Shown here: piece by piece, positions 1 to 22,085 of the stretch
Numbering within the stretch: the stretch's first letter is position 1
How the letters are laid out: each line of letters begins with the position of its first letter
IMG/VR virus record: IMGVR_UViG_3300048839_000489
Span: 64,001 to 86,085 of that record
Strand: one strand, 5' to 3'
Length of the DNA: 22,085 nucleotides
DNA from: a virus
Made by a program: the position numbers and the translations under genes
Notes under the pieces: model-generated
Database searches by the model: none
Told to the model about the DNA's origin: nothing
The model's input: only the letters and a program-made list of their open reading frames with translations

Positions 1-336
1 CTCAAGCCAATCTAGTTCTTTTTCATCTTCTGGGATAAAATCAAGATTGTTATTTACAAAAGCGTCGTCGTCAAAGAAGAGAATGTAATCTCCCTTTGAC
101 ATTCTTATTCCCTGATTTCTTCCTGGAGTCACGCCCGTGTTTTCTTGATTTACAACTATTTCACCTTTCACACCTGAACTTTTAAGTCCCATTAAGTAGT
201 CTGAAAGGTCTTCAGATATATATCCCTGAACTATAAGAATGAGCTCGTAATTTGATTTAGTTTGTTCAAGAATCGAATCTATGCATCTTTTTACAAATGC
301 GAATCTATCCTGTATAAGAATGACAATAGAAACCAT
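1..336 (-). CDS. Family 2 glycosyltransferase, N-terminal part (cut by window edge)
   Basis: Reading from an ATG at 336 gives an open frame to the window edge, about 112 residues. It starts MVSIVILIQDRFAFVKRCIDSI, the usual beta-strand and helix opening of GT-A fold family 2 glycosyltransferases. A conserved NTGVTPGRNQGI segment follows, then the metal/nucleotide-sugar acidic motif in ILFFDDDAFV near residues 89-93. The C-terminal acceptor half is outside the window. The ATG overlaps the TAA of the upstream methyltransferase by one base (TAATG), so the two are probably translationally coupled. With the methyltransferase and HAD-like genes upstream it suggests a sugar-modification cassette acting on virion or host glycans or on DNA bases; the acceptor is unknown. 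Family assignment is secure, substrate is not. Confidence 0.85.
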   Translation of the reverse strand, partial: MVSIVILIQDRFAFVKRCIDSILEQTKSNYELILIVQGYISEDLSDYLMGLKSSGVKGEIVVNQENTGVTPGRNQGIRMSKGDYILFFDDDAFVNNNLDFIPEDEKELDWLE

Positions 337-803
337 TATTTATTTACCCTAAGCCAAACATGTAGATTTGCAACTATCCACTCAATGCCGTCAAACCATT
401 CGTTAGCTTCCCTTTCTATCTTCTGATTAATTATAGAAAATCCCTTGAACAATCCGAGATCCGATGTGATAAAATCTTCTGTGTAGTATTGAAATGTTCT
501 GTGATTAAATAGTCTTTTATGGTCTGGATTAGCTACGGCCCAAAGAGTGTTTGCTAGTGGAACTACGATATCTACTGTCGAACCATTTATGCAAACCCTA
601 TGAAGATGGCGCATTAATGCGTCCAAGTCCACTACATGCTCCAATACATGGTGTGCCTTTACAGCATCTACGCAAGAGTCTTCCAAAGTAGGAAGATATG
701 TTTCTATGTTTCTTCTTATAACTCTTGGGTCTGTAGAGTTTTCATCTATGTTTATGTATCCAGGAATAACATCATTCCCACAGCCTAGGTTTAATTTGTT
801 CAT
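336..803 (-). CDS. SAM-dependent methyltransferase (class I)
   Basis: 155 residues from the ATG at 803. A longer frame reaches 842, but the internal start gives MNKLNLGCGN, a glycine-rich SAM motif I right at the N-terminus, as in short glycan-cluster methyltransferases. It is preceded by GAGGAG with about 7 nt spacing. Motif I is L5-G7-C8-G9, followed by an acidic strand end (YINID). DAVKAHHVLEHV near residues 47-58 is the motif IV/post-IV region with the HVLEH signature typical of the COG4627-like group. A DPDHKR.F segment follows. The start overlaps the TAA of the upstream HAD gene and the stop overlaps the start of the glycosyltransferase. This supports co-translation of a three-gene modification cassette. 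The methyl acceptor, perhaps a sugar, cannot be told from sequence. Confidence 0.85.
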   Translation of the reverse strand: MNKLNLGCGNDVIPGYINIDENSTDPRVIRRNIETYLPTLEDSCVDAVKAHHVLEHVVDLDALMRHLHRVCINGSTVDIVVPLANTLWAVANPDHKRLFNHRTFQYYTEDFITSDLGLFKGFSIINQKIEREANEWFDGIEWIVANLHVWLRVNK

Positions 804-2092
804 TAAATCTCCTCGTGATTTATGTGTTTGCATACTTCGCAATTAGATTCTAAGTATCTAAGAAAGTCGGCTATAAGGTCTACATCTAATCTATCTTCAA
901 TATCGAATCCATTAGAAATAAACTCTATGCCCTTTGCTATAGCCAGTCTTTGGGCTTTGATAAGATCTCTGTACTTTAGATTAACCCCATTATTTATTCC
1001 TACCCAAATGCCAGAACTCTTCTTATACACATCCGTGTACACCGTCTCCTCAAAATAGTTTAGCTTTTCTATCTTGTCGGAAAATCCAGCGCTTCTGTGA
1101 AATAAGTATCTTGCCGGTAGTTTATTATCCAAGTCTGAATATATCAATGTGAAGTAATTATTTACATTACCAAAAAAATTGTTGTACGATTTACCAGTTC
1201 CTTGAAGGTCTACTACTAAACTATTCTCTACATCAATATCTTTGACGTACTCTTTGAAATCCTTAGAAGGATTATTAAGAATAAACCTAGAAGAAATGAA
1301 CTCCTGGGCATCTAAGTCTGGATACAGAACTTTGAACATTGGGAGCAGGTTACAACAATCCCTAGTAGTGAAGCGAAATTTTTTAAATTTAAAGGAGTAA
1401 ATTCCTTTTAAATACCTGCTTAGAAGTATCAGTATAGGTAGATTTACTTCGGTCTGTTCTTTCCAAAGATCGTACCTTTCTGGAGATGCTTTATATGGAT
1501 TGGATAGCCTTACAGCTCTGCAAAGATAAGCTGTCTTCGGATAACCGTGACTTTCCAGCCATTTTTCGTTGTCTGTCAGTGTAGCATCAAAGTGAATGGA
1601 GTTTATACCGTTATTACGAGCATTGGTGTAATCAGACATTATGTTATCACCTATATGTAACTCTGGTTTTACTTCCTTCCAAACTCTACCACTCGATTTC
1701 CCATCATAGCTAACGATAATATCCTTATATCCAGATATACCGTTGTGTTCTAAAAGTTCCTCTAACTGGGACTTACTAAAATAAGAATCAGATATAAGAA
1801 TTGTCTCGGAGTCTATTCTATCAGCGTTTTCAACTATCTTGAATGTAAGATCCTTTTCGGTTTGGAACTCGATATTCTTTATAGCTTCAGCTTCTTCTAT
1901 GCTACAGTTTGTAAGAGTTGCATATTCTTTATAAATACCGTCAAAGGTTTTTTCGTTAGCTAAGTTTTCAGCGTGCTTCCTCCACCACTTAAACGAAGGT
2001 GAATTTATTTTCTTAGCTACGGCATCAAATATAGATTCTGGAGTATAGTACAGTCTTCCAATAATGGTATCAAAAATATCCAACGATTTCAT
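803..2092 (-). CDS. HAD-superfamily hydrolase-like protein, two-domain
   Basis: 429 residues. The N-terminus carries HAD motif I as LDIFDT (nucleophile D5, with F7 in place of the second acid, then D8-T9). Motif II is LISDSY around residues 99-104, and motif IV is HIGDNIMSD around 146-154 with D149 and D154. The arrangement matches the large HAD proteins found in glycosyltransferase clusters (COG5610 type). In those a HAD domain precedes a helical C-terminal half that often precedes or fuses to a transferase. Residues 200-429 are of unknown fold. Replacement of the second motif I aspartate by F makes classical phosphatase activity less certain. Both ends overlap neighbours by one base (TAATG), so it belongs to the same operon as the methyltransferase and glycosyltransferase downstream. 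Class is confident, reaction is not. Confidence 0.75.
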   Translation of the reverse strand: MKSLDIFDTIIGRLYYTPESIFDAVAKKINSPSFKWWRKHAENLANEKTFDGIYKEYATLTNCSIEEAEAIKNIEFQTEKDLTFKIVENADRIDSETILISDSYFSKSQLEELLEHNGISGYKDIIVSYDGKSSGRVWKEVKPELHIGDNIMSDYTNARNNGINSIHFDATLTDNEKWLESHGYPKTAYLCRAVRLSNPYKASPERYDLWKEQTEVNLPILILLSRYLKGIYSFKFKKFRFTTRDCCNLLPMFKVLYPDLDAQEFISSRFILNNPSKDFKEYVKDIDVENSLVVDLQGTGKSYNNFFGNVNNYFTLIYSDLDNKLPARYLFHRSAGFSDKIEKLNYFEETVYTDVYKKSSGIWVGINNGVNLKYRDLIKAQRLAIAKGIEFISNGFDIEDRLDVDLIADFLRYLESNCEVCKHINHEEI

Positions 2093-2778
2093 TACAGCAT
2101 CCCGTCTGGGGTTATGTCTGGATTACTAGTTCCCTTTGTCTTCAGCAACTCAGCTGATGTTACAGTGAATTTACATCCACACACCTTTCCTTCGTCGAGA
2201 GGTCTTTGACATGTGAACGTAAAAGTGTTCTCAGATTCTGGGTACAAAGTCCATACTGTTCCCAAGAGCATGTTACAATCTGGGCAGAATACATATGAAC
2301 TTCTAGATTCGTAAAATCTTCTAGCTTTAGTTTTTAGATCGGCCAGGTAGTTAACGACGGAGGCTTCCTTGTCAGACTTTCTTACGCGCCTTTTGATGTT
2401 AAGATCCTGCTCGAGAACTGATATGTCCCTTCTAAGATCCGATGCCATTTTGCTAACTCTGTCCAAAACCATTACGTTGCCCTGAGTAATAGATTCTTCT
2501 GTTCTCATAGCATACATGTACTTTTCGTAATCGTCCAAAGTTATGATGGCTTTGATTAGAGAGCGTAGAGCCTCCCTGTCATTAATCTTTAGGTCATCTA
2601 AATCGTAGTCCTTAGAGAATTCTTCTATCTTATTCTCAATTCTCTTTTCAAAAGAGGCTTCTTCATCTTCTGATATTGGGTCTCTTTCCTCCCACATCTT
2701 ATCGAATTCATCATCTGATAGACCTTTGTACTGAGCCAGATTTCTAATCTGCGCCCTTGTTAGATTTCTTTTTGCCAC
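2092..2778 (-). CDS. Unknown phage protein with C-terminal zinc ribbon
   Basis: 228 residues from a GTG at 2778, preceded by AAGGAG at 8-9 nt spacing and by an extended -10 promoter. The first half is strongly charged and helical. The segment around residues 60-155 (NDREALRSLIKA ... LRRDISVLEQDLNIKRRVRK) looks like a long helical pair or coiled coil. The C-terminus holds a two-knuckle zinc ribbon: FCPDCN near 165, then TCQRP...VCGCKF near 190-205. Some phage small-terminase-like packaging proteins have a similar helical NDRE...L..D..I.RK arrangement. That resemblance is from memory and weak, so I leave the role open. It heads a transcript that continues into the HAD, methyltransferase and glycosyltransferase genes. 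Its TAA overlaps the HAD start. Confidence 0.7.
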   Translation of the reverse strand: MAKRNLTRAQIRNLAQYKGLSDDEFDKMWEERDPISEDEEASFEKRIENKIEEFSKDYDLDDLKINDREALRSLIKAIITLDDYEKYMYAMRTEESITQGNVMVLDRVSKMASDLRRDISVLEQDLNIKRRVRKSDKEASVVNYLADLKTKARRFYESRSSYVFCPDCNMLLGTVWTLYPESENTFTFTCQRPLDEGKVCGCKFTVTSAELLKTKGTSNPDITPDGML

Positions 2779-2801
2779 TATTGATTCTCCTTACTGACTA
2801 A

Positions 2802-2810
2802 ATTATAACA
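2802..2810 (-). promoter_or_regulatory. Extended -10 promoter upstream of the zinc-ribbon gene
   Basis: On the minus strand this reads TGTTATAAT, a perfect TATAAT -10 with an extended TGn element. The matching -35 position (TTCCAT, 17 nt upstream) is poor, as allowed for extended -10 promoters. The expected start is about 7 nt downstream, giving a short leader with AAGGAG before the GTG at 2778. Confidence 0.6.
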
Positions 2811-2836
2811 CAAATTGATTTTTTATGGAAATAAAC

Positions 2837-3046
2837 CTATTTTTTCCTGATTTCACCGTGAAAATACGGCACAAGATCGTTAAATCTTGTGTTTAAGTAA
2901 GAGTATATGTCTGGATTGTTCTGTTTAACAGACTCTACACATTCGACGTGAAAGAATACATTTCCATACGGCACTTCTACTGGAACCATTCTATATCCTT
3001 CACTAACTATTATCGGTTTCTCGCAAAGAAAACATTTTACATTCAT
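2837..3046 (-). CDS. Small zinc-binding protein of unknown function
   Basis: 69 residues from the ATG at 3046; a TTG at 3064 would add six residues (MWLFNN). The N-terminus has CFLCEKPI (C5, C8), followed about 25 residues later by HVEC (H33, C36). This is a CxxC...HxxC set that would bind one zinc, like a half LIM or treble-clef knuckle. The remainder is short and basic at the end. Neither start has a Shine-Dalgarno at normal distance. The only good one (AGGAG at 3100-3104) lies beyond a perfect 8-bp hairpin at 3065-3085, whose stem ends exactly at the TTG. Function is not recognised. Confidence 0.65.
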   Translation of the reverse strand: MNVKCFLCEKPIIVSEGYRMVPVEVPYGNVFFHVECVESVKQNNPDIYSYLNTRFNDLVPYFHGEIRKK

Positions 3047-3064
3047 ATTGTTAAATAGCCACAA

Positions 3065-3085
3065 CCTCGAACAAAAAGTTCGAGG
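3065..3085 (-). promoter_or_regulatory. Perfect 8-bp hairpin abutting the zinc-protein start
   Basis: CCTCGAAC (3065-3072 on the plus strand) pairs with GTTCGAGG (3078-3085) across a 5-nt loop. No U-tract follows on the minus strand, so an intrinsic terminator is unlikely. It lies between AGGAG (3100-3104) and the TTG at 3064, so it could shorten the Shine-Dalgarno to start distance or act as a processing or attenuation hairpin. Confidence 0.6.
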
Positions 3086-3095
3086 TCGTGTTATG

Positions 3096-3695
3096 CTAGC
3101 TCCTGTTTCTTATGTTATTAAGAACTTCGGTTGCGTATATGTCATACAAATCATTATGCAACTTATCCAAACTATCTTCAAAGTTTTCTACGACATAATC
3201 AAATTCGTGATTGTCGAGAGACCTTTCAGACTCATCCAGCGCCAAATCGCCTTCTAACTTTATTGGTGCATCTGGTCTCAAAACCCTGATTGTAACTGGC
3301 TTATACAACAAGTTGTTTCTGATAAATGATAGTTCATTTGGAAATCTCCAATCATCTATGCATATCATATCATATGGATATGAATCCGAGAACTCAACTC
3401 TCTCCAGTAAGGTTCTGGCAAATACGTCCTGATCGTAAGACCTAGCCGTGTTGCCGATTGCTTGAAGGAGGGCTCTTCCCCTTTCATCCTTTTTTCCATC
3501 CCACCCAAATTGCACTGCAAGTTCTTTAACTTTAGTTGCTAATGAAAACTTATCGTTTACTAAAGAATCACTTTTGGCTATTCCACCTAAAATATCTGCG
3601 CAGGTAGATTTACCAGCGAAAGCGCTTCCAGAGAACATAAAGCACAGCGTTTTTGAAAAGCCAGCTCTATTGACCTTTTGACCGTTTATATTCAT
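3096..3695 (-). CDS. Deoxynucleoside monophosphate kinase-like protein
   Basis: 199 residues. A P-loop lies at residues 23-31 (GSAFAGKST), after a beta strand (LCFMFS). A FGWDGKKDERGRALLQAIGN segment follows, then CIDDWRFPNE at residues 112-121 and a late SERSLDNHEFDYVVEN motif at 156-171. This order (P-loop, R.LLQ.IG, DxRFPNE, SE..LD...D..I.N) is that of phage dNMP kinases, the T4 gene 1 / T5 type. These phosphorylate dNMPs to supply replication. The ATG at 3695 has AAGGG 7 nt upstream and lies inside the end of the preceding gene (29-nt overlap). It serves nucleotide supply for the replication block. Specific nucleotide preference is not visible. Confidence 0.8.
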   Translation of the reverse strand: MNINGQKVNRAGFSKTLCFMFSGSAFAGKSTCADILGGIAKSDSLVNDKFSLATKVKELAVQFGWDGKKDERGRALLQAIGNTARSYDQDVFARTLLERVEFSDSYPYDMICIDDWRFPNELSFIRNNLLYKPVTIRVLRPDAPIKLEGDLALDESERSLDNHEFDYVVENFEDSLDKLHNDLYDIYATEVLNNIRNRS

Positions 3696-3900
3696 CCAAT
3701 ATCCCTTCCAGAACCCTGTAACTAAGAAGGTCGCTCATTACAAGAAACTTAATTAAGAATGATAGTCCTGGTACGTCTATAACAATGGAGTCCTGTGTAG
3801 ATATAAAGAACCGACCTCCAACTTGTTTTATGACTAGGGTATTTAAGTACGGTATTCTTGTCACATTAAGTCTAGCAAGAGAACCTTCCTTTGATGACAT
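3667..3900 (-). CDS. Small unknown protein
   Basis: 77 residues. The ATG at 3900 overlaps the TAA of the gene before it (TAATG) and has GGAGGT just upstream within that gene's end. The protein has an N-terminal beta-rich half (RIPYLNTLVIKQVGGRFFIS) and a hydrophobic middle (VPGLSFLIKFLVMSDLL) without a clear membrane helix. No motif is recognised. Tight coupling to the gene on each side supports that it is real and co-regulated with the dNMP kinase. Confidence 0.65.
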   Translation of the reverse strand: MSSKEGSLARLNVTRIPYLNTLVIKQVGGRFFISTQDSIVIDVPGLSFLIKFLVMSDLLSYRVLEGILDEYKRSKGQ

Positions 3901-4238
3901 TATACCTCCGAGGCTGAAATTACTTGAGACGGAGAATCCAGTGAACCTAGCTCCTCAGATGAGTACTTTTCCTTTGGAAACATTCCAGCGCCTTCGTTTT
4001 CCTTCAAGAGTGAGTTGAATCTAGTCATCAACTCATTCATACAGTCTGCGTAGGTTTCGTCAAAGTCAGCTCCTACTTTGTCTACAGAAAGCTTTACTTC
4101 TTCAACTTCGGAATCTGGAGTTTGCTTCATTGATTCCATCATCACGCATGTAATTTTCCACTGCCCGTCTTCTGATCTCGAAACAAGTGTCCTAGAACCA
4201 AATTCTCTTTGATATACATTTTCGTATTCGTTACTCAT
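3900..4238 (-). CDS. Small acidic unknown protein
   Basis: 112 residues from the ATG at 4238, preceded by AAGGAG at 7 nt. The protein is acidic, with a beta-rich first half (SRTLVSRSEDGQWKITCVMM) and a helical region around residues 55-80 (DFDETYADCMNELMTRFNSL). The tail is Ser/Glu-rich and looks unstructured. I recognise no family. It lies 10 nt after the exonuclease gene upstream and overlaps the next gene by one base, so it belongs to the replication operon. Confidence 0.65.
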   Translation of the reverse strand: MSNEYENVYQREFGSRTLVSRSEDGQWKITCVMMESMKQTPDSEVEEVKLSVDKVGADFDETYADCMNELMTRFNSLLKENEGAGMFPKEKYSSEELGSLDSPSQVISASEV

Positions 4239-4248
4239 ACTGTTCTCC

Positions 4249-5151
4249 TTATCTGCTTAATGTAAGCAACATGTTTTTAGAAACTTTCTTTGGAAGAGCG
4301 CTTTTCTTTTCTCTGCAGTAACATCCACATCCACCACATCTGTATAGAGGAAACTTGTTACTTCCGGTGTAGAAGTATTTCTTGTCGATCAATTCAAGAT
4401 CTCTGCTTCCACAATTAGTACATACAGCGTTCTCTGATTCAACATAAAGATTTAAATTTGGATGACCCTTCACCCAAGGGCGTAGCTTCAAGTAGACTTT
4501 TTCTAAAAGAATTACGTCGCCTTTGTTGTAAGTTTCCATGTACTCTAAAGCTTCTTTATCGCCAGCTACGCACTTTTTCCACAACTCAAAGTCAGTATCC
4601 ATCTTAGCTTCAAAACCAAACACGTTAGCGAGAGCATTCAAACTGTTGTGAGTAAATCCAAACTGTCTTTTAGCAACCTGTTTAGTGTCGATAACCTGAT
4701 ACGGACTTGTTGGAGGTAGCTTATTCACAATCAATCTGGTATTCATGTTTGGCACATCAAACCCAGACGCATTATGAGCGATAACGATATCAGCTTCGTC
4801 CAAGAGTTTCCAAAGTAGTTTTACAATCCTTGAATCATCCTCTCTTTTGGCTTCTTTTGGTGTAAGCCTTGCTGATAAAACTTCATCATCAAACAACCAT
4901 TTCGCAGACCAGCAAAGAGTGAACCACTCGGAAATAACTTGGTCAGCCCCAACGTTGCCTCCCCAAACGCTTTTCTGAAACACGAAAGCTCTAAGAGGTG
5001 CTGTCTCAATATCAAAAATCAAAACTTTTGGAAGAGTTGGTGGTTTGAATTCGAGAACATTGCCACTAATATCGAAACATCTAGGATGTGTAAGAGCACT
5101 GTGACCGTGCTTACATCTTTTTACAGCCTTAAACTTTTTAATGAGTTCCAT
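4249..5151 (-). CDS. DnaQ/RNase H-like 3'-5' exonuclease with C-terminal zinc ribbon
   Basis: 300 residues. Exo I is at residues 44-52 (LIFDIETAP; D47, E49), Exo II at 122-132 (IVIAHNASGFD; H126, N127, D132), and Exo III at 207-214 (TYNKGDVI; D212). This is the DEDD order of the RNase H-like exonuclease family, close to the YprB/RNase_H_2 type. A zinc ribbon follows: CTNC at 244-247 and CGGCGCYC near 272-279. Phage proofreading or processing exonucleases of this type usually act on DNA. RNA as substrate cannot be excluded, since the polymerase downstream already carries its own exonuclease domain. The start overlaps the HTH gene by 14 nt and has AAAAGGAAAA before the ATG. Confidence 0.8.
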   Translation of the reverse strand: MELIKKFKAVKRCKHGHSALTHPRCFDISGNVLEFKPPTLPKVLIFDIETAPLRAFVFQKSVWGGNVGADQVISEWFTLCWSAKWLFDDEVLSARLTPKEAKREDDSRIVKLLWKLLDEADIVIAHNASGFDVPNMNTRLIVNKLPPTSPYQVIDTKQVAKRQFGFTHNSLNALANVFGFEAKMDTDFELWKKCVAGDKEALEYMETYNKGDVILLEKVYLKLRPWVKGHPNLNLYVESENAVCTNCGSRDLELIDKKYFYTGSNKFPLYRCGGCGCYCREKKSALPKKVSKNMLLTLSR

Positions 5152-5557
5152 TTTTCCTTTTCCTTATTAACTTATGTTTAAACCTTCCGCGCATAAACTC
5201 TTTCACACGTTCAATTTCATCTTCAGTTAATTTGTAATTCTCCTTCATATTATCAATGAACCCGTCTTCTGTAAAGTATCCTCCGAGCGAATAAGCTATC
5301 CTATTGCACAGCTTTATAAAATCTCTGGATATAGTCAACCTGGTCTTTCCAAGTTCATCTTCTAATTCCTTTAATGTTCTTCCGTCAGCGAGTAACTTTA
5401 TTAGGTACACGTCATATTCGGATAGAAGATTGTTATCTTTTAGTTGTCCAATTTTTGACTCTAGAACTATAAGATTATTATATTCATCAGAGTCTACATC
5501 TGGCACTGTTTTTATTTTTACGCTATTTCGTAAGAGATGTTGAACTATCCAGGACAT
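5138..5557 (-). CDS. Helix-turn-helix protein (sigma-region-4-like)
   Basis: 139 residues, start preceded by AGGAGG at 6-7 nt. Residues about 47-90 (SEYDVYLIKLLADGRTLKELEDELGKTRLTISRDF) form a helix-turn-helix of the sigma-70 region 4 / LuxR-like type: a helix, then the TLKELEDELG turn and the recognition helix TRLTISRDF. The C-terminus is basic (RGRFKHKLIRKRKNG) and could bind nucleic acid. It may be a phage transcription factor or sigma-like regulator of later genes. Regulon and partner are unknown. It is co-transcribed between the Fe-S nuclease and the exonuclease. Confidence 0.65.
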   Translation of the reverse strand: MSWIVQHLLRNSVKIKTVPDVDSDEYNNLIVLESKIGQLKDNNLLSEYDVYLIKLLADGRTLKELEDELGKTRLTISRDFIKLCNRIAYSLGGYFTEDGFIDNMKENYKLTEDEIERVKEFMRGRFKHKLIRKRKNGTH

Positions 5558-5572
5558 TCTAAACCTCCTGGA

Positions 5573-6292
5573 TTAGAAAAGATTATCTCTTTCTTTTTTC
5601 TCCTTATCATAAATTCCAAGCTCCTTTAGGCACTGATTACTATGAACACAGTTATAACATGCCCTTTTAAAAACACCAGTAGGTGTGTAGTTTCCAGACT
5701 TAATATCTCTAACCATCTCCGGTATTATTTCTTTAAACAATATTTTTTCCAAAGTCTTATTAGGTGTGTATCTTATAAGACTTCCATTTGTAAGAGAAGC
5801 GAAATAAACTCCGGAAGGATTTTTATTAAAGACTTTAGTAAATGCCCAATGGTATAAAGCGAACTGAATATAATTGTCTACATTCTTGGGAGGCTTTCTA
5901 CTTGTCTTCCAGTCGAAGACTTGTGAACTAGTAACTCTGTCCATTCTTCCAACTACAAAAACGGAACTTCCTATCGGAATCTTAAACCTGAATTCAGACC
6001 TATCTTCACTAGATAACAAACTTCTGAAATTTTCGTAGTAGGTTGTATAACAACTTATACAGAAATCTTTGTAAGCTTTACTTGAACCTAATTGGGTATC
6101 TATCTCGGAATTTATGTAAGCGATTGCTTTATTAAAATCATTCCAATAAACTTCTATAGCTCTATGAACTATATCCCCCATCAGCATCTCAGGTGTCTGC
6201 GGAGATCTTCCTTCATAGTTAAGTCTAAAGTCAAGTTTCTTTTTACACACCAGGTAATCGTCTATCGCTGATTGTGATATGTATATTGACAT
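5573..6292 (-). CDS. Cas4/RecB-like PD-(D/E)XK nuclease with Fe-S cysteines
   Basis: 239 residues. The RecB-family nuclease core is clear: GDIVHRAIE (H43), GRMDRV (D118), FDWKTS (D127, K129), then QFALYHW (Q143, Y147). Four cysteines are placed as in Cas4 and AddB, one near the start (C16) and three at the end (C212, C215, C221 in ACYNCVHSNQC). They should hold a 4Fe-4S cluster that pins the ends of the fold together. Such proteins are ssDNA exonucleases or helicase-nucleases acting in recombination and end processing. No CRISPR array or cas1/cas2 is present, so this is a phage replication/recombination nuclease. The ATG overlaps the upstream TAA. Confidence 0.85.
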   Translation of the reverse strand: MSIYISQSAIDDYLVCKKKLDFRLNYEGRSPQTPEMLMGDIVHRAIEVYWNDFNKAIAYINSEIDTQLGSSKAYKDFCISCYTTYYENFRSLLSSEDRSEFRFKIPIGSSVFVVGRMDRVTSSQVFDWKTSRKPPKNVDNYIQFALYHWAFTKVFNKNPSGVYFASLTNGSLIRYTPNKTLEKILFKEIIPEMVRDIKSGNYTPTGVFKRACYNCVHSNQCLKELGIYDKEKKERDNLF

Positions 6293-6666
6293 TACACTGT
6301 AGAAGACCTCTCACTTGCGCTCAGTGATCTCCAAACTTCAATCATGTTTTTCCATACATCGAGCTGTAATCTTTTCAGTTCCAGATCCGCCGATACTTTG
6401 GCTAAATCCAACCTCATTGGAACTAGTTCACCATTTAGACCTGAATACTTGTAAGCATTCTCAATGTAGGCAGATGATGGTGGCTTATCACCTTGGAAAT
6501 AACTCTTATCTGTACTAACTGTTTTATAGTTTTCTGTCTCCTTAGCCTTTATTTTAGCTTCAAGAGCCAGCTTTGAATACAGTAAGTCTGCAATTTCCTT
6601 TGTTAATGACATAAACTCATCGAAGTCTGGGATCTTCGATAATACCTCTGCGGCACTAGCTTTCAT
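6292..6666 (-). CDS. Small helical unknown protein, first gene of a transcript
   Basis: 124 residues, nearly all helical. Two long heptad-like stretches lie around residues 15-45 (EFMSLTKEIADLLYSKLALEAK) and 80-115 (LVPMRLDLAKVSADLELKRL), with a short linker between them, suggesting a coiled-coil hairpin. No catalytic motif is seen. AAGGAG lies about 9 nt before the ATG, and a perfect promoter is 35-63 nt upstream, so this is the first gene of the transcript through the Cas4-like nuclease and exonuclease. A partner or loader for the nuclease is possible but unproven. Confidence 0.65.
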   Translation of the reverse strand: MKASAAEVLSKIPDFDEFMSLTKEIADLLYSKLALEAKIKAKETENYKTVSTDKSYFQGDKPPSSAYIENAYKYSGLNGELVPMRLDLAKVSADLELKRLQLDVWKNMIEVWRSLSASERSSTV

Positions 6667-6700
6667 AAAATTAACTCCTTACTTTCTTTAATATTACCAC

Positions 6701-6729
6701 ATTATACCACAAAATTCGGTATTTGTCAA
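6701..6729 (-). promoter_or_regulatory. Consensus sigma-A/sigma-70 promoter, copy 1
   Basis: On the minus strand: TTGACA (6729-6724), a 17-nt spacer ending TGTGG, and TATAAT (6706-6701). Both hexamers match consensus exactly and the spacing is optimal. It precedes the gene at 6292-6666. Its spacer and flanks are almost the same as the promoter at 15429-15457. Confidence 0.9.
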
Positions 6730-6732
6730 GGG

Positions 6733-7137
6733 CTAAATCCACTCAGAATCTATCCTGTTTTCCAGTTTATTGTAAATGTCACACATAGAAAACAATCTTC
6801 TTAGATTATTCTCATCTAAGGTTTCGTCCCTTTCGCCGACTATTCTAGAGAATTCCTCGAGATTTAAATCGACTCCTACCCGCAATCCAGAATATATTCG
6901 ATATGGATTAACCGTTAGGTCTGTGTTCCACCCCTCAAAGTCATACATAGTAGTCAAGACTTCTTTCACAAAGTCCACATCTACCTCTAGAGTATCTGCA
7001 ATGCTTTCATTACAAGCACCAGAAACGGACATTAGAAGAATATCGCTCACCGATAGAATATCTACCAATTCACCTGGTATATTAAATCTTTCGAGATAAA
7101 ATTCCTTGATCTCTTCAAAGCTATTAAGGTTATCCAT
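6733..7137 (-). CDS. Unknown phage protein with HTH-like segment
   Basis: 134 residues from the ATG at 7137. The open frame extends to 7236, but the internal start follows GAGAGGAG at about 10 nt and gives an 8-nt overlap with the upstream resolvase, as usual here. The middle (residues 34-70, VSDILLMSVSGACNESIADTLEVDVDFVKEVL) resembles an HTH: S.A.LEV....VKEVL. It is followed by a FEGWNTDLTVNPY motif. I believe I have seen similar SG.CN..IA...V...V..VL..FDFEGW proteins in other phages, always unannotated. It ends just before the promoter at 6701-6729. Confidence 0.65.
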   Translation of the reverse strand: MDNLNSFEEIKEFYLERFNIPGELVDILSVSDILLMSVSGACNESIADTLEVDVDFVKEVLTTMYDFEGWNTDLTVNPYRIYSGLRVGVDLNLEEFSRIVGERDETLDENNLRRLFSMCDIYNKLENRIDSEWI

Positions 7138-7546
7138 CTTTATCCAGCTCCTCTCGAAGCTCTGTGACCGTGTTAAGAAGTTCACAGAAAACTCCGATGT
7201 CCATAGCAACAAATACCTGAACACCACCTCTAGCACCAGAAAACTTGCCTACCATAAATGGAATGGAGTTTGTCCTTTGGGCTTCTTCTGATATTTTATC
7301 TAGCCACTCTTTCTTTAGAGCCAACTGTTTAGCTCCGCCGTATCCTACTTTAGCTTCGCCTTTAAACTGCCTTGTAAACGAATCTACTACTCCGGAAATA
7401 TCGCCTTGAAGTATTGGTTCGCCCAACGTAGTTCCAATAGCACCGCTACCAGGAATTTTCCTCCACGAGCTTTTCTTTACGTGTTGGTTAAGGATTTCTA
7501 CTGCTAGTCTTTCAAAATCTGAGCCTTTTTTCTTTTGTTTTATCAT
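7130..7546 (-). CDS. Holliday-junction-resolvase-like PD-(D/E)XK nuclease
   Basis: 138 residues. The N-terminus has KGSDFERLAVEILN (E12), then KIPGSGAIGT, GDISG (D49) and FKGEAKVGYGG (E64, K66). This gives an E...GD...ExK nuclease core with the basic GSGA loop typical of archaeal-type Hjc-like and phage resolvases. It probably cleaves branched recombination or replication intermediates before packaging. It lies between DnaB and an HTH-like gene, in the right setting for such a role. The ATG follows the helicase stop by two bases, with only GGAAG as Shine-Dalgarno, so expression probably depends on coupling to the helicase. Confidence 0.75.
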   Translation of the reverse strand: MIKQKKKGSDFERLAVEILNQHVKKSSWRKIPGSGAIGTTLGEPILQGDISGVVDSFTRQFKGEAKVGYGGAKQLALKKEWLDKISEEAQRTNSIPFMVGKFSGARGGVQVFVAMDIGVFCELLNTVTELREELDKDG

Positions 7547-7548
7547 AG

Positions 7549-8832
7549 TTACTTCCCAATAATCCTATTAGTTTCAGGTTCAAATTTTAAAGTGATAGTT
7601 CCGATTGGCCCGTTTCTAGCTTTAAGAATTATGAACTCCATTAGATTTTTATACTTGCTTTCTTTGTTGTAGTAGTCATCTCTATAAAGACCTACGACGA
7701 AATCTGCGTCTTCTTCCAAGTTACCCGACTGTCTAAGGTCAGACATGATCGGTCTTTTATTCTCTCTGGCTTCAACGCTTCTGTTCAACTGAGAAACCCC
7801 AACCATACATACTGATTGGTCGTTAGCAATCAACTTACACATTCTCGAAATTCTTCCGAGCTCTTGGGTTTGATTGTCACCTCTCTCAGCCATCAGCTGT
7901 AGGTAGTCAAGGTAGACAACTTCTACTCCGTGGTTAGCTCTAAACTTCTGTACTGTGCTATCCACATAATGTATGTCAGAAGTAAACGATGTGTCAATGT
8001 AAATTGGGAATTTTCTAATCTTTGTTATAGATTCACCAATAAGACCGACTTCATCTTTTGTTAGCAAACCGAGTCTGATTTTCTGTAGTTCTACTCCAGA
8101 ATCTATAGCCACCAATCTTTCCACGAGTGAATTGTAATTCATTTCTTTTTCAAAGAAAAGAACTGGAACACCATTCTTACCGTCAGTTAGAATTGAATTA
8201 CAAATAAGACCGGTCTTGCCCTGAGAAGGTCTTCCTCCAAGAATAAGCCAATCCCCAGGAGACTTTCCACCAGTAGATACATCAATGTCACTAATTCCCC
8301 AAGAATGACCTCTAACTCCAGGATTCTTTGTTCTGGCTATAATCTCTTCAAAAGCGCTCCTGATGTTATCTGCAATATGATAAGCACCACTACTACCTGA
8401 TAGCTCTGTAAGAGACTCCATAGTTGTTTTGAAATCCCTGATGCTTGATTCTACATTATCAGCAGTCAGCTCTCCAGCCTTTACTTTTGAAGCGGCTGAT
8501 ACAAACATTCGCGCTTTATAACTCAAAACTAAAAGGTTGCAGTACTCTTTAAAGTTTTCAGGCGGAAAAGACATTGCCAATATCTGCTCTATGTATTCTC
8601 TTCCTCCAACCTTGGCTAGAAGACCGGAGCCTTCTAGCGAACTTATAAGTAAGTGAGCATCGGCTATAAGCTGTCTTTCATTTAGGGATTCCAGTTCCTG
8701 AAATATTACTTGGTTGGCAGATGAGGAAAACATAAAGAATCTTACACCACATCCAAAATAAAAATCAGGGTTCTTTATAACAGTAGAAAGAACTGCCAAC
8801 TCATTCTCATAAGAGAATAATTTATCACTCAT
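7549..8832 (-). CDS. dnaB: Replicative DNA helicase, DnaB family
   Basis: 427 residues. An N-terminal helical DnaB domain spans about residues 1-105, then a linker, then the RecA-like motor. Walker A is GGRPSQGKT at 199-207; H1a is preceded by GDWLILGG. H2 is FFEKEM near 227-231. Walker B is VVYLDYLQLM at 305-314, with D309. The glutamine and arginine-finger region is VGVSQLNRSVEARENKRPIMSDLRQSG at 344-370. These are standard for hexameric 5'-3' helicases that unwind the fork. It is a little shorter than host DnaB (~450). No primase domain or DnaG-like gene is in the window. The start lies in AGGAGG..GACGATG and overlaps the upstream gene by 8 nt. Confidence 0.95.
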   Translation of the reverse strand: MSDKLFSYENELAVLSTVIKNPDFYFGCGVRFFMFSSSANQVIFQELESLNERQLIADAHLLISSLEGSGLLAKVGGREYIEQILAMSFPPENFKEYCNLLVLSYKARMFVSAASKVKAGELTADNVESSIRDFKTTMESLTELSGSSGAYHIADNIRSAFEEIIARTKNPGVRGHSWGISDIDVSTGGKSPGDWLILGGRPSQGKTGLICNSILTDGKNGVPVLFFEKEMNYNSLVERLVAIDSGVELQKIRLGLLTKDEVGLIGESITKIRKFPIYIDTSFTSDIHYVDSTVQKFRANHGVEVVYLDYLQLMAERGDNQTQELGRISRMCKLIANDQSVCMVGVSQLNRSVEARENKRPIMSDLRQSGNLEEDADFVVGLYRDDYYNKESKYKNLMEFIILKARNGPIGTITLKFEPETNRIIGK

Positions 8833-9232
8833 CGTCTACCTCCTCAATTAACCTCATAGATTTTTCTACATCAATTTTCTTCATAGAAGCTTTAAACTTA
8901 AGTGCTTCTGTAATTTTCTTGTCTAGCGATTCATACGCCCCAGTTGTAATCTCAGCCTCAAAAGCTGATTCTAATCTATCTACACAAATCTTATAGAGCA
9001 GTCCGTAAGGTAGCTCTTTTATATCTTCACGTTTTCCTATATCAATGATAGAAAAAAATACCGCGGTCTTTCCAAAAATCTTTACTAAGTGCCCAAGCTT
9101 AGCTATGTCAGTTCTCGATACCGGAACTGAGAATATACTTGCATACAGCTGAGCCAAGACACTTCCTGGATTAGTGGTAGACCTTAGCATATTAAAATAA
9201 AGATCTGCAATTCCTTCACTTTTTACTGTCAT
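8825..9232 (-). CDS. Unknown helical protein directly upstream of DnaB
   Basis: 135 residues, mainly helical and charged, with no signal peptide or membrane segment. The N-terminal half (IADLYFNMLRSTTNPGSVLAQLYASIFSVPVSRTDIAKLGHLVKIFG) looks like a compact helical domain. The C-terminal part is lysine/glutamate-rich. GGAG lies 8 nt before the ATG, and its stop overlaps the helicase start by 8 nt. Position next to dnaB would fit a helicase accessory or loader, but it has no AAA+ motif, so this remains a positional guess. Confidence 0.6.
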   Translation of the reverse strand: MTVKSEGIADLYFNMLRSTTNPGSVLAQLYASIFSVPVSRTDIAKLGHLVKIFGKTAVFFSIIDIGKREDIKELPYGLLYKICVDRLESAFEAEITTGAYESLDKKITEALKFKASMKKIDVEKSMRLIEEVDDE

Positions 9233-9234
9233 AT

Positions 9235-9546
9235 CTAAATCTCCAGTTCTTCTTCTTCCTCCAAAAGAGAGTCGAACAGACCATTACTGTTGCATGAAAT
9301 TACGTCGAATATTCCAGCCTCAATGCCACAGATAACTCTGTGTGGCATTTTCAGTTCGAGCTGATAGTTTATAGCCTCAATAACTTCGTGTAGGAGGGTG
9401 GACTTTATCATGCTGTCAGACATATCTTTTCTTATGTAGATTATCTGATGGTCAAGATCCACACACCCCAAATTCTCCTGCAAGCTTTCCAAATTATCCT
9501 CAATGATAACCCTGTACTCTACGCCAAGAATGTTTATACTTTTCAT
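9235..9546 (-). CDS. Putative metallopeptidase-like protein (HExxE)
   Basis: 103 residues. TLLHEVIEAINYQLELKMPH at residues 50-69 has HEVIE (H53, E54, E57), a zincin-like helix with glutamate where the second histidine normally stands. A helical segment follows (VICGIEAGIFDVI), then a very acidic tail. Phage proteins of this kind (LLHE.IEA.NY.L.L..PH) are common and are called metallopeptidase-like, but activity is uncertain because of the missing second histidine. No Shine-Dalgarno lies before the ATG. A very strong GC hairpin at 9556-9580 ends 9 nt upstream, so translation may be hairpin-controlled. Confidence 0.6.
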   Translation of the reverse strand: MKSINILGVEYRVIIEDNLESLQENLGCVDLDHQIIYIRKDMSDSMIKSTLLHEVIEAINYQLELKMPHRVICGIEAGIFDVISCNSNGLFDSLLEEEEELEI

Positions 9547-9555
9547 GTTTATATG

Positions 9556-9580
9556 GAGGGGGGACTTTTAATCCCCCCTC
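9556..9580 (-). promoter_or_regulatory. Very stable 9-bp GC hairpin in the SSB / metallopeptidase-like intergenic gap
   Basis: GAGGGGGGA (9556-9564 on the plus strand) pairs perfectly with TCCCCCCTC (9572-9580) around a 7-nt loop. It is not followed by a U-run on the minus strand, so it is unlikely to be a full terminator. The only purine-rich Shine-Dalgarno-like bases upstream of the ATG at 9546 are buried in the stem. It may limit translation or trim expression after the SSB gene. Confidence 0.7.
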
Positions 9581-9592
9581 TATTATGTATAA

Positions 9593-10390
9593 CTAGCTAG
9601 GGCTTCCGAAGAGCTCGTCAGCAGTAAGCTGAGCTTGAAGAATTTTATCGTCATTGATAATAGTCTTTTCAAACTCGGCTGCAGCGTTTCCTGCTTTTCT
9701 AGCTGCAAAGATATCTCTAAGAGATACGCCTCTTTGCAGATCGAGAAGTTCTACCGCTGTTAACTCGATAGTAACTTTATTCAAGTCAACCAAATCCGCT
9801 TCTGAGTACTCAGGCGCTGGGCTTGGAGCACCTGGAATTGGAGTGATAGTCTTATCCTTTCCAGAACCGGATACCATCAACATGATGTCATAATTAGTAA
9901 TGCCGATCTTCTCACCTGCGGAATCTAGAATGGCGTTATTGACTGCTCCCAAATGGTCAAACAAAGTCACGCCTCTTGATAAGACCTTGACCTTATTAGA
10001 AGGCTCTGGTGTTACTCCTGCGATAATGGCGGAGCACTTAGAGCAGTTAGATGCCGTAGCTGGATTCTCTGCTCCACAGCTTGGGCAGACCTTGACCAAT
10101 GTTTTATCAAAAACATTGACCATGTAAACTTTTCTCTTTGGAATATACCTTGGGTCATCTCTAAATCCATCTGGGTTCTGCATAATGATAGATTTATTTG
10201 TAGCGCAGATTGGGCACTCATCTCCAAGACATTTAACTGTAGCTTTGTTGATGTAGTGAGTATCTACTACTGTGTACCCTTTAGACAAAATCCTGATAGT
10301 TGCATTGGTATTTAGATTGAGGAATAATGTTTTCTTCTGGGTAAATGGTTTCTGTTCTTGTTTTGATGTTCCGAATTCTTCTTGTGTCAT
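9593..10390 (-). CDS. gp32-like single-stranded DNA-binding protein
   Basis: 265 residues. The N-terminal region has the phage SSB pattern FLNLNTNATIRIL, followed by ATVKCLGDECPICATNKS (C54, C59, C62). This zinc knuckle and its preceding strand are typical of gp32-like OB-fold SSBs. A second zinc ribbon, CPSCG (C102, C105) and CSKC (C116, C119), is inserted and is less usual. The protein ends with a Pro-rich linker (TPIPGAPSPAPEYSE) and an acidic/hydrophobic tail (LTADELFGSPS), probably for partner contacts. It coats ssDNA at the fork and interacts with the helicase, RecA and polymerase encoded nearby. AAAAGGA precedes the ATG. Confidence 0.8.
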   Translation of the reverse strand: MTQEEFGTSKQEQKPFTQKKTLFLNLNTNATIRILSKGYTVVDTHYINKATVKCLGDECPICATNKSIIMQNPDGFRDDPRYIPKRKVYMVNVFDKTLVKVCPSCGAENPATASNCSKCSAIIAGVTPEPSNKVKVLSRGVTLFDHLGAVNNAILDSAGEKIGITNYDIMLMVSGSGKDKTITPIPGAPSPAPEYSEADLVDLNKVTIELTAVELLDLQRGVSLRDIFAARKAGNAAAEFEKTIINDDKILQAQLTADELFGSPS

Positions 10391-10405
10391 TTTGTTTTTT
10401 CCTTT

Positions 10406-10690
10406 TTATTTGTTTTGTAGGCTTTCGAGAAGCTTCTCGAAAGTTATAGTTCTTTCTTTTTCAACATACTCTAGGGCTTCTTCTAGAGTGCCTTGTGGTC
10501 TTTTAGTTCTAAGTTGCATATATGATAGATAAGACCACTCAATGTCTACCAACTGCAGATACCTAAGCAATCGCATGGAATCTGGATTAGTAATCACTAC
10601 TTCTGGGATTTCTGTAATGGTGTCACTGAACTTAATGTTCTGATAATCTCCAAGTGAGAATATCCTCTCAGCTAAAACAGACTTATTCAT
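10406..10690 (-). CDS. Unknown small protein
   Basis: 94 residues. The N-terminus is beta-like (NIKFSDTITEIPEVVITNPDSMRLLRYL). The rest is helical with a charged final helix (TLEEALEYVEKERTITFEKLL). No motif is recognised. It overlaps the upstream gene by 8 nt and precedes SSB by 16 nt, so it belongs to the RecA-SSB stretch and is probably expressed with them. Confidence 0.65.
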   Translation of the reverse strand: MNKSVLAERIFSLGDYQNIKFSDTITEIPEVVITNPDSMRLLRYLQLVDIEWSYLSYMQLRTKRPQGTLEEALEYVEKERTITFEKLLESLQNK

Positions 10691-10898
10691 TTAATGTCTT
10701 TCCTTCCTTTAAAATCTTATCTGCCTCCATCCAAGCAAGCACAGCTTCTTCACCCTCAAATACATTATCTGGATAAAGAGCATACTTCAAAGATCCTGAT
10801 TCCATAGACGAAATGCGTTCTTTGTCCTCTTCCGTCATCTCCAACATAATGGGAACCTCTGTAGGACTATACCACGTATCGCCAATTTTAACTTTCAT
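10683..10898 (-). CDS. Unknown small protein
   Basis: 71 residues from the ATG at 10898, which has GAGG about 6 nt upstream and overlaps the end of recA by 11 nt. A GTG at 10910 would extend it by four residues. The sequence begins KVKIGDTWYSPTEVPIMLEM, a beta-hairpin-like stretch. It is followed by acidic helices (TEEDKERISSM; EEAVLAWMEADKILKEG). No family is recognised. The overlap on both sides argues that it is real. Confidence 0.65.
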   Translation of the reverse strand: MKVKIGDTWYSPTEVPIMLEMTEEDKERISSMESGSLKYALYPDNVFEGEEAVLAWMEADKILKEGKTLNE

Positions 10899-11910
10899 CC
10901 TTAGCCTCACTTTCTTCTAACTGTTTTTCAAGTTCTGAAATATCTATAGACGTATACTTGTTGATAACTCCGTACACTGTCTTTTCAATAGACTCCACAA
11001 TTTCTGGGTGTTCTTGTATAAAGCTACCAGCGGCGATTTTTCCCTGACCCAAAGATGTGTCCTCATACTTATAGTACGAACCCTTCTTCTTGATAACACC
11101 AAGCATGGTACAGAAATCAATGATGTCAGAGTACTTGTCAACTCCTTTTCCAAAAATAATTGGAATTGTGTAGCTTCTAAATGGTGCTGACATTTTATTC
11201 TTTCTAATAACAAACTTAGTCTGAATACCGATAGTCTCACCGCCGACCTTCATACTTTCGCCCTTATTCAAGGCAATTCTGAGACTGGTGAAGTGTTTCA
11301 GTGCGTGACCGCCAGGGGTTTCATATCCACCCATGTAGGAGCCAACCTTATCTCTAACCTGATTTAGAAGAACTAACGCTACGTTGTTTTCTGAGACTAT
11401 GTAACTGTTTCTGCGAAGAAACTTTGAAACCATTCTAGCCAACAATCCTACATTAGCATCCTCAAAGTCATCTTCTTTTTCTTTCTTTGGAGCTAACGAA
11501 CCGATTGAGTCCAATATTACCAGACTGAAACTACCGGAGGCTACTCCCATTTCAACCATATTGAAAGCGTCTTCTGCGGTTTCTGGATTTAGAATTACAA
11601 GTCTTTCTTTATCAAAAACTTCTCCAACCATATCTCTAAGAAGTGTATAGTCCAGCATGTTTTCAGCATCAACGTAGAGCGCATTTCCTCCGGCTAATAA
11701 ACACTCCTTAACTATAGACATGGCTAAGGTTGTTTTACCAGAACCTTCAGACCCGAAGATTTCAGTAATCTTGCCTCTGGGAATTCCACCTACTCCGATA
11801 GAGACATCCATAGACATGCATCCAGTTGAGATTACGTCTACTACGTCACCTTCCTCAACTAGAACCTTTTCTCCGAACCTTTCTAAAATATCTTCAACAA
11901 AATCCTTCAT
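10888..11910 (-). CDS. recA: RecA-like recombinase
   Basis: About 340 residues; two ATGs stand in tandem (11913 and 11910), and the second has the better distance to AAGGAG. Walker A is GSEGSGKTT near 54-62, then the strand LYVDAEN near 79-85 that holds the catalytic glutamate region. Walker B is LVILDSIGSL near 131-140. The L2 DNA-binding loop region is NQVRDKVGSYMGGYETPGGHALKH near 184-207. This is closer to bacterial RecA than to T4 UvsX. It would do homologous pairing in recombination-dependent replication with the SSB, resolvase and Cas4-like nuclease encoded alongside. The acidic tail (EKQLEESEAKDES) is RecA-like. The start overlaps the adenine methyltransferase stop. Confidence 0.95.
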   Translation of the reverse strand: MKDFVEDILERFGEKVLVEEGDVVDVISTGCMSMDVSIGVGGIPRGKITEIFGSEGSGKTTLAMSIVKECLLAGGNALYVDAENMLDYTLLRDMVGEVFDKERLVILNPETAEDAFNMVEMGVASGSFSLVILDSIGSLAPKKEKEDDFEDANVGLLARMVSKFLRRNSYIVSENNVALVLLNQVRDKVGSYMGGYETPGGHALKHFTSLRIALNKGESMKVGGETIGIQTKFVIRKNKMSAPFRSYTIPIIFGKGVDKYSDIIDFCTMLGVIKKKGSYYKYEDTSLGQGKIAAGSFIQEHPEIVESIEKTVYGVINKYTSIDISELEKQLEESEAKDES

Positions 11911-12482
11911 CATGTCTCCTTATCAAACATTTTTTCATTTATCTGGTTTCCCCAGGAATCCCACCCAGGCTTTGACTGTCTAGCGAAAAGTTCTATTCTG
12001 GGTAAATCTCCTACTAGCGATACTATGTCGTCACGTATTCCATCCGGCTTTCTTGAATGCTCTCTCAAAGGATGTATCTGTAAGTTTCTTACACTTGCGG
12101 ACACTCTAGATATTTTTCCCTTGGTAGCCAGTAAGCACAGCTCTGGATTACTTCTAGTCCAATTTCCACCGCCAAAATGGTATGTGTTTTTTGTAGTTTT
12201 TACCCAAGTGAATGCGACAGTTTTGTACTCAAATCCCCACGAACTAATTACATCGAGGGCTAGCGGTAACTTAGAATTCATTATCCAAAGAAACAATATT
12301 GCATTAGGCTCTGTCAAATTCTTTATAGGAAGTTCCACAATATCAGAATCTTTCATTGTTGGATATAGCTTCGACTTCGCCTCTTCAGACAGGTCTTTTC
12401 TTTTCTGGAAATTGTATTCCCAGGGCGGGTCTGCGTAAATGATATTATACTTTTTTTCTAAAGGTAACTCTGTGTATTCCAC
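11910..12482 (-). CDS. MT-A70 family N6-adenine methyltransferase
   Basis: 190 residues from a GTG at 12482, with AGGAG 5 nt upstream. It holds IIYADPPWEY (D18-P-P-W21), the catalytic motif of the MT-A70 family, then LFLWIMNSKL and GFEYKTVAFTWVK. The family tail follows as TRSNPELCLLATKG, HPLREHSRKPD and RIELFARQSKPGWDSWGNQ. Bacterial and phage members usually methylate adenine in DNA, often without a restriction partner; RNA methylation is possible for the family. No restriction enzyme gene is beside it. A role in protecting phage DNA from host restriction or in timing replication is inferred. The stop overlaps the recA start. Confidence 0.9.
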   Translation of the reverse strand: MEYTELPLEKKYNIIYADPPWEYNFQKRKDLSEEAKSKLYPTMKDSDIVELPIKNLTEPNAILFLWIMNSKLPLALDVISSWGFEYKTVAFTWVKTTKNTYHFGGGNWTRSNPELCLLATKGKISRVSASVRNLQIHPLREHSRKPDGIRDDIVSLVGDLPRIELFARQSKPGWDSWGNQINEKMFDKET

Positions 12483-12483
12483 G

Positions 12484-13032
12484 CTAACTCCTGTATATTA
12501 CAAATCCAGTTTCCTTTGCTAGTCCGGCGTAGGAATGTTCAAGATTGTAAAGAAATTCTTCTACTCCGCCCTCATTGATTATGCCTACAAGATAAAGAAG
12601 TTCCATTGCTGATGACTGTGTAGTATCTGTATCTATAGCATATCCAGAAAGAATGGAGAGACCGGATACATCTAACAACTCTCTGGGGTTTACGTTTTCT
12701 GTGCTCAGTGACGAGCATCCTGCAAGATGTAATATCTTATGCTTTAGTCCGTGTCTGTGTTTGTGTACAAGTTCAACGTAATCTATACCAAGCTTTTTAT
12801 GAAGACCAGAAAGTGCTTTTCCATCCTGCATATGAGATGAGAGGTAGAAAATATCATAGTCTTTCTTTTTGAAAATTTCAAAAAGATAATCTAACTCTTC
12901 CGAAGTATTGAATGTAAAGTATGCTACCTTGCACCCTGTTTCATTCTTTACAAGATTTAGCAATGTTTTATAGGTCTGTCTGTTATCAGTTATATCATTG
13001 TCCCATAGAGCTTCTGCACATAAGATTTTCAT
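12484..13032 (-). CDS. Caspase/CHAT-like putative cysteine protease
   Basis: 182 residues. A hydrophobic strand ends in a histidine, YDIFYLSSHMQDG (H67). A second strand ends in a cysteine, KILHLAGCSSLS (C106), followed by GLSILSGYAIDTDTTQSSAMELLYL. This strand-His ... strand-Cys, then SGY.....DW..S...LL, is the caspase-fold pattern seen in CHAT-like and DUF6642-like proteins. The canonical SHG is SHM here, so activity is uncertain. AAGGG precedes the ATG. It lies between the polymerase and the adenine methyltransferase in a replication operon, an odd place for a protease. Fold call from motif reading only; substrate unknown. Confidence 0.55.
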   Translation of the reverse strand: MKILCAEALWDNDITDNRQTYKTLLNLVKNETGCKVAYFTFNTSEELDYLFEIFKKKDYDIFYLSSHMQDGKALSGLHKKLGIDYVELVHKHRHGLKHKILHLAGCSSLSTENVNPRELLDVSGLSILSGYAIDTDTTQSSAMELLYLVGIINEGGVEEFLYNLEHSYAGLAKETGFVIYRS

Positions 13033-13034
13033 AT

Positions 13035-14951
13035 TTATCCCTTACCCCAACGCTTACTTACTCGGCTGTCAACAACTGCTGGTATCTCTCCAAGGAACGG
13101 TTGAAACGCTCCCACCATGCAATTTCTCATAAAGTCTTCTCCATCTTTCAACACTGTATCACTGACTTCACACACAATTTCATCGTGCACTTGAAGTACA
13201 GGATAGAACAAGTCACCAAATGGATTTAGATTGAACATATCGTACAATGCTATTTTAGTTATGTCTGCGCCACCTCCTTGAATAATCATGTTGAAACCTT
13301 CTCTTCTAATTCTGGCTTCAAGTTTTTCCAGCTCCTTTGGGCTACCATAAACAGGTGCAGATTCAAAGAATCTTTTTCTTCCCATCGGAGTTACAGAATA
13401 TCGTCTCTTCAGAATTATATCTTCTACAGCATTCTTAAAAGCCGTAAGTACGGGATATCCAGCATAGAAGTCGTCTAACATGCTCAAGGCTTCTGCCTTG
13501 CTTACAGAGAAGTTTCTCATCAACCCGAACTCTGTAGTTCCATATAGGATGGCAAAGTTCATTGTCTTACCAAAGTTTCTTTCTTCAGGAGTAACTTCTT
13601 TTAGTGACTTATTAAATCTGTTAGCGGCTGTGGCTGTGTGCATGTCAGAGCCTGACACGTATGCATCAATAATTTTAGGCTCTTTAGAGAGGGCTCCAAC
13701 TAATCTATACTCCTGTTGTGAATAGTCCATAGAAATAAAGCTGTAACCATCCCGCGCCACAAACCCTTCTCTGTATCCACCTTTTCTAGGTAGGTTCTGC
13801 ATGTTTGGATTTCTAGAAGAAAATCTTCCTGTAGAAGTTCCCATCTGAAAATAATCGGTATGTATCTTACCCGTAACTGGGTTTATAAGATCAATTACAT
13901 TTTCCCCATAAGTAGAAATATTCTTTTCCACGCCTCTGATGTCTAGAAGCTTATCAATCACTTCATCTTTTGGAAGTTTATTAAGTATCTTTTCGTTTGT
14001 GGAGTCTGTCTTAATTCCTATAATATTGAATGCGTTTAGCATTTGCTTATGTGAATTAATGTTAAACTCTCCCTTAGCCCATTCCACTACAGCAGACGTA
14101 TCAAGTATATTTTCTAATTCAGTTCTAGCTCTTTTAGTCTTGATAGGTATACACAGCTTTTCCGCAAATTCTAGAGCATTTGAAAACTTCAGCTTAGGCT
14201 TGGAATTGTTTATTCTGTCAAAGACGATTGCTTTGAATTCTTCACTGTATTTTTTTGATAGTTCCTTAGCGTCATTAGTAAGCTGTCTCCAATGTGGAAC
14301 ATCGAGGGATACGCCGTGCAGTTCCATATCACTAACAACTTTCACAACTTTCATTTCCAAATCAACTACTTTAGCTAGACCCTTGGAGTTTATTTCTTCC
14401 AACTGGCTTTCTATAATCTTCCTTAGAAAGACAATATCCTTACCCGCATAGTCAATCTGTTCCTGAGAGAAATCTTCTAAGCTTTGACCTTCTACAATGA
14501 AGCTTTTCTGCATAGACTTGTCTAAATCTACAAAACAGTATTTTCTAACCAATTCAGCCAGAGAGTAAAGTTCTTTTCCTACACCTGTGTTTATAATTAC
14601 TTCTGCTATCATGGTATCGAATACTTTATTTAGATAAAGGTCTAAATCCACCTTTACCATTTCCACATCAAATTTGATGTTATGCCCTACATAAGTAGCC
14701 TCAGATTTGTTACATAAGTCAATGAGTCTAATTAGGAAATCTTTTCCAAGTCTAGCTCTGTTTACAACATAAACATCTTCATTAACCATAAACTGGTATA
14801 AAAGTGTTTTAGCTAAGTAGGGATTCAATCCGGTAGTTTCTGTATCGAAGAAGATATATTCGGGCTTACTTTTTATTTCTTCAATAAGTTTAGATATGGA
14901 ATCTTTGTTCTCTGTTATATCATAGATGTAATGTATCATATTAAATGACAA
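13035..14951 (-). CDS. polA: Family A DNA polymerase with 3'-5' exonuclease domain
   Basis: 638 residues if started at the TTG at 14951, or 634 from the ATG at 14939. The exonuclease domain has FFDTETTGLNP (D36, E38), GHNIKFD (H90, N91, D95) and YAGKDIVFL (D172). In the polymerase domain, motif A is SMDYSQQEYR (D409), motif B is ERNFGKTMNFAILYG (R458, K462, F466, Y470), and motif C is QVHDE (H589, D590, E591). There is no N-terminal 5' nuclease domain, as usual for phage replicases. The O-helix residue is F466, as in E. coli Pol I rather than tyrosine as in T7. It is the likely replicative polymerase working with DnaB and SSB. Its leader has an SD-hairpin arrangement that supports the TTG start. 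Confidence 0.95.
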   Translation of the reverse strand: MSFNMIHYIYDITENKDSISKLIEEIKSKPEYIFFDTETTGLNPYLAKTLLYQFMVNEDVYVVNRARLGKDFLIRLIDLCNKSEATYVGHNIKFDVEMVKVDLDLYLNKVFDTMIAEVIINTGVGKELYSLAELVRKYCFVDLDKSMQKSFIVEGQSLEDFSQEQIDYAGKDIVFLRKIIESQLEEINSKGLAKVVDLEMKVVKVVSDMELHGVSLDVPHWRQLTNDAKELSKKYSEEFKAIVFDRINNSKPKLKFSNALEFAEKLCIPIKTKRARTELENILDTSAVVEWAKGEFNINSHKQMLNAFNIIGIKTDSTNEKILNKLPKDEVIDKLLDIRGVEKNISTYGENVIDLINPVTGKIHTDYFQMGTSTGRFSSRNPNMQNLPRKGGYREGFVARDGYSFISMDYSQQEYRLVGALSKEPKIIDAYVSGSDMHTATAANRFNKSLKEVTPEERNFGKTMNFAILYGTTEFGLMRNFSVSKAEALSMLDDFYAGYPVLTAFKNAVEDIILKRRYSVTPMGRKRFFESAPVYGSPKELEKLEARIRREGFNMIIQGGGADITKIALYDMFNLNPFGDLFYPVLQVHDEIVCEVSDTVLKDGEDFMRNCMVGAFQPFLGEIPAVVDSRVSKRWGKG

Positions 14952-15006
14952 AACCTGAACTAAGTAATCAACAGATTTACATTTAATTCAGGTTAAAGAC
15001 TCCTTT
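14952..15006 (-). promoter_or_regulatory. Polymerase leader: Shine-Dalgarno, then hairpin, then TTG start
   Basis: AAAGGAG lies at 15006-15000 on the minus strand, 48 nt from the TTG. A 5-nt spacer (14999-14995) leads into an 8-bp stem, AACCTGAA (14994-14987) with TTCAGGTT (14959-14952), with a 27-nt loop. The stem ends exactly at the TTG. Folded, the effective spacing is 5 nt, which is ideal. No other Shine-Dalgarno is near the TTG or the ATG at 14939. The design is like the T4 gene 25 hairpin-shortened ribosome binding site. Confidence 0.65.
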
Positions 15007-15024
15007 CAAGAGTTAGTATTTGAG

Positions 15025-15098
15025 TAGGGACGACAGGATTTGAACCTGCGATCTCTTGCTCCCAAAGCAAGCGCGATGCCGGACTACGCTACATCCCT
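15025..15098 (-). tRNA. tRNA-Pro(UGG)
   Basis: A 7-bp acceptor stem (AGGGATG with CGTCCCT), anticodon loop TTTGGGA, T-arm GCAGG/CCTGT with loop TTCAAAT. Discriminator A, no encoded CCA. It is the last tRNA of the array in the direction of transcription, just before the polymerase leader. Confidence 0.93.
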
Positions 15099-15428
15099 AA
15101 GTTTTTTTATTATTTTTTTTTACGAATCTATCTACAACCATTTTTTTTAAATTTGCTAGTTTCTAAGATTCTCTTTGTCTATAAGATACTGACTTTAGGA
15201 AGTATCTTATAGTTAAGCTCTTAAATTAATCACTTAAAGAGCTCTTAAGATCTTAAGGGGTGAGAGAGATTCATTTTAGGACGGAGACGCGTTTAATAAA
15301 ACAGATTTAGCGTCTGCCATTTCTTACCCTAGCTTATAGGTTATAGACGGTTATCCAGAAGTAACCCGCTAGGGCAAGGTTACTTGTTCTTACACCGTTA
15401 GGTAGGAACAATGATTAACTTATACCTT
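15099..15428 (-). ncRNA. Untranslated, hairpin-rich leader or ncRNA (possible origin region)
   Basis: No plausible gene lies in these 330 bases, which start just downstream of a perfect promoter. On the RNA, in order: TTGTTC/GAACAA hairpin (15411-15384); GTAACC/GGTTAC hairpin (15383-15361), whose loop GCCCTAGC-type bases (15374-15368) can pair 7 bp with 15333-15327, a possible pseudoknot; AGACGC/GCGTCT (15315-15285); overlapping palindromes AAGAGCTCTT and CTTAAGATCTTAAG (15237-15257); and a perfect 10-bp hairpin 15181-15210. TTATCCAGA at 15351-15359 on the plus strand is one base from a DnaA box. It could be a regulatory RNA, a leader controlling the polymerase, or an origin. No U-tract terminator is seen. 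Confidence 0.5.
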
Positions 15429-15457
15429 ATTATACCACGAAATTCTGTATCTGTCAA
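15429..15457 (-). promoter_or_regulatory. Consensus promoter, copy 2
   Basis: TTGACA (15457-15452), 17-nt spacer ending CGTGG, TATAAT (15434-15429) on the minus strand. Spacer and flanks nearly match the promoter at 6701-6729. It drives the structured leader, tRNA-Pro and the polymerase. Confidence 0.9.
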
Positions 15458-15487
15458 GGGTTTAAAGTTAAGTGTTAGATTAGAAGG

Positions 15488-15559
15488 CGGCTCTAAGGGG
15501 ACTCGAACCCCTGCAATCTCTTCGACAGAGAGATGTCATAACCTCTAGACCATAGAGCC
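15488..15559 (-). tRNA. tRNA-Asp(GUC)
   Basis: Acceptor GGCTCTA/TAGAGCC fully paired, anticodon loop CTGTCGA, T-arm AGGGG/CCCCT with TTCGAGT loop, discriminator G. No encoded CCA. Confidence 0.95.
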
Positions 15560-15565
15560 ATCATA

Positions 15566-15667
15566 TTACTGAAAGTGGGTAAGTACATACGAAACTGCCC
15601 AAAGAGCTAATGCCAGAACAGATAATCCTAACAAGACAATTCCTACAACCTTAAAAAAGTTTTTCAT
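15566..15667 (-). CDS. 33-residue single-span membrane protein
   Basis: The ATG at 15667 has AAGGAG at 8 nt and gives a 33-residue protein. It has a basic N-terminus (MKNFFK), then a hydrophobic run from about residue 7 to 29 (VVGIVLLGLSVLALALWAV), then a short polar tail. It would span the membrane once with the N-terminus inside. A longer frame starting inside the upstream tRNA is an artefact. It ends 6 nt before tRNA-Asp. It is one of several tiny membrane-protein genes placed between tRNAs here. Function unknown. Confidence 0.65.
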   Translation of the reverse strand: MKNFFKVVGIVLLGLSVLALALWAVSYVLTHFQ

Positions 15668-15692
15668 ATCACATACTCCTTTCTTTTTATAG

Positions 15693-15767
15693 TGCGACTG
15701 GCAGGAGTTGAACCTGCAAACACTTCGTTTTAAGCGAAGTAGGTATGCCAATTCCCTTCACAATCGC
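15693..15767 (-). tRNA. tRNA-Leu(UAA) with a short variable loop
   Basis: Acceptor GCGATTG/CAGTCGC, anticodon stem CTTCG/CGAAG around CTTAAAA, T-arm GCAGG/CCTGC, discriminator A. The variable loop is only TGTTT (5 nt), where tRNA-Leu normally has a long class II arm. Confidence 0.85.
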
Positions 15768-15772
15768 GCACA

Positions 15773-15845
15773 CTACAGAGTGTACTGTATCTTCCGTCAA
15801 TTAATGTACATTGATGCCACTTAATAAGGCATGAAGACTCTGTAG
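15773..15845 (-). ncRNA. Inter-tRNA structured spacer G
   Basis: Closed by a 9-bp perfect stem, CTACAGAGT (15773-15781) with ACTCTGTAG (15837-15845). Inner pairs are ATGCC/GGCAT and TCAAT/ATTGA. The stem starts 4 nt after the tRNA-Leu(UAG) 3' end and ends 5 nt before tRNA-Leu(UAA). No ACAGCAA motif. Confidence 0.5.
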
Positions 15846-15849
15846 GTAG

Positions 15850-15931
15850 TGCATCTAAGAGGGGTCGAACCTCCACTTCCGAAGAAACATGTTCCTAAGA
15901 CATGCGCGTCTGCCAGTTCCGCCATAGATGC
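15850..15931 (-). tRNA. tRNA-Leu(UAG)
   Basis: Acceptor GCATCTA/TAGATGC, anticodon loop CTTAGGA, a normal class II variable arm (CTTC/GGAAG-type stem), discriminator A. It is a useful contrast to the two Leu tRNAs lacking the arm. Confidence 0.95.
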
Positions 15932-15941
15932 AATTTATTTA

Positions 15942-16118
15942 TTATTTAGAAGAATCGCTCTTCTTTTCTTGTTTAGCTATAACCGTTGAGTCTTCTTTAC
16001 CACAGGTAGCACATCTGATCCCAGACTTGCCATTCATTCCCATAGGATTGAAAACCCTCTTTCCCTTACCATATAGCTTGTCCTGATACTCATTTACACA
16101 AGTACACTTGTAAATCAT
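15942..16118 (-). CDS. Small zinc-ribbon protein
   Basis: 58 residues from the ATG at 16118, with GGAGG 5 nt upstream. The protein reads KCTCVNEYQDKLYGKGKRVFNP and then RCATCGKED: CTC at residues 5-7 and CATC near 36-39. This cysteine-paired zinc knuckle with YQD..YG.G.RV.N is a conserved phage pattern I have seen in many genomes without assigned function. The tail is lysine/serine-rich. It overlaps nothing and follows the tiny membrane-protein gene upstream by one base, so both are co-translated. Confidence 0.75.
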   Translation of the reverse strand: MIYKCTCVNEYQDKLYGKGKRVFNPMGMNGKSGIRCATCGKEDSTVIAKQEKKSDSSK

Positions 16119-16119
16119 A

Positions 16120-16242
16120 TTAACCTCCAGTCGCAAAAGTCAAGAAAACAAACCCACCAATCAGCAAGCTTGAAAAGATAACCCACACAACTCCCCACAC
16201 ATCACTTTCAGTAGTTTCTCCAGAAAGAATTCTTCTAATCAT
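16120..16242 (-). CDS. 40-residue single-span membrane protein
   Basis: The ATG at 16242 has AAGGAG 5 nt upstream and gives 40 residues: a polar N-terminus (MIRRILSGETTESD), then a hydrophobic span at about residues 15-36 (VWGVVWVIFSSLLIGGFVFLTF). The TAA sits inside the ribosome binding site of the zinc-ribbon gene that follows. It resembles the other tiny membrane genes of the array in size and layout only. No family is recognised. Confidence 0.6.
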   Translation of the reverse strand: MIRRILSGETTESDVWGVVWVIFSSLLIGGFVFLTFATGG

Positions 16243-16269
16243 AGCATCTCCTTTTTTTTTGTTTTAAAC

Positions 16270-16329
16270 GGACTTCGTTTGTGCACTAACACCAATTGTA
16301 AGCTGAATTTTTTTTGCTGTATGAAGTCC
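16270..16329 (-). ncRNA. ACAGCAA hairpin element, copy A
   Basis: RNA order: GGACTTC (16329-16323), 2 nt, ACAGCAA (16320-16314) followed by an A-run, about 37 nt, then closing GAAGTCC (16276-16270), 7 bp. It starts 3 nt after the tRNA-Gly 3' end. Confidence 0.6.
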
Positions 16330-16332
16330 TAG

Positions 16333-16403
16333 AGAGGGCATTGGGACTCGAACCCAATTCATCTGCTTGGAAGGCAGAGGCACAGCCCATATACCATACC
16401 CTC
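16333..16403 (-). tRNA. tRNA-Gly(UCC)
   Basis: Acceptor GAGGGTA/TGCCCTC, anticodon loop CTTCCAA, T-loop TTCGAGT, discriminator U. Compact (71 nt) with a normal short variable loop. Confidence 0.94.
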
Positions 16404-16408
16404 ATGGA

Positions 16409-16489
16409 GGCTTATCGTAACCACCACGCTGACATTTATCGACATTCAGTGTCGTAATTTTTGGAGCAGGATCTCCGCGGTTATTAGCC
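16409..16489 (-). ncRNA. Structured spacer H between RlaP and tRNA-Gly
   Basis: The two ends can pair as GGCT (16409-16412) with AGCC (16486-16489) and TAACC (16418-16422) with GGTTA (16479-16483). Between them are a CGACA/TGTCG hairpin and a GGAG/CTCC hairpin. The stem takes in the RlaP stop codon. Weaker than the other spacer elements. Confidence 0.35.
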
Positions 16490-17251
16490 TAAGCGGTTCA
16501 CCTGCATGATTGTATCCAGTAGAAAGTTATCCAGTTCGGTTGTATCATGATTAGTAACACCACCTCTTTCTGGCTTTAGTTCTACTAGCTTACTGTTTAT
16601 ATACTCTGACAGTAGCTCAGACTTTTTGGACTTTCCAAGTTCCGCCCCAGACTTTTTTGCCTCCACTAGATTCAAAATTTCGTTTTTTACCTCAGCGTCC
16701 ATGTCTATCTTTTCGATAGTCTGTAGGAAGCTGGTTGGAGGCATCCTGTCAAACTTATTGATGTACTCAATAGCTATCAGAGGTCTAAGAACATAAAGGT
16801 ATTTTTTCATGCTTACAACCTCTTCACTAAGATACCTAGCGAAATTACCTCTTGCCATATGATAGTAGTGATACTTACAGGTTGTTGCATTGTAGAAAAC
16901 ATTAGAAAGGTCAACAAGTTGATTGTAAAACGTCTCGTCTTTTCTGTACACTTTAGGGGAATTTATCCACTCCATAAGCGTAGGGTTATATTTTTCCAGG
17001 AGTCTAAGTGCTTTATCAAGACTCCAGCCGTTGACATCCAGAACTTTATTCACCGGAAGTTCTATAACGTCTCTGCCCCTATATATTTTAAAGTAATGTT
17101 CAGGACTCGGTGCATATATAAATCTGACATCAAAGTCACTATCTACAGAGTCAAAACCCCATGCGCGACTTCCAGATTCACATGCATACAGAATCTTTAC
17201 TTTATGCTCTTTTTCTATGTCGTCAAGTATTTTGTTTATTCTTTCTTCCAT
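16484..17251 (-). CDS. RlaP-type nucleotidyltransferase (RNA-repair polymerase-beta family)
   Basis: 255 residues. The N-terminus has the polymerase-beta-like signature ESGSRAWGFDSVDSDFDVRFIY: G27-S28, then metal acids D39 and D41. The family-specific DVIELPVNKVLDVNGWSLDKALRLLEKYNPTLMEWINSPKVY follows at about 61-101, and a helical C-terminal half. This is the RlaP family (RNA ligase-associated nucleotidyltransferase, COG3541). It is found with RNA ligases, RtcB-type and Ro-type genes and is proposed to act in RNA repair. AAAGGA lies 7-8 nt before the ATG. Its place inside a tRNA array and next to a Ro60-like gene suggests tRNA end repair or extension. No RNA ligase is in the window. Family secure, substrate inferred. 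Confidence 0.88.
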   Translation of the reverse strand: MEERINKILDDIEKEHKVKILYACESGSRAWGFDSVDSDFDVRFIYAPSPEHYFKIYRGRDVIELPVNKVLDVNGWSLDKALRLLEKYNPTLMEWINSPKVYRKDETFYNQLVDLSNVFYNATTCKYHYYHMARGNFARYLSEEVVSMKKYLYVLRPLIAIEYINKFDRMPPTSFLQTIEKIDMDAEVKNEILNLVEAKKSGAELGKSKKSELLSEYINSKLVELKPERGGVTNHDTTELDNFLLDTIMQVNRLG

Positions 17252-17267
17252 AGCGATTCCTTTCGTG

Positions 17268-17340
17268 TAGCGGGTCTGGAAATTGAATCCAGCTTTTATG
17301 GCTTATGAGGCCATTTAGACATCCTTGCCTACCACCCGCT
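17268..17340 (-). tRNA. tRNA-Met(CAU) (elongator Met or Ile2)
   Basis: Acceptor AGCGGGT/ACCCGCT fully paired including position 1-72, so it is not an initiator. Anticodon loop CTCATAA. A CAU anticodon could be elongator Met or lysidine-modified Ile; this cannot be settled by eye. Confidence 0.88.
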
Positions 17341-17342
17341 AT

Positions 17343-17498
17343 TTAAATAAATAATGTGGAAAAAAGAAATCCACAAACCCCAACAAATAACGATAGAACG
17401 AGGTCTGTCAACTCGTTCTTAATCTTACCTCTTTCTATTTGACTAATTCTGTAATATATTACAGACACTAAAACTCCTATTTCTATGCTGAGTATCAT
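17343..17498 (-). CDS. 51-residue protein with two hydrophobic segments
   Basis: The ATG at 17498 has AAGGA 5 nt upstream. Translation gives 51 residues. A hydrophobic N-terminus covers residues 2-16 (ILSIEIGVLVSVIYY), a charged linker (RISQIERGKIKNELTD) follows, and a second hydrophobic segment covers 33-51 (LVLSLFVGVCGFLFSTLFI). It would form a small hairpin in the membrane. The stop lies 3 nt before tRNA-Met. No family is recognised. The good Shine-Dalgarno and clean fit between two tRNAs support it. Confidence 0.6.
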   Translation of the reverse strand: MILSIEIGVLVSVIYYRISQIERGKIKNELTDLVLSLFVGVCGFLFSTLFI

Positions 17499-17525
17499 TT
17501 AGTCCTTACTTGTCTCTTTTCATTG

Positions 17526-17610
17526 TGGATAGGGCAGGAGTCGAACCTGCAACGAAAACTTTCGGGCTGATTTACAGTCAGTTGAGTTCACCAATTCTCA
17601 ATGCCTATCC
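17526..17610 (-). tRNA. tRNA-Tyr(GUA)
   Basis: Acceptor GGATAGG/CCTATCC, anticodon loop CTGTAAA, a normal class II variable arm, discriminator A. Confidence 0.94.
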
Positions 17611-17617
17611 AAAAAAC

Positions 17618-17667
17618 AGACTGCTTATTTTACCTAGAGTTGGTTTTTTTTTTGCTGTTTGCAGTCT
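17618..17667 (-). ncRNA. ACAGCAA hairpin element, copy B
   Basis: RNA order: AGACTGC (17667-17661), 2 nt, ACAGCAA (17658-17652) followed by an A-run, about 27 nt, closing GCAGTCT (17624-17618), 7 bp. It begins 2 nt after the 3' end of the UAU-type tRNA. Confidence 0.65.
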
Positions 17668-17669
17668 AG

Positions 17670-17742
17670 TACTCCTCGAGGGACTCGAACCCCCAACCAA
17701 CCGTTAATAGGACGGGTGCTCTCACCATTGAGCTACAGGAGT
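17670..17742 (-). tRNA. tRNA with UAU anticodon (Ile?), non-canonical
   Basis: D-arm GCTC/GAGC, T-arm GGGGG/CCCTC and acceptor ACTCCTG/GAGGAGT are clear. The structural anticodon loop is CCTATTA, giving UAU (Ile, AUA codons). It has C33 instead of U33, a G-G mismatch at 7-66 and C-U at 27-43. It may be a specialised or decaying tRNA. Confidence 0.65.
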
Positions 17743-17755
17743 ATTTGTAATATTC

Positions 17756-17914
17756 GGGAGGAGGTCAGGTCGCTCATCTGTGCGCTTGTTTAGCGAAGGT
17801 TTATAAACGTCTCTATAAACTGCTTGCACATCAGTGCCACGCGCCATTCTTCCTACTCCTCCGAGCAGGAGTACTTCACGCCTTAGTTGACGGGATGCCC
17901 TCACTGCTCCTCCC
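17756..17914 (-). ncRNA. Structured RNA downstream of the Ro60-like gene (Y-RNA-like candidate)
   Basis: About 159 nt, distinctly more GC-rich than its surroundings, filling the gap between the Ro60-like stop and the next tRNA. The ends pair as GGGAGGAG (17914-17907) with CTCCTCCC (17763-17756), extended inward by CAG/CTG after a 2-nt bulge. Inside are a 7-bp hairpin TACTCCT/AGGAGTA, a 7-bp hairpin GTTTATA/TATAAAC and a GCAC/GTGC hairpin. End-to-end pairing with a bulged stem beside a Ro-like gene is how bacterial Y RNAs are organised. A GTG-started 60-codon frame (17722-17904) also runs through it with an AGGAGG upstream, ending inside the tRNA. A small protein is thus the rival reading. Confidence 0.5.
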
Positions 17915-17924
17915 TCCTATTCAG

Positions 17925-19361
17925 TTATAAAATTACTACTCTTGCGTATCTTTCTGACAACAAAGTTCTTGTCATAACGCTTACAGGATTAACTTCACCA
18001 CTTAGTACGTTCTTCATAATGCTAGGTGAAAATCCTGATACCAAAGCTGTGCCATCCTTGTTATAGGATACAGGCACTCCTACAGAAGTTCTTAGGTTCC
18101 AGAATACAGTGTTTGGTACTCTGTATCCAGCCTCAGCATACTTTCTTTCGATTACATCCATAGCAGTTTCTGAATAAGCACCTACTGCCTCATTGAATTG
18201 CATGTCTGATAGAATTAGGATGTCGTCAGGCATTTCGCTCTGAGCTACACCGTTTCTTACAGCACTATTTAGAATAAGGTCAAATACGGCTACGATGTTT
18301 GTTGATTGAGTCCAACCGGAGGTTAGAAGCTGGTCAATTCTATTTGCTAGATTACCAGACAAAACCTGTAATGTAGGACTGGTTGAGAATGTAATGAACG
18401 CATCCTTGAATGCACCAACGTTTCTCTGTGATATATAAATACCTAACGCTACTGATGCTAGGATTGGAAGAGCGTCTCCCATCATCATGCTTCCTGACAC
18501 ATCACACACAGGTAAAATCTTTCTATCTGTGTTTACGTAGTTTGGAAGAGACGACCATTGAGCCTCCAATACATCGTCAAAAGCCTTTACACCATACTTG
18601 TATGTTGACTTGCTATAGGTGTATGCTCTGATAATGTCGTGTGGATAAATAGCTCCGGCATTAATCTTGTTGCCGGAATTTGGACTTGACAAAGACTTAG
18701 CCCAAGCACCAAATCTGCTACCATCTCTTAGAGTATAAGCATTTCTGTACTTATTGATTGCCTTTGAAGGAACTGTGCTGTAGTCAATTCTGTTCCACTC
18801 GTTGTTGCACATAAGAGTCTCAACTACCTTGGTAGCAGAAGACAAAAGCCTTCTATACTTCTTAGGCTTAATTCCCCAGATGGAGATCAAAGCCTTAGCC
18901 AAGCTTCCTTGACTCTTATTCTCTCTAGGCATCCACTTAGCACAAAGAGCGTTTCCCTTGTTCAACTCTTCCCAGATCATGGAAGCTACACTATCTTCGA
19001 TAGGAGTTCCCAAACCTACTAGAACATCGTCCCACCTTCCGTAGAAGGGAACATTGTATAGGTTAGCCTGAGCGTCATCAGGATGATTTCTACAAAGCCA
19101 CGCATACATAATTCTGAAAGTACGGCGACTTCCTTGACCCTCTCTAACATCTCTGTTGTAAAACAAAGACTTCAAAGCCAACTCTCTATTTTCGTAGAAG
19201 GCGTTTGAGAATACTGAACGAATAGTAGACTCGTCTACACCGTCATTCCACCCACCCATCTTGAAGAATAAATCCAAGTTCTTGTTTCCAGAAGATGAGT
19301 TTGTCACCATACCGTTTTCAGTACGAGTATTTCTTGTCTGCATTGCGTTTAAAAGTGACAT
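17925..19361 (-). CDS. DUF2828/Ro60-like RNA-binding ring protein with vWA domain
   Basis: 478 residues. The N-terminal two thirds is helical with SLFYNRDVREGQGSRRTFRIMYAWL near 65-89 and NVPFYGRWDDVLVG near 103-116. These are the DUF2828 signatures, related to the TROVE HEAT-like ring of Ro60. The C-terminus is a von Willebrand A domain with an intact metal site: DVSGS at 287-291, T354 in QSTN, and D386 in ILSDMQF. Ro60-type proteins bind misfolded RNAs through the ring and Y RNAs on the outside, in RNA quality control or decay. Here it sits inside a tRNA array, with an RlaP gene and structured RNAs on both sides. Its Shine-Dalgarno (AGGA, 7 nt before the ATG) lies in the closing stem of an ACAGCAA element, suggesting autoregulation. 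RNA partners unproven. Confidence 0.8.
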   Translation of the reverse strand: MSLLNAMQTRNTRTENGMVTNSSSGNKNLDLFFKMGGWNDGVDESTIRSVFSNAFYENRELALKSLFYNRDVREGQGSRRTFRIMYAWLCRNHPDDAQANLYNVPFYGRWDDVLVGLGTPIEDSVASMIWEELNKGNALCAKWMPRENKSQGSLAKALISIWGIKPKKYRRLLSSATKVVETLMCNNEWNRIDYSTVPSKAINKYRNAYTLRDGSRFGAWAKSLSSPNSGNKINAGAIYPHDIIRAYTYSKSTYKYGVKAFDDVLEAQWSSLPNYVNTDRKILPVCDVSGSMMMGDALPILASVALGIYISQRNVGAFKDAFITFSTSPTLQVLSGNLANRIDQLLTSGWTQSTNIVAVFDLILNSAVRNGVAQSEMPDDILILSDMQFNEAVGAYSETAMDVIERKYAEAGYRVPNTVFWNLRTSVGVPVSYNKDGTALVSGFSPSIMKNVLSGEVNPVSVMTRTLLSERYARVVIL

Positions 19362-19366
19362 ATCTA

Positions 19367-19434
19367 ATTCCTATCCTTTCTGCCGATGTGAGCGGCGGCT
19401 CGGATGAGCCATACAAAAAATTGCTGTAAGGAAT
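19367..19434 (-). promoter_or_regulatory. ACAGCAA element copy D' overlapping the Ro60-like ribosome binding site
   Basis: RNA order: ATTCCT (19434-19429), 1 nt, ACAGCAA (19427-19421), then a GGCTC/GAGCC hairpin (19410-19397) and a GCCG/CGGC hairpin, then closing AGGAAT (19372-19367), 6 bp. The closing strand includes the AGGA that serves as Shine-Dalgarno for the ATG at 19361. Pairing would hide the ribosome binding site. Confidence 0.55.
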
Positions 19435-19438
19435 AATC

Positions 19439-19493
19439 AGACTACCATTAGTAGTTTTTTTCCGAAACTGTTTTGAGTTGCTGTGGGTAGTCT
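19439..19493 (-). ncRNA. ACAGCAA hairpin element, copy D
   Basis: RNA order: AGACTACC (19493-19486), 1 nt, ACAGCAA (19484-19478), an AGTTT/AAACT inner hairpin, closing GGTAGTCT (19446-19439), 8 bp. It begins 2 nt after the tRNA-Lys(UUU) 3' end. Confidence 0.65.
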
Positions 19494-19495
19494 AG

Positions 19496-19568
19496 TGCCT
19501 CCGCAGGGATTTGAACCCCGAACCAATCGCTTAAAAGGCGACTGCTCTATCCGTTGAGCTACAAAGGC
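19496..19568 (-). tRNA. tRNA-Lys(UUU)
   Basis: Acceptor GCCTTTG/CGGAGGC (two G-U), anticodon loop CTTTTAA, T-loop TTCAAAT, discriminator A. Confidence 0.94.
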
Positions 19569-19594
19569 AAAAAAAATGCTAGTCTTTCCTAGCA
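19569..19594 (-). terminator. Weak intrinsic terminator-like hairpin with U8
   Basis: On the minus strand TGCTAG pairs with CTAGCA around a 6-nt loop (19594-19577), followed by eight U (19576-19569). The stem is only 6 bp and the U-tract abuts tRNA-Lys(UUU). No promoter is seen before that tRNA, so partial termination or a 5' leader hairpin is likely. Confidence 0.4.
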
Positions 19595-19628
19595 GTCACA
19601 GGTCTACACCCTGTCGTAAAGGAGGATA

Positions 19629-19647
19629 AAATGCCAAAAGCATTTTG
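19629..19647 (-). other. Hairpin directly after tRNA-Leu(CAA)
   Basis: AAAATGC pairs with GCATTTT, a 7-bp perfect stem around a 5-nt loop, 1 nt after the tRNA 3' end. It follows the same rule of stems just past tRNA 3' ends but lacks ACAGCAA. Confidence 0.4.
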
Positions 19648-19721
19648 TGGGCAAGGGAGGATTTGAACCTCCAAAACACTATTTTTGAGATAGTTACGTA
19701 TGCCAGTTCCGTCACAAGCCC
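19648..19721 (-). tRNA. tRNA-Leu(CAA) with short variable loop and acceptor mismatches
   Basis: Anticodon stem ACTAT/ATAGT around CTCAAAA, T-arm GGAGG/CCTCC, discriminator A. The variable loop is GTTTT (5 nt), not a class II arm. Acceptor GGGCTTG against CTTGCCC has tandem U-U mismatches at 5-68 and 6-67. Confidence 0.8.
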
Positions 19722-19891
19722 TAAAGTCTGTGGTCGTGAAAATTATAAATCCTTCTATCGTATGGACTTCTAGTAAGTGGGGAGTATACAACTCCTGGGA
19801 CTAAGAAAGAAAATACCACTAAAATTAACAGTAATCCGAGTGCTATGTATACCGGTAAAAATAGTGAAACTATAAGTTTTTTTATTCGCAT
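19721..19891 (-). CDS. 56-residue single-span membrane protein
   Basis: The ATG at 19891 has AAAGGAG 5 nt upstream. Translation gives 56 residues: a basic start (MRIKK), a long hydrophobic span at about 6-36 (LIVSLFLPVYIALGLLLILV onward), then a polar tail with YDRRIYNFHDHRL. The TAG overlaps the first base of tRNA-Leu(CAA), and tRNA-Ile(GAU) lies 19 nt upstream. No family is recognised. The excellent ribosome binding site and exact fit between tRNAs support a real gene. Confidence 0.65.
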   Translation of the reverse strand: MRIKKLIVSLFLPVYIALGLLLILVVFSFLVPGVVYSPLTRSPYDRRIYNFHDHRL

Positions 19892-19909
19892 TTTACTCCT
19901 TTCTTATTG

Positions 19910-19981
19910 TGCAGATGGAAGGACTTGAACCTTCGACCAATGACGTATCAGATCACTACTCTACCACTGAGCTACACCTGC
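19910..19981 (-). tRNA. tRNA-Ile(GAU)
   Basis: Acceptor GCAGGTG/CATCTGC, anticodon loop CTGATAC, T-arm GAAGG/CCTTC, discriminator A. Confidence 0.94.
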
Positions 19982-19986
19982 AAGAC

Positions 19987-20046
19987 AGACTGCTTCAATT
20001 AGTATCCATAAAAGGGAAAGTTGATTTGGTTTGCTGTTAGCAGTCT
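19987..20046 (-). ncRNA. ACAGCAA hairpin element, copy C
   Basis: RNA order: AGACTGCT (20046-20039), 1 nt, ACAGCAA (20037-20031), about 36 nt, closing AGCAGTCT (19994-19987), 8 bp. It begins 2 nt after the tRNA-Lys(CUU) 3' end and ends 5 nt before tRNA-Ile(GAU). Confidence 0.65.
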
Positions 20047-20048
20047 TG

Positions 20049-20122
20049 TGGCACTGAGAGGACTCGAACCTCCGACACGATGATTAAGAGTCATCTGCTC
20101 TAACCAACTGAGCTACAGAGCC
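20049..20122 (-). tRNA. tRNA-Lys(CUU)
   Basis: D-arm GCTC/GAGC, anticodon loop CTCTTAA, T-loop TTCGAGT, discriminator A. The acceptor GGCTCTG/CAGTGCC has one U-U mismatch at 4-69. Confidence 0.9.
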
Positions 20123-20253
20123 ATATTATTTTGTAAACCGGATAGGTTTCTTCTATCCTAAGATAATGAAAGTATAAAAAAGCTAGTGTTGGTATGCAAG
20201 CTAAAATAACAATCACTAACAGTAGAATTACACATAAGATTATTTTTTTTCAT
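20100..20253 (-). CDS. Small membrane protein with an A8 frameshift site at its start
   Basis: The ATG at 20253 has AAAGGA about 6 nt upstream and is followed at once by eight A (20250-20243). In the annotated frame the product is a 31-residue, non-hydrophobic peptide ending at 20158. If one A is skipped, the frame reads MKKIILCVILLLVIVILACI and onward, a basic start and strong membrane span. It then has a polar tail (HYLRIEETYPVYKIIW) and ends inside tRNA-Lys(CUU) at 20100. The second reading matches the other tiny membrane genes of the array. It may use transcriptional or ribosomal slippage on the A-run, be a broken gene, or reflect a homopolymer sequencing error. Coordinates here give the shifted reading. 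Confidence 0.45.
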
Positions 20254-20268
20254 TGCTTCCTTTCTAGG

Positions 20269-20336
20269 CGGTCAGTAAAGGAGTCGAACCCTTTCATACG
20301 GATTTGGAGTCCGCTTTGCTCCACAGCATACTAACC
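20269..20336 (-). tRNA. tRNA-Trp(CCA), short D-loop
   Basis: Acceptor GGTTAGT/ACTGACC, anticodon loop CTCCAAA, T-loop TTCGACT, discriminator G. Only 68 nt: the D-loop is reduced to GTGG between TGCT and AGCA. Confidence 0.9.
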
Positions 20337-20341
20337 ACAGG

Positions 20342-20413
20342 AGGACAAGCTGAGAATCGAACTCAGACTCTATTCTTACCAAGAATATGTGCTACCTTTA
20401 CCACTACAAGTCC
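20342..20413 (-). tRNA. tRNA-Thr(GGU) with acceptor mismatches
   Basis: Anticodon stem TATTC/GAATA around TTGGTAA, T-arm CTGAG/CTCAG, discriminator U. Acceptor GGACTTG against CTTGTCC has U-U at 5-68 and 6-67, the same two mismatches as tRNA-Leu(CAA). Confidence 0.9.
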
Positions 20414-20415
20414 AT

Positions 20416-20481
20416 GACGGTTTTTCTTTTCAAAGACACAACCAGAGCTCCCAATGAGATGCTTGTGTACGAGGAACCGTC
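20416..20481 (-). ncRNA. Inter-tRNA structured spacer F
   Basis: Closed by GACGGTT (20481-20475) with AACCGTC (20422-20416), 7 bp. A nested ACACAA/TTGTGT stem lies inside. A second small hairpin (CTCT/AGAG enclosing GAGC/GCTC) lies at about 20484-20512, between this element and tRNA-Ala. No ACAGCAA. Confidence 0.5.
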
Positions 20482-20518
20482 GAAACTCTCGGAGCAGTGC
20501 TCGTCAGCAGAGGCTCAG

Positions 20519-20592
20519 TGGATGTGACAGGACTCGAACCTGCAACCCTCTCCGTGCAAAGGAAATGCTCTCCCAATTAGAGCTACACACCC
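20519..20592 (-). tRNA. tRNA-Ala(UGC)
   Basis: Acceptor GGGTGTG/CACATCC, anticodon loop TTTGCAC, T-arm GCAGG/CCTGT, discriminator A. Confidence 0.94.
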
Positions 20593-20603
20593 AAAATATT
20601 TTT

Positions 20604-20921
20604 TTATTTCTTATATAAATCTTCGTAAGTTTTTATGTTGTGACAGTTTGAACAGAGAAGTTGAAGTGTTGTTATGTTTACCTTACCCAATAAAATTAGT
20701 TGATGAAGCCTAGCCCCCTTTTCAGTAGCAAGAATTCCTTTGTTTCCTCTTCTTAGTGGAACTATGTGATCTATTTCAAGAGCCCTTACATCATCTTTAT
20801 ATCCACACCTAACACACTTACCTCCAAGCAACTCTATAACTTTATGTTTGTTCATGACCCTGTATTTTCTATGAGCCGTTCTTTGATACTCTTTTCTTTT
20901 TTCTTTGTCAATAATAGGCAT
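20604..20921 (-). CDS. HNH endonuclease
   Basis: 105 residues. The HNH core is GGKCVRCG (C36, C39), LEIDHIVPLRRGN (D51, H52) and LQLLCSNCHNIKT (C90, C93, H94), a treble-clef fold with structural zinc. The N-terminus is basic and helical (KEKRKEYQRTAHRKYRVMNKHK), as in free-standing homing HNH enzymes of phages. AAGGA precedes the ATG at 9 nt. It is inserted between tRNA-Ala and tRNA-Val and may have brought in neighbouring tRNAs by homing or recombination. No intron is seen. It could also be a nicking enzyme for packaging, but it is not near terminase genes. Confidence 0.88.
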   Translation of the reverse strand: MPIIDKEKRKEYQRTAHRKYRVMNKHKVIELLGGKCVRCGYKDDVRALEIDHIVPLRRGNKGILATEKGARLHQLILLGKVNITTLQLLCSNCHNIKTYEDLYKK

Positions 20922-20943
20922 TTTAATATGTCCTTAAGTTAAG

Positions 20944-21016
20944 TGGACAACCAGAGACTTGAACTCCGAACCTTCTCTGTGTAAAAGAGATACTCTGACC
21001 ATTGAGTTAGTTGTCC
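20944..21016 (-). tRNA. tRNA-Val(UAC)
   Basis: Acceptor GGACAAC/GTTGTCC, anticodon loop TTTACAC, T-arm CGGAG/CTCTG, discriminator A. Confidence 0.94.
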
Positions 21017-21026
21017 ATACTCGGAA

Positions 21027-21278
21027 TTATCCGAGTTCGTCCTCGTCATCTTCGGCTGACTCCGCCAAAAGTCTTGAAATAACTTTATCGTAGTAGCCCA
21101 TCATTTCAAGGTGGCTATCAGCCTCCCTTGATTTTGAGTCTGCGTAATCATAGTTACCGTTTGTTCGAGCGTTGCTTGCTTTTTCAGTGCATTCATTGTA
21201 CTTTTTAGCGTGCTTATCGTAAGCCGCCTGAGCTCTTTCCAACGGAGTTCCGAACAAATTACCAAAAAAACCTGACAT
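21027..21278 (-). CDS. Small charged unknown protein
   Basis: 83 residues, ATG at 21278 with AAGGAG at 8 nt. The start is short and glycine/phenylalanine-rich (MSGFFGNLFGTP). Helical segments then follow, rich in Ala, Lys, Glu and Asp (RAQAAYDKHAKKYNECTEKA; ADSKSREADSHLEMMGYYDKVI). The tail is strongly acidic (ESAEDDEDELG). It probably forms a helical hairpin or coiled coil. No family recognised. It sits alone between tRNA-Val and tRNA-Phe. Confidence 0.65.
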   Translation of the reverse strand: MSGFFGNLFGTPLERAQAAYDKHAKKYNECTEKASNARTNGNYDYADSKSREADSHLEMMGYYDKVISRLLAESAEDDEDELG

Positions 21279-21317
21279 AGATTAATCTCCTTTTCTTACT
21301 AAATTTTTACTTACTAG

Positions 21318-21389
21318 TGCGACCAGAAGGTAACGATCCTTCCTACTCGATTCTTCAGATCGAAGCTAATCCGTCTCAGCTACAGTCGC
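21318..21389 (-). tRNA. tRNA-Phe(GAA) with unusual T-loop
   Basis: Acceptor GCGACTG/TGGTCGC, anticodon stem TCGAT/ATCGA around CTGAAGA, T-stem GAAGG/CCTTC, discriminator A. The T-loop is ATCGTTA, with A54 and U58 instead of the universal U54 and A58. Confidence 0.85.
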
Positions 21390-21536
21390 AAAGCCTCTAT
21401 TTTTTTTCTTCTTTACTTTATCTGCTCTTTTTATAATAATCTCTTGAATTAGAAAGGTGCTTTTTCCAGAGACTACCATTCCGTTCCTTTTCTTACGTCT
21501 TTTCTTATCGCGGCTGTTTGCTTTGTTTATCTTCAT
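21366..21536 (-). CDS. 56-residue basic protein overlapping tRNA-Phe
   Basis: The ATG at 21536 opens a 56-residue frame. It has a very basic N-terminus (KANSRDKKRRKKRNG), then MVVSGKSTFLIQEIIIKRADKV, then more lysines. I recognise the RKKRNGM.V.G.S.F.IQE...KRA pattern from small unannotated phage proteins. The last eight codons lie inside tRNA-Phe. The promoter at 21549-21577 would start RNA only about 6 nt before the ATG, so translation would be nearly leaderless. Alternatively it depends on read-through from upstream, or on the internal ATG (residue 20), which has AAGGAA before it. Probably nucleic-acid-binding; no function known. Confidence 0.55.
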   Translation of the reverse strand: MKINKANSRDKKRRKKRNGMVVSGKSTFLIQEIIIKRADKVKKKKNRGFATVAETD

Positions 21537-21548
21537 CGTTATAATCCA

Positions 21549-21577
21549 ATTATACTACATATGCCCTACTTAGTCAA
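21549..21577 (-). promoter_or_regulatory. Promoter within the end of the upstream gene
   Basis: TTGACT (21577-21572), 17 nt, TATAAT (21554-21549) on the minus strand; one mismatch in the -35. The -35 lies within the last codons of the gene at 21566-21844. It drives the basic 56-residue gene and the tRNA array from tRNA-Phe onward. Confidence 0.85.
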
Positions 21578-21844
21578 TACTTTTACATTAGAAGAAGATA
21601 AGTATTCCCTTTCTAGCAGTGATACTAAATCATAATCTTCTATAAAGTACAGGCTAGTGCCTTCTACAAAGTTGCCTATAAGCTGTCCCAGGCGCAGTTC
21701 TGGGTAGGTCTGCCAAAGACTTAGAAGTCTAGCTATTACAGCCTTCTTTTCTTCCTGCGTAACAGCCCTTCTATATGTCCTTCTTTGGCTATCTACATCA
21801 TAACCCAATTCTTCGAGTATCACGTCTTGCTTAGATTTGCCCAT
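21566..21844 (-). CDS. Unknown phage protein with RLGQLI motif
   Basis: 92 residues from the ATG at 21844, with GAGG about 6 nt upstream. It starts MGKSKQDVILEELGYDVDSQRRTYR, then a helix with LLSLWQTYPELRLGQLIGNFVEG, then FIEDYDLVSLLEREY. The LW...PELRLGQLI.N......F...D..L...L arrangement is common in phage and bacterial small proteins of unknown function (DUF1040/YihD-like in part). It probably folds as a helical bundle. The stop overlaps a promoter for downstream genes. The gene stands between tRNA-Arg and that promoter. Confidence 0.75.
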   Translation of the reverse strand: MGKSKQDVILEELGYDVDSQRRTYRRAVTQEEKKAVIARLLSLWQTYPELRLGQLIGNFVEGTSLYFIEDYDLVSLLEREYLSSSNVKVLTK

Positions 21845-21871
21845 TAGTTACCTCACTTTTCTTTTCAATAG

Positions 21872-21944
21872 CGCACTCAGAAGGAATCGAACCCTCACTC
21901 GTATAGTCCGTAGCTATATGTTTTATCCATTAAACTATGAGTGC
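21872..21944 (-). tRNA. tRNA-Arg(ACG)
   Basis: Acceptor GCACTCA/TGAGTGC, anticodon loop CTACGGA, T-arm GAGGG/CCTTC, discriminator G. A34 would need host TadA to become inosine. Confidence 0.94.
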
Positions 21945-21947
21945 ATA

Positions 21948-22027
21948 ATGCAGGAGGCTGGAACGTTTATACGGAGTAGTTACTTTTCTTACGTTATCTT
22001 TCCGTGACCGCACTTGTGATCCTGCAT
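21948..22027 (-). ncRNA. Inter-tRNA structured spacer E
   Basis: Closed by ATGCAGGA (22027-22020) with TCCTGCAT (21955-21948), 8 bp perfect, spanning 80 nt. It starts 2 nt after tRNA-Cys and ends 3 nt before tRNA-Arg, filling the gap exactly. No ACAGCAA motif. Confidence 0.5.
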
Positions 22028-22029
22028 AG

Positions 22030-22085
22030 AGAGCCTAATGGGAGTCGAACCCATAGTCACGGTTTTGCAGACCGTAGCCTTTACC
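22030..22085 (-). tRNA. tRNA-Cys(GCA), 5' end outside window
   Basis: The visible part has anticodon stem ACGGT/ACCGT around CTGCAAA, T-arm ATGGG/CCCAT with TTCGACT, acceptor 3' strand TAGGCTC and discriminator U. The 5' acceptor and part of the D-arm lie beyond the edge. Confidence 0.9.

Follow-up and report, generated by a model that had tools for sequence, protein, structure and literature searches.

Do phages reseal tRNAs that have been cut, or do they replace and polish them? The question is raised by a locus in virus record IMGVR_UViG_3300048839_000489, where genes for an RlaP-family nucleotidyltransferase and a Ro60-like protein lie within an array of tRNA genes. The window analysed here is a stretch of 22,085 nucleotides (positions 64,001 to 86,085 of the record). 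The contig closes on itself through a 127-bp exact overlap of its terminal ends, so that the phage genome, of ~86 kb, is probably complete. It holds 30 tRNA genes covering all 20 amino acids, and 29 of these form a single array that encloses both the RlaP and the Ro-like gene and runs on over the circular junction, where it contributes 11 further tRNAs. HNH-type endonuclease genes also sit in the array. ARAGORN predicts 18 tRNAs in the window; Rfam at gathering score recovers 16 of them and one more that the window end truncates, and misses the tRNA-Met between the two genes and a tRNA-Phe at 21317-21389. The features of the window that bear on the question are the following.

15024..16403, minus strand: tRNA Pro, Asp, Leu(UAA), Leu(UAG) and Gly, the array segment 3' of RlaP (ARAGORN, Rfam)
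15099..15457, minus strand: candidate gene for a non-coding RNA within the array (promoter scan, folding, stops)
16484..17251, minus strand: RlaP-family Pol-beta nucleotidyltransferase, 255 aa (PF10127, phrog_14344, active site)
17267..17340, minus strand: tRNA-Met(CAU) (ARAGORN)
17343..17498, minus strand: 51-aa ORF, weakly holin/membrane-like (PF16083 below its cut-off)
17525..17610, minus strand: tRNA-Tyr(GUA) (ARAGORN, Rfam)
17669..17742, minus strand: tRNA-Ile(UAU) (ARAGORN, Rfam)
17743..17924, minus strand: GC-rich folded spacer, 182 nt, directly 3' of the Ro-like gene (z=-3.2)
17925..19361, minus strand: Ro60-like predicted RNA-binding protein, DUF2828 + DUF7788 vWA, 478 aa (Pfam, PHROG, AF2 model)
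19495..21944, minus strand: tRNA Lys, Leu(CAA), Ile(GAU), Lys(CUU), Trp, Thr, Ala, Val, Phe and Arg, the array segment 5' of the Ro-like gene

By family, the first of the two proteins is an RlaP nucleotidyltransferase. It matches PF10127 (E=1.9e-80, 270.6 bits, cut-off 23) over residues 1-246 of 255, a full-length match, and phrog_14344 (E=2e-73), and its phiKZ-like homologues are ~40% identical to it. As the original prediction had read from the letters, it carries GSRAWG (GSxxWG) and D39xD41, the active-site motifs of Pol-beta nucleotidyltransferases; the former shows little or no variation among 10 phage homologues, across which G27, S28, D39, D41 and D72 are unchanged. A sequence search found no solved RlaP structure. 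Members of the RlaP family are believed to restore damaged RNA ends, and the family name comes from an RNA ligase in the same genome, which the PF10127 profile does not require. Both RlaP and phage Ro60 have been linked to RNA repair mainly through genome context, and it is on such context in the literature that the activity predicted for RlaP rests.

The second protein matches DUF2828 (PF11443; E=1.2e-32, 113.7 bits, cut-off 29), DUF7788 (PF25043; E=5.5e-48, 163.6 bits, cut-off 27.1) and PHROG 850, 'RNA-binding protein' (E=5e-127), and yields no match to the TROVE profile (PF05731) at E<=0.01. Like those of RlaP, its family matches are full-length and their E-values lie far outside chance. 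Its vWA metal site is intact, as had been claimed, with the MIDAS residues D287-x-S289-x-S291, T354 and D386 invariant in 35 homologues. An AF2 model (pLDDT 80.5) aligns with Ro60 (1yvr) over 408 residues, with Z 18.3 and rmsd 4.2, and matches nine Ro60/TROVE chains at E<=1e-5; chains consisting of a vWA domain only score Z ~11 against it, whereas Ro60 scores Z ~18. In the model, the protein thus has the Ro60 fold, a helical-repeat ring and a vWA domain, although by profile it is not a member of the TROVE family. Profile searches placed neither protein in a family other than the one first proposed, and PADLOC made no call for either gene. Single-sequence scans of IMG/VR recovered a single near relative of the Ro-like protein but no near relative of RlaP; alignments were needed to recover their relatives there.

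Three predicted tRNAs (Met, Tyr and Ile) and the 51-aa ORF separate the two genes, so that the tiny gene originally described is there but the count of two tRNAs was short by one. The array also holds two folded stretches that might encode RNA partners. The first has a consensus sigma-70 promoter at 15457-15429 (12/12, 17-nt spacer, TG; promoter scan) and 324 nt, at 15099-15422, that are strongly folded (z=-5.6), contain no long ORF and show stops in the three frames of that strand; the candidate (15099-15457) matches no Rfam family. The second, the spacer at 17743..17924, has a GC content of 0.51, against 0.39 for the window, and is possibly a Y-like RNA or else a small ORF at 17722-17904. 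No Y RNA family of Rfam was recognised, and the spacers beside other DUF2828 genes give mixed z-scores, partly perhaps from tRNAs and terminators.

Deinococcus Rsr redirects the exonuclease PNPase to structured RNA. By extension, the locus might serve RNA decay, the Ro-like protein and a Y-like RNA (15099-15422 or 17743-17924) redirecting a host exonuclease such as PNPase, and RlaP tagging 3' ends for decay or storage. The full-length predicted Ro60 fold is consistent with such a role, and so are the consensus promoter and the strongly folded, non-coding sequence found within the array, as is Listeria phage CKA15, in which an Rsr-like protein lies beside tRNAs and abundant unannotated transcripts have been proposed to be Y RNAs (PMC12282133). 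We nevertheless consider it quite unlikely, given that neither candidate matches a Y RNA family in Rfam, that no close relatives were found in which covariation could be sought and that RlaP accompanies ligases in other genomes.

A ligase elsewhere in the genome had been expected to complete the module. This expectation was not borne out: searches of the probably complete genome with PF09414, PF09511 and PF01139 detected no ligase of the Rnl1, Rnl2 or RtcB families, PHROG, Pfam and NCBIfam scans of most large unassigned ORFs outside the structural region returned no ligase, and neither did a K-x-[DNHE]-G motif scan. The accompanying check for a kinase with AAA_33 found no polynucleotide kinase in the genome, only RecA rings. 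Two candidates were not upheld. A 339-aa ORF (L002:317-1336) contains KCEG, yet neither a family nor a convincing PDB entry matches it, and its model, made for this ORF alone, is too poor to judge the fold (pLDDT 31.6); the PHROG match of L001:8994-9521 to 'polynucleotide kinase' reflects a HAD phosphatase, with NT5C as its best Pfam match. A divergent RNA ligase may be present among the phage ORFs that have no family match. RlaP is likewise present without PF09414, PF09511 and PF01139 in the records of phages PA7 (G011) and Eowyn (W01).

The pairing of RlaP with a Ro protein extends beyond this genome. Four other virus records, Halogranum tailed virus 1 (HGTV-1) and the IMG/VR records L036, L083 and L099, have RlaP no more than 3.5 kb from a true TROVE/Ro60 gene, in L099 with two tRNAs between the genes; random placement would yield four or more such close pairs with P=0.0009. 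Blocks of RlaP, RtcB and tRNAs recur as well: in L031 the RlaP and RtcB genes overlap by 4 bp and are followed by 21 tRNAs, and in L033 19 tRNAs precede RlaP and then RtcB. The neighbourhood survey proposed for RlaP and DUF2828 was thus positive for TROVE and RtcB, but not for DUF2828 itself, which occurs in 1 of 50 RlaP records; conversely, RlaP occurs in 2 of 50 DUF2828 records (one match being weak), and the two are adjacent in no other record of either sample. DUF2828 genes are found in 682 phage records, including Felix O1-like phages such as wV8; in a sample of 30 records they lie no closer to tRNAs than chance would place them (Wilcoxon p=0.54), which lends no support to a general DUF2828-tRNA association. 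The RlaP-Ro pairing is real but rare. Unrelated accessory genes land in tRNA arrays, so the two genes could be neighbours by accident and act separately. The scarcity of records shared by RlaP and DUF2828, their non-adjacency elsewhere, the lack of an association of DUF2828 with tRNAs over those 30 records and the HNH-type genes in the same array would fit such an accident, which we hold to be somewhat unlikely in view of the RlaP-TROVE closeness in four virus records and the recurrence of RlaP-RtcB-tRNA blocks.

We favour reading the array as a tRNA supply and maintenance locus for infection, with a probability of roughly 0.5. The protein families and predicted fold, the conserved active sites, the 29-tRNA array around the two genes, the recurrence of RlaP with TROVE and with RtcB and tRNAs, the published reasoning on jumbo phages and the response of a bacterial Ro operon to cut tRNAs count for this reading; the missing ligase and kinase, the absence of a DUF2828-tRNA association over 30 records, the non-adjacency of RlaP and DUF2828 elsewhere in the sample, the lack of a Y RNA family match and an RlaP activity predicted from genome context count against it. 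For all of its biochemical steps, and for a role in counter-defence, we infer the following course. The phage would supply tRNAs of its own, covering all 20 amino acids, during infection, and RlaP would re-add nucleotides to the ends of tRNAs that have been cut and trimmed by host anticodon nucleases or exonucleases. The Ro60-like ring, perhaps partnered by a phage-encoded structured RNA, would bind structured RNAs whose 3' ends are damaged or aberrant and hold them for repair or hand them over to an exonuclease of the host. As no RNA ligase is recognisable in the phage, cut tRNA halves would be rejoined by a host ligase, or cut tRNAs would be replaced rather than resealed.

The tRNA genes themselves suggest a narrower task for RlaP, namely to finish or maintain the 3' ends of the phage's tRNAs: CCA is encoded in none of the 30 genes, and C74 is present in all of them. 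Yet there are DUF2828 phages without detected RlaP that likewise lack CCA, contigs with RlaP (L031, L033 and L039) mostly encode it, and host CCA-adding enzymes would do, making this task highly improbable. A minimal scheme of ligase-independent maintenance, in which RlaP would rebuild or finish the 3' ends of the CCA-less phage tRNAs and the Ro60-like ring, with a putative phage Y-like RNA encoded in the array, would sort damaged tRNAs, is very unlikely too; if true, tRNA supply and end-care would take the place of ligation.

The original prediction that the phage both replaces tRNAs and repairs or polices them thus keeps its protein families and their co-occurrence and loses the completing ligase, and the idea itself is not new. 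In jumbo phages, RNA repair with tRNAs, RlaP, TROVE and ligases has already been published, with the proposal that RlaP restores lost nucleotides and that TROVE acts as a platform for RNA repair (Iyer et al. 2021, PMC7824862). These tailed phages likewise combine tRNA arrays with RlaP and a TROVE/Ro protein, a set read as repair against host tRNA cleavage, but in them RNA ligases go hand in hand with RlaP, whereas the phage described here has no known ligase, is not jumbo at 86 kb and, unlike them, has a Ro protein of the DUF2828 type. In the archaeal virus HGTV-1, RlaP and Ro are genes 126 and 129, on one strand and two genes apart; unlike the one here, the Ro of HGTV-1 is a classical TROVE + vWA_Ro60 protein, and the virus also encodes RtcB and gives three Rnl2-type matches, where this phage gives none. 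In wV8 (88-kb genome), the DUF2828 gene lies 165 bp from an array of 20-odd tRNAs, but such phages are without detected RlaP, and their tRNAs encode CCA, unlike those here. The Ro60 of Thermus phage phiLo (PDB 9l5y), assigned to TROVE by its depositors, and the TROVE-domain entry 9kop provide phage Ro60 folds at Z 17-18 to the model (17.1 for 9l5y), with ~13-15% identity and a marginal sequence match (E 0.005). The bacterial rsr-yrlBA-rtcBA operon, which responds to cut tRNAs (PMC7790460), likewise ties a Ro protein to tRNA damage, with RtcB/RtcA, Y RNAs and RtcR regulation in place of the RlaP seen here, where no RtcB or Rfam Y RNA was found. Given the published jumbo-phage systems, the locus amounts to a version of a known phage RNA-repair theme that has no recognisable ligase and in which a small phage parts end-restoration and surveillance from ligation, making the roles of RlaP and the Ro60-like protein easier to test singly.

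The original prediction placed an RlaP-type nucleotidyltransferase and a Ro60-like protein within a single phage tRNA array, an observation that is confirmed by the following features (L001 and L002 being pieces of the same phage record outside the window, with L001:1 as the record start):

Window 16484-17251, minus strand: RlaP, matching PF10127 over its full length (E=1.9e-80; PHROG 14344)
Window 17925-19361, minus strand: Ro-like protein, matching the DUF2828 and DUF7788 profiles (PHROG 850, 'RNA-binding protein')
Window 15024-21944, L001:71-4883 and L002:8956-9029: tRNA genes

The window spans bases 64001-86085 of an 86,085-base IMG/VR virus record, the ends of which are classed as linear by IMG/VR and share 127 bases (window 21959-22085 is identical to L001:1-127). 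Because of this exact terminal overlap, the contig closes on itself and the genome is most likely complete, circular or circularly permuted, at about 85,958 bp. Once the record ends are joined, the tRNA array runs across the junction, with 18 tRNAs in the window (ARAGORN), 11 at the record start, among them the tRNA-Cys that is cut off by the window end, and a lone tRNA-Arg elsewhere. The resulting 30 tRNAs cover every one of the 20 amino acids, and 29 of them lie in the array of about 12 kb. HNH and homing-endonuclease-like genes are also seen inside the array (window 20604-20921, L001:2483-2869).

The PF10127 match and the presence of GSxxWG and D39/D41 identify the first protein as RlaP, as predicted. 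These residues and D72 are conserved, and relatives occur in 84 phage records, the nearest named ones being proteins of phiKZ-like, Burkholderia, Brevundimonas and Caulobacter jumbo phages (~33–42% identity). DUF2828-type proteins are found in 682 phage records, some of them labelled Ro-like or Ro sixty-related. The Ro-like protein is not TROVE, the classical Ro60 family, by profile; an AlphaFold2 model (pLDDT 80.5), built with 35 sequences from the window and IMG/VR, yields only Ro60/TROVE chains as Foldseek matches at E<1e-5. VIA-align places this model closest to Ro60 (1yvr, Z 18.3 over 408 residues; phage phiLo Ro60, 9l5y, Z 17.1), with vWA-only chains well below (Z ~11). The protein is hence Ro60-like in its predicted structure and, with its MIDAS residues invariant, bears out the intact vWA metal site originally described. 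The tiny gene reported between the two genes is present as a 51-aa ORF, accompanied by three tRNAs (Met, Tyr, Ile) instead of two.

As a rival reading, the two genes might be chance neighbours in an insertion-tolerant array. Among 50 RlaP records, DUF2828 occurs in one (Fusobacterium phage Fnu1, with the two genes far apart); among 50 DUF2828 records, RlaP occurs above cut-off in two: KVP40, through a weak match, and the phage record G057, which additionally holds 53 tRNAs, Rnl1 and Rnl2. Arrays of tRNAs adjoin DUF2828 in Felix O1-type phages and several IMG/VR contigs; over 30 records, however, the distance from DUF2828 to tRNAs is no shorter than chance would give (p=0.54), and no general link is therefore claimed. 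RlaP accompanies true TROVE in nine of 50 records, and the two are at most 3.5 kb apart in four of these, namely one named virus and three IMG/VR records:

HGTV-1: RlaP and TROVE on the same strand, two genes in between
L036: TROVE, helicase and RlaP in one run
L099: RlaP, tRNA-Thr, tRNA-Phe and TROVE, in this order
L083: RlaP and TROVE convergent, with tRNAs beyond

Random placement would yield 0.55 such close cases (P(≥4)=0.0009), and the three related Dolichocephalovirinae among the nine records contribute none of the four. In two further IMG/VR contigs, RlaP lies next to both RtcB and a tRNA array. In L031:10001-15935 the RlaP and RtcB genes share 4 bp and 21 tRNAs come after them; in L033:6035-14051, 19 tRNAs stop 76 bp before RlaP, with RtcB two ORFs later.

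The ligase expected elsewhere in the genome was not detected. Six-frame searches with RNA_ligase (Rnl2 type), RNA_lig_T4_1 (Rnl1) and RtcB gave no match even at E 10, and AAA_33, standing for polynucleotide kinase, matched only RecA. Scans of most unassigned large ORFs revealed no ligase among the families recognised, which were DNA methyltransferases, primase, ribonucleotide reductase, clamp loader, an NT5C-type HAD phosphatase and an amidoligase/glutamine-amidotransferase cluster; a divergent ligase may be hidden in an orphan ORF. In a survey of 30 records, mostly RlaP carriers, 18 contain a member of one or more of the families Rnl2, Rnl1 and RtcB. The phage records PA7 and Eowyn carry RlaP and none of the three, so a ligase-less RlaP phage is not unique. 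The module reading is thus supported in part, through the protein families, the kind of module and a real though uncommon co-occurrence, but not in its ligase. Separately, a putative phage peptide-bond-forming or tagging cluster (L001:17040-18819 and L002:2100-5212) combines a RimK-like ATP-grasp protein with two proteins each of amidoligase type (COOH-NH2 ligase, Amidoligase_2) and glutamine amidotransferase type.

An alternative role for RlaP would be 3'-end finishing of the phage tRNAs. CCA is encoded by none of the 30 tRNA genes; position 74 is nevertheless C in every one, and the next two bases are mostly TA, AA or CT. Two observations speak against RlaP as the CCA enzyme: other DUF2828 phages in which RlaP was not detected show the same CCA-less pattern, and CCA is frequently encoded in contigs that carry RlaP. 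The conserved C74 is not a detection artefact, as ARAGORN still detects all 18 window tRNAs with that base altered. It is nearly as consistent in the CCA-less tRNAs of five other phage contigs (L115, L116, L129, L173, L175), and looks like a general rule.

Another possibility is a Ro/Y-RNA scaffold for RNA decay, on which two candidate RNA loci bear:

Window 15457-15429, minus strand: sigma-70 promoter (12/12, perfect extended) inside the tRNA array
Window 17743-17924, minus strand: GC-rich, strongly folded spacer of 182 nt directly 3' of the Ro-like gene

Downstream of the promoter, 324 nt are strongly folded (z -5.6), and stop codons interrupt each of the three reading frames on this strand, making window 15099-15457 (minus strand) a candidate abundant phage non-coding RNA. 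In Listeria phage CKA15, strong promoters near tRNAs and an Rsr-like gene give abundant unannotated transcripts, proposed to be Y RNAs (PMC12282133). The 324-nt stretch matched no Rfam Y RNA family, and no close relative was found for a covariation test. The spacer, closed by the stem GGGAGGAG/CTCCTCCC and overlapped by a 60-aa ORF with a good ribosome-binding site, is a candidate RNA gene or small protein gene.

Under the module reading, the most likely one, the locus would combine tRNA supply, end-repair and surveillance, with ligation left to the host or missing altogether. The module concept is already in the published literature. In jumbo phages, host anticodon nucleases are reasoned to cleave tRNAs during infection and phage tRNAs to substitute for them, while RlaP puts back the nucleotides that breakage removed, ligases join the ends and Ro proteins act as platforms for RNA (PMC7824862); in cells, tRNA cleavage elicits a response of the rsr-yrlBA-rtcBA operon (PMC7790460).

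What the first reader, a model, noticed from the sequence alone, without database searches (positions are those of the whole stretch)
19362..19438. Fifth ACAGCAA element hides the Shine-Dalgarno of the Ro60-like gene
The leader has ATTCCT (19434-19429), 1 nt, ACAGCAA, two GC hairpins, then AGGAAT (19372-19367). The last strand contains the AGGA that serves the ATG at 19361. The layout is the same as the inter-tRNA copies but the closing stem is the ribosome binding site. If the Ro60-like protein or RlaP binds ACAGCAA elements, this copy would give feedback control of Ro60-like synthesis by the level of free elements. That logic resembles ribosomal-protein autoregulation.
Basis: partly seen in the sequence, partly recalled or inferred. 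Interest (0 to 1): 0.8.

Follow-up and report, generated by a model that had tools for sequence, protein, structure and literature searches.

The report
RNA tags of a phage Ro60-like protein
A short RNA motif (a 7-base-pair helix followed by ACAGCAA) turns up, often in several copies, beside genes for Ro60-like RNA-binding proteins or in the tRNA arrays of the same phages, and also beside such genes in bacteria and archaea, so it is very probably the RNA partner of this protein family; the copy at 19362-19438 is a weak version that overlaps the ribosome-binding site.

Summary
Its meaning comes from comparison. A module, AGRNUNC(7 bp)-NU-(A)CAGCAA-loop-A-rich-7 bp'-G, lies within 800 nt of 40 of 55 non-redundant DUF2828 (Ro60-like) loci. 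A covariance model finds it in 48 of 53 phage records with this gene and 0 of 44 without it, five of these tRNA-rich phages. Where the gene lacks a neighbouring copy, copies sit in the tRNA cluster. Bacterial and archaeal DUF2828 genes carry it too, in Lachnospiraceae inside tRNA-shaped RNAs with the helix circularly permuted and capped by a GNNA tetraloop. The predicted protein structure matches Ro60 (Z 22.5). Best reading: a Y-RNA-like ligand of DUF2828 Ro60 proteins, partly freed by tRNA processing. Copies touching or abutting the ribosome-binding site (12 of 54 starts) make autoregulation plausible but unproven. RlaP does not track the element. No Rfam family or held paper describes it; subscription literature could not be checked.

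The parts
19367..19434 (-). Element E (the finding): ATTCCT 19434-19429, ACAGCAA 19427-19421, two GC hairpins, AGGAAT 19372-19367 overlapping the SD AGGA 19372-19369
   Evidence: read directly; 13 bits, E 1.4; degenerate member
19438..19493 (-). Element B, directly after tRNA-Lys(ttt), in tandem with E in the Ro60-like leader
   Evidence: 38.9 bits, E 1.6e-7
19986..20046 (-). Element A, nearly filling the spacer between tRNA-Lys(ctt) and tRNA-Ile(gat)
   Evidence: 42.1 bits, E 2.2e-8; 1 nt after one tRNA and 4 nt before the next
17617..17667 (-). Element C, nearly filling the spacer between tRNA-Ile(tat) and tRNA-Tyr
   Evidence: 40.9 bits, E 4.7e-8; 1 nt and 6 nt from the tRNAs
16269..16329 (-). 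Element D, directly after tRNA-Gly(tcc)
   Evidence: 40.9 bits, E 4.5e-8; 2 nt after the tRNA
17925..19361 (-). Ro60-like protein gene, DUF2828/DUF7788, phrog_850, 478 aa
   Evidence: Pfam and PHROGs; AlphaFold model matches Ro60 1yvr, Z 22.5 over 413 residues

Best explanation
The ACAGCAA stem-loops are the cognate RNA ligand (Y-RNA-like partner) of the DUF2828 clade of Ro60-like proteins. The recognised module is a 7-bp helix AGR.../...YCU(G), two spacer bases, the single-stranded run (A)CAGCAA, and an A-rich opposite strand. In phage tRNA arrays the module nearly fills the spacer, so normal tRNA 3' and 5' processing would release it as a small RNA of about 60 nt. The same module placed before the Ro60-like gene lets free protein bind its own leader, so surplus protein would repress translation; in the window this role falls to B plus the degenerate, SD-overlapping E. 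Shown: module, covariation, linkage to the gene, position near start codons, Ro60 fold. Inferred: binding, release from the transcript, feedback.
For: CAGCAA is the top one of all 6-mers that follow a stem in 54 non-redundant Ro60-like leaders (20 leaders; 35 of its 53 occurrences). Within 800 nt of the gene: 81 elements in 40 of 55 loci against a mean of 5 for permuted 6-mers. Helix covariation in 111 sequences: 98.6% of cells paired, 301 double changes, slid controls at most 45% (elements were selected for pairing). Model hits in 48/53 gene-positive and 0/44 gene-negative phage records, 28/32 of those not used in training. Bacterial and archaeal DUF2828 loci: 63 of 76 have the module upstream against 2.3 for permuted 6-mers. 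Same module in two circular permutations. tRNA spacers filled to within 1-14 nt. Ro60 fold.
Against: No binding or expression data. Two contigs with the element lack the gene (G001, G003; completeness unknown) and five gene-positive records lack a hit. Known Y RNAs are longer. E itself is a poor match. Start-site overlap is a minority arrangement.
Confidence: 0.7

Rival explanations
1. The elements are tRNA-processing or spacer structures of tRNA arrays (for instance nuclease entry sites), and their link to the Ro60-like gene follows from such genes living near tRNAs.
For: Many copies lie directly between tRNAs.
Against: 0 of 5 tRNA-rich phages without the gene (T4, T5, SEL21, S-PM2, phiCbK) have a hit; many copies are tandem in Ro60-like leaders with no adjacent tRNA; bacterial copies sit upstream of the gene.
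Confidence: 0.1
2. Purely cis-acting leaders: the elements serve only to regulate the Ro60-like mRNA (autoregulation or riboswitch-like), and tRNA-array copies are titration sites or relics.
For: Enrichment of elements overlapping or abutting start regions; tandem copies in leaders.
Against: Many loci have the copies downstream of the gene (MiniLon, JoeDirt, S-CoN_Ph9, wV8) or only in distant tRNA clusters (S13, Ahp1, GAP32, OC); tRNA-shaped carriers in bacteria look like stable RNAs.
Confidence: 0.15
3. E alone is a chance occurrence of ACAGCAA in the leader; only B (and A, C, D) are functional.
For: 13 bits, E 1.4; stem probability 0.37 given the motif; no AGR...YCUG.
Against: Motif plus stem in 0.65% of shuffled leaders; other RBS-overlapping copies also deviate from the consensus, as expected when the 3' strand is an SD or start codon; enrichment p = 3e-5.
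Confidence: 0.35

Closest known systems
Bacterial Y RNAs (YrlA/YrlB) of rsr operons
   Same: Small RNAs encoded beside a Ro60 gene; tRNA-like domain in YrlA (PMC7790460) as in the Lachnospiraceae carriers here.
   Different: No Rfam family other than tRNA matches; phage copies are about 58 nt with no tRNA body of their own; the module is in the anticodon arm of tRNA-shaped carriers; partner protein is DUF2828, not PF05731.
Metazoan Y RNAs and Ro60
   Same: Ro60 fold of the protein; helix formed by the 5' and 3' ends of the RNA (phage form).
   Different: The conserved bulged Ro-binding sequence known for Y RNAs (from memory) is not seen in the consensus; CAGCAA takes its place.
Ribosomal-protein-style autoregulatory leaders
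   Same: Mimic of the natural RNA ligand placed at or beside the gene's own ribosome-binding site.
   Different: Ligand would be a Y-like RNA, not rRNA; feedback is not demonstrated.

Membership tests
Ro60 protein family | HEAT-like ring plus vWA domain as in 1yvr/2nvo | tested here: met
   AlphaFold model pLDDT 85.8; 1yvr Z 22.5, rmsd 3.9, 413 aligned; 2nvo Foldseek E 4.8e-9
Ro60 protein family | Match to Pfam TROVE PF05731 | tested here: not met
   No PF05731 match in the window's genome or 13 other DUF2828 phages; the gene is PF11443/PF25043. A remote relative, not a TROVE member by this profile.
Bacterial Y RNA (YrlA) | Encoded near a Ro60-family gene | tested here: met
   40 of 55 loci within 800 nt; 48/53 records
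Bacterial Y RNA (YrlA) | tRNA-like domain | tested here: inconclusive
   Present in carriers of Lachnospiraceae and CCNA10; absent from the phage elements, which are only neighbours of tRNAs
Bacterial Y RNA (YrlA) | Match to a described RNA family | tested here: not met
   cmscan finds only tRNA in the window, in 20 phage loci and in 6 bacterial loci
Bacterial Y RNA (YrlA) | Binds the Ro60 protein | not testable with these tools
   needs a binding assay
Bacterial Y RNA (YrlA) | Module shared with canonical TROVE/rsr loci | tested here: inconclusive
   Only four TROVE loci in 199 genomes; none has a clear module
Autoregulatory leader | Ligand-like element at the gene's own start site | tested here: met
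   Overlap 5/54 against 14/2466 starts, adjacent 7/54 against 11/2466
Autoregulatory leader | SD buried by the element in the window | tested here: inconclusive
   Fold depends on context; AGG of the SD mostly unpaired in three of four windows
Autoregulatory leader | Synthesis falls when the protein binds | not testable with these tools
   needs a reporter assay

The most novel reading that the evidence does not exclude
A previously unrecognised Y-RNA-like system shared by phages, bacteria and archaea: DUF2828 Ro60 proteins recognise a topology-independent module (helix + CAGCAA). Phages make it from tRNA-array spacers and hosts make it inside tRNA-shaped RNAs at the anticodon arm, tying the protein to tRNA damage, repair or decoy functions during infection; the protein also titrates its own leader.
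Probability: 0.5. Interest if true: 0.93.

Novelty: new variant of a known kind. Interest (0 to 1): 0.85.

Why it matters
tblastn finds relatives of this Ro60-like protein in 682 GenBank phage records, among them phages of E. coli, Vibrio, Listeria, Mycobacterium and Campylobacter; their RNA partner and function are not described in the papers I could search. A defined ligand of about 58 nt with a fixed motif makes the question directly testable by gel shift, pull-down sequencing and deletion. It also extends the Ro60/Y RNA partnership to phage tRNA arrays and to archaeal sequences, and suggests that tRNA clusters carry non-tRNA cargo.

Tried and rejected
ACAGCAA by itself: not enriched in the window. 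Rfam: nothing above threshold but tRNA. RlaP as partner: only 11-14 of 42 records have it. T4 rnaC/rnaD small RNAs: annotated beside the T4 tRNAs, but T4 has no model hit. A close relative of this phage to test conservation of E: none found (best protein identity about 42% in GenBank phages, 41% for the single IMG/VR hit of the plain query). The blind pattern TAGACTNCNNACAGCAA: most matches are chance; the contigs with a full stem (G001-G004) were kept, and two of the four carry DUF2828. Sequence search of the PDB found no Ro60; the fold search did. Canonical TROVE loci: only four obtained, inconclusive.

Full report
WHAT WAS CLAIMED.

OBSERVATION. All letters are at the stated coordinates. 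The gene at 17925-19361(-) is DUF2828/DUF7788, phrog_850; RlaP is at 16484-17251(-). The five minus-strand ACAGCAA copies have their 5' ends at 20037, 19484, 19427, 17658 and 16320. Four are clean members of one family (38.9-42.1 bits); the leader copy scores only 13 bits, E 1.4. Given the motif, a 6-bp stem arises in 37% of shuffles, and the predicted fold does not clearly bury the SD. On this window alone the claim would be weak.

COMPARISON. Leaders of other Ro60-like genes, whose proteins are 36-51% identical to the window protein, carry the same thing: three tandem copies in Listeria phage LMTA-34, five in Aeromonas phage 4_4572, two in Campylobacter phage CJLB-7, three in Bacillus phage vB_BcoS-136, four in L001, one in Stenotrophomonas phage DLP_6 and one in KVP40. 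In KVP40, Vibrio phage 1.081 and G002 the start codon itself is in the 3' strand. A test over all 6-mers puts CAGCAA first by far. Apparent control hits turned out to lie largely just downstream of the Ro60-like gene: phages such as MiniLon, JoeDirt, Staphylococcus S-CoN_Ph9, Klebsiella FBKp34 and wV8 keep their copies there. Copies lie on the gene's strand (109 against 16, the latter at chance level), and 2 of 104 lie inside a same-strand ORF.

CONSENSUS. AGRNUNC - NU - (A/U)CAGCAA - about 35 nt, A-rich before the 3' strand - GNANYCU - G; 7 bp, all covarying. The elements were selected for pairing, so percent-paired is partly by construction; the permuted-motif controls are not affected by that.

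CO-OCCURRENCE. With a covariance model of 44 elements, 40 of 42 gene-positive records have hits and 8 of 10 further ones; one more gene-positive record found among the controls has none: 48 of 53. By my count 28 of the 32 records that contributed no training sequence are positive. Gene-negative records: 0 of 39 IMG/VR contigs of 31-278 kb and 0 of 5 tRNA-rich phages. Two fragments chosen because they hold the element (G001, G003) lack the gene; their completeness is unknown. In S13, Ahp1, GAP32 and OC the elements are in or near tRNA clusters instead. Of four contigs found only by the motif pattern and showing a full stem, two carry DUF2828.

tRNA SPACERS. In the window, elements A and C begin 1 nt after one tRNA and end 4-6 nt before the next; L093, L108 and L131 are similar. 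Inference: tRNA end-processing alone would free them.

CELLULAR RELATIVES. DUF2828 genes on contigs of Clostridia, Chloroflexota, Spirochaetia and archaea (some may be prophage or misbinned) have the module upstream: 63 of 76 loci. In 1.7-Mb and 5.3-Mb genomes the only model hits are at that gene, although five other such genomes gave no hit at that threshold. In Lachnospiraceae and the complete genome of Clostridiales bacterium CCNA10 the motif lies in tRNA-shaped RNAs (Rfam tRNA 50-52 bits with a large insertion at the anticodon arm). There the helix is often closed the other way round: YCUU-GNNA-AAGR-NN-CAGCAA, with a four-base G..A loop in 35 of 36 and an A-rich strand before it. The same helix, 2-nt spacer, motif and A-rich strand in two connectivities point to one protein-recognition module (inference).

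PROTEIN. The AlphaFold model (pLDDT 85.8) matches Ro60 over nearly its whole length, including a 2025 entry for a Thermus phage Ro60. RlaP is present in only a minority of the records.

MECHANISM. I read the module as the RNA ligand of DUF2828 Ro60 proteins, comparable to Y RNAs for Rsr. Known biology (PMC7790460): Rsr and Y RNA work with PNPase in structured-RNA decay, and YrlA has a tRNA-like domain. Start-site copies are enriched (the control set still holds duplicates of one Ro60-like gene, which makes the test conservative), which supports feedback as a secondary role. For the window, B plus E would be the control site; I give autoregulation through E itself about 0.4.

NOVELTY. No Rfam family other than tRNA, and none of the papers searched, describes the module or DUF2828 in phages. 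The jumbo-phage survey notes TROVE proteins only (PMC7824862). Subscription papers, including the key Y RNA ones and any paper behind PDB 9l5y, were not readable, so earlier description cannot be excluded.

Noticed in passing
window 21958-22085 and L011:1-128: The two ends of the 86-kb record are identical, so the phage genome is probably complete and circular (or terminally redundant); the tRNA array continues across the join.
   Followed up: partly
L011:3824-3920 (G000, outside the window): A further ACAGCAA between two tRNA-Glu genes with GTCATT/AATGAC stem next to it; not found by the covariance model.
   Followed up: partly
window 15768-15848; L011:3681-3747, 4000-4085: Other inter-tRNA spacers form long terminal stems without ACAGCAA (for example CTACAGAGT..ACTCTGTAG); function unknown.
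   Followed up: no
L304:4013-4132, 4345-4470, 4552-4669; L272 about 4637: tRNA-shaped RNAs with a large anticodon-arm insertion, most carrying the ACAGCAA module, upstream of bacterial DUF2828 genes; one ends in encoded CCA.
   Followed up: partly
L093 (G001) and L108 (G003): Strong elements in tRNA arrays but no DUF2828 or phrog_850 gene in these 70-kb and 40-kb contigs.
   Followed up: partly
L331 minus strand near 585-661; L333:165-235: A shared sequence GGGTTACTTCGACTGTTA upstream of canonical TROVE genes, possibly a YrlA-type RNA.
   Followed up: no
window 20604-20921: HNH-endonuclease-like gene between tRNAs, a possible mobile element of the array.
   Followed up: no
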